Shown piece by piece: positions 1 through 64,000 of a DNA stretch of 64,000 bases. Each line of letters starts with the position of its first letter. Within the stretch, counting starts at the first letter, position 1. The notes beneath the pieces were generated by a model. It had not been told where the DNA came from and did not search any database. It worked only from the letters and a program-made list of their open reading frames with translations. Where the stretch lies: positions 62,001 through 126,000 of the forward strand of contig JAFXSE010000003.1 of NCBI GenBank assembly GCA_017525855.1, in the 5' to 3' direction. This stretch comes from Bacilli bacterium. Its GTDB lineage: Bacteria; Bacillota; Bacilli; RF39; UBA660. The translations under genes were made by a program, and so were the position numbers.

Positions 1-1605
1 TTTTGTATTTGTAAAGTCATTTTCTTCAGTTTTTTGATTTTTATTTTGCATTCTATCCCAAATATCAATTACAGCATTAGCATAGAGTGCTTCCTTACCT
101 GTCCAACCAGTCAAGATAGATGTACGGTATTCATTTTCTGGTACGACATTGTTATCATATCCAGCAGTTTGTACTGAGAATACATTTACCTTTGGATTAA
201 CCTTCTGTCTATATACTTGAATCAGCTTTAAGACATCGATATAAGAACCACGAGTAACGTAATCTAAATAATCCGCAGAGTTGATACCATATAATCCACC
301 ATGACCAGCCTGCATATCAGAGTAAATAAAAATGTTATCGTAATGTATTTTCTTTTTAATTGCTTGATCAAAGAATAACCAAATACCATTTTCAGTAGAA
401 CCACCAATATTATGTGAATGCTTACTTTGAATCTTATCTAATTGAGACAATACACCATCTCTCTTGTTAACAGATTCAATCTCTAATCTATCACCGAAAA
501 TTCCAACATACCCTTCATCAGAGTTAATAGCTGTCATAACGGAAGACAAGTTATCAATTTCAGCAACCTTAACAGATCCATATTCAGTAGTTAAAGCACC
601 CCAAGCAGATCCAGAGTTATCGGATAAGCAAATTGTCTTACCTTTTAACTTAGGAAAATTATCCATTGCTCTATCCATACATCTGTTCAAGCTTTCTACA
701 ATAGCAGATTCACCCTTAACACGTGGATTAGAAGTTTGGATAGCCTTTAATGCAGACCAGTATCTGAATGGGAATTGCTTACCTTTTTCAACACCATTTT
801 CAAGCATTTCAAGAACTTGCTTTCTGACATCTTCATCTTCAATCTCAGTAAAAATACCACGTAAGTTTCTCAACAAAGCCATGTGTGGTAAATATGTAGA
901 TTGTAAAATTTCAGTCCAAGTCTTACCCTCACTTCTCAATTTTTCCCAAGTAGATTCTTCATCAGTAACTTCAATTGTACCAGACTTCATTAACTCATTG
1001 ATATCTTCAGAACTAGCATGACAAATACGAACTAAGTCAATAATCTTAGCCTTAGTCTTGTACTTAGCTAACTGATACTTCTTAGTATGATTTAACTTCT
1101 CAGCCCAAGCTCTCTTCAAAATAGATGGTAACTTGTTCTTAGATCCATTGAAGAACATCCACAACTCAAACTGATTCCAAATATCAGTAGGAATATTAAT
1201 TACTTCTTCAATACAAGCACGCATGAATACCTTATTTTCTTCATTAAATGCTTTTCTACCTTCATGCATTACAGCTCTAACCATAATTAAAGCAGGATTT
1301 AAACGCATATTATATTCATAACGTAACTTTTTAGCTAATTCCAAAACACCTTTAAAATCATAACTTAAAGCATTATCACAAGCCTTAATGAAAGTTTGAG
1401 TTGTACTATTTAATTTCTTATCCTTTACACCGTCATTCATATAATAGGACTTTTCACCAAAAATAGATGATGCAGCCACCATTTCTAATTCGAGTAATGG
1501 GTTAGTTGTATAGGAAATTCCATCCATATAATTTACAACTTGCTCATCCTTATGCTTATTATAATCTGCTTCTGTTTTACTTGCGTATCCAGAGAACTTA
1601 GACAT
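1..1605 (-). CDS. Ro60/TROVE-domain RNA-binding protein (3' end outside window)
   Basis: About 535 residues are visible and the frame is open at the left edge; Ro60 proteins are usually near 540 residues, so little is missing. The N-terminal two thirds resemble the TROVE HEAT-repeat ring (for example LLRNLRGIF near residue 250). A von Willebrand A domain follows, with the MIDAS motif DNSGS at about 329-333, a later GGST and a YSDMQAG segment, which are the expected metal-site pieces. Ro60 rings bind ends of misfolded RNAs and Y RNAs, and bacterial homologues work in RNA quality control with tRNA-mimicking Y RNAs. The ATG at 1603-1605 follows AAGGAAAAATAAA. Downstream of it in the window lies a cluster of tRNAs and tRNA-like RNAs, which fits a role in RNA handling. 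Family assignment is strong; the phage role is inferred. Confidence 0.87.
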   Translation of the reverse strand, partial: MSKFSGYASKTEADYNKHKDEQVVNYMDGISYTTNPLLELEMVAASSIFGEKSYYMNDGVKDKKLNSTTQTFIKACDNALSYDFKGVLELAKKLRYEYNMRLNPALIMVRAVMHEGRKAFNEENKVFMRACIEEVINIPTDIWNQFELWMFFNGSKNKLPSILKRAWAEKLNHTKKYQLAKYKTKAKIIDLVRICHASSEDINELMKSGTIEVTDEESTWEKLRSEGKTWTEILQSTYLPHMALLRNLRGIFTEIEDEDVRKQVLEMLENGVEKGKQFPFRYWSALKAIQTSNPRVKGESAIVESLNRCMDRAMDNFPKLKGKTICLSDNSGSAWGALTTEYGSVKVAEIDNLSSVMTAINSDEGYVGIFGDRLEIESVNKRDGVLSQLDKIQSKHSHNIGGSTENGIWLFFDQAIKKKIHYDNIFIYSDMQAGHGGLYGINSADYLDYVTRGSYIDVLKLIQVYRQKVNPKVNVFSVQTAGYDNNVVPENEYRTSILTGWTGKEALYANAVIDIWDRMQNKNQKTEENDFTNTK

Positions 1606-1659
1606 TTTATTTTTCCTTTCTTAAATTTTATTTACATTATATTTTTTATATATAATTAT

Positions 1660-1872
1660 TTATTTTGTAAAACCATTATTTTCAGTATTTAATTTATTTG
1701 GTTTCCACATTAAATTAACTAGAGTAGTATTCGATTCTTCATAAAACTTATCAGAACCATCTATAATATTAAGCATATATAATAACTGACAAAAACGCAT
1801 ATCAGGATATTGCTCTACATAATATTCTAGTTTCTTTAAAATTTCTTTATTAGATTCTTGTCTACTACTCAT
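1660..1872 (-). CDS. small conserved-looking hypothetical protein
   Basis: This is a 70-residue acidic protein with a YPDMRFCQLLYMLN stretch followed by FYEESNTTLVNL. Short phage proteins with an 'RF/RLGQLL ... F.ESD..L' pattern are common and uncharacterised. I chose the ATG at 1870-1872 over the upstream GTG because AGGAG lies 8 nt in front of it. It sits between the Ro60 gene and another small gene, same strand. No function can be assigned. Confidence 0.7.
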   Translation of the reverse strand: MSSRQESNKEILKKLEYYVEQYPDMRFCQLLYMLNIIDGSDKFYEESNTTLVNLMWKPNKLNTENNGFTK

Positions 1873-1899
1873 AATAAACACTCCTTTTATTATAGCTGA

Positions 1900-2094
1900 T
1901 TATTTAAGTACTAATATCATTTCTTTAATATTTAAATAATCAGCTATATCTTTTTTCCAATCAAATTTTTTAACATTTTTCTTTTTATTAGGAATAACTT
2001 TAGTTCTGAGTAAACCTGCAATTTGAGCATTTATTAAAGCAAAGTTCCTAGGTTTAGGAGTCTTTACTGTTATTGTCATCTTTTTCTTTTTCAT
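1900..2094 (-). CDS. small basic hypothetical protein
   Basis: It encodes 64 residues, very rich in lysine, beginning MKKKKMTITVKTPKPRN. The net charge suggests nucleic-acid contact but no domain is recognisable. It overlaps the 3' end of the preceding gene by about 40 bases, as is usual in this tightly packed genome. GGAG lies just upstream of the first ATG; an internal ATG six codons in is an alternative start. Confidence 0.55.
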   Translation of the reverse strand: MKKKKMTITVKTPKPRNFALINAQIAGLLRTKVIPNKKKNVKKFDWKKDIADYLNIKEMILVLK

Positions 2095-2311
2095 TTTGTT
2101 TCTCCATAAGTTTAATCAATTTATCAACCCTTTCTCTTAATTCTTCAACTTCTTTTTTTAAATCAATTACTTCTTTTTGTGTTTCTTCGATTGCATTTTC
2201 AGCTCTACGTGCTGCTGATTTAGCACTTGTAGCTTGAGCATATGTCCATATTCCAGCATTTGCATTAACTGTAAATAAACAAATAAATAAAGTAATAAAT
2301 ATTTTTTTCAT
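2054..2311 (-). CDS. exported coiled-coil protein
   Basis: The 85-residue product starts with a clear Sec signal peptide (MKKIFITLFICLF, cleavage likely after VNANA). A single charged heptad-type coiled coil of about 45 residues follows (EVIDLKKEVEELRERVDKL) and then a polar tail. No lipobox is present. An exported small coiled-coil protein could act at lysis (spanin-like) or in the envelope, but nothing in the sequence decides this. It overlaps the next gene downstream. Confidence 0.7.
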   Translation of the reverse strand: MKKIFITLFICLFTVNANAGIWTYAQATSAKSAARRAENAIEETQKEVIDLKKEVEELRERVDKLIKLMEKQNEKEKDDNNSKDS

Positions 2312-2312
2312 T

Positions 2313-2477
2313 TTATTTCTCTACCATAAATTTTGCAATTTCTTTTTTGAAATATTGACGGACTCTTTTATGGTATTTTTTAACCATAGCTTGAATTGCG
2401 TCTTTTTCACTAGCTATACGAAAATCAACTTTAAACTCTTCGTCTGGTTTAACATTAATAGCTTTATAACTTTTCAT
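2313..2477 (-). CDS. small hypothetical protein (54 aa)
   Basis: This short frame starts with MKSYKAINVKPDEEF and ends FMVEK. It has a strong ribosome binding site (TAGGAGATATAAA before the ATG at 2475-2477) and stops 2 bases before the next gene, so it fits the operon. The middle is basic and helical (MVKKYHKRVRQYFKKE). No family is recognised. Confidence 0.7.
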   Translation of the reverse strand: MKSYKAINVKPDEEFKVDFRIASEKDAIQAMVKKYHKRVRQYFKKEIAKFMVEK

Positions 2478-2486
2478 TTTATATCT

Positions 2487-2693
2487 CCTATAAAAAGTAA
2501 GGGGAATTAACCTATCCCCATCGGTTTGTTAGTATCCAGGGCACTTATACCATGCTGTACCTAGTTTGTTTCACCATTAATACTAGGAAATACGAACCAT
2601 TCGAACTGCGGTACGACAGAATGGGTTTCAACAAAAGGTTATCCCATCAACCTTTATTTCAGATTAAGTAGCAACTCTTAATCTTCAATTGGT
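2487..2693 (-). ncRNA. candidate structured RNA between two genes
   Basis: About 200 bases without an open frame read on the minus strand as a series of hairpins: GATTAAG/CTTAATC, AAAGGTT/AACCTTT, an AACC-ATTC/GAATGGTT stem, CCTAGT/ACTAGG, and GGGGA/TTCCCC just before the next ribosome binding site. The stretch also contains a T-loop-like GTTCGAAT. It lies between a terminator (2694-2732) and the 54-residue gene, about 0.9 kb upstream of the Ro60 gene on the same strand. It could be a leader or an independent RNA, and a Ro60 ligand is one possibility. The call rests only on hand-read pairing. Confidence 0.4.
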
Positions 2694-2732
2694 AAAAAAA
2701 TATGACCTAATTTAATTAAAAATTAAGTCATA
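2694..2732 (-). terminator. intrinsic terminator of the Dps-like gene
   Basis: On the minus strand a long AT-rich hairpin (TATGAC ... GTCATA arms, 2701-2732) is followed directly by seven T residues. It begins 25 bases after the stop of the Dps-like gene. Confidence 0.75.
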
Positions 2733-2756
2733 CAAATTTAAATGTAAAGCCATTAA

Positions 2757-3176
2757 TTATGATAAACGAGCTAAAACTAATCCATACAATTGAGAAATAA
2801 CAGAAGCCATATTATCAAGCTCAGCATTAATTCCGCGCATAGAATCTAATTTTTCTATATTCTGTAAAAACTCATTCATCATTCTTAATAATTCTTTATA
2901 CATTGGAATTATATTTTCAGATTTAGCTTCAAAAGATTTGCCTTCATACTTAACACACAATGCAGATAATTCATCAACATCATTAATATCTTTTCTACCT
3001 AAACCCATATAATATTGTTCAGCAATTGTATCTATGATACCATCATCAATATCATCATAAATACGATCAAATAATAAATGATCAGACATGAAATTATCAC
3101 CAGCAGTTTTCCAGTGATATTTCTTAGCTGTAGACTTAATTGCTTTATATAATCCAAGTATTTCAATTAACTTCAT
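2757..3176 (-). CDS. Dps/ferritin-like protein (probable)
   Basis: The 139-residue protein carries the Dps-type signature on its first two helices: YHWKT at about 20-24, then SDHLLFDRIYDDI and IIDTIAEQ, which match the LHW...H..FD..Y......D.iaE pattern of Dps ferroxidase helices. Length is slightly short for Dps (150-170). Dps shells bind iron, detoxify peroxide and often coat DNA; a phage copy could protect DNA or handle iron during infection. It is monocistronic, with its own promoter-like motif (3215) and terminator. It could instead be an unrelated helical bundle, as later residues match less well. Confidence 0.6.
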   Translation of the reverse strand: MKLIEILGLYKAIKSTAKKYHWKTAGDNFMSDHLLFDRIYDDIDDGIIDTIAEQYYMGLGRKDINDVDELSALCVKYEGKSFEAKSENIIPMYKELLRMMNEFLQNIEKLDSMRGINAELDNMASVISQLYGLVLARLS

Positions 3177-3214
3177 AATTCCACACTATAAATAAAAATT
3201 ACTTTTCATTTATA

Positions 3215-3222
3215 TTAGAACA
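3215..3222 (-). promoter_or_regulatory. GTTCTAA-type promoter motif
   Basis: The minus strand reads TGTTCTAATATAAATG in the gap upstream of the Dps-like gene. It is one of at least a dozen intergenic copies of an AGTTCTAWA-like element in this window. Confidence 0.5.
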
Positions 3223-3225
3223 TTA

Positions 3226-3432
3226 CTACTTTTTCTTTTTGCCTTTAGTATCAACTACAACAGCAACTTCTTTTTTAGGTCCTTTAATATTACACTTTGG
3301 AGCCTTACCAACATTTTTGGAAATTTTACAAAGCATAGGACTTAATTTTAAATGCTTAGCCCATCTTTTCTTAAATAATTGCTCTTCGAATAAACGTTGT
3401 TTTTCTTCATATGACAGCTCTTTATCAGCCAT
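3226..3432 (-). CDS. small basic hypothetical protein
   Basis: The product is 68 residues, with an acidic start (MADKELSYEEKQRLFEEQ) and a strongly basic C-terminal half ending KGKKKK. This could be a nucleic-acid- or ribosome-associated small protein. AAAGGAG lies before the start. An opposite-strand frame over the same bases (3239-3442) is a shadow. Confidence 0.6.
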   Translation of the reverse strand: MADKELSYEEKQRLFEEQLFKKRWAKHLKLSPMLCKISKNVGKAPKCNIKGPKKEVAVVVDTKGKKKK

Positions 3433-3463
3433 TTTTATATAACTCCTTTATTAAGTTGTTGTT

Positions 3464-3838
3464 TTAACGTGAAAAATTTTTAAAATGTTTTTGTGTTTCA
3501 ATAAATATATTATTATCCATTACTTTTGCTTTTTCTTTTGCTAATTGTTCATAATAAGCATATCTATCTTTCGTTAAAGGATAATAATATAAAGCTTTTG
3601 AATCTAGAATAACATATTTTTTAATTTCTTGTTCTGATTTATTTGCATATACATCACAAAGCATATCAAAAAACTGTTGTTGTAACTCTTCATCTTGCAT
3701 AGACTTTTTATAATATCGTGATACTTTATGAGCTTCAACTGCAATATTAGCTTGAGTTTCTATAGCTCTTTGTTTATCACCAGACAATTCGATAAATTTA
3801 GACTCCTTTTTTAAAAATGAAAAATGTCTATAATTCAT
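3464..3838 (-). CDS. hypothetical protein
   Basis: This 124-residue, mostly helical and charged protein (MNYRHFSFLKKES) has no recognised motif. ATAGGATACAATTAAA precedes the ATG and a GTTCTAA promoter motif lies about 50 bases upstream. It is the last protein gene before the RNA island. Confidence 0.65.
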   Translation of the reverse strand: MNYRHFSFLKKESKFIELSGDKQRAIETQANIAVEAHKVSRYYKKSMQDEELQQQFFDMLCDVYANKSEQEIKKYVILDSKALYYYPLTKDRYAYYEQLAKEKAKVMDNNIFIETQKHFKNFSR

Positions 3839-3886
3839 TTTAATTGTATCCTATAAAAATTCATAAAAATTAATCAAATATTATCA

Positions 3887-3893
3887 TTAGAAC
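3887..3893 (-). promoter_or_regulatory. GTTCTAA-type promoter motif
   Basis: The minus strand reads TTTTAGTTCTAATGATAATATT about 50 bases upstream of the gene at 3464-3838. It matches the recurrent intergenic motif and is followed by an AT-rich stretch resembling a -10 region. Confidence 0.5.
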
Positions 3894-4019
3894 TAAAATA
3901 TCATTTGTCCATTTTAAAAACAAGACCTAGGAATTTTTAAAACTCTATGTTATTTCATAGGACAGATCATAACATTATTGAGATGCCATAGGATTACTGG
4001 GACAATTCTTTATATAAAC
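3894..4019 (-). ncRNA. structured gap sharing a motif with the unit at 6762-6882
   Basis: The plus-strand bases 3966-3989 (ATCATAACATTATTGAGATG and following CCAT) match 6852-6875 at nearly every position. A CTATG/CATAG hairpin and GTCCC segments surround the motif. No open frame is present. The shared element suggests a related small RNA, but its ends are not defined. Confidence 0.35.
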
Positions 4020-4093
4020 TGGCTAGGGTACATGGATTCGAACCACGATTAACGGAGTCAAATTCCGCTTTCCGACCATTAGAAGATACCCTA
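4020..4093 (-). tRNA. tRNA-Gln (UUG)
   Basis: The acceptor is TAGGGTA/TACCCTA and the anticodon arm GCGGA-ATTTGAC-TCCGT puts UUG at 34-36. The T-arm is GTGG-TTCGAAT-CCAT and the 3' CCA is encoded. Reads CAA/CAG, of which CAA dominates in this AT-rich genome. Confidence 0.93.
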
Positions 4094-4106
4094 AATAAAA
4101 AGAGAA

Positions 4107-4211
4107 GGGAACAGGGACCGTATGATGTAATCTCAGTGTATTGTTCCCATAAAGAAAGTGACTTTTTGATCACATAGTTTATCACTACTGAACCTAAACG
4201 GAGAAGTCACT
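4107..4211 (-). ncRNA. two strong hairpins next to tRNA-Gln
   Basis: Arms GGGAACA (4107-4113) and TGTTCCC (4142-4148) close one hairpin. AGTGACTT (4157-4164) and AAGTCACT (4204-4211) close a second. No plausible gene lies here. They may be processing signals or parts of a small RNA. Confidence 0.4.
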
Positions 4212-4226
4212 AAAGAAACTCCCTAA

Positions 4227-4356
4227 AATTTGACAATTGTAACCCTATTCTATCATTTCAAATATGTTACTTCCTGTTCGGTCTGTACTCAGCAATCAGG
4301 ACTAGCTTGGAGGAACTAAATATATTAAAGTCAACCTATTTTTTATTGTCAAAATT
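4227..4356 (-). ncRNA. stem-closed RNA unit, about 130 nt
   Basis: The ends pair through AATTTGACAAT (4227-4237) and ATTGTCAAAATT (4345-4356), enclosing about 110 bases with an inner TTCCT/AGGAA pair. The minus strand contains CAGACCGAAC (4276-4285), which recurs in the unit at 6762-6882. A 5'/3' end-paired stem around a loop domain is the architecture of Y RNAs, so a Ro60 ligand is conceivable. No open frame is present. Confidence 0.45.
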
Positions 4357-4362
4357 TAAAAA

Positions 4363-4456
4363 TGGCACCCCGTAAACTGATTCGAACAGCATTCCCGTAC
4401 TAATTGATTGGAGCTATAGACATTTCAATCAGCGGTCACCATGACTACAACGAGGT
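4363..4456 (-). ncRNA. tRNA-like RNA or degenerate tRNA
   Basis: The acceptor pairs ACCTCGT/ACGGGGT (one G-U). A T-loop TTCGAAT with imperfect stem and an encoded GCCA end are present. The 94-nt length and a TGATTG/CAATCA stem with a 15-base loop in place of a seven-base anticodon loop leave no readable anticodon. It is either decayed or a tRNA mimic. Confidence 0.5.
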
Positions 4457-4465
4457 ATTAAATAT

Positions 4466-4585
4466 TCTTCTTGACAAGACTCGAACTTGTACCAAAACCT
4501 TAAGTGGAGTTATGCTTCCGCACGTTAGTGTTTAGTAACATAACTATGATATCACTAAATCTATCCATTTTTACACCACAAGAAG
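4466..4585 (-). ncRNA. tRNA-like RNA with extended hairpin in place of anticodon arm
   Basis: A perfect seven-pair acceptor (CTTCTTG/CAAGAAG) and a perfect T-arm (ACAAG-TTCGAGT-CTTGT) enclose a 120-nt element. The centre holds an irregular hairpin (TTTAGTGA ... TTACTAAA, with CAT-AGTT-ATG at the tip) and a second short stem. There is no anticodon arm and no CCA end. This resembles the modular layout of YrlA-type bacterial Y RNAs, which mimic tRNA. Confidence 0.5.
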
Positions 4586-4625
4586 TTAATATATTCTTAA
4601 TAAAAAGAAACAATATAATTAAAAT

Positions 4626-4704
4626 TGGCGCCCCCACATGATTTCCACACATTATCTTGGACCTACATCCTAAGCTATCTATTCGCGACTAGATATAACA
4701 GGGC
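4626..4704 (-). ncRNA. non-canonical tRNA or tRNA-like RNA
   Basis: The length (79 nt) and encoded GCCA end fit a tRNA, and GCCC pairs with GGGC in the acceptor, but two lower acceptor pairs fail. The D-arm is a perfect TATCTA/TAGATA hairpin with loop GTCGCGAA. The T-loop reads TGGAAAT instead of TTCRANT. The anticodon region (CTTAGGATGTAGGTCCAAG) could give GUA only with a mismatch. Identity is not assigned. Confidence 0.45.
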
Positions 4705-4711
4705 ATAAAAC

Positions 4712-4796
4712 TGGTGGAAGGGGTTGGACTCGAACCAACGAACCCCAAAGGGAGGGGATTTACAGTCCCCAGCAATTGCCACTATGCGACCCTTCC
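4712..4796 (-). tRNA. tRNA-Tyr (GUA)
   Basis: Class II tRNA of 85 nt: acceptor GGAAGGG/CCCTTCC, anticodon arm GGGGA-CTGTAAA-TCCCC, a long variable arm, T-arm GTTGG-TTCGAGT-CCAAC, and encoded ACCA. All invariant features are present. Confidence 0.95.
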
Positions 4797-4811
4797 ATTA
4801 TTTAATAAAAA

Positions 4812-4970
4812 TAAAGCATTAGAGGAATCGAACCTCAATTCCTATGAAAGCGTGCTTATATCAAAGTTTAGCTTCCATATCAGTCTATTATGGAGTTTAT
4901 CCACTGCCACGGGTACCCTTTCGGTAGGTATGCGCACTTCCCAGCGTGGCTGTTACCACAACTCTGCTTT
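4812..4970 (-). ncRNA. large tRNA-like RNA, about 159 nt
   Basis: The ends pair through AAAGCA/TGCTTT and a canonical T-arm GAGG-TTCGATT-CCTC lies 15 bases from the 3' end, as in tRNA. Between them are about 110 bases with hairpins GTGG/CCAC, TACC/GGTA and CCATA/TATGG instead of D and anticodon arms. There is no CCA; the 3' end runs into TTTTTATT. This is the largest of four such elements and a good Y-RNA-like candidate. Confidence 0.45.
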
Positions 4971-4991
4971 ATATTTTGTAATAACAAAAAT

Positions 4992-5069
4992 TGGTCGGGG
5001 CGAGAGGATTCTAACCTCCGACATCTTGCTCCCAAAGCAAGCGCTCTAAACAGGCTGAGCTACGCCCCG
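4992..5069 (-). tRNA. tRNA-Pro (UGG)
   Basis: Acceptor CGGGGCG/CGCCCCG, anticodon arm CTTGC-TTTGGGA-GCAAG, encoded ACCA. The T-loop reads TTAGAAT, so position 56 is A rather than the near-invariant C that pairs with G19. Otherwise regular. Confidence 0.92.
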
Positions 5070-5070
5070 A

Positions 5071-5161
5071 TGGTGGAACAGGTGTGACTCGAACACACAT
5101 TCTACACGGCTTATAAGGCCGCAGCTACTGAGATCCTACGTACCAATTTAGCTACTGTTCC
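5071..5161 (-). tRNA. tRNA-Ile (UAU) with enlarged D-loop
   Basis: Acceptor GGAACAG/CTGTTCC, anticodon arm GCGGC-CTTATAA-GCCGT (UAU, reads AUA), T-arm GTGTG-TTCGAGT-CACAC and encoded ACCA are all regular. The D-arm pairs AGCTA/TAGCT around a loop of about 21 bases, some 13-15 more than usual, giving 91 nt. The 5' end abuts the stop codon of the HNH gene. Confidence 0.85.
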
Positions 5162-5671
5162 TTAAATATTTTTATAGGATCTATTTTTTAAAATTTCTAA
5201 AATTGTATTATGAGCTACTCCAAATTTTCTTCCTAAAGCTCTACATCCAAATACATTATCTCTAGGTATATAATGCTCTCTTATCCATTTTACTTGGGTA
5301 TTTGTTAATTTAGCTTGAGAACTTTTTTCACCTTTATATATTTTTAATAAGCCATGTTTATTAGCATGAATCATATTTTCTTGATTAGTACACCATTCTA
5401 AATTAGTAACAACATTATTTTGTTTATTTCCATCAATATGATTAACAAATGGTTTATTTTCTAAATTTGGTATAAAAGCTTCTGCTACTAACCTATGAAT
5501 TTTTACTGCTTTACTTTTACTATTTTTTCCATTTGGTTTTAAACAAATATTTAAATATCCTGTACGTTTATTTAAATAACTTTTAATTATTTTACCGGAT
5601 CTACCTTTTAATCTACCTAAATTACTAATAAAATACCCAGATATTTCAGTTTCTTTCCATATTTCTTCCAT
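5162..5671 (-). CDS. HNH homing endonuclease with NUMOD4 and helix-turn-helix regions
   Basis: The 169-residue protein begins with a NUMOD4-type segment (EEIWKETEISGYFISNLGRL). An HNH core follows (VKIHRLVAEAFIPN, then VNHIDGNKQNNVVTNLEW at about 80-95). The C-terminal third is a DNA-binding region (GCRALGRKFGVAHNTILEIL). Free-standing HNH enzymes of this kind are mobile genes that cut and copy themselves into related phage genomes. It sits inside the tRNA cluster, its stop touching tRNA-Ile, which looks like an insertion site between RNA genes. AAAGGATATTAT precedes the ATG. Confidence 0.92.
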   Translation of the reverse strand: MEEIWKETEISGYFISNLGRLKGRSGKIIKSYLNKRTGYLNICLKPNGKNSKSKAVKIHRLVAEAFIPNLENKPFVNHIDGNKQNNVVTNLEWCTNQENMIHANKHGLLKIYKGEKSSQAKLTNTQVKWIREHYIPRDNVFGCRALGRKFGVAHNTILEILKNRSYKNI

Positions 5672-5747
5672 ATAATATCCTTTCTTAATTAATATATTTA
5701 GAATATTATATTTAAATATTTCTACTAAGTTTTTATAATATTAAAAT

Positions 5748-5824
5748 TGGTACGACCAACGGGCTCTGCCCCCGTGTTTCATGCGTGAAAGGCATGTGAA
5801 CTAGACTGACTATTCGATGGTCGC
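5748..5824 (-). tRNA. tRNA-Glu (UUC) with unusual T-loop
   Basis: Acceptor GCGACCA/TGGTCGT, anticodon arm CATGC-CTTTCAC-GCATG and encoded ACCA are regular. The T-stem ACGGG/CCCGT is intact but its loop reads GGCAGAG, lacking T54, T55 and C56. That would abolish the standard D-loop/T-loop contacts. Confidence 0.85.
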
Positions 5825-5829
5825 ATGAA

Positions 5830-5907
5830 TGGCGGTGCTTACGGGACTTGAACCCGTGATCTTCGCCGTGACAGGGCGATGTCCTAGACCAACTGAACGA
5901 AAGCACC
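5830..5907 (-). tRNA. tRNA-Asp (GUC)
   Basis: Acceptor GGTGCTT/AAGCACC, anticodon arm TCGCC-CTGTCAC-GGCGA, T-arm ACGGG-TTCAAGT-CCCGT, encoded GCCA. Confidence 0.95.
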
Positions 5908-5912
5908 TTAAT

Positions 5913-5999
5913 TGGTGCGCCTGACTGGAATTGAACCAGCACGGAGTTATCTCCAACAGATTTTAAGTCTGCAGCGTCTACCTATTCCGCCACAAGCGC
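5913..5999 (-). tRNA. tRNA-Leu (UAA)
   Basis: Class II tRNA of 87 nt: acceptor GCGCTTG/CAGGCGC, anticodon arm CAGA-CTTAAAA-TCTG, variable arm, T-arm CTGG-TTCAATT-CCAG, encoded ACCA. Reads UUA/UUG, the favoured leucine codons here. Confidence 0.95.
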
Positions 6000-6006
6000 A
6001 TAAATT

Positions 6007-6081
6007 TGGCTGGGAAGGTGGGGCTCGAACCCACAACACATCGGTTAACAGCCGATTGCTCTGCCTTTGAGCTACATCCCA
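6007..6081 (-). tRNA. tRNA-Asn (GUU)
   Basis: Acceptor TGGGATG/CTTCCCA with one T-T mismatch, anticodon arm ATCGG-CTGTTAA-CCGAT, T-arm GTGGG-TTCGAGC-CCCAC, encoded GCCA. Confidence 0.94.
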
Positions 6082-6087
6082 ATATAA

Positions 6088-6161
6088 TGGTGCCCCCACA
6101 CTGAATCGAACAATGAAATCCTCATTACAAGTGAGGTGTTATACCTTTTAACTATAGGGGC
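6088..6161 (-). tRNA. tRNA-Thr (UGU)
   Basis: Acceptor GCCCCTA/TGGGGGC, anticodon arm CCTCA-CTTGTAA-TGAGG, T-loop TTCGATT with a weak stem, encoded ACCA. Confidence 0.92.
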
Positions 6162-6167
6162 TTTAAG

Positions 6168-6200
6168 GCTACCTTCTATTTAACCTTGAAAGGTAGTAGC
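6168..6200 (-). other. hairpin between a protein gene and tRNA-Thr
   Basis: Arms GCTACCTT (6168-6175) and AAAGGTAG-T-AGC (6189-6200) form a strong stem just after the stop of the gene at 6215-6580 on the minus strand. No T-tract follows, so an RNA-processing signal is likelier than a terminator. Confidence 0.45.
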
Positions 6201-6214
6201 AAGGAGTTTTAACA

Positions 6215-6580
6215 TTAGTCTTTAATTTTCACAAGTTCATAAATGTTAATTGGAAAGCGTCTTTGTTCTGTTCCTGTAATTTTATAAACTCTATGTTTAT
6301 CAATAGACATAATATATTTTACAATTCTTCCTATATCTTTACCTGATTCTGCTTCTGGATCAGTAACTTTTCTATTTAGATGATATTGGTATATATAATC
6401 TAATGGTGTATATGACCAATCTCTAAATTTACCTCCAACAAGATCAGATGTAGTAAATTGTTTTTTATAAGTAAGTGCTCCTTGAATCATACCATTTACA
6501 AAAGTTATTAATTCAGCTTGTTGCATTGGTGTTAATGATTCAAATGCACTAGACTTCTGAGTTGTAGAATTTATGATCAT
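6215..6580 (-). CDS. hypothetical protein inside the tRNA cluster
   Basis: The 121-residue protein (MIINSTTQKSSAFESL) has a helical N-terminus, then FRDWSYTPLDYIYQYHLN and GKDIGRIVKYIMSIDKHRVYKI. No family is recognised. AAGGAGAAAATATC before the ATG is a strong ribosome binding site. The context is entirely RNA genes. Confidence 0.7.
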   Translation of the reverse strand: MIINSTTQKSSAFESLTPMQQAELITFVNGMIQGALTYKKQFTTSDLVGGKFRDWSYTPLDYIYQYHLNRKVTDPEAESGKDIGRIVKYIMSIDKHRVYKITGTEQRRFPINIYELVKIKD

Positions 6581-6674
6581 GATATTTTCTCCTTTTCTGT
6601 TATGATCAAAATTAAAACAAAATTTATTAAATGAGAAATAGATTATTTAATGACTCCTATTTCAAAAAGTCAAT

Positions 6675-6751
6675 TGGCAGACCGTACAGGACTCAAACCT
6701 GTGACACCAAACTTAGAAGGTTTGTGCTCTATTCACCTGAGCTAACGGTCT
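6675..6751 (-). tRNA. tRNA-Arg (UCU)
   Basis: Acceptor AGACCGT/ACGGTCT, anticodon arm CAAAC-CTTCTAA-GTTTG, T-arm ACAGG-TTTGAGT-CCTGT (position 56 is T), encoded GCCA. Reads AGA, the main arginine codon in this genome. Confidence 0.94.
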
Positions 6752-6761
6752 ATAAAAAATG

Positions 6762-6882
6762 TTTTGGGATAGGTAGTGGTACACATCTACGTACGTGACT
6801 CTTTTGTGCCTGAAAGACTTATGGTATAAAACCTGCTAGTTCGGTCTGACCATCATAACATTACTGATATGACATCCCAAAA
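6762..6882 (-). ncRNA. stem-closed RNA unit, about 121 nt
   Basis: TTTTGGGAT (6762-6770) pairs with ATCCCAAAA (6874-6882). Inside are GTAG/CTAC and GGT/ACC hairpins, the CAGACCGAAC element (6839-6848) shared with 4276-4285, and the element at 6852-6875 shared with 3966-3989. No open frame. It is a good candidate for an independently folded RNA. Confidence 0.5.
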
Positions 6883-6887
6883 AAAGT

Positions 6888-7012
6888 TTGTAGTTTTTAT
6901 AACGATCCATAGTTATACAAATATAACTTCTTTAGAGATACTACTGAGCAATGTTCGTTAAAGGAATATATTTATTAAAGAGCTCTAAATCTTTTAATAA
7001 TATTTACTACAA
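6888..7012 (-). ncRNA. stem-closed RNA unit, about 125 nt
   Basis: TTGTAGT (6888-6894) pairs with ACTACAA (7006-7012), starting six bases after the previous unit ends. An inner TATTAAAGAGC/GCTCTAAATCTTTTAATA-type pairing is visible. The size and end-pairing match the units at 4227 and 6762, though the sequence is mostly different. Confidence 0.4.
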
Positions 7013-7029
7013 CCTTCTCAGCAGTTTAT

Positions 7030-7121
7030 TGGCGGAGGATGAGTGATTCGAACACTCGGTGGCATATTTCATCCACGACGGTTTTCAAGACCGCTCCATT
7101 AAGCCGCTCTGGCAATCCTCC
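7030..7121 (-). tRNA. tRNA-Ser (UGA)
   Basis: Class II tRNA of 92 nt: acceptor GGAGGAT/ATCCTCC, anticodon arm CGGT-CTTGAAA-ACCG, long variable arm, T-arm GAGTG-TTCGAAT-CACTC, encoded GCCA. A GAATGTAA/TTACATTC hairpin (7131-7169) separates it from the next tRNA. Confidence 0.95.
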
Positions 7122-7184
7122 AGAGGCGAAAGAATGTAACGGTTTAATGCTTTTCAGGAATTACATTCTTCCATAAAATTTATA

Positions 7185-7261
7185 TGGTACTGCGAAATAG
7201 ACTTGAACTATTGACCCCTGCCTTATCAGAGCAGTGCTCTAACCAACTGAGCTACCGCAGT
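7185..7261 (-). tRNA. tRNA-Ile (GAU)
   Basis: Acceptor ACTGCGG/TCGCAGT, anticodon arm CTGCT-CTGATAA-GGCAG, T-arm AATAG-TTCAAGT-CTATT, encoded ACCA. Together with the UAU species the phage covers all isoleucine codons. Confidence 0.95.
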
Positions 7262-7266
7262 ATTTA

Positions 7267-7342
7267 TGGTACAGGATGACAGGTTCGAACTGCCGACCCT
7301 CTCGGTGTAAACGAGATGCTCTTCCAACTGAGCTAATCCTGT
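7267..7342 (-). tRNA. tRNA-Val (UAC)
   Basis: Acceptor ACAGGAT/ATCCTGT, anticodon arm TCTCG-TTTACAC-CGAGA, T-arm GGCAG-TTCGAAC-CTGTC, encoded ACCA. It lies immediately downstream of a promoter-like block and is probably the first gene of the tRNA transcript. Confidence 0.95.
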
Positions 7343-7345
7343 ACA

Positions 7346-7440
7346 CTCAATATTATTTCTTATTTACGATGTCTTTATAACGTCACTCAAGAACAATTAT
7401 ACATATAGAATATATTTTTCATTATGTAAAACCGTAATTT
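7346..7440 (-). promoter_or_regulatory. promoter region of the tRNA cluster (copy 1)
   Basis: On the minus strand AAATTACGGTTTTAC (7426-7440) is followed 45 bases on by GTTATAA, ACATCGTAAATA and ATAATATT (7346-7381), ending just before tRNA-Val. The same two blocks with nearly the same spacing recur at 9304-9394. Conservation of both blocks in non-coding DNA, and an ATAATATT box at the right distance, indicate a strong promoter for stable RNA. Confidence 0.6.
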
Positions 7441-7443
7441 CGT

Positions 7444-7476
7444 AAAAAAAATCCGCTAATTTTTTATTTTAGCGGG
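7444..7476 (-). terminator. intrinsic terminator
   Basis: On the minus strand CCGCTAA ... TTAGCGG arms (7453-7459, 7469-7475) are followed by eight T residues. It ends the transcript that carries the acyl carrier protein gene and insulates it from the tRNA promoter. Confidence 0.85.
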
Positions 7477-7585
7477 TTTAATCTTCTTTTTTATGATAAT
7501 TTCAAGTAAAACTAAACCCTCAGCCTTGTTCTCTAGGTTGATTATCTGAGTTTAAATATGTTACTATCATTATCATCATGTTTTT

Positions 7586-7592
7586 ATAGAAC
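7586..7592 (-). promoter_or_regulatory. GTTCTAT-type motif
   Basis: The minus strand reads ATAGTTCTATAAAAAC between the acyl carrier protein stop and the terminator at 7444. It matches the recurrent promoter motif, but only a short untranslated segment with a CTCAG/CTGAG hairpin lies downstream. Confidence 0.35.
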
Positions 7593-7602
7593 TATTTATT
7601 TT

Positions 7603-7836
7603 TTAATTTTTATGTAAATATTCGATAATATCTTGAACTGTTTTAAAATTTTCTGAATCTTTATCTGGAATTTCTATACCAAATTCATCTTCTAAAGCCA
7701 TTACTAATTCAATAGAATCTAAACTATCTGCTCCTAAATCATCCGTTAAATATGAAGTTTCTTTAATTTTAGATTCTTCAATACCTAGATGTTTTGCAAT
7801 AATATGTTTTACTGTTTTATTAATGTCTTGTTTCAT
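7603..7836 (-). CDS. acpP: acyl carrier protein
   Basis: The 77-residue length and acidic four-helix pattern are those of bacterial AcpP. The phosphopantetheine attachment motif [10 protein letters not shown] is intact with Ser38. The following [12 protein letters not shown] helix, which docks partner enzymes, is also typical. It normally carries fatty-acyl intermediates. A phage copy could redirect fatty-acid or lipid synthesis, or serve as a carrier for an acyltransferase. It sits alone amid RNA genes, with a terminator downstream. Start and end are unambiguous, and no ketosynthase or acyltransferase gene is visible nearby. Confidence 0.95.
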
Positions 7837-7860
7837 TTTATCACCTTATAAAAAATGTTA

Positions 7861-8340
7861 CCGATTCTTTAAGCTCGTTAGGTAAGCCGTCTTGATAATG
7901 ACCACTCCTTATATTCCCTTAATGTTAAAGACGGGCCGGTTTTGGGAATTGCCTAATAACCATATAATTGGTATTTTGCACATAGAGGCATCTCGGTATT
8001 TCCTTTTGCCCTTACGGACATTGATATATAAAACTTGGCTGAAGGATTCCTGACTACCTTCAAGCAGTATATTAAGCACATTATTCAGTCACTTCCACGT
8101 AAGTTAGCTATTCTTACGCTATTGTAGGAAGGTAGGATTGATTACCTACAAACGGATACAGATATCAGCATTCTCCAACACGATTTGTCCGTTTCTTACG
8201 TCACTAAAGGTTGGCCAACCCTTGCTATTTCAACCTTATGCTTCTTAATGTCTGGCAACTACATAACAAACTTTTCAGTAATGTTACATATCTCTTTATC
8301 AGCTATCAACCAATTATTTAGAGAAAGCCAAATTTTATAT
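7861..8340 (-). ncRNA. long structured gene-free stretch
   Basis: About 480 bases hold no credible gene but many hairpins: TTAGGTAA/TTGCCTAA (7879-7956) enclosing GCCGTCTT/AAGACGGGC, GAAGG/CCTTC (8041-8061), TGACT/AGTCA, CGTAAG/CTTACG, TGTAGG/CCTACA, and AACGGA/TCCGTT. GC content is visibly higher than in the surrounding genes, as expected for stable RNA in an AT-rich genome. I found no RNase P, tmRNA or group I intron signature. One or several RNAs between the acyl carrier protein gene and tRNA-Met are likely. Confidence 0.5.
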
Positions 8341-8416
8341 TGGTTGCGGGAGATGGACTTAAACCACCGACCTCTAGGTTATGAGCCTAGCCAGCTACCA
8401 CTGCTTACATCCCGCT
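8341..8416 (-). tRNA. tRNA-Met (CAU), initiator-like
   Basis: Anticodon arm CTAGG-CTCATAA-CCTAG, T-loop TTTAAGT, and a 3' end CCCGCAACCA identical to that of bacterial initiator tRNA. Positions 1 and 72 are both A, so the first pair is open, a hallmark of initiators. The third anticodon-stem G-C pair is replaced by A-T. An elongator reading is less likely. Confidence 0.88.
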
Positions 8417-8578
8417 ATAATATAAAGTCATTTCTTTCAAAATTAGATCTTTTTTACCCTCTAAGCTGCTTAAGACAAATGACAAGACTAGCAGTATTAT
8501 ATTTAACATAATATTTTTATATATTATATAACTTCTCAATATAATAGCATAGTATGAAGTTAACTATGGTTACAATAC
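8417..8578. other. gap without recognisable feature
   Basis: About 160 AT-rich bases between tRNA-Met and tRNA-Ser. I see no gene, strong hairpin or promoter motif copy. Confidence 0.5.
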
Positions 8579-8671
8579 TGGCGGATACTGTAGGGCTCGA
8601 ACCTACGCGAGATGTTGCCAACTCCTAACGGTTTAGCAAACCGTCCTCTTCACCAACTTGAGTAAGTATCC
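8579..8671 (-). tRNA. tRNA-Ser (GCU)
   Basis: Class II tRNA of 93 nt: acceptor GGATACT/AGTATCC, anticodon arm ACGGT-TTGCTAA-ACCGT, long variable arm, T-arm GTAGG-TTCGAGC-CCTAC, encoded GCCA. Confidence 0.95.
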
Positions 8672-8700
8672 AAAAAGGAGGAAATTAATCCTCCAAAAAA
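8672..8700 (-). terminator. intrinsic terminator
   Basis: GGAGGA (8677-8682) and TCCTCC (8689-8694) form a tight hairpin followed on the minus strand by five T residues. It lies between the gene at 8705-9016 and tRNA-Ser, so it may separate mRNA from the tRNA part. Confidence 0.7.
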
Positions 8701-8704
8701 AAGA

Positions 8705-9016
8705 TTATTTTTTATTCTTTTTAACTTCTTCTTTTTTCTTGAATTTTGATTTAATCCAATTATAAAGACAAACTAAACTTTTCCAAATCATCTTTAAAGT
8801 AGATGTAACAAAATCAATAAGAAAAGATTTCAGAATTTCATACATACCAACTACAATTGCTTTAATCCAAGCCCAAAAAGCTTTGGCAAAAATTACAATT
8901 GGTTCTTTAATCAGATGAAAAGAAGTTGAAAATAAATTTCTAATTGCTTTCCATCCAGCAGTAGAAAAAGCTTTGAGACTTTTCCACCATTCTTTTAAAA
9001 TTTCTTTAAATGTCAT
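8705..9016 (-). CDS. tryptophan-rich amphipathic/membrane protein
   Basis: The 103-residue protein has two or three long amphipathic or hydrophobic helices rich in Trp and Phe (EWWKSLKAFSTAGWKAI, then IVIFAKAFWAWIKAIVVGMY), ending in a lysine-rich tail (KSKFKKKEEVKKNKK). This layout suggests membrane association, and a holin-like role is possible. No family is recognised. GAGGAAAAC precedes the ATG. Confidence 0.65.
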   Translation of the reverse strand: MTFKEILKEWWKSLKAFSTAGWKAIRNLFSTSFHLIKEPIVIFAKAFWAWIKAIVVGMYEILKSFLIDFVTSTLKMIWKSLVCLYNWIKSKFKKKEEVKKNKK

Positions 9017-9039
9017 GTTTTCCTCTTATTAAAAAGATT

Positions 9040-9303
9040 AAAAAATTGATTGATTAAAACTTTGTAGTCGTGATTAGCGTTAAGCAAGGTTAGGTCAACA
9101 AGTCTTTAGTATATCACAGCTTAACTAAAGAAAATTCCTATTAGCCTTTTCGATGGTTGCTTCTATCATCTGTGTATTAGACTTACATAATCAATCTTCT
9201 GCACGACCAGAATTGTACTACTCCCATTAATAAATGCTGGTGGTTAATTCCACAAACAGAGAATTGTGCTGTGCTAAGCCTGAAGCCTCCGGAGTCTGTA
9301 ATT
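9040..9303 (-). ncRNA. structured gene-free stretch behind a conserved promoter block
   Basis: About 260 bases lack an open frame. Hairpins include a CTCCGGAG palindrome at the promoter-proximal end, CCAG/CTGG and GATGG/CATC. Two mutually exclusive pairs are visible: GTTAAGC (9079-9085) with GCTTAAC (9119-9125), and CTTTAGT (9104-9110) with ACTAAAG (9124-9130). Because the promoter block at 9304 also drives tRNAs elsewhere, this is probably an abundant small RNA or a long leader of the gene at 8705-9016. Confidence 0.5.
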
Positions 9304-9394
9304 CTTAATATTATCTCATATTTACGATGTATTATAACTTCAAATTTATTATACTTTATATATTAATTTATTATAAAGTAAAACCGTAATTTTA
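9304..9394 (-). promoter_or_regulatory. promoter region (copy 2)
   Basis: AAAATTACGGTTTTAC (9379-9394, minus strand) and, 41 bases on, GTTATAA, ACATCGTAAATA and ATAATATT (9304-9338) repeat the arrangement seen before tRNA-Val at 7346-7440. It reads toward the structured stretch at 9040-9303. Confidence 0.6.
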
Positions 9395-9400
9395 TAGAAC
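9394..9400 (-). promoter_or_regulatory. GTTCTAT-type motif
   Basis: The minus strand reads CTAGTTCTATAAAATTACGG, placing the recurrent motif directly upstream of promoter block copy 2, so two promoter classes may be stacked here. Confidence 0.45.
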
Positions 9401-9426
9401 TAGTAATAAATTAATTTTTTAAAATA

Positions 9427-9903
9427 TTATTCACGACCTTTATTTCGTTTGATCATTTGTACTTTTTCTTTTTTAGCTCTAATCTTTTCATTTTCATATT
9501 CTTTTCTCATATTTTTAGAAATACGATCTGCTTTTTTATTAAAATGTGAAAGAACTGTACCATCTTGGCAATGTCCTTTAACATGAAATAATGTGTATTG
9601 ATAGGCTTCCATTAAATTTTGTATTTTTTTAACTATTGCTTCTTCATTTTCCCTATAATGATTAAATCTAATTGCTTGTATTGCATAAGTAGAGTCTGTT
9701 AATATTGTTACCTTTTCATTCTTTTGTAATAAATCTTGTGTATCATCTATTGCATATATAATTGCTAATAATTCTGCAGTATTATTATCAGATTGATCTA
9801 TAATTATTCCATGACTATATAATTCTTTATCTCGAGCTGTTGTTGCAACATAACCTAATCCAGATATCCCTCCTCTAGTACTAGCGTCTGTATAAACTCG
9901 CAT
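9427..9903 (-). CDS. ribonuclease HI family protein
   Basis: The 158-residue protein has the RNase H acidic residues in order: Asp6 in VYTDAS, Glu44 in NTAELLAI, Asp70 in LTDSTYA, and Asp126 in NKKADRIS. The HVKGH turn at 107-111 is where the family's flexible loop lies. RNase H cleaves RNA in RNA-DNA hybrids, and phage versions remove lagging-strand primers. The C-terminal tail is lysine-rich and unordered. It opens a run of small minus-strand genes and has no obvious partner nearby. Confidence 0.9.
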   Translation of the reverse strand: MRVYTDASTRGGISGLGYVATTARDKELYSHGIIIDQSDNNTAELLAIIYAIDDTQDLLQKNEKVTILTDSTYAIQAIRFNHYRENEEAIVKKIQNLMEAYQYTLFHVKGHCQDGTVLSHFNKKADRISKNMRKEYENEKIRAKKEKVQMIKRNKGRE

Positions 9904-9923
9904 ATTTTACTCCATTCTATTAA

Positions 9924-10109
9924 CTAGTCAAGAATAGTTTTTTCTATTTCATTTTTAATATCCTTTTCAATATGTATCTTTTCTATTGTAGAATTTAATT
10001 TTGTCCAAAAACCAGACGTACAAGAAACTATAGTACCATAAATAGCAATTAATGATACTATAATTGTTAATATTGATTCAATTATTTCTAATTTTTCTTT
10101 AAATTTCAT
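9924..10109 (-). CDS. small single-pass membrane protein
   Basis: This 61-residue protein has one hydrophobic helix (ILTIIVSLIAIYGTIVS) and a charged C-terminal helix. Its start overlaps the stop of the preceding gene by 4 bases (ATGA-type coupling). Function unknown. Confidence 0.6.
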   Translation of the reverse strand: MKFKEKLEIIESILTIIVSLIAIYGTIVSCTSGFWTKLNSTIEKIHIEKDIKNEIEKTILD

Positions 10110-10327
10110 TTTTTAATATAAAAATATTTTGTATAAACTCTTACATTTTCATGATATTCTAACATTAATGGCTTCCAATCTATACTTTGACACTTTAAAA
10201 TAAAGTTACATTTTTTATTTAAAGCATCTTCAGTACATTCAGATATTTGAAAAGTTAAATAATTCCATGATTCTTTTAATATTGTTTTAGCATAATCTTC
10301 ATTTTCATAATATATTACTTCACTCAT
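10106..10327 (-). CDS. small hypothetical protein
   Basis: The frame gives 73 residues from the ATG at 10325-10327 (MSEVIYYENEDYAKTIL). A TTG four codons upstream is a weaker start. It is acidic and aromatic-rich. Unknown function, translationally coupled to the membrane protein downstream. Confidence 0.6.
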   Translation of the reverse strand: MSEVIYYENEDYAKTILKESWNYLTFQISECTEDALNKKCNFILKCQSIDWKPLMLEYHENVRVYTKYFYIKK

Positions 10328-10340
10328 ATTTTTGTCCAAA

Positions 10341-10378
10341 TAAAAATGATCACTAAATTATAGAACTTAGTGATCATT
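10341..10378 (-). terminator. intrinsic terminator with promoter motif in its loop
   Basis: A 12-pair stem (AATGATCACTAA, 10345-10356; TTAGTGATCATT, 10367-10378) is followed on the minus strand by TTTTTATTT. The loop contains AGTTCTATAA, a copy of the recurrent promoter motif. Confidence 0.75.
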
Positions 10379-10401
10379 CTAGGTATAAAGTGATTCAAAA
10401 T

Positions 10402-10575
10402 TTAATTTTTAAGTCTAACAACATCAGACCAGGCAAGAATTTTACCATCTTCTGTTAATGCTGTTTTAGCTTCATCTTCTGTTTTAAAAGTTTTAGCTTT
10501 GAGTAAACCTTCCCAAGTATTATTTTCAGTAAGATAACAGTCATAATTTCTCTTTATATTTTTAATTACGAACAT
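10402..10575 (-). CDS. small hypothetical protein (57 aa)
   Basis: The short frame MFVIKNIKRNYDCYL ... ILAWSDVVRLKN has an excellent ribosome binding site (AAAGGAGTACTAATAT before the ATG) and ends 24 bases before a terminator. The pattern suggests a small beta protein with a KTFKTEDEAK turn. No family is recognised. Confidence 0.7.
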   Translation of the reverse strand: MFVIKNIKRNYDCYLTENNTWEGLLKAKTFKTEDEAKTALTEDGKILAWSDVVRLKN

Positions 10576-10589
10576 ATATTAGTACTCCT

Positions 10590-10961
10590 TTATCTTCCAT
10601 TAGATGTTTCTCTATCAATATGAATTTGCTGCTCTGATGTAGAACTATCATTTTGATGCTTAGCTAAATATTTTTCAATCGTATGATCAAGACGACGTAA
10701 CTTATAATCTTGAATTTCTTCAATTTCTTTAGGTTGAATATTAAAAATTTCTTTAATTTGTGCTAACATAATTTCTACATCAGCTACTTCTTCTACAATA
10801 TTTGTACGATTATCAGTTTCTCTATGTACATTTTCAAATAAAGCTGATTGTAATTCCATTAACTCTTCTAAAGCTTGCATTTTTTGATTTTGAGCACCAA
10901 AAACACTAATTACTCTATGAATAGTTCTTGTATTTTCAGGTTTCATATTTTCCTCTTTCAT
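10590..10961 (-). CDS. MazG-like nucleotide pyrophosphohydrolase
   Basis: The 123-residue all-helical protein carries the MazG-type metal-binding signature: EELMELQSAL at about 32-41 and then IVEEVADVEIMLAQI at about 55-69, the ExxE...ExxD arrangement. These enzymes hydrolyse (d)NTPs to monophosphates, and phage copies are thought to clear aberrant nucleotides or (p)ppGpp. The C-terminal tail is polar. An alternative ATG lies five codons in. The start overlaps the stop of the upstream membrane protein gene. Confidence 0.8.
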   Translation of the reverse strand: MKEENMKPENTRTIHRVISVFGAQNQKMQALEELMELQSALFENVHRETDNRTNIVEEVADVEIMLAQIKEIFNIQPKEIEEIQDYKLRRLDHTIEKYLAKHQNDSSTSEQQIHIDRETSNGR

Positions 10962-11161
10962 TTTATTACCTCAGAACATTGTAATGTTCCTGTTAAGTGA
11001 ATTTGTTTTTCTTGATTAGTACTATAAGCCATACAAAGCATAAATACAATTAATACAATATACCATATAATATGATCAAAAATTTTAATAAAGCCATTTA
11101 TAAAATTATTTTCAATTTTTTTATCTTTATTTTTTTCCCAATCTATTTCGCTTTTACTCAT
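10958..11161 (-). CDS. small single-pass membrane protein
   Basis: 67 residues with one strong transmembrane helix (IIWYIVLIVFMLCMAYS) after a charged N-terminus. It overlaps both neighbours by 4 bases, so it is translated in an operon with the GltD-like and MazG-like genes. Function unknown. Confidence 0.65.
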   Translation of the reverse strand: MSKSEIDWEKNKDKKIENNFINGFIKIFDHIIWYIVLIVFMLCMAYSTNQEKQIHLTGTLQCSEVIK

Positions 11162-12177
11162 ATATTTAATCCTTTTAGTTGGTCTAATGTTATAGCAATT
11201 GTTTCTATTGCAGATTTTCCAGGTATTATTTGAATCTCTTTTTCAGATAAATTTTCTAATATTATTGGTTCTCTACCTATTGCTATTACTACTTTATCAA
11301 AATCAAATTTTAAAGTATTATTATAAAAATTACCAATTACTGAATTATTTTCAATTTTTAAAGGTGTAAAGTTATCAATTATAGATATTTGTTTATTGAT
11401 TAATGTAATAAAATCTTTTTTATTAATCTGCATATCATATAAATTTCTTCTTACAAAAATTGTAGATTTACCTTCATTATATATCGCACAATCTAAAGCT
11501 ACATTTCCACCGCCTATAATAGCAATATTTTTATTTATAGGTGAATTAGCTAAATACTCATCATAATATATTACAGAAGAATCTATATCTATATCTAATT
11601 TTTTTGGTTTCATACCAATACAATAAATTACTTTATCATAATTTTTAATATCATTTATATCAAATTCTGATAAATATAAATTATCTATATAATGTTTTAA
11701 TTCTTCTATTTCCATATTTAAAACATTATTTGGTAGACGTTCTTCTGGTATAAAATTTAATTCACCACCTAATTGATTTTTTTCATATAAATCAATACGA
11801 TAACCTTTTCTATATAAAAACCAAGCTGCTGTTAATCCAGAAACACCACCACCGACTATAGCTATTTTTTTACCATTTTTAACAATTGTTTCTTTAGGTC
11901 TTTCTTGTTGAAATAATAAAATTTTTCTCCAAGTTTTAATATCTACATTATTCGGACAATGATTCATACAAAAATTATCTGGACATATATAACTGCAAAT
12001 CAAAGGAAATGGATGATTATCAAAAATATATTTATACATTTCTTCTTTACGATTTTCTTTATATAACATTATTACAGTATTCATAGAAAATCGCAATGGA
12101 CAATTTTTTGTACAAAGATTACATCCTATACATTTTAAATATTCATTATTATAATTGTGGTTAAAAACAGTTGTCAT
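11158..12177 (-). CDS. GltD-like NAD(P)H/FAD oxidoreductase with N-terminal Fe-S domain
   Basis: The N-terminal 80 residues hold eight cysteines (16, 19, 22, 26 and 61, 65, 70, 74) in the two-cluster pattern of GltD, NfnB and PreT proteins. An FAD-binding GGGVSG follows at 109-114 and an NAD(P)-binding GGGNVALD at 222-229. Those relatives pass electrons from NAD(P)H through FAD to Fe-S clusters and a partner subunit. At 339 residues it is about 100 shorter than GltD, so the second half is compacted. No large partner is visible, so it may act on host or phage redox enzymes, possibly including the radical-SAM proteins further right. Confidence 0.87.
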   Translation of the reverse strand: MTTVFNHNYNNEYLKCIGCNLCTKNCPLRFSMNTVIMLYKENRKEEMYKYIFDNHPFPLICSYICPDNFCMNHCPNNVDIKTWRKILLFQQERPKETIVKNGKKIAIVGGGVSGLTAAWFLYRKGYRIDLYEKNQLGGELNFIPEERLPNNVLNMEIEELKHYIDNLYLSEFDINDIKNYDKVIYCIGMKPKKLDIDIDSSVIYYDEYLANSPINKNIAIIGGGNVALDCAIYNEGKSTIFVRRNLYDMQINKKDFITLINKQISIIDNFTPLKIENNSVIGNFYNNTLKFDFDKVVIAIGREPIILENLSEKEIQIIPGKSAIETIAITLDQLKGLNI

Positions 12178-12293
12178 TTTAAATATTCCAAAAGTTCATT
12201 ATAGGATTCAATACAATTCAATGTACAAAATGTTAAAAAATTTGTACAAACAAATAAAATAACTAATACTAATAAAATAGTTTTTCTTTTCAT
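12174..12293 (-). CDS. tiny membrane protein (39 aa)
   Basis: MKRKTILLVLVILFVCTNFL and 19 more residues form a signal-anchor-type peptide. Its TGA stop overlaps the ATG of the oxidoreductase gene (ATGA). The start lies just after the GMP reductase stop, with AAAGG upstream. Intact reading frame and coupling argue it is real. Function unknown. Confidence 0.6.
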   Translation of the reverse strand: MKRKTILLVLVILFVCTNFLTFCTLNCIESYNELLEYLK

Positions 12294-12296
12294 TTA

Positions 12297-13496
12297 TTAA
12301 ATACCTTTACCATCATTATTTAATATACGATTTGCTCTATAAAAAGTACAACATTTTGGAATATCTTTTAATCTTCTAGCTGAGATATATGTCATACAAC
12401 TTCTCAATCCACCAAGATATTCATCAATCGTATTTTGAACTGGTCCACTGTAAGGTTTTAATGTAACAATACCTTCTGATGCTCTGTATTTTGCCATACC
12501 ATTCCAATGTTTATCTTGGGCATATTTACTAGACATACCATAAGCAAGTTTATATTTCTTTATCTCATATTTTGGTTCAGTTTCATTGATATCATATTCA
12601 TCATAATCATTATCTATAGGATTAAGATCTTCATCATTTCGATTACATGATATAACTTCTACTTCATTGGTTTTATATATCTTTTTAATGATTTCACCAT
12701 CTGCTTCATCACTTCCAGCAACTAATGAACCAACCATCACAAAATCAGCACCAGCACCATATGCTTTATTGATATCACCAACACAAGTAATTCCACCATC
12801 AGCACAAAGCATTCCATCAACAGCATGAGCAGCTTCAGCACATTCAATAACTGCTGATAATTGTGGTCTTCCACATCCTGTTTGTTTGCGTGTTGTACAA
12901 TTTGCTCCTGGTCCAATACCACATTTTACAATATCAGCACCAGCAAGTATAATATCTTGAACCATATCACCTGTACACACATTTCCAACCATAATGATTA
13001 AATTAGAATATTTTTCACGAATTTTCTTTACAAAATCAAGTAATTTTGGAATATAACCATTAGCGATATCAATACAAAGATTTTTACAGTATCCTAAATC
13101 TAATACTTTACAAATCTTTTCATAATCACCATCTTTAATACCGGTTGAAACAAAAACATAATCATTGAAGTAAGCAATACAATTTTCATTACCCATTTTA
13201 AATTCAATTTCTTCATTCTTATGTTTTTCGAGAAATTCTTTAATTTCTTCAAACGAATAATGTTTATGAAGACAAGTAAACATAAGATTCTTTGCAAATA
13301 CTTCTGTCATAGCAAATGTACCTGTAGTTGCCATATTCGCTACTATTAAACCATTACCATACAATACTCTTTCTGTATGTTTCATTTTATATATTCGATA
13401 AATATCTGGTTCACTTCTCGAATTAAGCGTTGATCTTTTTGGTTTAATCATTACATCACAATAATCTAACTGAACTTCTTCTATAATATTTGTCAT
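12297..13496 (-). CDS. guaC: GMP reductase (IMPDH/GMPR family)
   Basis: The 399-residue protein shows the GMP reductase active-site loop [17 protein letters not shown] with catalytic Cys200, the FMN/phosphate segment [12 protein letters not shown], and [10 protein letters not shown]. The flap includes YGMSSKYAQ. GuaC converts GMP to IMP and ammonia using NADPH. An acidic insert of about 25 residues (around 290-315, [15 protein letters not shown]) is not typical. GuaC rather than GuaB is favoured by the CTTRKQTG loop and lack of CBS domains. A phage copy would shift purine pools toward IMP and adenine nucleotides, sensible for an AT-rich genome. Confidence 0.9.
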
Positions 13497-13498
13497 AG

Positions 13499-13735
13499 TT
13501 AATCTTCCTCATGTAAAATTTTACGGACTTTTTCTCTTAATTCTGTATCTTTGTAATAAGCTTCTAAATTTATACAACTTACTAATCTTATTGTTCGCTT
13601 TACTCTTTCTTTATCCCAAGTATTTTTATATAACTCAATTAAATCTTCTAATACCTGAGATAATGTATAATAATATAAGTGATCCCAAATTTTATCTTGT
13701 CTTTTCTTTTTTAATTTTTTAAACCAATTAAACAT
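13499..13735 (-). CDS. hypothetical protein
   Basis: 78 residues from the ATG at 13733-13735 (MFNWFKKLKKKRQDKI), which has AGGAAAG upstream. A longer start at 13759 lacks one. Helical and basic; unknown. It overlaps the previous gene by 8 bases. Confidence 0.65.
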   Translation of the reverse strand: MFNWFKKLKKKRQDKIWDHLYYYTLSQVLEDLIELYKNTWDKERVKRTIRLVSCINLEAYYKDTELREKVRKILHEED

Positions 13736-14084
13736 TATTTTCTTTCCTATAGTCATCAATAAGTTTACAAACTTTTTCTAATTGTATAACATATTTTTTA
13801 TCTAAATCAACTTGACCTTTATTATACAATTCTAAATCTTTTTTCCATAAATCAATCATACCGTCATCAATAAGATCAATTAATTCAACCATATTTTTTT
13901 GTATTTCTTCAGATCCATTAAAAAGATAAAACATACAATGATTTAAAGCGGCTACCCATTTCTCATCACAGTATGACCAATCTTTTTCAAGAGCTAAACC
14001 GAAAAAATTAAGAAAATGTCTAAACCATTTACCAACTTTTGACCAATCATAATTATAATATTCATTTGAGTTATTATGATTCAT
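13728..14084 (-). CDS. hypothetical protein
   Basis: 118 residues, aromatic at the start (NEYYNYDWSKVGKWFRHFL) and helical afterwards, with ELIDLIDDGMIDLW. No family recognised. It overlaps both neighbours. Confidence 0.65.
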   Translation of the reverse strand: MNHNNSNEYYNYDWSKVGKWFRHFLNFFGLALEKDWSYCDEKWVAALNHCMFYLFNGSEEIQKNMVELIDLIDDGMIDLWKKDLELYNKGQVDLDKKYVIQLEKVCKLIDDYRKENNV

Positions 14085-14358
14085 TATTTAATCCTTTCAT
14101 AACATTATCATAATTTTCTAACATATTTAAATAAACTCTTTTACCACGAATTTTTACATAATAGCCTTTGGTTTTATGCTTATATATGAAATAAATGATA
14201 GTCCTTGGTGTATCTGTATCAATATCTATTTCAATATAAGCTTGAGCTTGTGTTAAAATATCTTTTGGAATATCTACATAATGTTCACCATTCCAATGAC
14301 ATTGGACATCACAAGCAATCTTATTTAAATTACCTTGTATTTTTCGTAATGCATGCAT
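14074..14358 (-). CDS. hypothetical protein
   Basis: 94 residues with a mixed alpha/beta look (DTPRTIIYFIYKHKTKGYYVKIRGKRVYL). Unknown function. Its ATG overlaps the stop of the CofE-like gene, so the two are coupled. Confidence 0.65.
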   Translation of the reverse strand: MHALRKIQGNLNKIACDVQCHWNGEHYVDIPKDILTQAQAYIEIDIDTDTPRTIIYFIYKHKTKGYYVKIRGKRVYLNMLENYDNVMKGLNNES

Positions 14359-15428
14359 TATTCACTCGCTAAATTATTAAAGTATCTTTTAACATATACA
14401 ATCGGAGTACCACGATCACCAGAACCAGAAGTTAAATCCATTAATGAACCTAATAAATCTACATATCTTCTTGGCGTAGTTCCTTGAGAAGTCATATTAC
14501 CCTTTAAGTTTTTATCCTTATTTTGAATTTCTTGTTTAATAGCCTTTGTTAAATCTTCACCAGATAAATTTTTATATTTATCATCAGCAAAATTTTTAAT
14601 TTTAATTTCATTTGGTGTTCCTTCTAAACCATCAGTATAAGCGGGAGAAACTACAGGATCTGCAAATTCCCAAATACCACCAACCGGATCTTTAAAACAA
14701 CCATCACCATATACCATTACTTCAACTTTTTTACCAGTTTTTCCATAAATATATGCTTGAATTTCATTAACAATTTCTTGTGCTTTTTTACTATTTGGAA
14801 ATAACTTTAATACTTCTTCTGAGGATTTATTACTTCCTAATAAACCATATTCACATTTATCAGAGCAAATTTGATTTAACATAGTATTATTTGAACGACA
14901 TCTAACATCAAATGCATATTCATCACTGTTTTTATCATAATTACATAAAAAATCACGTAATTTAGTAATTTCAAATAAATCTCCTACAATTACTTCACAT
15001 TCTTTGCCTTCTGCTTCCACAATAGATCTATAATATTCATCGTAATTTAATCCTGTAAAGGGATGATTTCTACAATCATTTCCAACCTCATCTGGCGTTA
15101 CTAAATATAGTTTAATTTTTTTACCAGCAGCCCTAGCAAAAGCTTTAAGAATCATAGCAAAACGATTTCTTGAAAAAATTGGTTCATAAAGTTTAATCAC
15201 ATTAGCATTATTTGTAATTTTTTTAATATTTTCAGCTACTTCATCGATAGTAACATAATTACCTTGAGCTCTTGCCACTACTGATTCTGTAATACCAATA
15301 ATATCTTTATCTTCAATATTATCTATAGCATTTAAAACTGTATCACAAACAATTTGTACAATATCATCACCCTCTCTAATTATAGGAGCAATTAAACCAG
15401 TTGAACTAACACCATATTTTTTAGACAT
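14358..15428 (-). CDS. CofE-like (F420-0:gamma-glutamyl ligase family) protein
   Basis: The 356-residue protein matches the COG1478-type family seen in many low-GC anaerobes: YGVSSTGLIAPIIREGDD at the start, IIGITESVVARAQGNY at about 42-57, YGLLGSNKSSEEVLKLFP near 195-212, and VEVMVYGDGCFKDPVGGIWE near 235-254. CofE adds glutamate to coenzyme F420 through an acyl-phosphate. Many family members occur in hosts without F420 and may glutamylate something else. No other F420 gene is visible. This is an auxiliary metabolic gene rarely noted in phages; the substrate is unknown. Confidence 0.85.
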   Translation of the reverse strand: MSKKYGVSSTGLIAPIIREGDDIVQIVCDTVLNAIDNIEDKDIIGITESVVARAQGNYVTIDEVAENIKKITNNANVIKLYEPIFSRNRFAMILKAFARAAGKKIKLYLVTPDEVGNDCRNHPFTGLNYDEYYRSIVEAEGKECEVIVGDLFEITKLRDFLCNYDKNSDEYAFDVRCRSNNTMLNQICSDKCEYGLLGSNKSSEEVLKLFPNSKKAQEIVNEIQAYIYGKTGKKVEVMVYGDGCFKDPVGGIWEFADPVVSPAYTDGLEGTPNEIKIKNFADDKYKNLSGEDLTKAIKQEIQNKDKNLKGNMTSQGTTPRRYVDLLGSLMDLTSGSGDRGTPIVYVKRYFNNLASE

Positions 15429-15430
15429 TA

Positions 15431-15922
15431 TTATTTTTCCTTTTTAAACTTAGTAATCAATTTACTTTTTATAGAATATAATAATAAACTTATCGCTACT
15501 AAAAATTTTCCATATATTTTCCATTTTAAAATTGCTTTATTTAAACTTTCAAAAGCAGCTTTACTTATATAATCTTCCCAAGTATATTCGTAATGAACTT
15601 CTCTTATTACAGGTTTACCATTTTTTCTTTTAATTGTACCATTTTTATTTAAAATATAATCTTCTATCCACGATTCTTCAAAATCCGAGGGAATGAAATC
15701 TTCATCATTTAATCTTGACATAAAATCACAAGGTATAACTAAATTATTCCACTTTTTAAAATGATGGATATTAGCTTGAATAATTATCCACATAAAATTT
15801 TCCCAAGATATAGAAGTATAAATTCCTCTATCATTATATTTACATGTTTTTAGACAAATATAATAGCAAGGAGCTAAAAATACTCTATTATCTCTATTTG
15901 TATAGGCGTCAAAGTAATACAT
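15431..15922 (-). CDS. hypothetical protein with C-terminal membrane helix
   Basis: The 163-residue protein is rich in Trp and Tyr and ends in a hydrophobic helix (FLVAISLLLYSI) plus basic tail, suggesting a tail-anchored membrane protein. It is first in a minus-strand operon that starts at the divergent gap with the head genes. Function unknown. Confidence 0.6.
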   Translation of the reverse strand: MYYFDAYTNRDNRVFLAPCYYICLKTCKYNDRGIYTSISWENFMWIIIQANIHHFKKWNNLVIPCDFMSRLNDEDFIPSDFEESWIEDYILNKNGTIKRKNGKPVIREVHYEYTWEDYISKAAFESLNKAILKWKIYGKFLVAISLLLYSIKSKLITKFKKEK

Positions 15923-15998
15923 GGTTTTCCTTATAAATCTATATAAATATAAAAAAGATATTATATTTGTAAAACCTTTTTAATAAGTTATTTATAAA

Positions 15999-16005
15999 GT
16001 TCTAA
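15999..16005 (+). promoter_or_regulatory. GTTCTAA-type promoter motif
   Basis: AAAGTTCTAATAAATAATG lies about 30 bases upstream of the first plus-strand gene, in the divergent gap 15923-16033. It matches copies found before other virion genes. Confidence 0.6.
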
Positions 16006-16033
16006 TAAATAATGTTAAACAAAGGATATATCT

Positions 16034-16294
16034 ATGAAAAATTTTAATTTATTACTCGAAAATGAGATCAGAGCTTCTTATGAAGAATATACACAATATG
16101 TAAAAGAACAGCTTGCTCAAAAAGCCAAAGATATACTCAATTACCATGATTGGGCTATGGAAAATGATGAAGAGTATAGAGATGAAGTTTTAGATTCTGA
16201 TGATTATTATAATGATACATGGGAAGATACTACAGATCAAGAGCGTTTTGATGATAAATTAAATATGTATGACATAGCTGGTATAAATGGATAA
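16034..16294 (+). CDS. small acidic hypothetical protein
   Basis: 86 very acidic residues (DSDDYYNDTWEDTTDQERFDD) with AAAGGATATATCT before the ATG. First gene of the plus-strand head module. Unknown function. Confidence 0.7.
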   Translation: MKNFNLLLENEIRASYEEYTQYVKEQLAQKAKDILNYHDWAMENDEEYRDEVLDSDDYYNDTWEDTTDQERFDDKLNMYDIAGING

Positions 16295-16298
16295 ATAA

Positions 16299-16541
16299 AT
16301 GGAAAACAATATAAGAAATATTTATCAAGAGTATACAAATAATATTAAGAAAAAATTATTTGAAGATATAAACAATCTTTCTATAGATGATGATGATGAA
16401 GAAAGATATGGAAAATGTGAATGGTGTGGTGATATACTTCCTTTATCTGATTTAAGAAAAGAAGAAAAATTGGGTTATTTATGTAATCACTGTATAAAAG
16501 GTATAGAATCTAGAGAAGGTCCTTTATCTTTTGAAAAATAA
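16299..16541 (+). CDS. small zinc-ribbon protein
   Basis: 80 residues with a CEWCGDIL ... CNHC pair of CxxC motifs about 25 residues apart, the spacing of a treble-clef/zinc-ribbon knuckle. The N-terminus resembles that of the preceding small protein (NIRNIYQEYTNNIKKKL vs NEIRASYEEYTQYVKEQL), so the two may share an interaction helix. Function unknown. Confidence 0.65.
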   Translation: MENNIRNIYQEYTNNIKKKLFEDINNLSIDDDDEERYGKCEWCGDILPLSDLRKEEKLGYLCNHCIKGIESREGPLSFEK

Positions 16542-16553
16542 AAAGGTAATATC

Positions 16554-17354
16554 ATGGGAAATTTTTCAACAATACAAAAAATTATAGATAATGCATTAGC
16601 TCTTGATTTAGCTAATCCTAATTTTGCTATTTCTGATAAAGAAAGATTATTAAGAGATAGTGCTATAATGTTAGGTTGCTTAGATTATTATCGTACATTT
16701 CCTATGCGTGTTATTTATTTGACTACATATGATGCTTCAAGTAATTCTGTAGCAACTTTTGATTGGGCTGGTTTACCAACACCTAAAAAAGAAAATGGAA
16801 CAATTTATATTCCATTTGATGATATATTACAAGGTGGAAGTCCAAAAGTACCTACTGAACAATTAGATCATGCACATTTTCTTGGAATAATGAGAGTTGA
16901 ACGACCATATTGGAGTAACTATAGTAACCCTTCTATGTGGGAAAAATCTATGTTTGGTTTTCAAGTAAGTGGTAGTACAAATAACTATGATATTATGTCT
17001 AACTTAATGTCAAATACACTTGATGAATTATCAACTGGTCAACCTTATTATACTATAAATAGAATGCAAAATAGAGTAGAGCTTTTTGTTCCTTGGGGTT
17101 TTGGTCAATTAGCATTATCTTGTTGTATTGGTTTTGATTCTCCAGAATATGTTGAAATGTCAAAAGTAGACTTTTTATGTAAATTTATTTCTTATAGATT
17201 TATTGAAAGTATCATTCAAGCTAGAGATGGTGTCAAATTTGATGCTGATTTTGATTTGTCTACAGAAGCTTTAAAAACACGTTTAGAAAAACTTAAAGAA
17301 GAAACTGATTCAATTAAAAATCATACTCCTTTACATTTAGCTTTATGGGCTTAA
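16554..17354 (+). CDS. probable virion (neck/head-completion type) protein
   Basis: The 266-residue soluble protein carries aromatic, beta-rich stretches (YRTFPMRVIYLTTYDA, GQPYYTINRMQNRVELFVPWGFG) and a helical C-terminus. It lies directly upstream of the tail-tube gene and the prohead genes, where T4-like phages keep neck and sheath-terminator proteins. I do not recognise the exact family; a structural role is inferred from position. Confidence 0.5.
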   Translation: MGNFSTIQKIIDNALALDLANPNFAISDKERLLRDSAIMLGCLDYYRTFPMRVIYLTTYDASSNSVATFDWAGLPTPKKENGTIYIPFDDILQGGSPKVPTEQLDHAHFLGIMRVERPYWSNYSNPSMWEKSMFGFQVSGSTNNYDIMSNLMSNTLDELSTGQPYYTINRMQNRVELFVPWGFGQLALSCCIGFDSPEYVEMSKVDFLCKFISYRFIESIIQARDGVKFDADFDLSTEALKTRLEKLKEETDSIKNHTPLHLALWA

Positions 17355-17417
17355 TTAATAATTTTTATTTTCACTTAATAAAAATTTTAATCACTTAATA
17401 CTTATAGAAACCTCTTT

Positions 17418-17423
17418 GTTCTA
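17418..17423 (+). promoter_or_regulatory. GTTCTAT-type promoter motif
   Basis: TTTGTTCTATAAATTAAAG lies about 75 bases upstream of the tail-tube gene in a 139-base gap. Confidence 0.6.
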
Positions 17424-17493
17424 TAAATTAAAGTTAGTTAAATTAACTTTAAAATTGCAATTTTAAAATATTAAATATAAGGAATTAAATAAC

Positions 17494-18045
17494 ATGTTAC
17501 ATCCATTAAGTAAGGTCCAAAACCTTAAAGATCCTTTGAAGATGTTTGTATCTACATGGATGATTGCTTTTAAATCTGGATCTCCATTGGCATCATTAGT
17601 AAATACAGAAAATCTTGAATTACGTTGTCAAACTTATGGCTTTCCTACAATTACTGGTGATAAAACAGTAGTTCAATGGGGCGGCTTTGAAAGACGTTAT
17701 GCTGGTAGACAAACTCGTGCTGGTGACTGGAAAGTTACATTTACTGAAGTTTGGGATTCTAGTATTACAGAAGCATTTAAAGTTTGGTGTAATATGTATC
17801 ATAACTATAAAAATGGTACTATTTCATTACTTGAAGCATATACAGCAGATGTTAATATCAATTTAGTAAATCCTGATGTTTATGATCCAAAACCAGAAGG
17901 ATTAGAAAGATATGATATTCGTTTGTTTGATGTTTTCCCAACATCAGTAAGTTTCCCAGATATTCAAGCAAGTAGTTCTGATCCAATTACATTAACTGTT
18001 GATCTGTCATATAACTACTTCTTACTTGGTGACGAAAACGATTAA
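17494..18045 (+). CDS. tail tube protein (T4 gp19-like)
   Basis: The 183-residue protein follows the pattern of contractile-tail tube subunits: LKDPLKMF near the start, WGGFERRYAGRQTRAGDWKVTFTE in the middle (a gp19-type strand-turn), and a terminal beta strand DPITLTVDLSYNYF. Two proteins at 53548-54972 share parts of this pattern and are probably tube-initiator paralogues. It has its own promoter motif and a strong terminator, as expected for a protein needed in many copies. Confidence 0.75.
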   Translation: MLHPLSKVQNLKDPLKMFVSTWMIAFKSGSPLASLVNTENLELRCQTYGFPTITGDKTVVQWGGFERRYAGRQTRAGDWKVTFTEVWDSSITEAFKVWCNMYHNYKNGTISLLEAYTADVNINLVNPDVYDPKPEGLERYDIRLFDVFPTSVSFPDIQASSSDPITLTVDLSYNYFLLGDEND

Positions 18046-18067
18046 TTTATTAGTTTTTTATTAGTTA

Positions 18068-18102
18068 AAAAGCACTTAGATTTGTACTTTCTAGGTGCTT
18101 TT
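18068..18102 (+). terminator. intrinsic terminator of the tube gene
   Basis: AAAAGCACTTAGA (18068-18080) pairs with TCTAGGTGCTTTT (18090-18102) with one G-U pair, and ATTT follows. It lies 22 bases past the stop. Confidence 0.85.
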
Positions 18103-18141
18103 ATTTATGTAGTATTAAATGGTTTATTTTAATAACTTTTA

Positions 18142-18147
18142 GTTCTA
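18142..18147 (+). promoter_or_regulatory. GTTCTAT-type promoter motif
   Basis: TTAGTTCTATACAGTATATT lies 46 bases before the prohead protease gene, just after the tube terminator. Confidence 0.6.
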
Positions 18148-18192
18148 TACAGTATATTATAAAAATAATTAAAATGAAGAGGATACATTTTC

Positions 18193-20769
18193 ATGGCTAG
18201 AAGTAAAAAAGATACACGGCAATGGTTAGTAGAATCTGCCGAATTTGTTGCTGATGTAAGAGTTCCTACTGATCTTAAAGAATCTGTACAATTGGAACGT
18301 GGTAAATATGATACTTTAATTGTACGCAATATTCCAGTTACAATTTTAAATCGTAAAAACTTAAATGGTAGAATTTATTCTACAGCTGTATTAAGACAAG
18401 CAATTAATGAAGCTCGTCATGCTTTAGAAACAAGACAATTACTTTCTGCCGGTAATGAACATCCAGAAGGTTCATTTGTTCCTCCAACAGAAGCTTCTCA
18501 TGTTTTAATAGATGCTTATATTAAAAAGAATATTGAAATAGAAGTTGAAGGTCAAAAAGGTCGTTATGATGTTCTTTTTGAAGATTGGCTTGTATTAAAT
18601 ACACAAAATGGTAAAAATTTAAGAGCATTATTTGAAGGCGAATGTTCTATTGGTACTTCTATCCGTGGCTTAGGTGATATGCAAGGTGATCAAGTTGCTA
18701 ATTATCAATTAGTTGGTACTGATTGCGTTGGTAATCCTTCATCCGCAACATATACTCGTATGCCCGTATCTGAAAGTGTAATGCTTGAATACAAGGATTC
18801 TAAAGATTTAAAAGAAGGTTTTGTTGTTAGTTCCTCTTCTACTAATGTTTTACGTGATTATGAACAAGCTGCTATTTTACAAAGTAAATTAGATAATATC
18901 GGTTATGGTACAGTTGTTAAAACTTCTACAAAAGTTGATTCAGAAACAGATCCAAAAACTGGTGCAGAAACATCATTAGTAACTTTTGAAACAGAAACAG
19001 AAGATGAAGTTGCTTCTTTAGATCAAGCTTTAATGATGGCTAAAAATACATTGTTAAATGGTGAAATTGATATTGATTCTGTAACAATCGAGCACGTTAA
19101 AGAAGAAGAGCCTAAAGAATCTGTTATGACTGATAAGCCAGTAATTAATGAAGAGGGAATTATGGAAAGCACTAAAGGTAAAAAATATCGTATAAAGAAA
19201 AACCTTAAAGAAGCTGAAGATAAAAAAGATGATGAAAAAGAAGGTAGAAAATTTGTATTAAAAACTCCTTCTGGATATGTAGCAATGGATGGTAATTCAT
19301 TAGTATTTACTCAAGATCCAAAAGATGCTCTTCATTTTATAGAAGGTAAAGAAGAATCTGGTTTAGTTCATTTAAGTGGTGTTAAAAAGATTCTCGATGC
19401 AATGGGTATTTTAGATGTACAGAATTATTATCGTAAAGAAGTAACTGATATTAGTGCTCCGAATTCAAATGAAGCTCCTGCTCAAGATACTAATATACAA
19501 GAAGGTTTGTTAGGTGGAGTAGTTGGAGGTACTGCTGGAGCTGCTTTAGGCGCAGCTGTTGGCGCTGGTCCACTCGGTGCTTTAGGAGGTGCTGCTTCTG
19601 GATATAGCTCAGGTACAAATATTCAAGATGATTTATCTGATAAAGAAGAAAGTATTAATGAAGCTAATGGTAGTAATACAAAATTCACAGCTACAATTGA
19701 AATTCAAAATGATAATGGTAGTGTAGAAAAAGATAATATTCCAGTTTCCGGTGTTGAATTATCTTCAGTATTAAATGAAGTTAGTAATCATTGGTTACAA
19801 AAATCTCAAAATACTACAGGTGAAGTTAAATTATATGTAACCGATACAGAAACAGGAGCACAATATATTTATAATCCTGAAACAAACTCCTTAGATCCTG
19901 TTCAAACAAAAACAGAAGCATCTATTACAGGAAATGATCCTATTGAGCAAAATGAAAATGAATTAACTGTAAATGTTGATAAAGATACTCCAGTTACTAA
20001 AAAATTTGATACTGTAGGACAAGCAAGTGTTGCTAAAGCAGGATTAGAAAATGGTACAATTGATGGAAATGTAATGTTACCAGAATCTGCTAAAATACCA
20101 TTTAATGAATTTTTAAAACATTGTCATACTTGTGGTGGTGATTGGTCTGGCATGTTATTAAGTGGAATTAAAGAAGTTAATCCAGCGTATTTCGATAAAA
20201 TACCGGATAATCAAGAAATTGATCTAGCTCAAGCTTTAAAGATGGTAGACGAAGCAGGTGTTGATGTAAGTAAATATTATAAAAAACCAGTTAATGAAGC
20301 TGTACCTGTATTAACCGGTCTTGGTAAAGCAATAGATGGTGTAGGTTATGGTATTTCTGGATTAGGTTTAGCTGCTAATGGTGTTGGTCATGTAATTAAT
20401 AGTACAGGAAAATTTATTGGTTCAGGCATTGATAAAGCTACAAGTTGGATGAAAAAAGATAAGAAAGATAAAAAAGAAGCAGATGAAACAAATACAATTA
20501 AACCTGGTTACTATTTAATTGTTGATGAATATAATGATTGGGCTGGACCATTTGAATCAGAAGAAGAATTAATTAAGTTCTTTGGTGAAGATTTAGTAAA
20601 AAGAGGTCATATAGAATATGTTTCTGCAGAAGATTTAGAAGGTACTTCAACTAATACATTAGAAACATCTACAGAAAAAGAAAGTGCAATGAATGAAGTT
20701 TTATATACTTATGAACCAGATGCATCTGATCAAGAAGTAAGTAAACCTTTGAATGATAGTAAAAATTAG
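18193..20769 (+). CDS. prohead protease (T4 gp21-like) with long C-terminal extension
   Basis: The first 215 residues match herpes/T4-type prohead proteases: NRKNLNGRIYS at 53-63, catalytic His90 in AGNEHPEG, and Ser156 in GTSIRGLG. These enzymes cleave scaffold and capsid proteins inside the prohead and then themselves. The remaining 640 residues are unusual: acidic, low-complexity blocks, a Gly/Ala-rich hydrophobic stretch near 437-470, a CHTC element near 643, and a second amphipathic Gly-rich helix near 706-755. T4 gp21 is about 210 residues. The extension may be a fused core or internal protein that the protease later releases. GAGGATACATTTTC precedes the ATG. Confidence 0.85.
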   Translation: MARSKKDTRQWLVESAEFVADVRVPTDLKESVQLERGKYDTLIVRNIPVTILNRKNLNGRIYSTAVLRQAINEARHALETRQLLSAGNEHPEGSFVPPTEASHVLIDAYIKKNIEIEVEGQKGRYDVLFEDWLVLNTQNGKNLRALFEGECSIGTSIRGLGDMQGDQVANYQLVGTDCVGNPSSATYTRMPVSESVMLEYKDSKDLKEGFVVSSSSTNVLRDYEQAAILQSKLDNIGYGTVVKTSTKVDSETDPKTGAETSLVTFETETEDEVASLDQALMMAKNTLLNGEIDIDSVTIEHVKEEEPKESVMTDKPVINEEGIMESTKGKKYRIKKNLKEAEDKKDDEKEGRKFVLKTPSGYVAMDGNSLVFTQDPKDALHFIEGKEESGLVHLSGVKKILDAMGILDVQNYYRKEVTDISAPNSNEAPAQDTNIQEGLLGGVVGGTAGAALGAAVGAGPLGALGGAASGYSSGTNIQDDLSDKEESINEANGSNTKFTATIEIQNDNGSVEKDNIPVSGVELSSVLNEVSNHWLQKSQNTTGEVKLYVTDTETGAQYIYNPETNSLDPVQTKTEASITGNDPIEQNENELTVNVDKDTPVTKKFDTVGQASVAKAGLENGTIDGNVMLPESAKIPFNEFLKHCHTCGGDWSGMLLSGIKEVNPAYFDKIPDNQEIDLAQALKMVDEAGVDVSKYYKKPVNEAVPVLTGLGKAIDGVGYGISGLGLAANGVGHVINSTGKFIGSGIDKATSWMKKDKKDKKEADETNTIKPGYYLIVDEYNDWAGPFESEEELIKFFGEDLVKRGHIEYVSAEDLEGTSTNTLETSTEKESAMNEVLYTYEPDASDQEVSKPLNDSKN

Positions 20770-20792
20770 GTAATTATACTTAATTATTTACT

Positions 20793-20798
20793 GTTCTA
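20793..20798 (+). promoter_or_regulatory. GTTCTAA-type promoter motif
   Basis: TACTGTTCTAATTTATAG lies about 57 bases before the scaffold gene. Confidence 0.55.
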
Positions 20799-20854
20799 AT
20801 TTATAGTAAACTAATTTTAATTAAAATTTGTCTAGAATATAAGGAATTAATGTA

Positions 20855-21577
20855 ATGACGAAAGAAGAAATGTTAAAACGTTTACAGGAAAGTAATGCTG
20901 TAGATGTTAAAAAAGCAGAAGATACTTTGCAAAATATTGAAACTAAAGAAGTTGATGATGCAAAAGTAGCTCAAGGTATTACTGGATTAGATTCAGAACT
21001 TCCTACACAAAAAGCTGTAGAAAAAGAAGTTGCTAAAGATGAAGGTCCGGTTGTTCCAGCTGATAAAGATGGTGTTTCTAAAGATGGTGGCAATGACGAT
21101 CGTATGGAACCAGGTAAAGTTGAAGCTGAACGTAAAAAAGAAGATAACGGTATGAAAGATGTTATCAATGTTTCTAGTCGTAAAGTTGAAGAAAGCAATG
21201 AAATTAGCAATGAATTGTTAGAACAACTTGAAGAAGCTACATTACGTGAAGCTGAATATAAAGCTAAAATTGATAAAATCATTGCTTTATGTGAACAAGC
21301 TTTGGATGATCAAAAAGAAGCTTTGGTTAAAGAACATGCTGCTGATATGAAGAAAGTTTTCGAAGCTGTTATCAGTGAAGGTGAAAAATTAGAAGAAAGC
21401 TTAATTGCTGATGCTAATAAAAATAAAAAAATGTATACTAAAGCTAAAAAATTATATGAAAGTTCAATGAAACTCAATAAAGCTTTAGTTGAAGCTGTTA
21501 AAAAAGCTCAACCAGAAAAACAAATGACAAGATATAGTACACCAGGTTGGAAAGCTGTTGCGTCATTACGTAAATAA
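20855..21577 (+). CDS. prohead core/scaffold protein (T4 gp22-like role)
   Basis: The 240-residue, highly charged protein has a disordered acidic first half and a long coiled coil (ISNELLEQLEEATLREAEYK onward to about residue 215). It ends with STPGWKAVASLRK. Size, charge and position right after the protease fit a core scaffold that is degraded during maturation. No sequence identity to T4 gp22 is claimed. The capsid gene that usually follows is not in the window; a terminator comes next. Confidence 0.6.
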   Translation: MTKEEMLKRLQESNAVDVKKAEDTLQNIETKEVDDAKVAQGITGLDSELPTQKAVEKEVAKDEGPVVPADKDGVSKDGGNDDRMEPGKVEAERKKEDNGMKDVINVSSRKVEESNEISNELLEQLEEATLREAEYKAKIDKIIALCEQALDDQKEALVKEHAADMKKVFEAVISEGEKLEESLIADANKNKKMYTKAKKLYESSMKLNKALVEAVKKAQPEKQMTRYSTPGWKAVASLRK

Positions 21578-21600
21578 TTAAGATTTAATATCTTTTAGAA

Positions 21601-21632
21601 GGGTTGAGGTTATTAAATCTCAGCCCTTTTTT
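21601..21632 (+). terminator. intrinsic terminator of the scaffold gene
   Basis: GGGTTGAG (21601-21608) pairs with CTCAGCCC (21619-21626), followed by six T residues. The lysin start lies only 12 bases beyond. Confidence 0.85.
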
Positions 21633-21643
21633 GGTTAAATAAA

Positions 21644-22336
21644 ATGAATATATTAGATTTTTTTAAAAATTTATTTAAAAAAGAAAAACCTAAAGAAAAA
21701 GAGGAAGAAAAAATGTTATTAACAATTGATCAGTTATATAATATAAATAATAATTTAAATAAAGCTGATTGTGAATATTATATCAATGCTTTAAATAGAG
21801 TATTACCTTTATATGGTATCAATACTCCATTACGACTTGCTCATTTTTTAGCTCAAGTTTTACATGAAAGTGGTCATTTAAAATATAAAAGTGAAAACTT
21901 AAATTATTCTGCACAGGCATTATTGAAAGTATTTCCAAAATATTTTAAAACTACTGCAGATGCTAATGCTTATGCTAGACAGCCAGTAAAAATTGCAAAT
22001 CGTGTATATGCAAATAGAATGGGTAATGGTAATGAAGCTTCTGGAGAAGGATGGAAATATAGAGGTCGTGGATTATTACAAATAACAGGACGTTCAAATT
22101 ATGAACAATGTGGTAAATATATTAATAGTGATTTGATGCATTATCCTGATTCAATATTAGGTGATCCAGATTTAAATGTAAAAGTTGCTTGTTGGTATTG
22201 GACTACTCGAAATTTAAATCAATTTGCAGACAATGATGATATTGTAACTATTACAAAAAAAATCAATGGTGGCTTAAATGGATTACAAGATCGAACAACT
22301 GTTTTACAAAAAGCAAAATTGATATTAAATTGTTAA
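21644..22336 (+). CDS. GH19-type endolysin (chitinase/muramidase fold)
   Basis: The product is 230 residues from the first ATG, or 207 from an ATG at 21713. The catalytic core is of GH19 type: LAHFLAQVLHESGHLKYKSENLNY with the acidic residue in HESGH, then FPKYF, RMGNGNEASGEGWKYRGRGLLQITGRSNYEQ. Phage GH19 enzymes cleave peptidoglycan glycan strands. The ATG at 21713 has AGAGGAAG upstream, the first ATG has none and follows a terminator; but the extra 23 residues (MNILDFFKNLFKKEKP) form an amphipathic helix that could be genuine. There is no signal peptide, so release needs a holin or other pore. Confidence 0.9.
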   Translation: MNILDFFKNLFKKEKPKEKEEEKMLLTIDQLYNINNNLNKADCEYYINALNRVLPLYGINTPLRLAHFLAQVLHESGHLKYKSENLNYSAQALLKVFPKYFKTTADANAYARQPVKIANRVYANRMGNGNEASGEGWKYRGRGLLQITGRSNYEQCGKYINSDLMHYPDSILGDPDLNVKVACWYWTTRNLNQFADNDDIVTITKKINGGLNGLQDRTTVLQKAKLILNC

Positions 22337-22376
22337 AAACTAGAAAAATAATTTCAAATTATTTAAATTTTAGTAT

Positions 22377-22383
22377 ATTCTAA
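22377..22383 (+). promoter_or_regulatory. promoter-like motif, ATTCTAA variant
   Basis: GTATATTCTAATATATAG lies about 50 bases before the gene at 22428. It deviates at one position from the consensus. Confidence 0.4.
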
Positions 22384-22427
22384 TATATAGAAAAGTTATT
22401 TATAAATTACGAGAATAAATATAGTAG

Positions 22428-22898
22428 ATGATTTCTTTGACAGATGAACAATTAAATAATATTTTTGATCAGCAATGGTATATAAATACGTCAAATGCTA
22501 TAGCTTTGGCTATAGGTAGTTTTACAAAACAAAATATTTTATTTGATCAGCAAGTTTTGGCTCAAGATATTATAGATTATAATGTTGATAGACAATTGAA
22601 AGAAAAAGTATTTAATCATTTAATTGAGAATTTGCCAAAAGAATTAAATTGGGAAAATAAATCTATAACAGAGGCATTTGTAGAATTTAAAGATATTATA
22701 GATAGTTGTGATTTATGCCCAAAATTTAAAAAGTATTCAGTCAAAGTAAAAATATCAGATTCTGGTATTATGAAAAATGAATTTCTATTATGGAAAGAAT
22801 TAGTTAATACAGAATACCCACGTTTAAATTTAACAACTATTCCATATAAAACAAATAAAAATAAATATAAATTAATTATACATTTAGCGAAAGATTAG
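22428..22898 (+). CDS. hypothetical protein
   Basis: The 156-residue protein has a CDLCPKFKKY segment and a helical N-terminus (TDEQLNNIFDQQWYINTS). Unknown. The next gene starts 4 bases after its stop, so they form a pair. Confidence 0.65.
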   Translation: MISLTDEQLNNIFDQQWYINTSNAIALAIGSFTKQNILFDQQVLAQDIIDYNVDRQLKEKVFNHLIENLPKELNWENKSITEAFVEFKDIIDSCDLCPKFKKYSVKVKISDSGIMKNEFLLWKELVNTEYPRLNLTTIPYKTNKNKYKLIIHLAKD

Positions 22899-22901
22899 AT
22901 T

Positions 22902-23840
22902 ATGCAAAGTTTAATAGAATGGCAACCGTTTAATACAGAAAACAAAGCTTCCGTTACATTTAATCAATTTATAGATATTGTTAAGCAATTAGATAATAAC
23001 ACTTCTCCAGATTTGTGGTTAAAATGGAAAAATTATGCACATCAAGTTGTAATTGAAACTCCAAATTACTTTTACAAGATATATCAAGATTTATTTTCTA
23101 GTGGTGAATTCTTTGCTCAAATTAGAGAGGCCATGGGAAAAGTATATAGAGAACAATACGGATTAGTTTGGAATACCAAGCATATAATAAAAGATGGATT
23201 TGTTTATACGATAGAACAAAGAGAAAAATTACAAGTTTGTAATCCAGATATAATTTCATATGATGATTTATTTTTAGGATGGGCAAAAACTTTAAAATTA
23301 ATTGAAAAAGAATTAGCCTTTCCAGAAATAGCTGAACAATTAAAAGATAAAATACAAAATTTAGCTAATATAAAATTAGTTAGACTTTGTGTAAATAAAT
23401 TTATTGACTATGGTATAACAAAAGATAACAATATTATTTTACTAGATGATGCCGATTGGTTTATTGCTTTAATCGATAAAGATGGTGATTGGATGTCATC
23501 AAAATTTAATGCTTATGAAATATTAACATTACTCGGCGAAAAATTATTTGCTCCACAAGAATATCATGAAATGAAATCTAGAATAGAAAGCGTGGGTCAG
23601 CAAATAGATAAATGGATGATTTTTTCTAAAGAAAAAGATAATACTAAAGAAAATATAAATAATTTATTAGATAAGCATGAACAAATGCTTACTGATAATA
23701 TTAAAATGTTAGCTACTGAGAAAAGCTTACCAAATAATAAAAAATTATATTATGATGATAGGCAACTTTATGCGATAACCCATAATCAATCACCGATTAA
23801 ATCTCTATCACAAAGACAACAAGCATCTGAATCTATATAA
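22902..23840 (+). CDS. hypothetical protein with weak kinase-like C-lobe pattern
   Basis: The 312-residue protein contains FIDYGITKDNNIILLDDADWF at about 167-187, which loosely resembles the catalytic/metal-binding strands of small-molecule or protein kinases (N..I...G.I.LiDda). The N-terminal half lacks an obvious P-loop. I do not assign a family. Its last 55 bases overlap the end of the convergent radical-SAM gene, an unusually long tail-to-tail overlap with no terminator between. Confidence 0.5.
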   Translation: MQSLIEWQPFNTENKASVTFNQFIDIVKQLDNNTSPDLWLKWKNYAHQVVIETPNYFYKIYQDLFSSGEFFAQIREAMGKVYREQYGLVWNTKHIIKDGFVYTIEQREKLQVCNPDIISYDDLFLGWAKTLKLIEKELAFPEIAEQLKDKIQNLANIKLVRLCVNKFIDYGITKDNNIILLDDADWFIALIDKDGDWMSSKFNAYEILTLLGEKLFAPQEYHEMKSRIESVGQQIDKWMIFSKEKDNTKENINNLLDKHEQMLTDNIKMLATEKSLPNNKKLYYDDRQLYAITHNQSPIKSLSQRQQASESI

Positions 23841-24826
23841 GCAGCATAATTTAATAAATGTCCGCATTCTTCATTAATTTGATTTAATCCATTATCGCCT
23901 TCGGTTACTTCTACTAAATTACTTTTATTTCGATGATTAAGCTGCATTCTGTGTCCTTCTTCTTCATCATTCATATTTCGATATAAATCATCTGCTCTAT
24001 ATATAATATTAAATAAATGATCATATAACGAAGGACAATCCTGCTTAAATTTAATTAAAAATTGTAAAAAAGTTTCACGTTTTGGAAAAAATCCAGGTAA
24101 TGTTTTTTCCATTATTTCTTTTGCTCTTTTTCTTCCTTCTTTACTCCAAGGTGAAACTCCCTCTAAATCTATATGTGTAGATCCAGGAGAAGGTTGTTTA
24201 AAAAAGATCGATGAATGATAAGTATCCATATATTCTTTAAAAGAAAACTTATCTTCTAAGTATTTTGTTATCAAATCTTGTGTTAAAATCATACAAGTAT
24301 TAAATTTAATACCAGGATACCTATTATATAAATTTTTCATAGTATAATCCCAAGTATCTAACATTTTTTGTGTATGAAATCTACCAATAGTATCATAAGA
24401 TGTAACTATCCAGACTTGCTCCATTAATTCTGGTTTACCTGCTTTTAGATATTCATTATTCATAATATCAAGTGATTCATATAAATCTTTTTGATCACCT
24501 ATAGTTAATGTACAAAGTAACCAAAATTCTTTTATTTGACCTGAAACTTGTAATTCTGCAGTTTTTTTCATTAATCTTAAAAATTTTTCTTTTAATTCTG
24601 GTGTTTCTAATTGCCCTTGAAAAAATTCACCACCTAAATAGCTTAAAGTATTATATGGAGCAATTTTTTCTTCATCACTTATAAAATTATATGCATCTTC
24701 AACTGCTTTTATTTTCAAATTAACAGGAGTAAACTTATTATTTTCACCTAAATAACAAAACTTACATTTATTATTGCAGCATTCCCACAATTCAAACTGT
24801 AAACATTTTTTTTCATGTATATCCAT
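23786..24826 (-). CDS. radical-SAM enzyme A
   Basis: The 346-residue protein has the radical-SAM CX3CX2C motif at Cys17, Cys21 and Cys24 (CNNKCKFCYLGE) and a GGE SAM-binding motif at 64-66. Near the C-terminus is CGH (321-323), then Y-x-DSD and C-LCD (336-340). This pattern recurs in enzymes B and C and could bind an auxiliary Fe-S cluster or zinc. It is the longest of three adjacent paralogues and last in the operon. AGGAG within the end of gene B serves as its ribosome binding site. Radical-SAM enzymes use a 4Fe-4S cluster and SAM to start radical reactions; the target is inferred to be the Ser/Cys-tailed proteins upstream. Confidence 0.85.
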   Translation of the reverse strand: MDIHEKKCLQFELWECCNNKCKFCYLGENNKFTPVNLKIKAVEDAYNFISDEEKIAPYNTLSYLGGEFFQGQLETPELKEKFLRLMKKTAELQVSGQIKEFWLLCTLTIGDQKDLYESLDIMNNEYLKAGKPELMEQVWIVTSYDTIGRFHTQKMLDTWDYTMKNLYNRYPGIKFNTCMILTQDLITKYLEDKFSFKEYMDTYHSSIFFKQPSPGSTHIDLEGVSPWSKEGRKRAKEIMEKTLPGFFPKRETFLQFLIKFKQDCPSLYDHLFNIIYRADDLYRNMNDEEEGHRMQLNHRNKSNLVEVTEGDNGLNQINEECGHLLNYAAYIDSDACCLCDRDLIGD

Positions 24827-24827
24827 T

Positions 24828-25751
24828 TTATTCTCCTAATATCTGTAAATCACAAAGCATACATTCATCAGAATCTGAATAACATCTATACAATATACTA
24901 TGTCCACATTCTGAAATTTCTTCTTTTCCATCTGAAAGTATAGGTTGTTGATCTACTGGACCTTTTTTGTCTCTGTAACCTGTATATTTATATAAAGCTG
25001 ATACATTGGTTGAACTATACATATTTCTATATATTTCTGGAAATTCTTTTTTTAAATAAACACAAAAATTAATAAAATCTTCACGCTTAAAAAAGAAATC
25101 ATCTAATTTATAACCAGAATTTATTTCATGAGGATACAAAAAACAAAAGCCACAGCCTTTAATATCTTCTTCTAAAAATTTATGTAAATTAAATTTACCT
25201 GACATAATATCATCGATCATATATTGAGTTAAAATCATTTGAACCCCTGTTCGATAATTATATTTTTTTGTAAATTCTTGAATATTTTTAAGTGCTAAAG
25301 CTCGTTTTTCGTCCGTAGGATAACGATATTTAATATCATAAGAAAAGTTTATATCTAATTTAGAAGTATCGCCTGTACGCTCAATAATACGATCTACAAC
25401 ACGATATAGAAAAGCTGGATCATACATACCATTCGTAACAGTAGAATATCTGCATCTTGGTGATTTACTTACTAACAATACTTTATCAATAATGTCATCA
25501 ATAAGATCCATAAACTTTTCTTGAATATCAGTATCTGTTGTAAAATAAATTTCACCACCTAATAATGAAATTCCATCTGCAAATTTATCTTTCCAATCAA
25601 TGTAATTAAGATTATCTTGAATATTTTGTAATTCTTTTAAAATTCTTTCTTTACTCCAAACATCTCTGTTCTTTCTTAGACAGAATTTACAGTTATTATT
25701 ACAATTTGGCCAAGTAGCATATTGAACCATATAATGACCGTTTAACTTCAT
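24828..25751 (-). CDS. radical-SAM enzyme B
   Basis: The 307-residue paralogue has Cys17, Cys21 and Cys24 (CNNNCKFCLRK), GGE at 65-67, and the terminal motif CGH (282-284) ... YSDSDECMLCD (291-301). The middle contains FSYDIKYRYP and ILTQYMIDD, equivalents of which occur in enzymes A (ILTQDLITK) and C (ILTDSFCDA). Its ATG overlaps the stop of gene C (TAATG), indicating translational coupling. Length is typical for a minimal radical-SAM core plus a small C-terminal Cys domain. Substrate unknown. Confidence 0.85.
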   Translation of the reverse strand: MKLNGHYMVQYATWPNCNNNCKFCLRKNRDVWSKERILKELQNIQDNLNYIDWKDKFADGISLLGGEIYFTTDTDIQEKFMDLIDDIIDKVLLVSKSPRCRYSTVTNGMYDPAFLYRVVDRIIERTGDTSKLDINFSYDIKYRYPTDEKRALALKNIQEFTKKYNYRTGVQMILTQYMIDDIMSGKFNLHKFLEEDIKGCGFCFLYPHEINSGYKLDDFFFKREDFINFCVYLKKEFPEIYRNMYSSTNVSALYKYTGYRDKKGPVDQQPILSDGKEEISECGHSILYRCYSDSDECMLCDLQILGE

Positions 25752-26626
25752 TAATTATCTCCAAACAATACTTCTTTTAATTCTTTACAATCACAAATAA
25801 AACAACTATCAGAATCTGAATAACAATTTTTAAAGTTTTCTGAATGTCCACATTTGCTTTTATCTGCTGTTACATTTATTAATTTACCATTTTTATATTG
25901 ATGCAGATTAAATTCTTGTCCTAATAAATAATTATTTATATATTTTAATAAATAATCAGAATCCTGTTGTTTAAGATGTAGTAATGTATTAAATACCTTT
26001 TCTTTTGTAGGTGCTTCAACTACTGTTCCATATTTTATATAAGGTATAGTATTAACATCTACATTATATTTAGTTTTATATTCTTTTATATTGAACTGAT
26101 CATTTAATATAGCATCACAAAAAGAATCAGTTAAAATAATATTACAAATTATATATAAGTCAGGATATTTAGATCTTATATATTTTAAATTTTTATAAAA
26201 TAAATTTTTTGATGTTTTATTTGCAAATCTACCAAAATCATCAGCAGATGTTGTAAAATGAATTCTATTAATTAAATTTGCAGTATTGAATAATTCTAAA
26301 ACAGGTATTAATAAAGAATTTAAATCATAAAGGATATTAGTATTGATATAACATTTATCAATTTCATTTTTTAACATTTTATCAATGATATGAAGAAATA
26401 AACCATACAAATCAAGTTTAACTTGTGTATTTGTTTCGGAAAAAATTTCTCCACCGATAATTAAAATATGAAAATTTTGTAAATCTTTAATATAATCTAT
26501 AGTTAAAGCTATAGCTTCTAATTGTTCATCAATAGTGGATTGTTTATCTTTTCGTTGCCAACAGAATTTACAATTATTATTGCAATTATTCCATAAAAGG
26601 AATTCGTGCATTGGTAAAACTGTCAT
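25751..26626 (-). CDS. radical-SAM enzyme C
   Basis: The 291-residue paralogue begins MTVLPMHEFLLWNNCNNNCK with cluster cysteines 15, 19 and 22 and has GGE at 58-60. Its terminal motif is CGH (259-261) ... CYSDSDSCFICD (268-279). It is the first of the three enzymes, 24 bases after the gene for the 419-residue Ser/Cys-tailed protein, with AAGGAAGG before the ATG. Divergence among the three copies is large outside the motifs, so each may do a different step or act on a different residue. Confidence 0.85.
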   Translation of the reverse strand: MTVLPMHEFLLWNNCNNNCKFCWQRKDKQSTIDEQLEAIALTIDYIKDLQNFHILIIGGEIFSETNTQVKLDLYGLFLHIIDKMLKNEIDKCYINTNILYDLNSLLIPVLELFNTANLINRIHFTTSADDFGRFANKTSKNLFYKNLKYIRSKYPDLYIICNIILTDSFCDAILNDQFNIKEYKTKYNVDVNTIPYIKYGTVVEAPTKEKVFNTLLHLKQQDSDYLLKYINNYLLGQEFNLHQYKNGKLINVTADKSKCGHSENFKNCYSDSDSCFICDCKELKEVLFGDN

Positions 26627-26650
26627 AAATCCTTCCTTTCTTTAATATCT

Positions 26651-27910
26651 TTATTTTAGTTTCATATATCCTATAAAGTATGAACTACTTGAACTACTAG
26701 AACAAGAACTTGAACTAGAACTTGAGCTAGAGCTTGAACTCTTTACACTAAACTCATAAATCATAGTTTTAATTTTACTAGATGCATTTATTTGTGTAAG
26801 TAATCTATTCAAAGCTCCATCTATTGTATTATTTGCATCAGCTGAAGTAGGACCAAAATCTTCATCTGTATCAGGATTAATACTTACATTTGATGTCGGA
26901 ATTTGATTAACCAATCTTTTAGATTCATTACCTAATTTTTCTAATGGATCAGAAGAATTATTTAATACGTTAGTTATTTCATTTATTCTAGCATCACTCA
27001 AATATATTATTGGTTTTACTGTCGTATTTAGTGTTGAAACTGCATAGCATAATTTTAAAGAAAAGAAAGATGCAGCTGCATTCCAAAAAGCTACCATACT
27101 TTTACTAGTAACTGGTGTATCATCTAAAGCATTTATATTATTACGAGTTAAATATGCATTAAATTCATTTTTTATAGTATCAAATTCAATTTGTGTTACA
27201 GCACTTGTATTATATAATTTCAAAGTATAAGAAGCACCTGTATTATTAGATACACTAGTAGTCCATGAAGCAATATTGTAAAATTCTTTTATAACTGTAC
27301 CGTGTTTATCTTTAATTCCAATAGTAGCTCCATTGTTTTTATAATAAACATCATATATGGCATTAGATATTGAATAGGAATTATTATTATAATGTTTACT
27401 ATTAACCTCATTTTGTGTTACACTATTATATATAGCTAATCCATCTGTATCTTTCCATACAATTTTATTATCTTCCAGGGTAATATATGCAGGTACCCAT
27501 GTTCCATTTTTACCAGGATATGCAGAATTAGCTACAGTATTTATACCTACATTATAATGTACCATATCATTTGTAATTGTTGTAGATCCAGCAGGAATTA
27601 CAATCATAATAACTCCACCATCTGTTCTTACTGTTATGACATTGTACCATGTAGATTTATCTTGTGAAATAGTCCATGTAGAAAATGCGCTATCTGCTAT
27701 GCCATTTCCGTATCTATATCCAGAAGTAGCACTAGATATACCACCACGCGTTGGGTCTTTAGGAACAGTTACTGTTTTCGTATATCCAGCCTTAAATTCT
27801 AATGGAATACTATTAAATTTTGAACCTAAGTTAGATATAATTGTACTTACTGTATCTAATAACTTAGTTTTTAATTCTCCATATGTTATTATTGTATTTG
27901 AAGATATCAT
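26651..27910 (-). CDS. Ser/Cys-tailed putative virion surface protein D
   Basis: The 419-residue protein looks like a beta-rich fibre or decoration protein: repeated Ser/Thr/Asn/Gly strands and no catalytic motif. It shares with the adjacent 293-residue protein a domain around MVAFWNAAASFFSLKL and the whole C-terminus. It ends with 12 serines, one Cys, 7 serines and then YFIGYMKLK. The tract is exactly 20 residues, as in the paralogue. The stop is followed directly by the three radical-SAM genes. Such an invariant terminal peptide next to maturases recalls ribosomally made, enzyme-modified peptides, here possibly on a structural protein. Confidence 0.75.
   Translation of the reverse strand: MISSNTIITYGELKTKLLDTVSTIISNLGSKFNSIPLEFKAGYTKTVTVPKDPTRGGISSATSGYRYGNGIADSAFSTWTISQDKSTWYNVITVRTDGGVIMIVIPAGSTTITNDMVHYNVGINTVANSAYPGKNGTWVPAYITLEDNKIVWKDTDGLAIYNSVTQNEVNSKHYNNNSYSISNAIYDVYYKNNGATIGIKDKHGTVIKEFYNIASWTTSVSNNTGASYTLKLYNTSAVTQIEFDTIKNEFNAYLTRNNINALDDTPVTSKSMVAFWNAAASFFSLKLCYAVSTLNTTVKPIIYLSDARINEITNVLNNSSDPLEKLGNESKRLVNQIPTSNVSINPDTDEDFGPTSADANNTIDGALNRLLTQINASSKIKTMIYEFSVKSSSSSSSSSSSSCSSSSSSSYFIGYMKLK
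26681..26740 (-). repeat. Ser/Cys codon tract of protein D
   Basis: Twenty codons encode S12-C-S7. Serine codons alternate between AGY and TCN over most of the length (AGTTCA/AGCTCT-type hexamers). A single-codon slippage run would not do this, and the two codon families are not interchangeable by one silent change. Two tyrosine-flanked conserved residues follow. Confidence 0.85.
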
Positions 27911-27911
27911 A

Positions 27912-28793
27912 TTATTTTCCTAATTTCATGTATCCAATAAAATATGAGCTACTAGAGCTACTCGAACAACTTGAACTAGAGCTTGAGCAAGAACTTGAAC
28001 TAGAAAAAGTAGACCATGTATAAGTGATCGATCTAACTCGAGCCGAATTATTAACTGATGCTTTTAATTGTAATAACATATCATCTACGTGAGAAGCTGT
28101 AATAACTTCATCTACCGGAAAAAATTCTATATCAATTTTAGTTTGTCTACTATATCCAGTATGTAATATAACTGTATTTTTTAAATCATTTATTTCATAT
28201 CTGCTCGGAGATAAAATTGAACCATCAACACTAACTTTTAAAATACTATTCTTGTTAGATACAGTTGTATTAAGTGGAATATTAACTTGCTCCGCAGGCA
28301 AAGTATAAGAAATACGCTTACTAGTTATTATATCTGTTTGATCATAAGTAACAGCATTTGTATTATAAATTAAAACAGTATTTAAACTTAAAGATGAAGA
28401 TACATATGTTAAGCGTTTATTACAAAAAGTTGCAGCATTATTCCAAAAATTTAAAATTCCATTTGTAGATAATGTTATTTCATTATCTATTTTTGTTTCA
28501 AAATTTCTAGCTGCCATGAAATCGTCAAATTGTTTTTGTACTGTAGTTAATGAAACAACTTCAACAGCTGTACTGTTATTAATAGTTACTGTAACTCCAC
28601 CGCCACCCATATTAGCAGACATCCAATCACCACTTTTGGCTCGTCTTGAATTTTTAGTCATTGAAAAATTTTTACGCATTGAATTATCTACAGTGACTTT
28701 TAAAGTATCTATATTTTGACAATTATCTTTTATCCATTGTAAAAATATATTACGTAAATCTCTATAGGTATATGTAACATTAGTTGCGGTCAT
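27912..28793 (-). CDS. Ser/Cys-tailed putative virion surface protein E
   Basis: The 293-residue paralogue of the downstream protein starts MTATNVTYTYRDLRNIFLQW, and has a Gly-rich loop (NMGGGGVTVT) and the shared ILNFWNNAATFCNKRLTY element. It ends with S5-C-S6-C-S7-YFIGYMKLGK. The last Cys lies at the same place as in protein D, and the 20-residue tract length is identical. Its stop lies one base before the next ATG, so the pair is co-translated. A virion surface or tail-fibre location is inferred from composition and genome context only. Confidence 0.75.
   Translation of the reverse strand: MTATNVTYTYRDLRNIFLQWIKDNCQNIDTLKVTVDNSMRKNFSMTKNSRRAKSGDWMSANMGGGGVTVTINNSTAVEVVSLTTVQKQFDDFMAARNFETKIDNEITLSTNGILNFWNNAATFCNKRLTYVSSSLSLNTVLIYNTNAVTYDQTDIITSKRISYTLPAEQVNIPLNTTVSNKNSILKVSVDGSILSPSRYEINDLKNTVILHTGYSRQTKIDIEFFPVDEVITASHVDDMLLQLKASVNNSARVRSITYTWSTFSSSSSCSSSSSSCSSSSSSSYFIGYMKLGK
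27945..28004 (-). repeat. Ser/Cys codon tract of protein E
   Basis: Twenty codons encode S5-C-S6-C-S7, again with alternating AGY and TCN serine codons. Cysteines fall at positions 6 and 13, seven apart, and the second aligns with the only Cys of protein D. Confidence 0.85.
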
Positions 28794-28805
28794 TTGTAAT
28801 CTCGA

Positions 28806-29318
28806 TTAATTATTCTTATCGCTTTTTTCAAAAATTTCAGAATTAAATGAAATAAAGTTATATAATAAACCTAATTTATTAGCCATCGGAACTAATATAG
28901 AAAATGGATTTTCATATACAACTTCTTCAAATGTTGTAAATTTATAATTATTAGCTAATTCAGACATAAATAGAAAATCACCTTGTAATAAAATATTTCT
29001 ATAAATTGCTGGAATAGGTTTTATTTCTTCATCTGTTACTACTTTACTACAATTATAAATACAATTAAAATAAATATTTAAAAGTTTATAACAAAGGCAA
29101 TTCAATTCTTCCTTTAATTTATTTTTTATTTGTATAAATTCTAAAATAGAATTAAATATAATATCTGGATGTTTAAAAAAAGATTCATCCCAATTATTTC
29201 CAAATTTAATTAAATTATATACATTTAATGATAAAATCGGATCTTCGTTATTTTCATCAGTCAAATATGCTTTTAATACTTCAACTTTTTCTTCTAAAGA
29301 TTTATTTTTTAATTCCAT
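28806..29318 (-). CDS. hypothetical protein, first gene of the radical-SAM operon
   Basis: The 170-residue helical protein has clustered cysteines in its middle (LNCLCYKLLNIYFNCIYNCSK). No family is recognised. It lies 12 bases upstream of the first Ser/Cys-tailed gene and follows a promoter motif at 29353, so it is probably co-expressed and could be a chaperone or carrier for those proteins. Confidence 0.6.
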   Translation of the reverse strand: MELKNKSLEEKVEVLKAYLTDENNEDPILSLNVYNLIKFGNNWDESFFKHPDIIFNSILEFIQIKNKLKEELNCLCYKLLNIYFNCIYNCSKVVTDEEIKPIPAIYRNILLQGDFLFMSELANNYKFTTFEEVVYENPFSILVPMANKLGLLYNFISFNSEIFEKSDKNN

Positions 29319-29352
29319 AATTTTCCTACCTTTTATATTAGTAAACTATTAT

Positions 29353-29359
29353 TTAGAAC
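29353..29359 (-). promoter_or_regulatory. GTTCTAA-type promoter motif for the radical-SAM operon
   Basis: The minus strand reads TTAAGTTCTAAATAATAG about 35 bases before the start of the gene at 28806-29318. It is a close match to the motif before head and tube genes, which suggests the operon is expressed with virion genes. Confidence 0.6.
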
Positions 29360-29373
29360 TTAATTTATTCTAC

Positions 29374-29589
29374 TTACGATGTAAAATAAGAGTTTGGTAA
29401 TGGTATAAATAACTGATCTATGGCTTCTGTATTAATTACTGTACGGATTAATCCTCCTGGTATCCTCAAGTAAGTTACATTATAACCTAATTCATTAAAA
29501 TTACCATCAACAGACTCAAATAATGATAACTTTTTTAAGTTACCTTGATCAATTTCTAAATGAATTTTTTTAGTTTTCTTTTTAAACAT
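29374..29589 (-). CDS. small hypothetical protein
   Basis: 71 residues from the ATG at 29587-29589 (MFKKKTKKIHLEIDQ), preferred over an upstream ATG because a GAGAG site precedes it and it avoids overlapping the previous gene. Beta-rich; unknown. Confidence 0.6.
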   Translation of the reverse strand: MFKKKTKKIHLEIDQGNLKKLSLFESVDGNFNELGYNVTYLRIPGGLIRTVINTEAIDQLFIPLPNSYFTS

Positions 29590-29596
29590 GTAACTC

Positions 29597-29818
29597 TCAC
29601 TTATTAAAATTAGTATTAATATATTCCACAATATCTGGAAATTCTTCTAAATCTTTTTCTGATAATGTTAATTCTTTTTGATTAATTTTTAAAACATTAT
29701 CGGTTAAATTATATTTTTTATTAATAAAATCTTTTACCTCTTTTAGGTTAAGATACATTTGTCTTTTAGTACTTGTAATTAATTTTATACCTGTTTCATC
29801 TAAATTTATAACTTTCAT
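29597..29818 (-). CDS. small hypothetical protein
   Basis: 73 residues (MKVINLDETGIKLITSTKRQ), a short alpha/beta protein. Unknown. It starts at the divergent gap 29819-29967; TAGGAGATTGTA precedes the ATG. Confidence 0.65.
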   Translation of the reverse strand: MKVINLDETGIKLITSTKRQMYLNLKEVKDFINKKYNLTDNVLKINQKELTLSEKDLEEFPDIVEYINTNFNK

Positions 29819-29967
29819 TACAATCTCCTATAACTTTTCTAATTATACTATATAATAAATAAAATTAAAAGAAAAACAGTAAATTTCCATTACTAACTAA
29901 AATTTTATGTAGAAAATATAAATAATAAAATTCCAATACATAAATGATTAAAAAGATGGAGTTACAA

Positions 29968-32478
29968 ATGAGTATTTTAACTAATAAAAGTGTATCTGAA
30001 GAAGATGTATATAATATTGTAAGAAATGAATTAGATAAGCGCTTAGATAAAAATATTATAGATGAAAAAGAAAAAGCTCATGCTGAATTTTTACAAAATT
30101 TAAAAAATACTTCAGAAAAATATATGAAGGATTTTAAATTTTATTTAGCAGCAATAGATGGTGCTAGATATATAAGTAATGATAGTGTATGTAAAAGTGA
30201 TCAAAGTACTCCAAAGCCATTGGAAGTAGAAGAAGAATGTCCACGTGGAATCAGGGGTTTAGAATATAGTGAAAATTCATCAGAAATTTTAAATTTAATA
30301 TCTAAATCACATTTAGATATGTATGAAAAATATTATTTACTTTATTATATTTATTTATATTATACTTCTATAAAAAAACAAGATCCAAAATTTACAGCTT
30401 TAAATTCACTGCAAGAAACTATTTCTTTATTAAGAATATTACAATGTAATTTTACTAATGGTATTTTTAATTATCAAAAACAAATTCTTGGCTTTGAAAA
30501 AACATTAACCAATAATAGATTAATTAGAGAAATGGCTAAAGATTCATATGAAAGAAAAGGACATTGTATTTTTCATATAAATGATTTATACTTTACAAAA
30601 GAAATACATGAATTATTTAAGTCATTTTTTATAAAAACATTAAATAAAATGGAATTAGCTTTAAAAAAAATTGATAAAAATACTCTTAAAAAACCTTATT
30701 ATATAGAAAATCTTGAAGTATACTGTAAAAGTATTAATTTACCAAAAAGTTATATTGATATTGCTAGGTATTTACTTTTAAATAATATCGTTGGCATTCA
30801 TAAAGTACTTGTTATGTTTGATAGTCATCTATTTACTTCTTTATCAACATCTATTGATTCATTGTTTTTTATAAAAAAATTATTACATATAAAATCTAAT
30901 ATATCTTTTAATTTTAACGATACTAATTTATTTTATACACATGGTGATTTAGAAAGTTTAGAATTTATTGGTAAAGTATTGATAAATATTCTTACTAAAA
31001 ATACAAGTAATACAACTGTTTTGAGTAACTTTGTTAAAACAATAGAAGATGATAATTTAACACAAAATGATTTTAAGCATTTTAAACAATTTGATTATGT
31101 AAAAGAAATTCTTAAAAAAGCCTTAACTAGTAAACAAAAAGGTATTAATATTTTGTTTTATGGTAAGCCAGGTACAGGAAAATCAGCTTTAGCCAAAACA
31201 TTAATTAAAGAAACAGGTGCTATTGGTTATAAAGTAGATAATTCAAATTCTACTGGATTAGTAATGTCTCATGGAAATATTAAAAAAGATGAAAATACAA
31301 ATAATATTTCAAGAATTAATAATTATTCTTTCTTGCAATCATTTTTAAAATCATCTAAAAATTCAATTATACTTTATGATGAAGCAGAAGATTTTTTTAA
31401 TAAAAAAGATGATATTTCACAAAGTAAAGAATATATTAATAATTGCTTAGAAAATAATCAAGTACCAGTTATTTGGACTGCAAATGATTTATGGTGTATT
31501 ACAGAATCTTTTAGAAGAAGATTTACATTTGCATTTAATATTGATCAAATACCTATGTCTACTTATCAAAAATTAATAGATAAATTTTCAACTGAATTAA
31601 ATATTGAATTACCAAAAAATATTCAGAGTGAAATTATAGAATATAAACCAAATATAGGTACATTAAAAAATGTTTTAACTAATTATAGTCAATCTAATGA
31701 CCGAGATTACAGAAAACTTATTGATAATTTAACAGAAGCTTTAAAATGTCAAAATTGTGGTGAAGATGTTAAAAAAATTAAACCAAAAAGACCTGTTGAA
31801 TTTAATATTGATTTATTAAATACTTCTGATGATTTAAAAACATTTACAAATAAAATTGTAAAATTAAATAGGTTAGATTTTAGTTTACTTTTATATGGAG
31901 TAAGTGGTGGTGGAAAAAGTTTTTATGCTGAATATTTAGCAGAACAACTGGGCATTCCTGTAATCAAAAAGAAAGCAAGTGATCTCGAAAGCATGTGGGT
32001 AGGTGAAACTGAACATAATATTGCAAGAGCTTTTGAAGAAGCTAGAATTAATAAAGCTATGTTAATTATAGATGAAGGTGATCATTTTATTTCAGATAGA
32101 TCTAAACATATAAGATCTTGGGAAACTAGTAGATCCGAAGAAATGCTTCAACAGATTGAAATGCATGAGTATCCAGTTATATTTACTACAAATTTAATTA
32201 AAAATGTAGATAAAGCTGCTATGAGAAGATTCACTTATAAAACTGAATTTAATTATTTAACAAAAGATCAAGTAAAATTAGCTTGGAAAATTTACTTCCC
32301 AGAAGCCAAATTGCCAAAAGATATATATTTATCTAAATTGTGTCCTGGAGACTTCTCTACGGTCAAAAAACGAGCCGAATTTGAAGATTATTTGACAGAT
32401 ACAAAAATGTTATATAAATCTTTAGAGAATGAAATTAAAATGAAAAAAGAAGATACTGAAAAAACTATAAATTTATAA
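29968..32478 (+). CDS. tandem AAA+ ATPase
   Basis: The 836-residue protein has two AAA+ modules. The first has Walker A GKPGTGKS near 399 and Walker B ILYDEAEDF near 467; the second has Walker A GVSGGGKS near 645 and Walker B LIIDEGDHF near 700, with an arginine-finger-like RRFT in both (SFRRRFTF, AMRRFTYK). A CQNC pair lies between them. The helical 380-residue N-terminus is unfamiliar. The second module resembles the AAA core of FtsH/spastin-like enzymes. I chose the third in-frame ATG, which has GGAGTTACAA before it; the first at 29944 has no site. Substrate unknown; remodelling of virion or replication complexes is possible. Confidence 0.87.
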   Translation: MSILTNKSVSEEDVYNIVRNELDKRLDKNIIDEKEKAHAEFLQNLKNTSEKYMKDFKFYLAAIDGARYISNDSVCKSDQSTPKPLEVEEECPRGIRGLEYSENSSEILNLISKSHLDMYEKYYLLYYIYLYYTSIKKQDPKFTALNSLQETISLLRILQCNFTNGIFNYQKQILGFEKTLTNNRLIREMAKDSYERKGHCIFHINDLYFTKEIHELFKSFFIKTLNKMELALKKIDKNTLKKPYYIENLEVYCKSINLPKSYIDIARYLLLNNIVGIHKVLVMFDSHLFTSLSTSIDSLFFIKKLLHIKSNISFNFNDTNLFYTHGDLESLEFIGKVLINILTKNTSNTTVLSNFVKTIEDDNLTQNDFKHFKQFDYVKEILKKALTSKQKGINILFYGKPGTGKSALAKTLIKETGAIGYKVDNSNSTGLVMSHGNIKKDENTNNISRINNYSFLQSFLKSSKNSIILYDEAEDFFNKKDDISQSKEYINNCLENNQVPVIWTANDLWCITESFRRRFTFAFNIDQIPMSTYQKLIDKFSTELNIELPKNIQSEIIEYKPNIGTLKNVLTNYSQSNDRDYRKLIDNLTEALKCQNCGEDVKKIKPKRPVEFNIDLLNTSDDLKTFTNKIVKLNRLDFSLLLYGVSGGGKSFYAEYLAEQLGIPVIKKKASDLESMWVGETEHNIARAFEEARINKAMLIIDEGDHFISDRSKHIRSWETSRSEEMLQQIEMHEYPVIFTTNLIKNVDKAAMRRFTYKTEFNYLTKDQVKLAWKIYFPEAKLPKDIYLSKLCPGDFSTVKKRAEFEDYLTDTKMLYKSLENEIKMKKEDTEKTINL

Positions 32479-32498
32479 AGGAGGTTTAAACCTCCTTT
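32477..32498. terminator. bidirectional intrinsic terminator
   Basis: A perfect 22-base palindrome, AAAGGAGGTTT/AAACCTCCTTT, followed by ATTTTTAATT on the plus strand. It overlaps the AAA+ gene stop and lies 5 bases from the end of the convergent gene. Confidence 0.85.
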
Positions 32499-32502
32499 AT
32501 TT

Positions 32503-32841
32503 TTAATTTAATACATAATCTGTTAAAGCTTCAAGACTTAAATTCATTGTATCTGAATTATCTTCTGTTAATAAAAGGTCATCTTCACTTGGGTTTGTTA
32601 TTATGTTTAAATTATGAATCATTTCATTAGTAATTTGTTCACCTAAAGCATTTGTCAAAATATCATTATTTTTTGTTACAAGTTCAACTAATTCTTCTGG
32701 TGATAAACTTCTAATAGTTTCAACTAAATTATAACTATTTTGATCTTGAGGAAGAATAGCTCCTAATTCTTCTAATACTTCGTAAGATTCTATAATTTTA
32801 TTTCTTATTCTTTCTAATTCTAACTCAATTTGGTTGTTCAT
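32503..32841 (-). CDS. hypothetical protein
   Basis: 112 acidic helical residues (LSPEELVELVTKNNDILTNALG). Last gene of the long tail operon. Unknown; a small assembly factor is possible from position. Confidence 0.6.
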   Translation of the reverse strand: MNNQIELELERIRNKIIESYEVLEELGAILPQDQNSYNLVETIRSLSPEELVELVTKNNDILTNALGEQITNEMIHNLNIITNPSEDDLLLTEDNSDTMNLSLEALTDYVLN

Positions 32842-33013
32842 TTAAATCATCCTCAAGATTTAATTTATTTAATTCTTTTTCATACTCTAATAATGAAACA
32901 AGCATTGCATTGATTAAACTTTCTACTTCTTGTTGTGATGTCTCACATGGACATTTTACACAATATTTTTTACATCTATACAAAAGTTGTTTCCAATTAG
33001 ATAAAATTACCAT
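32825..33013 (-). CDS. small cysteine-containing hypothetical protein
   Basis: 62 residues with CKKYCVKCPC near the N-terminus, a possible metal site, then an acidic helix. It overlaps the next gene by 17 bases. Unknown. Confidence 0.55.
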   Translation of the reverse strand: MVILSNWKQLLYRCKKYCVKCPCETSQQEVESLINAMLVSLLEYEKELNKLNLEDDLNEQPN

Positions 33014-33014
33014 A

Positions 33015-34889
33015 TTATTTTACTCTTAACCATTTATTTAAATAGAAATTACTTCCAGATTCATTTTCGATTAAATTAATTTCTTCTTCCAAAAGTTCCC
33101 ATTTACTACCAGGTATTAAGTTTTGTAATGGACATATGTCTTGAATACCTTCATATGCACTACCAATTGGCCAAGCAATATCTAACAGGTTTATTAAAGC
33201 ATCATGTACTAATCCAGCTGTTACTATCTGATAATAAGATGCATCATCATAGCTTTCATATCTATTCTTATCTAACAATGGAATATTTTTATCATGTCTA
33301 ATCCACCATTCACTATTTTCTTCAGCTTCTCTATCTTCGTTATTCATACCTAATAAATTAGTTAAATCAAGTTTAACTAAACCTGCACCATTTGCATATG
33401 GTTTATCAACATCTAAATTAACTTGTAACATTTTTCCATTTAAGTCACTTAAAGTTAATTGTTGACTAGTTACTTCTGAAGAACCTGTACTTGGGTTTAC
33501 TTGAATAGATACAATAGCTCCATCTTCATCAACTTGTAATCCTTGAATATATATAGCTGGAGTAATATATCTACTAAAAGTTGTAGGCTCAATATATCTT
33601 ACTTCATATTCAGTATCTAATATAAAATCATGACCTCCATCTATAATATTAGATATAGTATAATAATATATAGCTGGATTATCAGGTGTTTCTTCTAATA
33701 CTTTTGTACAAGTCAATCCAAGTACAGCGGTATATTGACTTTCTTCATCTGGTTTTATTTCAATACTTGTTACACCATGTAAATCTGTGGATCCAAAAGG
33801 ATATGCAAATTTAGCTGTTCCGATTACTCCAGTATTATTTCCATTAAATGAAGTTACTATAACTGTTAAATTAATTGAATCCTCAGGTAAAACTATACTT
33901 GTTGGAAACAAAGCCGGAAGTGTAATGTGTGCATCACTATCAATAATAGTAGCATTATATGTATAAATACTATTTTGATTATTGTTATATAAAACATCCC
34001 AGCTGGTTGCATTTGTTAAATCTCTATACAAATAGTTAGATCCAGAAATTTTATTGTCTACATAGTCTTTAATAGCAGCTGTTTCAGGATAATGTCCACT
34101 AATCGGAAGATCTGGAATTACGTCATCTTTATTTATAGTACTTTCAACTTTATATACATCATCAAATAAATTATCAAAAGCACCTTCTGCAGCATTACTT
34201 AAATCAGTTTTTAACAGAGGACTACCATATGTAGATCCACGATCGATAGTTAAATTATCAGTGTTAATGTTACTAGCATCTGCATAAGCTAAAGGTTTAC
34301 CTGTAACATTATCACCAGTATGAATACTTGTACTTACTAAACTTGCTGTATTAATATTACTTGTATCGGCATAAGCTAAATTTTTACCACCATGTCCAGT
34401 AGATGAGGCTAAATTAACAGTATTAACATTTGACATATTAGCGTATGCAAGATTTTCACCAGTATGTCCATGGCCTGTTGTAGCTAAATCTGAAGTATTA
34501 ATATTACGACAATCTTTATTAGCTAAGCCATAATTCATAAATATATCAACAATATTATTTATCGTACCTGCTTGTGTATTAGAATCTAATTCTTCTAAAT
34601 TAGATAAAGTTGCATAAGCAAGATTTTTATCGCCAAATGTTTCTCTATTTTCAGCTAATACTTCTGTTGTAAGGTTTCGTGTATCAGCTCTAGCCATACG
34701 AATACCACCGGCATCTATACCATTATGTAAACGCAAAGTAGTATGTAAGTCTGTTCCATAAACACGACCTTGCTCATCTGGCATACCTAAATCTGCAGTT
34801 ACTTCTCCTAAAACTCCAGTAAATCCATTATTTGCATCTGTACTTCCTTTACGAATAGATACCGCAGTAGTATTTACATAACTAGTCAT
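33015..34889 (-). CDS. tail fibre / baseplate-attached protein
   Basis: The 624-residue protein shows four LAYA repeats (at 90, 147, 171 and 200) in the form NLAYADTSNINT, alternating with His/Gly-rich TGHG linkers, as in fibre shafts. The C-terminus has WPIGSAYEGI ... GSKWELL, similar to the WPVGSIY...GtWe module at the ends of many short tail fibres. It probably contributes to receptor contact or fibre attachment. It is co-oriented with and next to another large fibre-like protein and the baseplate genes. Confidence 0.7.
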   Translation of the reverse strand: MTSYVNTTAVSIRKGSTDANNGFTGVLGEVTADLGMPDEQGRVYGTDLHTTLRLHNGIDAGGIRMARADTRNLTTEVLAENRETFGDKNLAYATLSNLEELDSNTQAGTINNIVDIFMNYGLANKDCRNINTSDLATTGHGHTGENLAYANMSNVNTVNLASSTGHGGKNLAYADTSNINTASLVSTSIHTGDNVTGKPLAYADASNINTDNLTIDRGSTYGSPLLKTDLSNAAEGAFDNLFDDVYKVESTINKDDVIPDLPISGHYPETAAIKDYVDNKISGSNYLYRDLTNATSWDVLYNNNQNSIYTYNATIIDSDAHITLPALFPTSIVLPEDSINLTVIVTSFNGNNTGVIGTAKFAYPFGSTDLHGVTSIEIKPDEESQYTAVLGLTCTKVLEETPDNPAIYYYTISNIIDGGHDFILDTEYEVRYIEPTTFSRYITPAIYIQGLQVDEDGAIVSIQVNPSTGSSEVTSQQLTLSDLNGKMLQVNLDVDKPYANGAGLVKLDLTNLLGMNNEDREAEENSEWWIRHDKNIPLLDKNRYESYDDASYYQIVTAGLVHDALINLLDIAWPIGSAYEGIQDICPLQNLIPGSKWELLEEEINLIENESGSNFYLNKWLRVK

Positions 34890-34899
34890 TATTCATTCC

Positions 34900-37305
34900 T
34901 TAAAAATCAATTCTTACAACACATTCAATTAAATTTTTAGTACCAATACTCTTGTCAATTACTTTACCTAAGCATTTACCATTTTCAACTGTAGAGGCAC
35001 ATCCTTTTTTAACTTTTGATAGATAAATCTTATCACCAAAATGTGGAAAACAGTTACCATCAAACATAACAGGTACTCTTCCAACTAAAGCAACTGGTAA
35101 ATCTAATTCACTACGTTTTTCACCTAATTGATAACCAGGTTTACTAGAAATAATACCATTACATTCATAATCAGCTATAGAAATTTCATTAATTCCTTTG
35201 CCAAATGTAATTAATGTACCAGCTGGATAATATTCATCTGATTTATAATACTCAGCAATATCTTTATACCATGCACGATAAGCTACGCCATAAAATGAAA
35301 TATCATCAACAATATATGGGTTAGTATCATATCCACCACTATCTTTAGTCTTTAAATCAAAACCAGGAACACCTTTACCAATTAATACTTCATTAAAGTG
35401 AGTGAATGTTTTAACTTCAATAGGATTAGTTAAAATTTTACCAGGTTGACTATCTAATTCAGGTTTTGTTATTTGTAAATAGTTATTATATGCAGTCCAA
35501 GGAGTTAAACTTGTTTGATGTGCAGCTTGAATGTATTTATAAGAGTCACGAACTTCACAATCTGTAGCATACCTTGTTGTACCATATATTTCATCACTAG
35601 CTTCATTTCTTAAATCCAAAGCCAATTGAATTGAATTAGTTCCTGTACACCAACCAATAAAGCTATCCGTTCTTTCTAATGTTGGTTTACCTGCATTATC
35701 TCCATATCCACAATATACTGGTTGATTAAGCCAAGTACTATCCATAGGCCAAATGTATTGTGGTCTTTTTTCTTGCTTAATACTAAATCTTGCCCCTTCA
35801 CCATATTTTAAATTTGAGCGACTATCATAAATTGCTTTAACTATACATGGATTACTTGGTAAAGAAATAGCACCACTTTCAGGACCAACTAATTTAAAGC
35901 TAGAAATTGCACCATCACTATTTGTATAAGTAACAATAATTTTAAAAATTAAACTATCAGTAACTGGTAAAAATAATTCATCACCAATTCTATAATTTTT
36001 ACCAGCAGCTGCTCTAGTTAAAGTATATGTATAAATTGCATTTTCTTGATTATTTGCTATTGTACCAGCATAAACAATACTATTACCTACACGTAAACCT
36101 ATTGGCATTTTAGTATTTTTTGTAAGTATCGGTGGTTCTTGTGAAGGATCTGTAGGATCATAACCATCAATATCGTAACCTTTTGAACTAGAATCTGCTT
36201 CTTTTGATGCAACTGTTTCTGGTTCACCTTGTGCTCTATGATATTTACCATCTTCATTGCAATAATATACAAACATATAATCTTTTACGTCAGAAGCAAA
36301 ATAATCACCTTCTGTAGGTAAAGTTAATATATTATTACTTGGTTGAAAATATACCCAATCAGGAGTCATTAAATTTTCAGTAGTAGTAGTTCTTGGAACT
36401 GCAATAGCTGGAACACCTGATCCATATAAATTGTCAACTAAATAACAATTATGTGGTTGTTGAACCGGACTATATCTAAATTGTAATAATGTTTCATTTG
36501 GTACTTCTGGAATACTTTGCTCATTTTCATTTTGAATACTTAAATTAGCAACATATCCTAAATTATTTAAAACAGTATTAAAGTGAAAACGTAATGTATT
36601 ACCAACCATATCTAAATCATCAGCATATTTTTTAACTGCCGATGGCAAGCTAGCTACACCAAATAAAATATCTTCATCTTCACTACTATTGCCAATGTTT
36701 ACATATTTATTACCTTTTTTAACATATAAAGCAATAGCACCAATTAACCATTCAGTATTACCATTATCATCTTTAGCACCAACACCGATATTAGCTAAAT
36801 CAAAGGTATATTGTAAACTGCCTGTAGCTGTATTATAACGCCATTTTAAAATGTTATTTAAATCACTTGAGCTATGTTTTGAATTTTTAGTACCGATAGT
36901 AAATACAACATTACCAGAAGATATAAAATCATTATCTGTCCAATTTATAATTGGCTTACTTGGATTTATAATTACATTATCAATTATTTTAATACCACTA
37001 AAATATAATTGATATCCACCTTGTAAAACATATGTTAATGCATTTAAGCCTTCATTTGTAATAACTAAAGAATAATTACTATCTGGTAAAACAGTATTCC
37101 AGTTATTACCATTAAATTGTTCAAGCTCCCATCCATCTACATCATTACCAATAGCACAATATGTACTTTCTACTAATCTAGAAGGATTACTTATAAAAAA
37201 TTGATCTCGACTTATTGGATCGCCTGCACCATATCTTCTTGCAAAAAATAAATCATCAGGTACATAATATGGTGATGCAGATAACTGTTCTTTTTCAACT
37301 AACAT
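34900..37305 (-). CDS. large tail fibre or baseplate-associated protein
   Basis: The 801-residue protein is beta-rich and starts MLVEKEQLSASPYYVPDDLF. Scattered Gly/Tyr-rich strands resemble fibre or wedge-attached proteins. A C-terminal segment (FGDKIYLSKVKKGCAST, LGKVIDKSIGTKNLIECVV) looks like a beta-barrel often found at the ends of phage fibres. It is preceded by a 96-base gap that holds a weak CAGTTCAATATA promoter-like element. Confidence 0.6.
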   Translation of the reverse strand: MLVEKEQLSASPYYVPDDLFFARRYGAGDPISRDQFFISNPSRLVESTYCAIGNDVDGWELEQFNGNNWNTVLPDSNYSLVITNEGLNALTYVLQGGYQLYFSGIKIIDNVIINPSKPIINWTDNDFISSGNVVFTIGTKNSKHSSSDLNNILKWRYNTATGSLQYTFDLANIGVGAKDDNGNTEWLIGAIALYVKKGNKYVNIGNSSEDEDILFGVASLPSAVKKYADDLDMVGNTLRFHFNTVLNNLGYVANLSIQNENEQSIPEVPNETLLQFRYSPVQQPHNCYLVDNLYGSGVPAIAVPRTTTTENLMTPDWVYFQPSNNILTLPTEGDYFASDVKDYMFVYYCNEDGKYHRAQGEPETVASKEADSSSKGYDIDGYDPTDPSQEPPILTKNTKMPIGLRVGNSIVYAGTIANNQENAIYTYTLTRAAAGKNYRIGDELFLPVTDSLIFKIIVTYTNSDGAISSFKLVGPESGAISLPSNPCIVKAIYDSRSNLKYGEGARFSIKQEKRPQYIWPMDSTWLNQPVYCGYGDNAGKPTLERTDSFIGWCTGTNSIQLALDLRNEASDEIYGTTRYATDCEVRDSYKYIQAAHQTSLTPWTAYNNYLQITKPELDSQPGKILTNPIEVKTFTHFNEVLIGKGVPGFDLKTKDSGGYDTNPYIVDDISFYGVAYRAWYKDIAEYYKSDEYYPAGTLITFGKGINEISIADYECNGIISSKPGYQLGEKRSELDLPVALVGRVPVMFDGNCFPHFGDKIYLSKVKKGCASTVENGKCLGKVIDKSIGTKNLIECVVRIDF

Positions 37306-37401
37306 ATATTTAACCTTATTTTTAATAGGATTATTGTTTATAAACTTAATATACTACTTATGTATATTGAACTGTGAAAAACTAGTAAAAATATCAAAAA
37401 A

Positions 37402-40400
37402 CTAACTACCTTGATTTGGTATAATTTCAAAAGTAATTTTTTTATTAGATTGCTGATATTTAATTCTAGCTACTTTACGTAATCTTTGACTTACTGTACC
37501 AGATATATTTTCTGGTATAGCTGTATAACTGATTGTTTGATTAATTGTACCAGAAATATAAATATTTTCAAGAGGTAATTCTTGATAATATTTTGTATCT
37601 CTATCATTGCCTTCATCATCAACATTGTGGAATTGGTATGGATCATATTTTGGATAATTATCTGTATGATGTTGATGTTCACCATATAAATATTTTACAA
37701 TGTTACCACCTTTATAGCCGCGTATTGTAATTGTAACATCATTTGGAGAAGTAACACCATTTACATTACCTAAAAAAGCACAATATAAATCAAATATTAT
37801 TATATCGTCAAATGCATCTCTATATAATTCATTTTTAAAATTATCAACATTTATAATAACATTTTCAGTTGTATAAAATTTTGGAGATCCTTCATCATAG
37901 CCTTGATTATGTCTACACCATTGTACTAAAGCATTTGGATCATAATCCATTTCAGAGTTATAACTTCCTATACGTTGACTAGAATATGGTATTTTTGCAT
38001 AATCAGATGTGTAATGACCGACTGCAATATTATAATTTGGATTTTTACTATTTACAATTCTAGTAAAAGTATCTAAGTGATGTCCATGACCAGGTATATG
38101 AGTATAACCAAAAATTACGTAATCTACATCATGGAAAACAACTTCTCCACATCTATCAAAACTATTATGTAATTTAAATTCTTGTTTACAAGCTGAAGCT
38201 GTATATCTTTCATCCACAATAAATTTATTACCTCGATTCAACACACTTAATATTTCATATTTATAAATGCTAGGAGCTGTACCAGTTCCAGTTACAACTT
38301 TTGTACATCTAAATTCAAAAATAGCTCTATTCTCATTACCTTCGGAATCAATATTTATGATAGAAATTTTATCAGTATCTGTTAAATCAACTATACCAAA
38401 ATAATTAATTATTTCTGCTGTATCTATTTCACCTGTATTAAATATTCCAGTTACTTTAACCTGTAATGCTTTATTATTTTTGAATAAATTAAGTTTACTT
38501 CTTAATACATTTGCATCAGTAGTAGTAATCGGAGGATATGTAGCATCTAACCATTTCCTATTAACTGGATCATAAATAGTATCTACCCATGGTGTTACTG
38601 TCCAACTTGGATCTACTTTTGTTTGCCAATGCTTATCTGGTTGACGTAATGGATCACTCATAAAAGTATATTCTTGTTGATTATAAAGAGGACTAGTCAT
38701 TAAACTTATTTTACTATTGGCTTCATTTTTTAAACTATTTGTAGGTCCAAAACTAAATACTTGAATAACATTATGTAAATATACAACAGTAGAAGCTATT
38801 TTATAAAAAATATTCATAAATTGTTTTATAAAATCACCATAATCTACATCTATTGGAATAGTAATAGAAGCTGTAACGTGATTTGTTGGATACCACAAAG
38901 GATTTCTATTCCATTCATACCACTCTATCCATTCACCTTTAATTTTATCTTCTACAGATCCATAATCAATAAAATCAGTAGCTTCATCTGTAATCCAACC
39001 ATAATCAATAACTGCTTTATTTGGACCTGGTAAAGGCAAAGTAGTATAATTATTAGGATCTGTATATAAGTAATTTATATTTGTATTACCTTCATTATCT
39101 GTTACATATACTTCTCTTATACCTTCTGGAGTATATCCATACCAATCTACATTATCAGAAATCAAAACATTTGGATTCTCTAAAGTACCTCTGTTTCTAG
39201 GCATATTTGTTAAAATATCAGTATCTGAAGCAATTTCTTCTACTGAACCATAATCTGTAGTTGGAATTTTATATTCTTTATGATAGCTATAATCTTCTTC
39301 AAAATCAACAGGTCTTCTAAAATCTACATAACGTTTTAAAGGATTTGCTTTATCATTATTATCTTTAATAGGTGTAAATAACTGTTCAAGTTTAACAAGA
39401 CTTGACCCTTCAGTTAAAAAGTTATAAAAATTATATGAAGCTTCTGTACCTACAATATCATAAAAATGATTTAATTCATCTAGTAATCTTCTTTTTTGTT
39501 CAGATGTAATATTATTTATCTTTATATTTAAGCCTAAAAAGTTAATTAAAGCAGATAAATGCTGCGTATCAACTTTATTAATATTACGAATATTTTTTAA
39601 GCGTTGTAAACTGTCATATGTTTCATCAAGTAATACTCTTTGAAAAATTCCTAATAATTCTGGGAACAATTTACCATTTAAATCAAATTCCGAAGCATAC
39701 TTTAGAATTGATGTTGTTTCAGGTACTTGAATAAAATATTCATCATATTTATAAAAAGTTTTTGAAAATTCTGTTAAAATAATGGCTTTTATTTCACGAG
39801 AATCAAAATCATTATTTATAAACATTAATGAACCAGTACCATCTTCTTCTTTAAGAAAAAATCCTTCTCTTACATCATCTATAATTAATCTAGCTGGAGT
39901 TTCAAATAATACTATTGCATCATATAAAATTGGTACTTCTTTTCTATGTTTATCAATTGGCCCATAAGATAAATAACCTGGCATACCAGTAAACATACAA
40001 ACCGATGTATCATTAGGTAATTCATAATATTCAATAATATCAGTTTTTTCAAATAAGAAATCTAATTTAACATATTTTTTTAATTTTGTAATATTATCAT
40101 AATTTACTTGTTCACCATTTTTAAAAAATATATATCTAGTTTCTGTATAATCTTCTAAGATAAATTCACAAGTTTCTGGATCCCAGCTACTTTCGTCAAA
40201 AACTCTTCCACAATAACTTAATTTTTCTGAAGCATAGATTATAACTGTAGAAATTCTTTCTGATACAAATTTAGGAAAAATTATAATACTGTTTTTACTA
40301 GCTATTTGAAATTCATTATTTAATAATTTATAACCATTAACAAATACTATAACATTTTTTTTATCTAAGTCTTGTAATTTATGTCCAAAACGATCAAAAC

Positions 40401-40647
40401 CACTAACGGTGATATTATTTTGTTGTAAATTTAATTGATATTCATAATAATCACATGAATTTACATTATGATAAAGTGATAAACTTTCTGAAGAAGATTC
40501 CAATACATTTATATATTTATTTAATAACGAATATCTTGTTTTAGATACTGCTAAATTATCAATAAATAATAGTGTTGTCATATCAACACGATTAATGTTA
40601 ATAGAGCTTTTAACATAAATTTTATTTATTGGATTTACTTCACTCAT
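37402..40647 (-). CDS. baseplate wedge/tail protein (P2 gpI- or T4 gp7-like role)
   Basis: The 1081-residue protein contains at about 330-420 a helical stretch (FPELLGIFQRVLLDETYDSL, then LSALINFLGLNI, LLDELNHFYDIVGTEASYNF) typical of the P2 gpI / tail-protein-I region, which links fibres to the baseplate wedge. Flanking regions are beta-rich and Tyr/Asp-rich. It starts 3 bases after the gp6-like gene in the same operon, the order gp6-gpI seen in many contractile phages. Confidence 0.65.
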   Translation of the reverse strand: MSEVNPINKIYVKSSININRVDMTTLLFIDNLAVSKTRYSLLNKYINVLESSSESLSLYHNVNSCDYYEYQLNLQQNNITVSGFDRFGHKLQDLDKKNVIVFVNGYKLLNNEFQIASKNSIIIFPKFVSERISTVIIYASEKLSYCGRVFDESSWDPETCEFILEDYTETRYIFFKNGEQVNYDNITKLKKYVKLDFLFEKTDIIEYYELPNDTSVCMFTGMPGYLSYGPIDKHRKEVPILYDAIVLFETPARLIIDDVREGFFLKEEDGTGSLMFINNDFDSREIKAIILTEFSKTFYKYDEYFIQVPETTSILKYASEFDLNGKLFPELLGIFQRVLLDETYDSLQRLKNIRNINKVDTQHLSALINFLGLNIKINNITSEQKRRLLDELNHFYDIVGTEASYNFYNFLTEGSSLVKLEQLFTPIKDNNDKANPLKRYVDFRRPVDFEEDYSYHKEYKIPTTDYGSVEEIASDTDILTNMPRNRGTLENPNVLISDNVDWYGYTPEGIREVYVTDNEGNTNINYLYTDPNNYTTLPLPGPNKAVIDYGWITDEATDFIDYGSVEDKIKGEWIEWYEWNRNPLWYPTNHVTASITIPIDVDYGDFIKQFMNIFYKIASTVVYLHNVIQVFSFGPTNSLKNEANSKISLMTSPLYNQQEYTFMSDPLRQPDKHWQTKVDPSWTVTPWVDTIYDPVNRKWLDATYPPITTTDANVLRSKLNLFKNNKALQVKVTGIFNTGEIDTAEIINYFGIVDLTDTDKISIINIDSEGNENRAIFEFRCTKVVTGTGTAPSIYKYEILSVLNRGNKFIVDERYTASACKQEFKLHNSFDRCGEVVFHDVDYVIFGYTHIPGHGHHLDTFTRIVNSKNPNYNIAVGHYTSDYAKIPYSSQRIGSYNSEMDYDPNALVQWCRHNQGYDEGSPKFYTTENVIINVDNFKNELYRDAFDDIIIFDLYCAFLGNVNGVTSPNDVTITIRGYKGGNIVKYLYGEHQHHTDNYPKYDPYQFHNVDDEGNDRDTKYYQELPLENIYISGTINQTISYTAIPENISGTVSQRLRKVARIKYQQSNKKITFEIIPNQGS

Positions 40648-40649
40648 TT

Positions 40650-43600
40650 TTAATCACTTTCTATAATTTTAATATTTACACATACTAACATTTCATATTC
40701 TAAAATATCAATATTACCATTAGGATAGTTTACTTTACACCAATTAACATTTGGAACATTCATAACTGCTGTATAAATATCTGAAATTTTAACACCTTTT
40801 CCTATATATTCTGGCACAATATTGAATAAATTTCTAACATTGTTTTGAATATTTTGAATAATCATAGAGCTTGTTAAATTTGCATTAGTATTTAATGATA
40901 CAGTTAATGTAATATCTAATGGAACAATTTGTGGTTGCACATATTCTAAAAATGTGGTAAAATGATTATACCTTTTAATTATCGGTTGATCTAAATAGTT
41001 AACATCTTTAGTGTCTATTCTATTACCAACAAATGTACCACTAAAGCTTAAATTATTATTTGATTCAATTTTGATAGTAGCACCATTTCCTGGAACATTG
41101 TTTGCACCCGATTTACATATTGATTGTATATCTAAAACTAAACCAGAACCATTACCTTTTAAAGCTTTTGTAGAGAATAAGCCATTTATAATAGGTTTAC
41201 CTACAAATTGATCATTTATCCATGATATTACTAATGCACCACTAGCATTTGTTGATAAAATTTTTCCTATTAAAGTATTACCAATAATATCTGTATACTG
41301 TTCAGTACTTTCTTGATATGCATATAAATTAGTATATAAAGCATATTCACCCATTATACTTCCTAATTGTATGCCGGTACCAGATACTCTATCAGTTACA
41401 TATCCTATAACCTCTGTTTCATCTAAATTTGTAGCATAATATGTAGTTTTATTTGTTAATCCTAAAAATGTACTATCATAATAGCTAGACATAATATAAT
41501 ATTTATTTGGTTCAGCTATTACATTACCTATTTGATTACCCCATGTAACTTTTGTTAAAATAACATTTTCATCATAAGGTCTTGTAAATACTTTATATTC
41601 ACGATGAGCTACGAATTTAATATTATCAATAACGTTTTGATCTTTAATACCATTTAAATAATATTCATATTCTTGTTCAGTACCACCTTGTTCTGCTCTA
41701 AAATTAAAACAACAGTATGAACTTGCAAAATATGGATTCTGTGGAGCTGGTAAATCATTAGGCGTAATATAAATTTCACTTTCTGCTAATAAATTTACAT
41801 CACCAGTATCATCAGATAATTGGTAACTTAAAACTTTACCATCTTCATCTACTTCGCTGACAAATATACTTAACTCTTTTCTAACCGCTGTACGCGTATC
41901 ATAAATACCATTGTTTATTGAATTATACCAACCATAAAAATCATCATGCAAATCATGTACTTCTATACCACCAGTATCTGTTACCATAAGAAATATCGGA
42001 CATCCAATTATATCACCATCAGTATTATATCCGATATTATTTTCTAAATGACATTGATTTGCTAATGTACCTGTTACATGAGAAATTATTTCATCATTAT
42101 TTACAATAGCATTTCTTGATGGATCTAAAGTACCTATAACTGTTTGAGAAGTATCATCTGTTGCATATACAGTACCATCTAAATTAGTAGTTATAGAATA
42201 ATTATATCCTGTTAAGGCAAATTCATCACCAACACTATAGCCAGTACCTGGTTCAATTATTTCCGAATTTGTTATACCATAAACTAAAGTATCATCTAGT
42301 GATAATTCACTTGCAGAATCTAATTTAATATTATCGGCTAAAATTGAACTATTCTTTAATGTATATGTAAACATACCATTATCAATATCATTTACTGTAA
42401 CATAAAATGGTAAAATATCACCTACTTCATTTTTATATACATACGATAAAATATTACCATTTCTATATCCATTATCACGAGTAATATTTTTTACAGTAGG
42501 TGTATAATTATAAAATGGATAGTTTTCTGTACCTAATAATGAATAATATGTATTCTTTATTTCTATTACTTCTCCAATTCCATCTATAGTATGTGTAGTA
42601 TTAAATACTGTATCTGTAATTTCATAAATATTATTTGGTTTTTTTACTTTATTAAATCGTGTAGAGTAAACGGTTGGCCTATTATTTATTGTGGCATACT
42701 CTAATGGATAATGATACTTTGAAATCATAGCACTTTCATATGTTAAAGTACCATATGCTCTTCTGCTTGATCCTGGTTCAGCAGTACTCCATTGCATCCA
42801 TTCTCTTGCATCCTCTGCCCATGCATTTACCCAAGTTTTTGTTCTTGGGTCGAAGAATGCACTATTATATTTTTCATATAGTATAGTACTACTTGTTTTG
42901 TATTCAAACAAATCAAGATCATATTCTAAAATATCACTATCTGGACGTACAATTACAGGTAAAACACCATTATCAAAATGATAAGATAATACACTAACAA
43001 AACCTGTCATTTTTTCATTATATGCTATAGATTCTTTAATTTCATTTAAATTTCCCCAATCAGCAGGAAATGATCCTGATTTAGAAATAGCATGACTATT
43101 TATAATATCATTATAAGGAAATCTTAAATATATTTTACCATTTGTACTAAAATTATCATTATAATGAATAATCGAACTACTATCACCGTATAAAAACTTC
43201 ATTTTACTAAAAGTAATTAAAGGATTAGATATTAATGGATTGTTTTCACATGAATAAAATTCAATAACATAATATCTATATTTTTTAAAATGAGGTTTAC
43301 CATCAGCTTCATATTCTTCTTCTACAGTATTTAATGGTAACCAATCTGTCCAATTTTCATTGTTATTATTATATGGATTATTTAATGTAGTGCGATTTAA
43401 TAATTTTGTCCAATTTTCATTATTACGGATATTTTCAAATGAAGGATCTGCATCTTCTGTACCAAATACAGCAACTGTACCAATAAATGTACCTAAATTA
43501 CTAGGGGCTGCTTTAAATTTAATAGCTGCGATTCCTTCACTTGTTTTTTCAATATATTCTTCTGAATCATCAAATCCATAATCAACAATAATTTGTACAG

Positions 43601-45374
43601 GATTCAATAATGATGGAGAATATAAACTTTGATAATATTGTTCATTACTAGCATCTGATCTAGCATGGGAAATAGGATGATATTGTACAGGTTTTGCTTC
43701 AGTTGTTGTTCTATCATCATTTGTATAAATTAAAGCCGATTTATAAATACCAGCATTACTAATATTTACAATCAAACCTGTACCGAGACCAGATGTACCA
43801 GACATATAAGTTGTTTCAAAACTATTTCCAGAAGCTGTCCAGTCTTGTGATGCAATATTTAATTTTTCATGCTCTTCTGTTTCAGCCCAAGATATTTCTG
43901 TTACTTCACCATTAAGAGTGACAGCTAAAACTTCAACAGCCAATTCATTATTAGTATTTCTTAAAACAAGTTTATCCCCTACTTCATAACTATGACCAGA
44001 ATTACCTAATGAATCGATATTCATTTCATAGCCACTTTTTACTGTATCACCTGCATGTTTATTATCTAATTTAACCCAGTCAGCAAGCAAATCATCTCGA
44101 GGATCCTGTTGATTATTATTTATAAATAATAATCCCTTACCTTTATTGTCTGTAAATGAAAAAGTATTTTCAGGTTGTACATTATTAGTAATACTTAAAT
44201 TATATGATCCATAAAAACCTCTAGTACTATGAATACTTCCAGAATAAATGTCTGGTTCAGTAATATAATCGATCAAAAATGTAGGATAATATTGGAATGA
44301 TTTAACACCTGTATAATAAACCATATCATTCATAAGTGAATCGTAGGCACCTACAATATTAGATTGCTCATATTCACCCCATGTTTTAGATGTTAAATAA
44401 CCACATTTATTCTGTAATAAAGCATCGTAATCTTTTCTACGAATTGCTCTATGACCAGATGCAAATACCCATGGAGAAGTTTGTCTTAAAGTTTCTAAAG
44501 ATTGCTTATCAAAACCACCATAGGCAGTAGTTGTTGTAAATATTTCTATATCTAACGTTGCATATTTACCATAATTATCAGAATATACTAATTCTGTATC
44601 TAACTGACCTTGAACATCAGTTTCTGCAATATTACCTAAAGAACCTTCGTTAGATACATATATAATTTCAACTATACTATCAGCAGGAGGTAAACTACCA
44701 AATTGACCATCACCAAATCTAATATAACTTCTTCCATCAGGATCAGTTTTTAATACAACTGTTTTTAAAGATTCAAGATTTAATACATAATTTTGATCAA
44801 ATTCTAATAAACTATCTTTAACATCCCATTCTTCATCATTTACTTTAACTGTAATATATTCACTACTAGCCTTAAAATTATTTGAAAAATAAAATCTTTC
44901 ATTTTTAATGCCATTGCTAGTTTTTGTAACGGTTATTCTTTCACCTTGTAATAATACGATATCTGTTACTTTATCTACAGTAGCTGGAAAAATAATATCA
45001 TATGGATTAAAAAATTTTTTACCATCAATTGTAAACTGTGTAAAAGCTGGAATATCTGTTTTTATACCAATAAAGTTCTTTTTAGTTATATTAACTCTTA
45101 CTTGTGCAGAATTATTACCATGTAAAGAATTACCTAAAGTTTGTGCTAATTGATAAACACCCATTTCAGTATAAGCTGTATCTGTATAGCAATTAGCCAT
45201 GGCAGAAACTAAAATATACTGCAGCATAGCTCCATAACCAGCCATAATATTAGCTAAACTTACAGCAGTATCACTTGGATACATAGCTTTAAATGTTTCG
45301 CTTTCAGAATTCCACTGTTCGATTAAAGCTGCAGCTAAGGTATCTTTATCATAAATTATTCTATCTAATTCCAT
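40650..45374 (-). CDS. baseplate wedge protein, gp6 / baseplate J family
   Basis: The 1574-residue protein has the J-family start (GAMLQYILVSAMANCYTDTA), the core FGDGQFGSLPP near 222-232, SPWVFASGHRAIRRKDYDAL near 303, and the closing helical/beta domain (LDITLTVSLNTNA ... FNIVPEYIGKGVKISDIYTA). Gp6 dimers form the inner ring of the baseplate. The central 1000 residues are an insertion of repeated beta domains with many GYSVGDEF-type turns, making it more than twice the size of T4 gp6 (660). The insertion may form the outer wedge. Confidence 0.88.
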   Translation of the reverse strand: MELDRIIYDKDTLAAALIEQWNSESETFKAMYPSDTAVSLANIMAGYGAMLQYILVSAMANCYTDTAYTEMGVYQLAQTLGNSLHGNNSAQVRVNITKKNFIGIKTDIPAFTQFTIDGKKFFNPYDIIFPATVDKVTDIVLLQGERITVTKTSNGIKNERFYFSNNFKASSEYITVKVNDEEWDVKDSLLEFDQNYVLNLESLKTVVLKTDPDGRSYIRFGDGQFGSLPPADSIVEIIYVSNEGSLGNIAETDVQGQLDTELVYSDNYGKYATLDIEIFTTTTAYGGFDKQSLETLRQTSPWVFASGHRAIRRKDYDALLQNKCGYLTSKTWGEYEQSNIVGAYDSLMNDMVYYTGVKSFQYYPTFLIDYITEPDIYSGSIHSTRGFYGSYNLSITNNVQPENTFSFTDNKGKGLLFINNNQQDPRDDLLADWVKLDNKHAGDTVKSGYEMNIDSLGNSGHSYEVGDKLVLRNTNNELAVEVLAVTLNGEVTEISWAETEEHEKLNIASQDWTASGNSFETTYMSGTSGLGTGLIVNISNAGIYKSALIYTNDDRTTTEAKPVQYHPISHARSDASNEQYYQSLYSPSLLNPVQIIVDYGFDDSEEYIEKTSEGIAAIKFKAAPSNLGTFIGTVAVFGTEDADPSFENIRNNENWTKLLNRTTLNNPYNNNNENWTDWLPLNTVEEEYEADGKPHFKKYRYYVIEFYSCENNPLISNPLITFSKMKFLYGDSSSIIHYNDNFSTNGKIYLRFPYNDIINSHAISKSGSFPADWGNLNEIKESIAYNEKMTGFVSVLSYHFDNGVLPVIVRPDSDILEYDLDLFEYKTSSTILYEKYNSAFFDPRTKTWVNAWAEDAREWMQWSTAEPGSSRRAYGTLTYESAMISKYHYPLEYATINNRPTVYSTRFNKVKKPNNIYEITDTVFNTTHTIDGIGEVIEIKNTYYSLLGTENYPFYNYTPTVKNITRDNGYRNGNILSYVYKNEVGDILPFYVTVNDIDNGMFTYTLKNSSILADNIKLDSASELSLDDTLVYGITNSEIIEPGTGYSVGDEFALTGYNYSITTNLDGTVYATDDTSQTVIGTLDPSRNAIVNNDEIISHVTGTLANQCHLENNIGYNTDGDIIGCPIFLMVTDTGGIEVHDLHDDFYGWYNSINNGIYDTRTAVRKELSIFVSEVDEDGKVLSYQLSDDTGDVNLLAESEIYITPNDLPAPQNPYFASSYCCFNFRAEQGGTEQEYEYYLNGIKDQNVIDNIKFVAHREYKVFTRPYDENVILTKVTWGNQIGNVIAEPNKYYIMSSYYDSTFLGLTNKTTYYATNLDETEVIGYVTDRVSGTGIQLGSIMGEYALYTNLYAYQESTEQYTDIIGNTLIGKILSTNASGALVISWINDQFVGKPIINGLFSTKALKGNGSGLVLDIQSICKSGANNVPGNGATIKIESNNNLSFSGTFVGNRIDTKDVNYLDQPIIKRYNHFTTFLEYVQPQIVPLDITLTVSLNTNANLTSSMIIQNIQNNVRNLFNIVPEYIGKGVKISDIYTAVMNVPNVNWCKVNYPNGNIDILEYEMLVCVNIKIIESD

Positions 45375-45376
45375 CT

Positions 45377-45865
45377 TTATTTTCCATATGTATTTTTATA
45401 ATCTAAAGAATTATAAACTTTATCTTTACTATAAATATTATCTCTTGTCGCACTAGGATCATTAAGAAAAGCTTCTTCTTTACTAGATTGAGGAATATCA
45501 CGTAAAATTACACTTGCCATACCAGGTTTAAAATTTAATGATGGGACTGTAAATTTACAAGTGACAGTATATGTATTTTTATCGGTTTGAATAATTTCTA
45601 TGTCTGAAGGATTTAACTCAACCCTAGGCTCAAACATTGTAATATCCTGATACAAAAATATAACAACATCAGCAGGATTTAAATTATTTTCAAACAATAA
45701 ATTACGTAATGATGTACCATATGCCCTATTAAATGGAACACTTCCTTTTGGAGTATTAAATAATCTTTCTAAATCTTTACATATAGATTTTATATCAGTA
45801 ACTATTGCACTTGATTCAGCATTACTTAATCTATATGATGAATTTATATCAATATATTTTGGCAT
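45377..45865 (-). CDS. baseplate wedge protein gp25-like
   Basis: The 162-residue protein has the gpW/gp25 fold signature: DIKSICKDLERLFNTPKGSVPFNRAYGTSLRNLLFE at about 22-58, including the conserved EP-type loop (FEPRVEL). Gp25 links sheath and wedge in all contractile tails. It lies 2 bases upstream of the gp6-like gene, as in T4-related and T6SS clusters. Confidence 0.92.
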   Translation of the reverse strand: MPKYIDINSSYRLSNAESSAIVTDIKSICKDLERLFNTPKGSVPFNRAYGTSLRNLLFENNLNPADVVIFLYQDITMFEPRVELNPSDIEIIQTDKNTYTVTCKFTVPSLNFKPGMASVILRDIPQSSKEEAFLNDPSATRDNIYSKDKVYNSLDYKNTYGK

Positions 45866-45903
45866 AGGTAATCTTTATAAACTTAGTTTTATCTTAATGT
45901 TTA

Positions 45904-45910
45904 ATAGAAC
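45904..45910 (-). promoter_or_regulatory. GTTCTAT-type promoter motif
   Basis: The minus strand reads AATAAGTTCTATTAAACATT about 40 bases before the gp25-like gene, so the wedge operon has its own start. Confidence 0.6.
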
Positions 45911-45943
45911 TTATTTATGTGTATATAATATAAAACAAAACAA

Positions 45944-46834
45944 CTATCCAATACTTTTAACTACACCTTTAACAGCAACAACACGTCCACCTTTTGCACT
46001 CTTACCAGTATCAGCTAATGCACCAGTACCATAGTTAGTAAATGAAACATTACCATCTGCCGTCAATCCAGCTTTGCATTTTGTTTTACCCTTAATTTCA
46101 AGATTTCCTGTAATTGTAGTATCTTTTGTATCTATAGTAGCTTTCTTTTTTTCAAGAGTAATTGTAGAATTATCACCACATTTAACAATAGCTTTTTCTT
46201 TAGTAATTTCTACACTTGTATTGTCTTTACTATCATCATTATTTTCATTTGGTTTTTTAGTTGTTTCTTCATATATTCTATTTTCTGCAACTTTTCCTGT
46301 TGTAATTTTAGCTGATTCTGTTACTTTTACTTCTGCTTTTTTACATTCAATTTTAACATCTTCTTTTACATGAATAATTATATGATTTGCTCTATCTACA
46401 ACTAAATCTAAATCCCCATTCATAAGTAATTCGAAGGCTTTTTGTACTTTATCTAATCCAATAAATTGTTTATCTTTACCATAAATACCCCAAGTTTTTA
46501 AATATGGATCATCTTCTTTTGGGGATATGTTATCTACTTTTTTATATAAACTACCTAAGTATACTAATGAATTAGGATCATTTGCAATACATAACACTAA
46601 TACTTTCGAATCTTTTTCTGGTAAACAATGACTTATAGATGTATCATCTTTAATTCCAAGAAATGTAGAATCTAATCTTGCTGCCCATGGTAAATCTCCA
46701 TCCGCAATATTATCATGTAATCCTTCTATTTTTACTTTTACTCGATAATTATAATCTGGATCTTTATTATCTTTCACAGTAGCAATAAAGAATGGATTTG
46801 TAAAATAGTTATCTGCTGGATTTTCAACAAACAT
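45944..46834 (-). CDS. baseplate spike protein (gp5/gpV-like)
   Basis: The 296-residue protein starts with an OB-fold domain (FIATVKDNKDPDYNYRVKVKI ... LPWAARLDSTFLG ... VLVLCIANDPNSLVYLGSLY). A repetitive charged beta-helix follows (residues about 150-270, VDRANHIIIHVKEDVKIECKK, ITLEKKKATIDTKDTTITGNLEIKG). This is the build of central spikes that pierce the membrane. No lysozyme domain is inserted, unlike T4 gp5. The stop overlaps nothing; the start overlaps the hub gene by one base. Confidence 0.85.
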   Translation of the reverse strand: MFVENPADNYFTNPFFIATVKDNKDPDYNYRVKVKIEGLHDNIADGDLPWAARLDSTFLGIKDDTSISHCLPEKDSKVLVLCIANDPNSLVYLGSLYKKVDNISPKEDDPYLKTWGIYGKDKQFIGLDKVQKAFELLMNGDLDLVVDRANHIIIHVKEDVKIECKKAEVKVTESAKITTGKVAENRIYEETTKKPNENNDDSKDNTSVEITKEKAIVKCGDNSTITLEKKKATIDTKDTTITGNLEIKGKTKCKAGLTADGNVSFTNYGTGALADTGKSAKGGRVVAVKGVVKSIG

Positions 46835-48069
46835 TAGTAACTCCCACTTTTTTTAGCATCAGCGTTTAAACCTTGCATAACTAATCCTACATATGAGCTT
46901 ACATAACCTGGACTAATTTCAATCACATGTGAATTAACCATAGCTTTTCCTGTTAATAGTTTAAATGTAATATCACCTTCATTTTTTTCATTATATGTAT
47001 AAATATATTGAACATTTAAAACATCAGCTATATTAATAGGTTGCATAAATTGACAATAAGCTTCTAGCTGTGTTGCAAATCCCGCTAATACTCTAGTATT
47101 TTGTCTAGGCGCTTGATAGTATTGTTTATAAGTATTACCAAAATTAAATCCTGGCCAAATTGTAGCTAAGCCTTGTGATAATTCTTTATTGATATTACAA
47201 CATCCACCACCATTACAACATGTTGTTTTACAACACTCTGCATTTTTATTTTTATATTCTTTTAACTCAAAATATACATCTTTTCCACCATATCCATTAT
47301 ATTTTAAGTTATTTAATCCATTTTTAATATCTGTAGAAATAGTTGTATATGTAAAAGCACTTACTGAATTTGTATCTTCTGTACCTTTTCGAGTACCACC
47401 TGGCCCAGGAGATGGTATAAATAATTTATTACAATTGCCAGAACTACAACTTCCATTAAATGCTGTAATTATATTTTTATAAATTAATTTTTTATTTCGT
47501 GTTACACACCAAAAAATACCAGAAGTACCATCAATATAACCATATTTAGCCATATATTTTATAAAATCTCTAGCATTTTTTTCGCCAGCAATCCACAACT
47601 GATTATCTGATGTTCCATCCTTATCACATTCTAATCCACAAGCTCCAGCTATTTTACATACTATTTCACTAGTATTTGCTTTAGCATTATATTGATTACC
47701 ATCTTCAAATAATTTATAACAATCAAAAATACCATAAATTATACAATGTATAAAAGGACCTTGTGTTTCAATTTCTTCTACACCAGATAATCTAAATGTA
47801 TAAGTTTCATTTAATTCAAATAAATTAAAATCAGGTACTGTATTTATTTGAATTATAATTTTTGTTCCATCACTTAATATTTCAGCATTTTTATTTACAT
47901 AATCTACTGGAATAGTTACATCTAATGCACAAGTGGGTATAATATCTTCAATACTTTCATAAATACTACAAGTTCGTATATTAATATATTTAGTTAACTC
48001 AGATGAACCTAAAGTTATACTAACCTGATAAATATCTGCTATTAAATTACTTAAAACTTCATCAGTCAT
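46834..48069 (-). CDS. baseplate hub protein (gp27/gpD-like) with Cys-rich loop
   Basis: The 411-residue protein precedes the spike gene and has hub-type features: YQVSITLGSSELTKYINIRT at the start and a duplicated beta-barrel pattern. An insertion around 276-292 is extremely Cys-rich (ECCKTTCCNGGGCCN), and another at about 205-213 reads CSSGNC. Eight or more cysteines in two loops suggest metal binding or disulfides in the mature particle. Hub assignment is from order and pattern, not close similarity. Confidence 0.7.
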   Translation of the reverse strand: MTDEVLSNLIADIYQVSITLGSSELTKYINIRTCSIYESIEDIIPTCALDVTIPVDYVNKNAEILSDGTKIIIQINTVPDFNLFELNETYTFRLSGVEEIETQGPFIHCIIYGIFDCYKLFEDGNQYNAKANTSEIVCKIAGACGLECDKDGTSDNQLWIAGEKNARDFIKYMAKYGYIDGTSGIFWCVTRNKKLIYKNIITAFNGSCSSGNCNKLFIPSPGPGGTRKGTEDTNSVSAFTYTTISTDIKNGLNNLKYNGYGGKDVYFELKEYKNKNAECCKTTCCNGGGCCNINKELSQGLATIWPGFNFGNTYKQYYQAPRQNTRVLAGFATQLEAYCQFMQPINIADVLNVQYIYTYNEKNEGDITFKLLTGKAMVNSHVIEISPGYVSSYVGLVMQGLNADAKKSGSY

Positions 48070-48070
48070 A

Positions 48071-48472
48071 TTAATTTAACTCTACTATTCTATTTGTACT
48101 GTTAGATAAGCCATTTGATGTTTCAATAGTATTTGCCCATGCATCATTGATAGTATTTCGCATTTGTGATTGACCAGCAACGGAATATGAATAATTAGCT
48201 TCAATATCTTTTAATGGATTATCTAATCTATTAATCATCATAAACCACCACCATAAAGTTGGATCTGCTATTAAAGTATGCATTGTTACTAAATCAGGAT
48301 AATTTTCTTCATTTTCTGATACTAAATATAATTGATCATCTTCTAAATTGGTTTCATTGGCTACAAATTTTGTAAATAAATTATTTAATCCAGTATTTAT
48401 ATCTGTTACTGAAACATTATTTTGATCAACTACTCTTTCCTTAAAAAATGAACTAAATGTATATTCACTCAT
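48071..48472 (-). CDS. baseplate wedge protein gp53-like
   Basis: 133 residues from the ATG at 48470-48472. It has the gp53 core: YPDLVTMHTLIADPTLWWWF followed by MMINRLDNPLKDIEAN, where DPxLWWWI and N-P residues are conserved. Gp53 joins wedges around the hub. A longer start at 48487 would overlap the upstream gene and lacks a better site. Confidence 0.85.
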   Translation of the reverse strand: MSEYTFSSFFKERVVDQNNVSVTDINTGLNNLFTKFVANETNLEDDQLYLVSENEENYPDLVTMHTLIADPTLWWWFMMINRLDNPLKDIEANYSYSVAGQSQMRNTINDAWANTIETSNGLSNSTNRIVELN

Positions 48473-48473
48473 T

Positions 48474-49556
48474 TTACTGTCCCACACTACTTAATGTTCT
48501 AGTAAGATCACCCGCTGCAGATGTTGTTGTATCTTGACCAACAGATTCTGCTACATTTCCATCTGATTTACCGATAAATGTATTAAAAGTATCTTTTGCC
48601 CATTCAAAAATGCCGCTTGCATCAGTACTAAAATTTCCCATATTCTTTTGGTTTAATAACCATAACATTTTACTATATGTTTTTGATGTTAAAGCTTCTA
48701 TAGTACTAAATGTAAGTGTTACATTTGCTAATAATGGAACTAGTCTAGAACTTCCAGAATTAGCATACTTTCTAATTAAAGCTTTTGTATTTGGATAAGT
48801 TACGTTTACTTGCTCTAATATACAATTATCTAACATAAACATACCACCAAGTTGTAAAGTAATATATCCTTGTGTTGGATTAAAATTAACACTTTTGCCT
48901 TCACCCCATGTAAAGGTATATTGTAGTGGAGATGGAGGAGGTACATAAAAACCGTATTTTCCAGATGTTTTTGGTAAACATAAAGAGCCTAAAAATTCTA
49001 AGCATTCTGTTAAATTAGTTGTTTTATATCTATCTGTACATCCACAATAATAACTGTCATCTAATACTGGAATAGTTATAGTAAGCTTAAATGGATTTGT
49101 ACCACTCCACACTTTAACTGATGTAAGTCTATTAATACCAGATGATAAATCTTGTGAATATTTACCTAAAAGTCCACTTCCACTTGCCATTTGTAAAATA
49201 GCATTCCAGATACCTGGTGAACCAAATCCACTTAAAGGAGCTTCCCATTGACTGCCTATACCATATTGTACTTGATCCGGTAAGTTTGCTGTTATTAAAT
49301 ATGTACCGTCACCTTGTTCTTCTCCATGATTTAACATTCCACTAAATTTATTTACAAAAATTCGTGTTTGATGAAATTGTCTGAAATTTCCATCTTTTCC
49401 TGCACCATTAATAGCAACATCAGATAAGTCAAATGATTTATGATGCGAAGTATTGGCTACACTTGCATAATTAAGAGTATCTCCAGTATATACTCCTCCA
49501 CCGTAACATCCTTCTGAAGAAAGTGAACAAACAGATTGTTTACCGCAGCATCCCAT
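48474..49556 (-). CDS. baseplate/tube adaptor protein with Cys-rich N-terminus
   Basis: The 360-residue protein begins MGCCGKQSVCSLSSEGC, four cysteines in 17 residues, with more in the middle (DDSYYCGCTDRYK). The later part (NPTQGYITLQLGGMFMLDNC, then VPLLANVTLTFSTIEALTS) is beta-rich like tube or hub adaptors. It lies between the tape-measure and gp53-like genes, where a hub or tube-cap protein is expected. Exact family not recognised. The Cys-rich start parallels the Cys loops in the hub. Confidence 0.55.
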   Translation of the reverse strand: MGCCGKQSVCSLSSEGCYGGGVYTGDTLNYASVANTSHHKSFDLSDVAINGAGKDGNFRQFHQTRIFVNKFSGMLNHGEEQGDGTYLITANLPDQVQYGIGSQWEAPLSGFGSPGIWNAILQMASGSGLLGKYSQDLSSGINRLTSVKVWSGTNPFKLTITIPVLDDSYYCGCTDRYKTTNLTECLEFLGSLCLPKTSGKYGFYVPPPSPLQYTFTWGEGKSVNFNPTQGYITLQLGGMFMLDNCILEQVNVTYPNTKALIRKYANSGSSRLVPLLANVTLTFSTIEALTSKTYSKMLWLLNQKNMGNFSTDASGIFEWAKDTFNTFIGKSDGNVAESVGQDTTTSAAGDLTRTLSSVGQ

Positions 49557-49567
49557 ATTCTTTTATC

Positions 49568-52500
49568 CTATTTTACTAAACCTCGTTGTGTATTAATATT
49601 TTTATGTTTATTTGACCCATTAACGGATATTACATTTGTCGAAGGCTCTTGTTCTTTAATTAATTCATTTCTTTCACGATTAAGTTTTAAATTTTCTTCA
49701 AAATATTGTTTAAAGTTAATATCACCAAGTAATTCTAATAAGGCATCATAAACTTCTGTACTTTTTTCAAGATTTGCTTTTTTAATTTCTCTTTGTTCTC
49801 TATTTAATGAATTATCTAAAGACATTTCTTCATTTTTAACTTCAACTGCTTCATTTACTTTTTCTAAATCAATATCTTGTGTAGCGGCAGCTAATACAGC
49901 ATCTTGTGTTGTATCTTTAGCCGCTGTACCCTTCTCATCTTCTTTTTTCTCTTCTCCCTTTTCATTTTCTTGATTTACATCTGGAGCACCTATTTGTATA
50001 TTACCTTTTGATTTTTCTAAACTTGCATATTCATATAAATATACCAAATCTTTCATTTCTTGAGCATTAAACGTATGACCATTTAATGTAAAAGATTGAT
50101 TCTTAGCATCTAACTTAGCTCCTGGGTGATTTTTTTGGTATGCTAAAATACCATGCACCATATTTTTCATACGTTCCATAGCATCTTTATCTGTTAAAGC
50201 TGCTTGAGCATATTTATCTAATTCAATCCAGTTACCTTTTATCTTTGCATAATGATCATTAGACCAAAACCAATGTTCATCAGTAACTTTATTACCACCT
50301 TTAGCTTCTAATTCTGCAATTTTATCTTTATCTGTAACGAATTTACCTTCTATTCTCTCTACAGCCTTAGCATCTAAAATATTATGACCAGCATTTGCTT
50401 TTCTAGTTTTTTGAGCTTGCCATAACTGATTAATTCTTTCTTGACTATAACCTCTATCATCAATATTTGTTATTTGACCAGTTTCTGCATCATAATGTAC
50501 CAATCCAAATCCATCAATATATGCATCACCAGAAGAACCCATATCAAAAGCTAAATCTTCTTCTAAATATTTTTTAATTTCACTTTGTTCTTTATCTGCT
50601 AACTCTCTATATTCTGTATCCGCATCTGAAAATATATATGACATAACACCAGATAGACCACCACGATCATATGCCATTTTTAATCCACCAAATGCTCTAC
50701 CTATTGTATCTGTAAAAGTATTAAATGCAGATTGTACTTTATCCCAATTTAATACTAAAGATACCCCTGCTCCAACTGTAGCTCCAATTAATGCACCAAT
50801 TAAGGCTCCTTGAAAACCTCCAGCTTTTAAACCTATACAAGCACCGGTAATCGTAGTACTTAACATAATTTCTTTAGTTAATGCACTTCTATCTTCATCA
50901 TCTAATTGACCATTTATTAATTTTTTAAACTTAGTAGCCATATCTACAGCTAAACCAGCAACAGTAACTACCCCAACTCCTATTAAAGCTCCCTTAACGC
51001 CACCATACTTAAAACCAAGTATTGCAGCTGGAATTGCTGTTGCTGCAGTTAATGCTCCAACTTCAATTGCTGTTAGTTTACTAAGATCTAAATTACCTTC
51101 TTCATCATGTAAAGCATCCCAACGTTGTTTTAATAACTTTATCCCTTCTATACCAAAAACAACGCCTGCCCCTATTAAAGCTCCTTTAACACCACCGACA
51201 CTAAAGCCCATTGTTGCAGCTAATACTACTTTTTCTGTCATCGTAGCACTATTAAAAGCTTCTACAGCTGCATCTGCCCAAGTAACCTCTTTATCACTAC
51301 CAGCTTCTTTTTCTAATTTATTTTTAAATTTTACAATAGTACCTGCTATATATCCAACTGCTCCACCTAGCAAAGCACCTCTGATACCACCTATTTTTAA
51401 ACCTAATCCACCACCAATAGCTAATCCAGTAAATTGCTCTAAACTAATGTTTATACCTTCTGGTTTATCTGGGCCATCATTGCCCATCATTTCATCCCAT
51501 TTTTGTTTTAATACATCCCAATTTTTATAAATGGCAACAGCAGTACCTCCAAGTAGTGCTCCAGGTAAACCACCAACCATGTAACCGACAACCATACCAG
51601 GAATAGCATCAGTTATTGCTTTTCCTAATAATTGAGCATTACCTTCACTAATTCCTAATTTTCCACTTAAAAAGTCAGAAATCCATTGTGTAGCTTTCTC
51701 TTTTAATTCTGGTAAAAATGCTAAAGCTGCTGCACTTAATAATCCAACAGTCATTAAAATTTTAGCTATAACATCTTTCCAACTAAATTCAGGCTTACCT
51801 TCTTCTTCAACAGTTACTTTATTAGATTTTCCAATTAAATCTATTATTGTATCTAATTTTTTATATAATTTATCATTTTTAGCATTGGCTGTAGCTTTAG
51901 TTTCTCCTTGTAATCCATATCCAGAATCATCGCCTCCACCACCAAAGCCTCCAAACAATTTTCCTATACCATGACCAATATTTTTACCTGTGTTATAAAT
52001 TCCACCAATTGCTTTAAAAGGTAAAAGTGCTACATCTTTAGCTAAACCAACAATTTCTTTTAATGGACCCCATAAAGCTTGTAACATTACTGGATTAATT
52101 GCACCACCCGTAGCTACAGAAACTGCAGTAGCTGGTAAAAATCCACTAGCTGCTTTATCCATAGCTCTTTTAGATCTACTAGCTATACCATCATAAGGCA
52201 TCCATTTATCATCATTTACATTGTTACTATGACTTCTTGATGAGCCCCCATATGATTTAGATCTTGTTTCTGTTCGACTAGATATTCTAGCACTTGTACC
52301 ATCATCAGAATCTGTTTCAATTGTAGTTGAATTATGTTCTGTAGTAGTTACAAAATTACCATAAGCTTTTTTAAACTCTGCAATATTTCTATCTAAATTT
52401 TTATCAATTTTAATTAGCTGAGAAGATGAATTTTTAGCTTCTTGTATTTGATTGTTTTTAATAGTATTTGTAATATTAATTAATTCTTTTAAATTTTTAT

Positions 52501-52603
52501 CAATAGATGTAGTAGTAGAAGTAGTCATTAGTGCATTATTACTTCTACCACTATCATTTACTGTATTAATTCTTGGTATTCTTATCTTTGTTGAGCTAGC
52601 CAT
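49568..52603 (-). CDS. tape measure protein
   Basis: The 1011-residue protein has a coiled, Ser/Thr-rich N-terminus, then five hydrophobic Gly-rich repeats (GGLPGALLGG, GGIRGALLGG, GGVKGALIGA, GGVKGALIGV, GGFQGALIGA) between about 340 and 615 at roughly 65-residue spacing, and a long charged helical C-terminus. Such membrane-active repeats and position after the chaperone genes are typical of tape measures, which set tail length and enter the host envelope. At the usual 0.15 nm per residue it predicts a tail near 150 nm. Confidence 0.85.
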   Translation of the reverse strand: MASSTKIRIPRINTVNDSGRSNNALMTTSTTTSIDKNLKELINITNTIKNNQIQEAKNSSSQLIKIDKNLDRNIAEFKKAYGNFVTTTEHNSTTIETDSDDGTSARISSRTETRSKSYGGSSRSHSNNVNDDKWMPYDGIASRSKRAMDKAASGFLPATAVSVATGGAINPVMLQALWGPLKEIVGLAKDVALLPFKAIGGIYNTGKNIGHGIGKLFGGFGGGGDDSGYGLQGETKATANAKNDKLYKKLDTIIDLIGKSNKVTVEEEGKPEFSWKDVIAKILMTVGLLSAAALAFLPELKEKATQWISDFLSGKLGISEGNAQLLGKAITDAIPGMVVGYMVGGLPGALLGGTAVAIYKNWDVLKQKWDEMMGNDGPDKPEGINISLEQFTGLAIGGGLGLKIGGIRGALLGGAVGYIAGTIVKFKNKLEKEAGSDKEVTWADAAVEAFNSATMTEKVVLAATMGFSVGGVKGALIGAGVVFGIEGIKLLKQRWDALHDEEGNLDLSKLTAIEVGALTAATAIPAAILGFKYGGVKGALIGVGVVTVAGLAVDMATKFKKLINGQLDDEDRSALTKEIMLSTTITGACIGLKAGGFQGALIGALIGATVGAGVSLVLNWDKVQSAFNTFTDTIGRAFGGLKMAYDRGGLSGVMSYIFSDADTEYRELADKEQSEIKKYLEEDLAFDMGSSGDAYIDGFGLVHYDAETGQITNIDDRGYSQERINQLWQAQKTRKANAGHNILDAKAVERIEGKFVTDKDKIAELEAKGGNKVTDEHWFWSNDHYAKIKGNWIELDKYAQAALTDKDAMERMKNMVHGILAYQKNHPGAKLDAKNQSFTLNGHTFNAQEMKDLVYLYEYASLEKSKGNIQIGAPDVNQENEKGEEKKEDEKGTAAKDTTQDAVLAAATQDIDLEKVNEAVEVKNEEMSLDNSLNREQREIKKANLEKSTEVYDALLELLGDINFKQYFEENLKLNRERNELIKEQEPSTNVISVNGSNKHKNINTQRGLVK

Positions 52604-52605
52604 AT

Positions 52606-52860
52606 CTATCTAAAACTATTCTTTTGTTGTTGTTCATTACGTTTCTTTTCTTCATCTACTAGATATTGAATATGTCTATTATAAAACCATTCAATATATT
52701 CCCATGGCATATTACAAAGATCATTGTATCCAATTTTTAAATTATTTATAATCCACCATTCTCTTTCGAGAATATCATTTAGACTATATTGCTGAAAAGA
52801 AATCTTCGAGAGATAATGAATATCCTCGAACCTCCTCTTTTCCACATTTTGGACATACAA
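52606..52860 (-). CDS. tail/baseplate assembly chaperone, second frame (gp51-like position)
   Basis: 84 residues containing NMPWEYIEWFYNRHIQYL and a polar Gln-rich end. It overlaps the previous gene by 77 bases in the +1 frame and has no ATG until codon 50; the frame opens with TTG. A perfect AGGAGG lies inside the overlap, either as a ribosome binding site for an ATT start 9 bases on or as a stimulator of +1 frameshifting. Paired overlapping chaperones before the tape measure are a hallmark of long-tailed phages. Boundaries are uncertain. Confidence 0.6.
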   Translation of the reverse strand: MYVQNVEKRRFEDIHYLSKISFQQYSLNDILEREWWIINNLKIGYNDLCNMPWEYIEWFYNRHIQYLVDEEKKRNEQQQKNSFR

Positions 52861-53536
52861 CTGTCATTTCTTCTCTAACACCCCAAATATTATCAGTAAA
52901 CCATTTTTCAATTGCTACAATATCTGATGCTGTTAAAGTGCCATCTTCAGCTAATTTATACATTTCAAATAATGATTTATTACCTTTAATTAAACACAAG
53001 TCTAATAAAAGTAATCTAGTCATAGTATCATTACCATCTAATCTATTTGCTTTAATAAAATCATCAATTTCAAGATCATCTTTAATAATTTTATTACGTA
53101 TATCTACTTCACCTAAATTATCTAATGTAATTTTACGTGTTAAATTTGGTAAATCATCAGGTGTATTAATAATCATATCACCAATATTCAATTCTTTTTC
53201 AATACGTTCATTACATGGTTTATGTTCAATTTCATCATATCCTTTACACTTAAAAATAAGTTTTATTGGATATTTTTCATATGTTGTAAATCTAATTTTA
53301 TAAAGAATATATTGAATATCAAACCAATATAATTCTTCAAATGTCATTTCTGGATTATCTATTGAAATAAGCTTTTTAATAAAATTAATATAATCTCTAT
53401 TTGTTTTTTGTTCTTTTTGAGATAAACTTAAAATAAACTTTTGTTCAATAGGTGTGATTCGACGTACACTAATACTAAATTCTTTATCATAAAGAATTTT
53501 TCCTGGTAAATCGATCGCATAATATTCTTGTGGCAT
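52784..53536 (-). CDS. baseplate hub assembly/tail chaperone (T4 gp26-like)
   Basis: The 250-residue protein opens with YYAIDLPGKILYDKEFSISVRRITPIEQKFIL and ends with a CPKCGKEE zinc-binding element before SLSLEDFF. A second Cys pair lies at about 92-103 (CKGYDEIEHKPC). This matches the gp26/baseplate-chaperone family upstream of tape measures in T4-like phages. It likely chaperones tape measure or hub assembly rather than being in the virion. Confidence 0.75.
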   Translation of the reverse strand: MPQEYYAIDLPGKILYDKEFSISVRRITPIEQKFILSLSQKEQKTNRDYINFIKKLISIDNPEMTFEELYWFDIQYILYKIRFTTYEKYPIKLIFKCKGYDEIEHKPCNERIEKELNIGDMIINTPDDLPNLTRKITLDNLGEVDIRNKIIKDDLEIDDFIKANRLDGNDTMTRLLLLDLCLIKGNKSLFEMYKLAEDGTLTASDIVAIEKWFTDNIWGVREEMTVVCPKCGKEEVRGYSLSLEDFFSAI

Positions 53537-53547
53537 AAATTTCTCCT

Positions 53548-54270
53548 TTATTGATTTTTATATACTTTTTCAATATCATAACTAGTAACTGAATAATCTT
53601 GTTGCATAATACCAGTAATAGCTTTATCCACAAGACTATATGGATTAGTTACAGTTTCTGATATAATAGAACTATTAACGTTCATTTGATTATAAACAAC
53701 TTTATCACACTTAAATCTTTGATTGATTGTAATTCTTTTTGGTGAGTCTTTATAATCTAATTTATATTGATCTTGTACTGTAGGAAATGCTCCAACTATA
53801 GTAAAATGCATTGCTGCTGGTAATACTGTTCCAATATTTCCAGGCCCATAAAAATATACTTCTATATTTTTTTTATAATTACACATAGAATTATAATATT
53901 CACCATCTTTATTGTATACTAAACCACGCCATGCTGCTAAATATGCTTGAGTTAACATACCTGCAGAAACATACATTGTAATATTAACTTCATCAAAATT
54001 TTCAATATCTGAAGGTAAATTTACCCAACCTGTACGAATACGTCTTGTATCTGTTTTAAATTTTAATGTACCAAAACTAATACCTTCTACAATTGGTTGA
54101 TATGATCCTAAACCAGCAGCTGTTGCAAATTTACTAAGAAAACTTGAATCTATATTATTAGAAGCATAGTTATAAATATTCAATTTAGGCATAATTACTT
54201 CCCAACTATTATCAATAGCTGGATCTGGTAAGCAATCTACAGTTAATGCACTTTGAAAACGTAAACCCAA
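53548..54270 (-). CDS. tube-like baseplate protein (gp54/gp48 type)
   Basis: The 240-residue protein has strands FGTLKFKTDTRRIRTGWVNL and VNITMYVSAGMLTQAYLAAW, resembling tail-tube folds. Position next to a second tube-like protein suggests the gp48-gp54 pair that starts tube polymerisation on the hub. Sequence similarity is not strong enough to say which is which. Confidence 0.6.
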   Translation of the reverse strand: MGLRFQSALTVDCLPDPAIDNSWEVIMPKLNIYNYASNNIDSSFLSKFATAAGLGSYQPIVEGISFGTLKFKTDTRRIRTGWVNLPSDIENFDEVNITMYVSAGMLTQAYLAAWRGLVYNKDGEYYNSMCNYKKNIEVYFYGPGNIGTVLPAAMHFTIVGAFPTVQDQYKLDYKDSPKRITINQRFKCDKVVYNQMNVNSSIISETVTNPYSLVDKAITGIMQQDYSVTSYDIEKVYKNQ

Positions 54271-54282
54271 AGTAATTCTCCA

Positions 54283-54972
54283 TTATAACTTATTTAAATT
54301 TGGTACCCAATCTAAACTTTTATCAATAACACTACCAACACTATTTGCAGCTTTAGTTAAAGTATTATTTACAGTCGGTATCAAAGAATATGAATTGTCA
54401 GCAAAGAAATCATAATTAAAATCAATAGAAACATCAATTGCTTTTGAACTACTTGGATCTAATTCACCAACTTGATAACCTATTGGATATACATTTTTTA
54501 ACCAAATAGTTCTTCTACCTAATTTTTTACCAGTACGCGGATCTATAACATGCCCACCTAATTCAATAGATGCAATAGTTGAATATAAAATACTTGGTAA
54601 TCTAGTACCTGCAATATTAGCATGAATTAAATCACACCATGCTTGTATAATATTTAATACACTACCTTCAAAATCTTCAGTAACTCTTACTTTCCAAACA
54701 CCAGATTTATTCTGAATAGTACCCCATTTTTTTCTATGTCCACCTAAAATTAATTCTGCTTGATTTACTTTTGTTCCAGGATAAGAATATGAAGTGCAAC
54801 GTAATCTTAATTCTTTAGCTGTAGCACAAGCTTCATTTCCAGAAATTTTACCTAATATTTGTTGCTCTAATTTGGCTAAAAGTAAACCTGGAGTATCACA
54901 AATAACAAATTCTACTTGCGACTGTTTAATTGGATCCTTTAATCCTCTAATTTCACTTAATTGTCTTAACAT
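54283..54972 (-). CDS. tail-tube paralogue / tube initiator
   Basis: The 229-residue protein parallels the tube protein at 17494: LRQLSEIRGLKDPIKQ vs LHPLSKVQNLKDPLKM, LRLRCTSYSYPG vs LELRCQTYGFPT, KSGVWKVRVTEDFEGS vs RAGDWKVTFTEVWDSS, and a final IDVSIDFNYDFF vs LTVDLSYNYF. It is thus a genuine paralogue, probably the first ring of the tube. A promoter motif lies 45 bases upstream. Confidence 0.75.
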   Translation of the reverse strand: MLRQLSEIRGLKDPIKQSQVEFVICDTPGLLLAKLEQQILGKISGNEACATAKELRLRCTSYSYPGTKVNQAELILGGHRKKWGTIQNKSGVWKVRVTEDFEGSVLNIIQAWCDLIHANIAGTRLPSILYSTIASIELGGHVIDPRTGKKLGRRTIWLKNVYPIGYQVGELDPSSSKAIDVSIDFNYDFFADNSYSLIPTVNNTLTKAANSVGSVIDKSLDWVPNLNKL

Positions 54973-55014
54973 ATTATATCATAAAAGGGGAAATTGTATT
55001 TTTTAATATATTAT

Positions 55015-55021
55015 GTAGAAC
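55015..55021 (-). promoter_or_regulatory. GTTCTAC-type promoter motif
   Basis: The minus strand reads AATAAGTTCTACATAATATA directly after the upstream gene's stop and about 45 bases before the tube-initiator gene. It is nearly identical to the copy at 45904 (AATAAGTTCTATTAAAC). Confidence 0.6.
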
Positions 55022-56053
55022 TTATTTATATCCAAATGCAGACAATACACTTTCTAGAAGTTCAATTCCTTCAATCATCTTTTCGGGTGCTTTAATAAAT
55101 TGAGCAGCTCTAAATCTAATAAATGTATATGGAGCTTTTTCATCATTATAGCCTTCAAGTCTAATATAATATTCATTTTTTAAGACTTTATATAATTCTT
55201 CATCAAAATTTTTATTTTTTATAGCAATAGAAAAAATATGGGAAGCAACTCTATTATTATATAATTTAAAATTATCATATATTAAATATTTACTAAAATA
55301 TTCCGTCATAATAGTATTAAATAATCTTAGTTTTTCTTGTCGCTTCAAAATTACTTGTAAACTTTTATAATACTCTTCTAACCAATTGTATCCTTTATTT
55401 CCTTCAATAGTATCTTCTTTTTTACAAACCAACATACCTTCATCAAAATCTTTAATTAGTGCATGAGCAGTAAAAACTATATAATCAAAAATTGAATAAT
55501 CTCTTGGAACCAAAAACATACCATGAACATCATCTAAAACCATAATATGTTGTATATTATTTTTAATTAAAGCTTCTTTCAATCGTATAAAAAACGTTTG
55601 TGGAACAATTCTACCTGTAGAAATATGTGTACCTATCATATAAACAAAAACTTTTTTATATAATTTAGCTTTTTGAATTACATTACTTATTTTTAAATTA
55701 CATATATCATCTATATAATTTAAAGTTAATACATTTTTACAATTTTTTAAATTATCTCTTACACTTGTATGTTCATCTTCCGAGCATATAATTAGCGTAT
55801 CATCATCTGCATATTTATTAAATAATTTATTTATAAAAAATGTTGCTTTTTTATCACATTTTATTTCATGCGTATCAGATGAAATATTACAATTTAGCAT
55901 TAAATTAAAATATTTGTCTAAAATCTGTTTATACTTAATCGGATCCTCTTCAATAGTTTCTGGTCTAGTATGAAAAAGCAATTCTTTTTCATTATTACTT
56001 AAAGGATCTCTATCTAACCACCATTGTATTTGTTGTTTTTCTTCATAATTCAT
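55022..56053 (-). CDS. PLP-dependent (fold type I) aminotransferase-like protein
   Basis: 343 residues from the ATG at 56051-56053, whose AUGA overlaps the thymidine kinase stop. Features of fold type I PLP enzymes are visible: LDDVHGMFL near 180 (Asp contacting the PLP ring, His stacking) and, 25 residues on, TAHALIKDFDEGMLV with a candidate Schiff-base Lys. A C-terminal small domain follows. It is shorter than typical 2-amino-3-ketobutyrate-type enzymes (390-400). Substrate unknown; modification of nucleotides or DNA bases is one idea because of the coupling to thymidine kinase. Confidence 0.5.
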   Translation of the reverse strand: MNYEEKQQIQWWLDRDPLSNNEKELLFHTRPETIEEDPIKYKQILDKYFNLMLNCNISSDTHEIKCDKKATFFINKLFNKYADDDTLIICSEDEHTSVRDNLKNCKNVLTLNYIDDICNLKISNVIQKAKLYKKVFVYMIGTHISTGRIVPQTFFIRLKEALIKNNIQHIMVLDDVHGMFLVPRDYSIFDYIVFTAHALIKDFDEGMLVCKKEDTIEGNKGYNWLEEYYKSLQVILKRQEKLRLFNTIMTEYFSKYLIYDNFKLYNNRVASHIFSIAIKNKNFDEELYKVLKNEYYIRLEGYNDEKAPYTFIRFRAAQFIKAPEKMIEGIELLESVLSAFGYK

Positions 56054-56634
56054 ATTTCTTTTCCTTTTAACCAATGCTTTCTACAAACAGCTTTATATGT
56101 AATATTTCCTTTTTCTATAGCTATTTGTTCTTTATTTACATCTAATTTGCCATCTATATACCTATTATGTAAGATAGCTTTTTCATAACAATCAGGTTCT
56201 TCACAAAGAGCTTCTAGTTCTTGAAATTTATCAGCAAAAGTCAATAAAGCCTCAGAACCAGAAAAAAGATGTCCATTAATATCCGTTTTAAGACCGTATG
56301 CAAGCACATTTATATTTTCTTGTTCAACTAACTTCGAAAGATAAATAATGTCTTCACGAGTCATAAATTGAGCTTCATCAACTAATATAGTTTTATAATC
56401 TAAAGTTTTGAGTTCTTCTTTTAAATTTTTAAAATAATAAGCCGGTATAGATTTATATTTAAGAAGTCTAGATGTTGTAATTCCCCATCCAAAAAAAGTA
56501 CCTTCTCTATTATCTATACTCGGCTTAATAACTACTGGATCTAGTCCTTTGCGTTTATATATTTCATATGTTTTCATTAATTCTGTAGTTTTTCCAGAAC
56601 CCATAACACCATAATAAAATATTAGACTAGCCAT
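56050..56634 (-). CDS. tdk: thymidine kinase
   Basis: The 194-residue protein has P-loop GVMGSGKTT at 9-17, Mg-binding DEAQF near 90, and the lasso YGLKTDINGHLFSGSEALL near 118-136, with zinc cysteines CEEPDC and VCRKHW. Length equals that of class II bacterial Tdk. It phosphorylates thymidine for dTTP synthesis, useful for an AT-rich genome. It is coupled by a 4-base overlap to the PLP-enzyme-like gene. Confidence 0.95.
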   Translation of the reverse strand: MASLIFYYGVMGSGKTTELMKTYEIYKRKGLDPVVIKPSIDNREGTFFGWGITTSRLLKYKSIPAYYFKNLKEELKTLDYKTILVDEAQFMTREDIIYLSKLVEQENINVLAYGLKTDINGHLFSGSEALLTFADKFQELEALCEEPDCYEKAILHNRYIDGKLDVNKEQIAIEKGNITYKAVCRKHWLKGKEI

Positions 56635-56688
56635 AAATCCTTCCTTATTTTATGAAATTTCTATCAAAAGAGGCGAAAGTTTACAACA

Positions 56689-57447
56689 TTATGAAAAAAT
56701 ATTACGTAATCTGTCTAAAATAGAAATTTCTTTTGTTATTTTGATTTGTTTTTCTTCCTTTAAATTTTTTATCAAATCATTATATTCAGCAACATATCTT
56801 CTTCTATACTTAGAATATTTTTTTATACGATAATTATATAAACTATCTAAAAAATTTTTCTTATTTTCTATAGTATTTTCTGAAAATACATTTTTAATTA
56901 TATTATAAGCCCCTCCTGGACCATGCTGTACAATTGTTGAATTTAATGCTGCTTGCATTATATTATCTTCTGAACACCATGATGTTAATTTTCCATAATT
57001 ATTTGCATCTAAACGTTTATATACTGGAATAATATGTGTATCTAATATAAAATTATCATATAATATTTGAAAATCTTTATTATCAGCTAATTTCTTCCAA
57101 GTATTTATAAATGTAGATTTTCCACAAAATGCAGCATCATATCCACCGGCATCTTGTAATTTATTGTAAATTATAATATTCTTATTTTTAATATATTGAA
57201 TAAAATAATCAAAGGTAGATAATCCATTCTTACTTCTTTTAGTAGAAATTTGCCATTTACCGTAAGAATAACCTCCATAACTATCTTTACCTACCGCTTT
57301 ATATCCTAAACCACCATTTTCATATTTTGCAACAATATTATGATTAAGATGTAAAGCTTCATAATTTGTTTCAGCTTTTACTGTATTTATATAACATAAA
57401 AAAGCTAAGCTAATATAAATACAAAGCCAAAGTTTTCTATTTATCAT
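56689..57447 (-). CDS. secreted lysin with N-terminal signal peptide
   Basis: The 252-residue protein begins with a Sec signal (LWLCIYISLAFLCYINTVKA). A domain follows of the kind found in phage lysins and VgrG C-termini: YENGGLGYKAVGKDSYGGYSYGKWQIS near 42-68, TFINTWKKLADN, and IMQAALNSTIVQHGPGGAYNI. The conserved Glu43 is a likely catalytic residue. Export by the host Sec system would deliver it to the periplasm without a holin. The C-terminus is basic. It is the second lysin in the window and unrelated to the GH19 enzyme. Confidence 0.7.
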   Translation of the reverse strand: MINRKLWLCIYISLAFLCYINTVKAETNYEALHLNHNIVAKYENGGLGYKAVGKDSYGGYSYGKWQISTKRSKNGLSTFDYFIQYIKNKNIIIYNKLQDAGGYDAAFCGKSTFINTWKKLADNKDFQILYDNFILDTHIIPVYKRLDANNYGKLTSWCSEDNIMQAALNSTIVQHGPGGAYNIIKNVFSENTIENKKNFLDSLYNYRIKKYSKYRRRYVAEYNDLIKNLKEEKQIKITKEISILDRLRNIFS

Positions 57448-57522
57448 ATTTTAAATCCTAATTTAATTCGCCTCTTTTAATTTGCATAATTAAACTATTT
57501 TTTCAAAAATTTGATACCGTAT

Positions 57523-57529
57523 ATAGAAC
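57523..57529 (-). promoter_or_regulatory. GTTCTAT-type promoter motif
   Basis: The minus strand reads ACTAGTTCTATATACGG about 75 bases before the secreted lysin gene, just past the preceding terminator. Confidence 0.6.
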
Positions 57530-57560
57530 TAGTTGTAAAACTATAATTTTCCATTTGTAA

Positions 57561-57593
57561 TAAAAAATGCCTTAGAAATAGATCTAAAGCATT
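57561..57593 (-). terminator. intrinsic terminator
   Basis: AATGCTTTAGA pairs with TCTAAGGCATT (one G-U pair), followed by TTTTTTA on the minus strand. It lies about 30 bases after the stop of the gene at 57622. Confidence 0.85.
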
Positions 57594-57621
57594 GTAATTA
57601 AAGAATTTTCATAAAGATTTC

Positions 57622-58224
57622 TTAAGGTGCATATGGACGACTATCATTTCCATAAACATCTCTTCCTCGATCCTTTTGGACAAAATATTCATCTGAATCA
57701 TATTGCATAGATTCTGGAGCTGTTTTATACTCTTCATAAGTTAAGTTTGGATTTTCATACCATTTTAAAAATTCATCCATATTAAACCATTCTATATAAT
57801 TTAATCCAGCTTCTTTTGCAACCAAACGCTTTAATGGATCTAAATCTCTCCAAGTATGAAGAATTTTCTCATAAAAACTATCTGGTTTAGCTATAGATTC
57901 TAACCATTTTACATCCTTGATACAATTTGGATCATTTTCATCAAATTTTCTTCTACCATGTTTAATATGTTTATTATAATTAAAACCAGTATCAGAATCA
58001 GGATCATAAAAATCTAATTGAAAATGTCTATTAGTTTCTGGATTAATAAAACGATCATCTGTATATGACATTATTAAGTTAGGATATTTTTCTTTAAGTT
58101 TTTCTTCAATAAATTCTTCATCATAACTAGAATTATATCCTGAATTTTTATCAAATACTTTTTTATCACCTTCTTCAAGATGAGTATTTAAAATATTTTC
58201 AACTAAATTTCTAAAGTGCATCAT
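57622..58224 (-). CDS. putative VSR-like (PD-(D/E)XK) nuclease-like protein
   Basis: 201 residues from the ATG at 58222-58224. The C-terminal half reads SFYEKILHTWRDLDPLKRLVAKEAGLNYIEWF, the 'W..rDplKR..Ak..gLnYiEf' pattern of VSR-like phage nucleases, preceded by FQLDFYDPDSD that could supply acidic residues. Canonical catalytic D...ExK is not clear, so it may be inactive or a structural relative. The N-terminus resembles the start of the giant upstream protein. It could also be a virion protein by context. Confidence 0.45.
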   Translation of the reverse strand: MMHFRNLVENILNTHLEEGDKKVFDKNSGYNSSYDEEFIEEKLKEKYPNLIMSYTDDRFINPETNRHFQLDFYDPDSDTGFNYNKHIKHGRRKFDENDPNCIKDVKWLESIAKPDSFYEKILHTWRDLDPLKRLVAKEAGLNYIEWFNMDEFLKWYENPNLTYEEYKTAPESMQYDSDEYFVQKDRGRDVYGNDSRPYAP

Positions 58225-58225
58225 T

Positions 58226-61200
58226 TTATTTTCCAAAAGTCTTGTACATTATACGCTCTGTAGGTTGACCGTGACCAATACGTTTATGTCTACCATATTC
58301 TGTAGGTAATGAGAAGGTGTATGGTTGACCTTTTGTATATTTAAATTTAGATTTTTTAGTTACAGTATCTAATTTGCCAGACATCATTGGAGAAGCAGCA
58401 TTCATTGCTTTACGAATTGTATTGCTGGCTTCACTCGTAGTTCCTTTACCACTTTTTATATCATTTAAATATATTTTAGCTAACGTAAAACTTTTATAAT
58501 CTTCATACTCATCGATATTTCGTTGAACCCAATTTAATACCATTATAACATCTTTAGTGGTTAATACATAGCGTTGTTTTTCAAAATCACCTCTATGACC
58601 GCCAATTAAACTATTAGTATTAAATCCACCAATACCTGCTGATAAATTATTACCTTGTACATTATAAATTTGTTTAATTAAAAATGTATAAGGGTCAGTA
58701 TTATCAGAATTTATAATATTATTTAATTTTTCTCTTTCTTTTTGATCAGAACCAGCTTTCCTATATAAATAATTTGCTTCTAATGCAGGTTTGTTAATAT
58801 CATGTGTAACTATTCCTTTGAATTCATCAGGAGTAACTACTTTTACATGTCTTGTTTTACTTCTACTATTACCTGGATCTTTTTCAATTTCAGTTGATTT
58901 TAAATTAAAAAAGTATGGATACTTTGTTTCCGGATCAACATTAATTGTTTCCAATGTAACCATTTCAGGTACGTAATCTTCACCATAGTAATATAACCAA
59001 ATATTATCAATATATGGAGTAAAATCAAAACCTAATTGTTTAGCATAATGTGTTAAAATTTGTCGAATACTATCTGGATTTTCAATTTTCATAGTATCTT
59101 CTTTATTTTTTCTTGTAATAGGTGAATAAATATCTTCATTTAAACTTTCTTGTTTAATAGTGGCTGTAATAGAATAAATCTTATTATCTATTGGATTAAC
59201 CATACCAATAATTTTATTATCATTATCTCTTACAATATGTCCACTTATTTTACCTAAAACTTTATTGTTTGTATCATAAGCAATATTATCTTTAACTTTA
59301 CCTATTACTTTTCTACTTAATTCTTTCTTTTCTTGTGGTGTTTTAAGATATGCTTTTTTATTTTTAGCAATTAACTGATCAAATTCTTTTTGAAGAGTAA
59401 GACCATAATCACCTCTTGTTTTTCTCCATAAACTTACAACATCACGCTTATCGAGAATATCACTTAAATGCGTATTTTTACCGTTATATTCAACAGTCGC
59501 TGTATCATAAAAATTGTCTATTTCTTCTTGACGATTTTGTAATGTCATTAATTGATCATCTACTGTATTATAACCATGAGATTTAGATATATGATCCATT
59601 ACAATACGATTTAAATTATTAGAATCAGTACCATTTACTTTGATTAAGTTTTGTAAAGTTTTACCATCAGTTGAATAATACTTATCTTTTTCTAACGGTA
59701 AACCACGAGTATCAACTTTAATTAATTCTATCTTTATATCTTCAGGATCTTTCCATGTATATAATCTGTTTTCACCTGGTATTTTTATAGTTTTTTCATT
59801 TTTAAGATTATATTTTTTCTCGGTATTTCTTAAAAATTCATCAAAATCCATATTATATTTCTTTTCAACACCAAGTAACGTTTTTAATCCAAACTCACTA
59901 TTTGGATTTAAAGTATCTTTTGATAAGTTAGAATAATTTAAGTAATCTGTATAATCAGATTTATATGAACCATCTTCATTTTGATTATTTTCAACTGGAA
60001 CTAAACCATCAGCTAAATATATAACTTTATATCTATCTATATTACCATTTTCTGTTTTAAATGATAATATACAATTTTGTCTCGGATCTCTCAAAGCTGG
60101 TGGAAAACCTAAATAAGCATTTGTTAAAGCAGCATGCTCATCTTGTTCACTTTGTCTCATTGAGTAACTATTCCATCTATTTTCAGCTGCTTTGTCTATT
60201 GCTTTTCTATTAAAACTATTTCTTTTTTCTGAAGCATTTGATCTTTCTCTTTTAAGATCTTTGATTTTTTCTTTATCTTCTTTATTAGCTTTTTCTTCAG
60301 ATAACTGTTTTAATGCTTTATTATAGATATCTCTCAATTTTGGTTGTTTTGTCTTTGGCATTTCACTCATATATCCTTCAGATGATTTTTTTTCATCACT
60401 AATATCGGTATCATTTAAATCATTATCCCAAGCTTCTAATGATAATTCTCTACTTGCAGAATTATAATAAGCATCTTTAAGACGTTTTAAATAATCCATA
60501 TTACGTAACTTTTTAAACAATAAATTACCACTTCCATATTCACCCTCAGAAGCTAAACTATCTTTACGTAATTTACCTAACATTTTCCATAAGGCACCTA
60601 TTGTAGAAGAATCTTTAGTTTCGATTGCGTCCTCAATTTCATTTGTAATTTCATCATATTGAGCTTGCTCAAATGATTTATCACAATAAGTATTTGTTGG
60701 TTGAATTACCCAATAATCATTTATTACAGAATAAATACCAGAAGTAACTAATGGTTCAGCCTTATTTTCACATCCAACTTCAACTGGTAAACCTTTTATT
60801 TTAATATCATACTTACTATTAAATACTGTTTTAGCCTCTTTTAAGTATTTAGATAACATTTCAGCATTCATACCAGTTTGTTCAAAATCAAAAACCAAAT
60901 GTAAATCAATATCACTTTGATCATTATAATTATAATTAGCATTACTTCCTGTAAAGTAAATATCTATTGGTTCAAACGGTAAATCTAAGTACTGTTTAAA
61001 TGTTTCAGCTACCTTTAATAAAGCTTCTTTAACATCAGATTTTAATTTATCATTTGATAAATCAAATAATTTTTCGTTTAATGATTGATTTATATCTTCA
61101 AAGAAAACATTATCTCCATATTTTTCTTCATTATCTAAAGTATTAACACCTTGATTTACATAAACTGCTTCTTCTTTTTTTGTAAATATAGGTATATATT

Positions 61201-64000
61201 TTTTATTAAATTCATCAACTTGATTATATAAGTTAGATAAATCATCAGTAATTTCTTTAGATATATCTCTTAATTTTTTAAGAAATGCCTTGTCATCAAG
61301 ACCAACTGAAGAATTCATATCTAAACAAGCATTATTTAATTCTAAAATTTTGATACTATTTGCATCAATTTGATCTATGATTTCTTGTTCATTAATATCT
61401 GATTCATTTGTTAATTGATAAAATAATTCATTTTGTTTAGCTTCTAATTTATCAATTTGAGATTTATATGCATTTACAATAGTATCATTTGCATTTTTAT
61501 CTAATTTAATATTTTTATCAACATTAGATATTTCTTTCGTAATATTTTTTAATTCTTCTTCTGTTTTAACAATAGCTTTTCCAAGATCATATACTTTTTG
61601 TTTATCGGCATCACTAACCATATCAGAATGTACATCTATTCTACTATCAACACCAACTAAATAATTAAATGTATCTGTTTTTGGTATAAATGTATAAGAC
61701 TTTTTATCATCAGCTTTATCTAATCTATGAGTTGTATCAATATTACTTAAAGCATGTAACTCAGATATTGTTTGATTAACGTCATTATTTAATTCATCCA
61801 ATTCACTTCTTAAAATATTCTCTGGACAATATTCACTTTTATTATCAAAAAATGTATTTGCAGGAATATCTGTTATACCGAATTCTTTTTTCAAATCAAA
61901 ATATTTATTTTTATATTGATTAATTACATCTCTACTTTTATCACTATATGCTTGTAATACAGAATTATCTATATCATAAATGTTATTCTTTTCATACATT
62001 TTGTGAAGTATCAAATAGGTATTAAATTGTTTATTTAATACTTTTTCTTTATATTGTAATTTTTTTAATTTATGAATTAATTTTTCGGCTTCTTCTCTAT
62101 TTTCTGGATCTACACTGGATAAATCTGTATCTATTGAACCAAATAACTTTTGTAATTTCTCCATATTATTAACCCAGCCTTCATTTGTTCCACCAAATTT
62201 TAAATTAGCTGGATTCTTTTTCATACGTCTTTGTTTTTCTAAGTCATCAAAAGTTTTTATAGCATTTTGTGAACCTTTATTAACTAATTTGTTGTAAGCT
62301 AATTGTATTACAGGATCATGTTTACCTTCTGATGTTTTCAATTTATCTTTCAATTCTTCAAATCTAGCTAATTCTTTTTCATCAAAATCAACAGGAGTTC
62401 CTAATTGTCTACTATAAAATCTATTTTTTGTTCCAAGTAAAGCTTGTTTATTCTTTTTAAGCTTTGGTCCATAAGTATCTTCCAAAGCACGTAATTCAGA
62501 ATTAATTTCACTCAATTCTGTTCGTTCTGCTGTTGTTAATTTACCTTTATTTTCCAGTCTATTCTTTAAAGCTTCTAATTCACTTCTTTTTGGAAAATAC
62601 TCTGCTTCTAATTCTTTTCTATCAGCTTCGGCACCTAACATATCTGTTAATAACTTTTTATATTCATTAGTATTTCCGCCCCAAACAAAATCTTCTTTAT
62701 TTAATTTATCATCTGCAATTTTAAGCATATGAAAAATATTCGGAAATGTACCATCTTTTAAGAAATGTGGTGTGTCATCGTTATCTATAGTTATTTTTAA
62801 ATACTTAGGATCAACATTAATAATATTTTTTATCTTATCCATTTTATCTTTAATTTCTAATTTTCTTTTAGTTAATTCTGGATAAGTGCTATCCTTTTTT
62901 CTTTGTAAAGTACTTAATCTATTATTTTCTTTTTTTAATTTAAGATACTCATCTGCTAAATTATCTAAATTTTCTAAACTTTTTTGTTTCTTTTCTAATT
63001 CAGGAACATTTTGATCTTCATACTTTTGTTTATTTTCTGTATAAGTAGCAAATAACTCTTTATTGTTAGCTAATACTTTTGAAAATTCATTTTGAATATT
63101 TTCAAATTCTTTTTGATTATTTTCATCTGTTGTATCAATATTATCTTCTAATATTTTATAAGCTTGTTTTAATAAATCACTAGCCTCATTTCTTTTTTCA
63201 AGTAACTGTAATGGTTCTTTAGTGGTTTCTTCAGTTTCTTTTTGTGTTTCTTGATTAACTTTTTTCTTTTTTTCTATATATAAATTATCAAAATCTTCTT
63301 TCCATTTTAAAGGATCTTTGTCTTTTTCATCAGTTTTTACATTCTTTTTAATCTTTTCTTCTGCAAAATTACTTAAATATATTAAATTATTGCAAAATGT
63401 ATTTTCAGCTTCTTTATAATTTTTATAATATCCATAAGCTTCATTTAATTTAGCATTTACACCACGTAAAATTGCATTTCTATCTTTATATACAGTTTCA
63501 CCAGTATTTTTATCTTTTCCAACAATTTGAATAGTACTAAAATCATTTCCTAACCAATTAGTACTATGTGTCATAATATTTTTATTACCTTGAATGTAAT
63601 TTCTTATATCTGTCCAAAATCTAGGATCATCAAATTTATTTGTATCTGTTTTTTCATTATCAAATAATCTATATTTCTTTTTAAATCCATAATGTAAGAT
63701 TTTATCTGAATTCGGATCTATTTCATTTGGTTTTAAAGGCATACCATTTTGATCTACAAGCATTACAGTAACTTCATGCTCACTTGTACTATCATTAAAA
63801 CTTTTATCTAATCCTTTATGACTTTTAGCAAGATCTTTTAATCCTTTTGATTCCCAGTCAATACCATTATCAAATGGATTACCTTCCATTAAAATATTAT
63901 TAATTTCTTTTGAAAACGCTTCGCCAAAACCACCCATATCTTTTTTACCTCTTGATTGCGGATCACCTTTACGACCTTCACGGTTAATTGCTGGAATATC
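58226..64000 (-). CDS. giant coiled-coil protein with nucleotidyltransferase-like motif (5' end outside window)
   Basis: An ATG at 63937 gives 1903 residues, but the frame is open to the window edge with protein-like upstream codons (IPAINREGRKGDPQSRGKKD), so the real start may lie outside. About 900 residues are charged coiled coil. Near 985-1010 is FTGSNANYNYNDQSDIDLHL, the GSx...SDxDL signature of minimal nucleotidyltransferases. A later region repeats short VIGKVKDNIAYDTNNKVLGKI-type strands. The end (MSGKLDTVTKKSKFKY ... GRHKRIGHGQPTERIMY) is basic. Size suggests a virion-internal or injected protein; an enzymatic role for the motif is unproven. Confidence 0.7.
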   Translation of the reverse strand, partial: DIPAINREGRKGDPQSRGKKDMGGFGEAFSKEINNILMEGNPFDNGIDWESKGLKDLAKSHKGLDKSFNDSTSEHEVTVMLVDQNGMPLKPNEIDPNSDKILHYGFKKKYRLFDNEKTDTNKFDDPRFWTDIRNYIQGNKNIMTHSTNWLGNDFSTIQIVGKDKNTGETVYKDRNAILRGVNAKLNEAYGYYKNYKEAENTFCNNLIYLSNFAEEKIKKNVKTDEKDKDPLKWKEDFDNLYIEKKKKVNQETQKETEETTKEPLQLLEKRNEASDLLKQAYKILEDNIDTTDENNQKEFENIQNEFSKVLANNKELFATYTENKQKYEDQNVPELEKKQKSLENLDNLADEYLKLKKENNRLSTLQRKKDSTYPELTKRKLEIKDKMDKIKNIINVDPKYLKITIDNDDTPHFLKDGTFPNIFHMLKIADDKLNKEDFVWGGNTNEYKKLLTDMLGAEADRKELEAEYFPKRSELEALKNRLENKGKLTTAERTELSEINSELRALEDTYGPKLKKNKQALLGTKNRFYSRQLGTPVDFDEKELARFEELKDKLKTSEGKHDPVIQLAYNKLVNKGSQNAIKTFDDLEKQRRMKKNPANLKFGGTNEGWVNNMEKLQKLFGSIDTDLSSVDPENREEAEKLIHKLKKLQYKEKVLNKQFNTYLILHKMYEKNNIYDIDNSVLQAYSDKSRDVINQYKNKYFDLKKEFGITDIPANTFFDNKSEYCPENILRSELDELNNDVNQTISELHALSNIDTTHRLDKADDKKSYTFIPKTDTFNYLVGVDSRIDVHSDMVSDADKQKVYDLGKAIVKTEEELKNITKEISNVDKNIKLDKNANDTIVNAYKSQIDKLEAKQNELFYQLTNESDINEQEIIDQIDANSIKILELNNACLDMNSSVGLDDKAFLKKLRDISKEITDDLSNLYNQVDEFNKKYIPIFTKKEEAVYVNQGVNTLDNEEKYGDNVFFEDINQSLNEKLFDLSNDKLKSDVKEALLKVAETFKQYLDLPFEPIDIYFTGSNANYNYNDQSDIDLHLVFDFEQTGMNAEMLSKYLKEAKTVFNSKYDIKIKGLPVEVGCENKAEPLVTSGIYSVINDYWVIQPTNTYCDKSFEQAQYDEITNEIEDAIETKDSSTIGALWKMLGKLRKDSLASEGEYGSGNLLFKKLRNMDYLKRLKDAYYNSASRELSLEAWDNDLNDTDISDEKKSSEGYMSEMPKTKQPKLRDIYNKALKQLSEEKANKEDKEKIKDLKRERSNASEKRNSFNRKAIDKAAENRWNSYSMRQSEQDEHAALTNAYLGFPPALRDPRQNCILSFKTENGNIDRYKVIYLADGLVPVENNQNEDGSYKSDYTDYLNYSNLSKDTLNPNSEFGLKTLLGVEKKYNMDFDEFLRNTEKKYNLKNEKTIKIPGENRLYTWKDPEDIKIELIKVDTRGLPLEKDKYYSTDGKTLQNLIKVNGTDSNNLNRIVMDHISKSHGYNTVDDQLMTLQNRQEEIDNFYDTATVEYNGKNTHLSDILDKRDVVSLWRKTRGDYGLTLQKEFDQLIAKNKKAYLKTPQEKKELSRKVIGKVKDNIAYDTNNKVLGKISGHIVRDNDNKIIGMVNPIDNKIYSITATIKQESLNEDIYSPITRKNKEDTMKIENPDSIRQILTHYAKQLGFDFTPYIDNIWLYYYGEDYVPEMVTLETINVDPETKYPYFFNLKSTEIEKDPGNSRSKTRHVKVVTPDEFKGIVTHDINKPALEANYLYRKAGSDQKEREKLNNIINSDNTDPYTFLIKQIYNVQGNNLSAGIGGFNTNSLIGGHRGDFEKQRYVLTTKDVIMVLNWVQRNIDEYEDYKSFTLAKIYLNDIKSGKGTTSEASNTIRKAMNAASPMMSGKLDTVTKKSKFKYTKGQPYTFSLPTEYGRHKRIGHGQPTERIMYKTFGK

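Follow-up and report, generated by a model that had tools for sequence, protein, structure and literature searches.

Why should a phage carry three genes for radical-SAM enzymes directly behind two genes for proteins that end in a run of serine and cysteine? The locus that raises this question lies in a 64,000-nucleotide stretch of DNA (the window), a tailed-phage sequence of 28% GC with 13 tRNAs and with genes matching PHROG families for the tail tube, the baseplate wedge and hub, the head protease and endolysin. The reading favored here, which is probable though well short of certain, is that the Ser/Cys tail is what the enzymes modify.

Gene Organization of the Locus

On the minus strand a single tight row, running from 28793 to 23786, comprises the two tail genes followed by the three radical-SAM genes (Table 1). 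The tail genes are one base apart. Downstream, 24 bases separate the gene of tail protein 2 from that of class A, which overlaps the class B gene by one base, and a single base lies between classes B and C. Each tract is 20 residues long, reading S5-C-S6-C-S7 in tail protein 1 and S12-C-S7 in tail protein 2. When the open reading frames are clustered with Ser/Cys runs masked, the two proteins prove to be related outside the tail too. Re-reading of the window's open reading frames bore out the coordinates, tract formulas and spacings of a first-pass annotation, and its description of two paralogous Ser/Cys-tailed proteins followed by three radical-SAM genes is confirmed by the masked clustering, the cysteine motif and PHROG.

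The class C gene and a convergent open reading frame (22902-23840) overlap by 55 bases at their 3' ends (window 23786-23840). Beside the cluster, on the opposite strand, window 29944-32478 encodes an 844-aa protein with two-part ATPase matches (phrog_10401, E 1.5e-67).

Table 1. Features of the gene row in the window and positions of the (CHxS)3 proteins in six jumbo-phage records.
Feature	Position	Strand	Remarks
Small protein, 170 aa	28806..29318	minus	directly 5' of tail protein 1; weak Pfam match below cut-off
Tail protein 1, 293 aa	27912..28793	minus	N-terminal domain, 20-residue Ser/Cys tract, YFIGYMKLGK
Tail protein 1 end	27912..28004	minus	tract 27945-28004; tag and stop 27912-27944
Tail protein 2, 419 aa, paralogue	26651..27910	minus	Ser/Cys tract, YFIGYMKLK
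Tail protein 2 end	26651..26740	minus	tract 26681-26740; tag and stop 26651-26680
Radical-SAM class A, 291 aa	25751..26626	minus	CX3CX2C and C-terminal CGH...CYSDSDxCxxCD
Radical-SAM class B, 307 aa	24828..25751	minus	AlphaFold2 model, mean pLDDT 80.1
Radical-SAM class C, 346 aa	23786..24826	minus	class C profile reaches EpeE/YydG, E 0.0015
(CHxS)3 protein	L194 6469-7005		
(CHxS)3 protein	L195 4647-5207		
(CHxS)3 protein	L196 1472-2392		
(CHxS)3 protein	L197 10179-11069		
(CHxS)3 protein	L198 4078-4638		
(CHxS)3 protein	L199 4078-4638		

Co-occurrence of Tails and Enzymes

A scan of IMG/VR with an alignment of the three enzymes gave five loci, and the addition of class B and class C alignments brought the total to 13 viral contigs. 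In prokaryote genomes, a class B scan gave four contigs, including one of Desulfovibrio sp. An276 and one of a Bacilli MAG. A Ser/Cys tail with a matching tag is carried by 14 of these 17 other contigs found through the enzymes (11/13 viral and 3/4 genome-binned), the genome-binned ones being CASEYV, An276 and, after the examined DNA was extended, JAFZWP. Contig 031998_642, with a single class C enzyme, shows no tail within the 16.9 kb examined out of 26 kb and, so far as these data reach, is a true exception; CANPXY, with four enzymes, has none on a contig of only 10 kb, and 028481_30, also without a tail, has its enzyme row cut by the contig end. The class A protein as sole query found no relative in the viral contigs. 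Among INPHARED phages no match was obtained for either tail protein or for enzymes A and B, in searches whose BLAST low-complexity filter hides the tract.

The converse scans made no use of the enzymes. Codons for Ser-Ser-x-Phe-Ile-(Gly/Ala)-Tyr-Met returned 12, 6 and 106 stretches, all of which were inspected; Ser/Cys tails were present in eight viral contigs, including one newly found in this way (3300028481_000010), and the remaining stretches look like chance. All eight contigs have enzymes, six within the fetched locus and two in another locus of the same contig. A scan of viral contigs for the exact YFIGYMKL was discarded: its 11 stretches include no Ser/Cys tail, eight having one common unrelated frame and two (L007, L011) lying inside another protein, while the open reading frame in L009 ends KQCQYFIGYMKL.

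By script criteria, 164 viral loci divide into 30 with both features, 5 with enzymes only, 1 with a tail only and 128 with neither, a division that is descriptive because the loci were fetched by pattern and form no random sample. Of the loci with enzymes only, three belong to the cut contig, one is L033, where the tail of the contig lies in L022, and one is that of 031998_642; the one with a tail only, L073, shares a contig with the enzyme locus L021. L070, a short locus in which the tail frame is cut, is counted under neither though its contig has both.

Tail genes with the Ser/Cys tract and tag thus co-occur with the enzymes in a diverse set of viral contigs and in genome-binned prokaryote contigs, and since these relatives possess both, the window arrangement is more than chance. 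The link between tails and radical-SAM genes proposed in the first-pass annotation holds from both directions (14/17 enzyme-found contigs, 8/8 tag-found viral contigs), and tails lying mostly without radical-SAM neighbors are not what the searched data contain.

Tail Proteins and Neighboring Families

Clustering of open reading frames from 18 contigs, again with Ser/Cys runs masked, recovers the enzymes in all 18 and, in 14, the tail-protein family, whose 24 proteins include some that lack a tract. The family of the small upstream protein, 170 aa long in the window, is also present in 14/18 contigs, and a family of about 340 aa in 6/18, none of whose three scanned members exceeds the Pfam cut-off. 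Proteins with both tract and tag measure 197-640 aa. In L027 (5442-7364), Ser/Cys tail and tag stand on a 640-aa protein whose N-terminal part is longer and looks different. Two An276 proteins gave no PHROG match.

The tail-protein model has a mean pLDDT of 72.7, falling below 50 over residues 267-288, which include most of the tract and the tag. Against PDB and BFVD it has no match with E<=0.001; the entries that rank first are mostly proteins of phage tails, necks and fibres, with E values starting at 0.013 and TM no higher than about 0.2 on the model, and provide a lead only. This weak fold resemblance and a neighboring tail-fibre-like gene (window 34900-37305, phrog_19602, E 1.5e-5) suggest that the tail protein may be a fibre accessory.

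The gene neighborhoods bear on the main rival explanation, in which the tail is an O- or S-glycosylated stalk and the radical-SAM enzymes make or tailor its sugar (DesII-type) instead of acting on peptide. Serine and cysteine are both known glycosylation sites. A carbamoyltransferase family occurs in 6/18 contigs (seven proteins, of which the six scanned, from five contigs, are all Pfam-confirmed). The strongest case is the JAFZWP cluster (Bacilli MAG, G001; L043 and L066), where ten class A-D radical-SAM genes are accompanied by two carbamoyltransferases, two DegT/DnrJ-type aminotransferases, a GDP-mannose-type dehydratase and two GT2 glycosyltransferases; 028888_2023 has one GT2 glycosyltransferase. 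On balance this explanation is considered unlikely.

Family and Fold of the Radical-SAM Enzymes

All three window enzymes have CX3CX2C within residues 15-24, and their alignment shows this motif, GGE and a C-terminal CGH...Y.DSD.C..CD in common. The Pfam model Radical_SAM (PF04055) scores 17.8, 21.8 and 26.5 bits (best E 8.2e-6), below its gathering cut-off of 29.5, and phrog_1802 (“radical SAM”) matches the window enzymes with E 1.5e-9 to 5.2e-8. The PHROG matches and the predicted fold of class B support a place for these enzymes in the radical-SAM superfamily, despite Pfam scores below cut-off. By profile, 88 enzymes from 19 contigs were assigned to classes A-D. Classes A, B and C are found together in 14/19 contigs, within the DNA examined, and in the window each of these three classes has exactly one member. 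The C-terminal CGH...CxxC region, a candidate counterpart of the auxiliary Fe-S cluster cysteines of SPASM/twitch peptide maturases, is kept in classes A-C and absent from the aligned class D proteins. Two further observations concern MiaB/RimO-type enzymes: additional radical-SAM proteins in L043/L066 look by eye like split members of this type, and the CASEYV cluster encodes a radical-SAM protein with a UPF0004-like N-terminus (L068 8768-10141; UPF0004 just under cut-off).

The class B model adopts a radical-SAM fold, which agrees with that of anSMEcpe, and its best Foldseek match is EpeE/YydG. In the fold comparison anSME occupies the first row (13.3), viperin ties with it (12.8) and others too lie within 1 Z. 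The model resembles protein- and peptide-modifying radical-SAM enzymes such as anSME and EpeE, yet its substrate cannot be read from the fold, since viperin, whose substrates are nucleotides, scores on a par with anSME. Against PDB, the class C profile reaches 8ai1 over 179 positions (E 0.0015), the sole PDB family above chance; profile searches with classes B and A, and single-sequence searches with classes A and B, gave chance-level matches only. In NCBIfam no radical-SAM peptide model reaches its cut-off with the window enzymes. The anSME model TIGR03942 is absent from their matches at E<=1, the viperin model NF038283 scores at best 23.2 bits against a cut-off of 180, and the HxsB/HxsC models match far under cut-off.

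In another explanation the enzymes make a small molecule or nucleotide in the manner of viperin, for host takeover or anti-defence, and merely lie beside a structural polyserine tail in a late-gene island. This is quite improbable: tails and enzymes find each other in both search directions, the three to ten radical-SAM paralogues present in 17/19 contigs seem too many for one simple product, and the near-restriction of the tails to serine and cysteine would be left unexplained.

Composition and Codons of the Tract

Twenty-four tails from 16 contigs, the window included, were compared; some belong to phages related to one another, and the set does not count as independent. Counted as runs, the tracts are 9-35 residues long (median 23.5) and contain 482 Ser, 59 Cys and 3 other residues. 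As a run-based count undercounts other residues by construction, it was repeated at the 15 fixed positions before the tag, where the 360 residues are 323 Ser, 29 Cys, 2 Asn, 2 Tyr, 2 Thr, 1 Ala and 1 Val. Cysteine therefore accounts for 29/37 non-serine residues at fixed positions, or 59/62 in runs, against a mutational expectation of 8.1%, the share of Cys among the amino-acid replacements that one base change can produce from the Ser codons present. This excess points to serine and cysteine being interchangeable, with little else allowed. Cysteines are mostly early, with 26/96 in the first four places and 3/96 in the last four; in 10,000 shuffles a mean place this early never arose, and a count this low in the last four arose 28 times.

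The tract is followed by an end whose consensus is roughly x-[FY]-I-[AGV]-Y-[MF]-x-[LI], and from its conservation in sequence this end could be a recognition element. The leader/core arrangement envisaged in the first-pass annotation gains from the tail/enzyme link and the conserved end, but the fixed cysteine and length on which it also drew are not general. A Cys seven residues before the tag is present in both window tails and in only part of the relatives, whose Cys positions vary, and a tract of 20 residues is true of the window pair but not of its relatives.

Serine codons of the AGY and TCN types alternate nearly strictly in both window tracts (15:2 and 13:2). The alternation is weaker in relatives (18:6 in CASEYV, 12:4 in 028888_2023, 10:4 in one 010049_11 tail) and about even or less in most other tails, and the An276 tract uses TCN only, with 0 alternations against 19. 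In the five tail pairs compared, the differences are mostly synonymous and half or more of them are AGY/TCN switches. The Cys bias and the mainly synonymous differences between Ser codons indicate selection on the protein.

These data bear on two further explanations. The tail could be an unmodified flexible, metal-binding or disulfide-forming stretch, rich in serine and cysteine for physical reasons, and polyserine stretches occur elsewhere, reportedly in a paper on Teredinibacter. However, Thr, Gly, Asn, Ala and Pro should all be acceptable in a linker, and here they fill 5/360 fixed positions between them; every tagged Ser/Cys tail seen is in an enzyme-bearing contig, so that this explanation is very unlikely. 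The codon alternation of the window tracts, which resembles a hexamer repeat, would suit an expansion of DNA repeats without protein-level function, but this hardly credible origin was set aside on the codon data, as most other tails are mixed or, in An276, TCN only, most codons differ between the tails compared, largely by synonymous change, and tag and enzymes are conserved.

A Proposed Pathway of Tail Modification

In the favored explanation, the Ser/Cys tract would be the substrate, or “core,” of a dedicated phage radical-SAM set consisting of A, B, C and often D. After synthesis of the tail protein, the tag at its C-terminus may dock on the enzymes as a follower-type recognition strand, and A, B and C would then act on the tract. 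Hydrogen would be abstracted from Ser/Cys, most likely at C-beta as in anSME, and the products could be oxidised (formylglycine-like) or cross-linked residues; formylglycine-type chemistry in particular is a possibility on the doubtful side. As a presumed tail-fibre accessory, the tail protein might use its modified end for host binding or virion stability, and in some clusters carbamoyl- and glycosyltransferases may decorate the tail further. Records whose titles name the rumen and Desulfovibrio fit oxygen-sensitive enzymes.

Several observations count against a substrate role of the tract: tract-less relatives of the tail proteins in the same clusters, the three contigs without a tail (031998_642, CANPXY and 028481_30), the viperin tie, the NCBIfam peptide models staying below cut-off, the missing anSME substrate motif, the non-independence of the tails and the sugar-type genes of some clusters.

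Comparison with Known Systems

Modification of ribosomal peptides by radical-SAM enzymes is a known kind of reaction. The sactipeptide/ranthipeptide-type maturases (SkfB, SuiB, ChlB, PapB) share with the present enzymes a similar fold and a Cys-containing region next to radical-SAM genes. The precursors of such RiPPs are short and have an N-terminal leader, whereas here proteins of 197-640 aa carry tract and tag at the C-terminus. The His-Xaa-Ser (HxsA/HxsB/HxsC) system combines several radical-SAM enzymes with a repetitive region. The window tails have no His, and thus no His-x-Ser repeats, but such triplets do occur in the jumbo-phage tails described below.

anSME provides the example of a radical-SAM enzyme acting on Ser/Cys within a protein, and is the first, though tied within 1 Z, in the fold comparison. 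It modifies one residue in a sulfatase motif, given as C/S-X-P-X-A-X4-T-G (PMC3920027), in contrast to a long C-terminal Ser/Cys tract on a phage protein served by several enzymes. The tracts of the 24 tails have no Pro, so this motif, with its C/S-x-P start, is absent from them. EpeE/YydG, the best Foldseek match of class B and the weak profile match of class C (E 0.0015), acts on Val/Ile of a secreted peptide (PMC8326336), and no such peptide was seen at the present clusters.

In the openly accessible full-text papers searched, no description of a phage radical-SAM/Ser-Cys-tail system was found. What the results suggest as new is a phage enzyme set acting on a Ser/Cys homopolymer that ends a large phage protein, with a fair chance of more. 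If true, phages would perform radical chemistry on their own structural proteins, adding a layer to virion-host contact, and would be a source of enzymes capable of repeated action on one homopolymer.

Related Tails in Isolated Jumbo Phages

Arrays of the 332-Vera type share with the present clusters many radical-SAM genes within a structural cluster, a comparison made by description. The accessible part of the source calls such jumbo-phage genes (e.g., in Aeromonas phage 332-Vera) “highly unusual,” and names neither substrate nor function in that part (PMC12390700). Radical-SAM phage genes of this kind are mentioned without a function in the accessible parts of two other sources (PMC11898562; PMC5468394). 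If the favored explanation is true, it suggests a role for these unexplained arrays; some of the phages are isolated, which makes it directly testable.

Three other enzymes of the set weakly reach INPHARED jumbo phages. Six records were examined, namely Pseudomonas phage pPa_SNUABM_DT01, Burkholderia phages SURPRISE13, FLC6 and FLC8 (the last two over 7 kb only), Sinorhizobium phage Phosso and Agrobacterium phage Atu_ph07. In 6/6, one neighbor of the radical-SAM genes ends CHxSCHxSCHxxRxRR, a (CHxS)3 tail (Table 1), and by analogy, as we infer, Ser/Cys and (CHxS)3 tails may work alike. On the broadest and more tentative view, which has somewhat less than an even chance, phages of anaerobic gut bacteria would possess a multi-step radical-SAM pathway, addressed by a follower tag, through which the Ser/Cys homopolymer of a virion protein becomes a polymer that is no longer protein (poly-aldehyde or thioether-linked, for example), and giant phages of other hosts would do likewise on (CHxS)3, the two forming a general class of enzyme-finished adhesins.

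The (CHxS)3 proteins matched no NCBIfam family, and one DT01 enzyme is nearest to the anSME, cyclophane and ranthipeptide maturases in NCBIfam, all below cut-off. Annotated nearby are cupins (DT01, SURPRISE13, FLC6), 2OG-Fe(II) oxygenases (DT01, SURPRISE13) and virion structural proteins (SURPRISE13, FLC6, Atu_ph07). The family phrog_35144 matches only the end in three of the four (CHxS)3 proteins tested and the whole of the fourth, so the (CHxS)3 tail is common to them while the rest of the protein differs.
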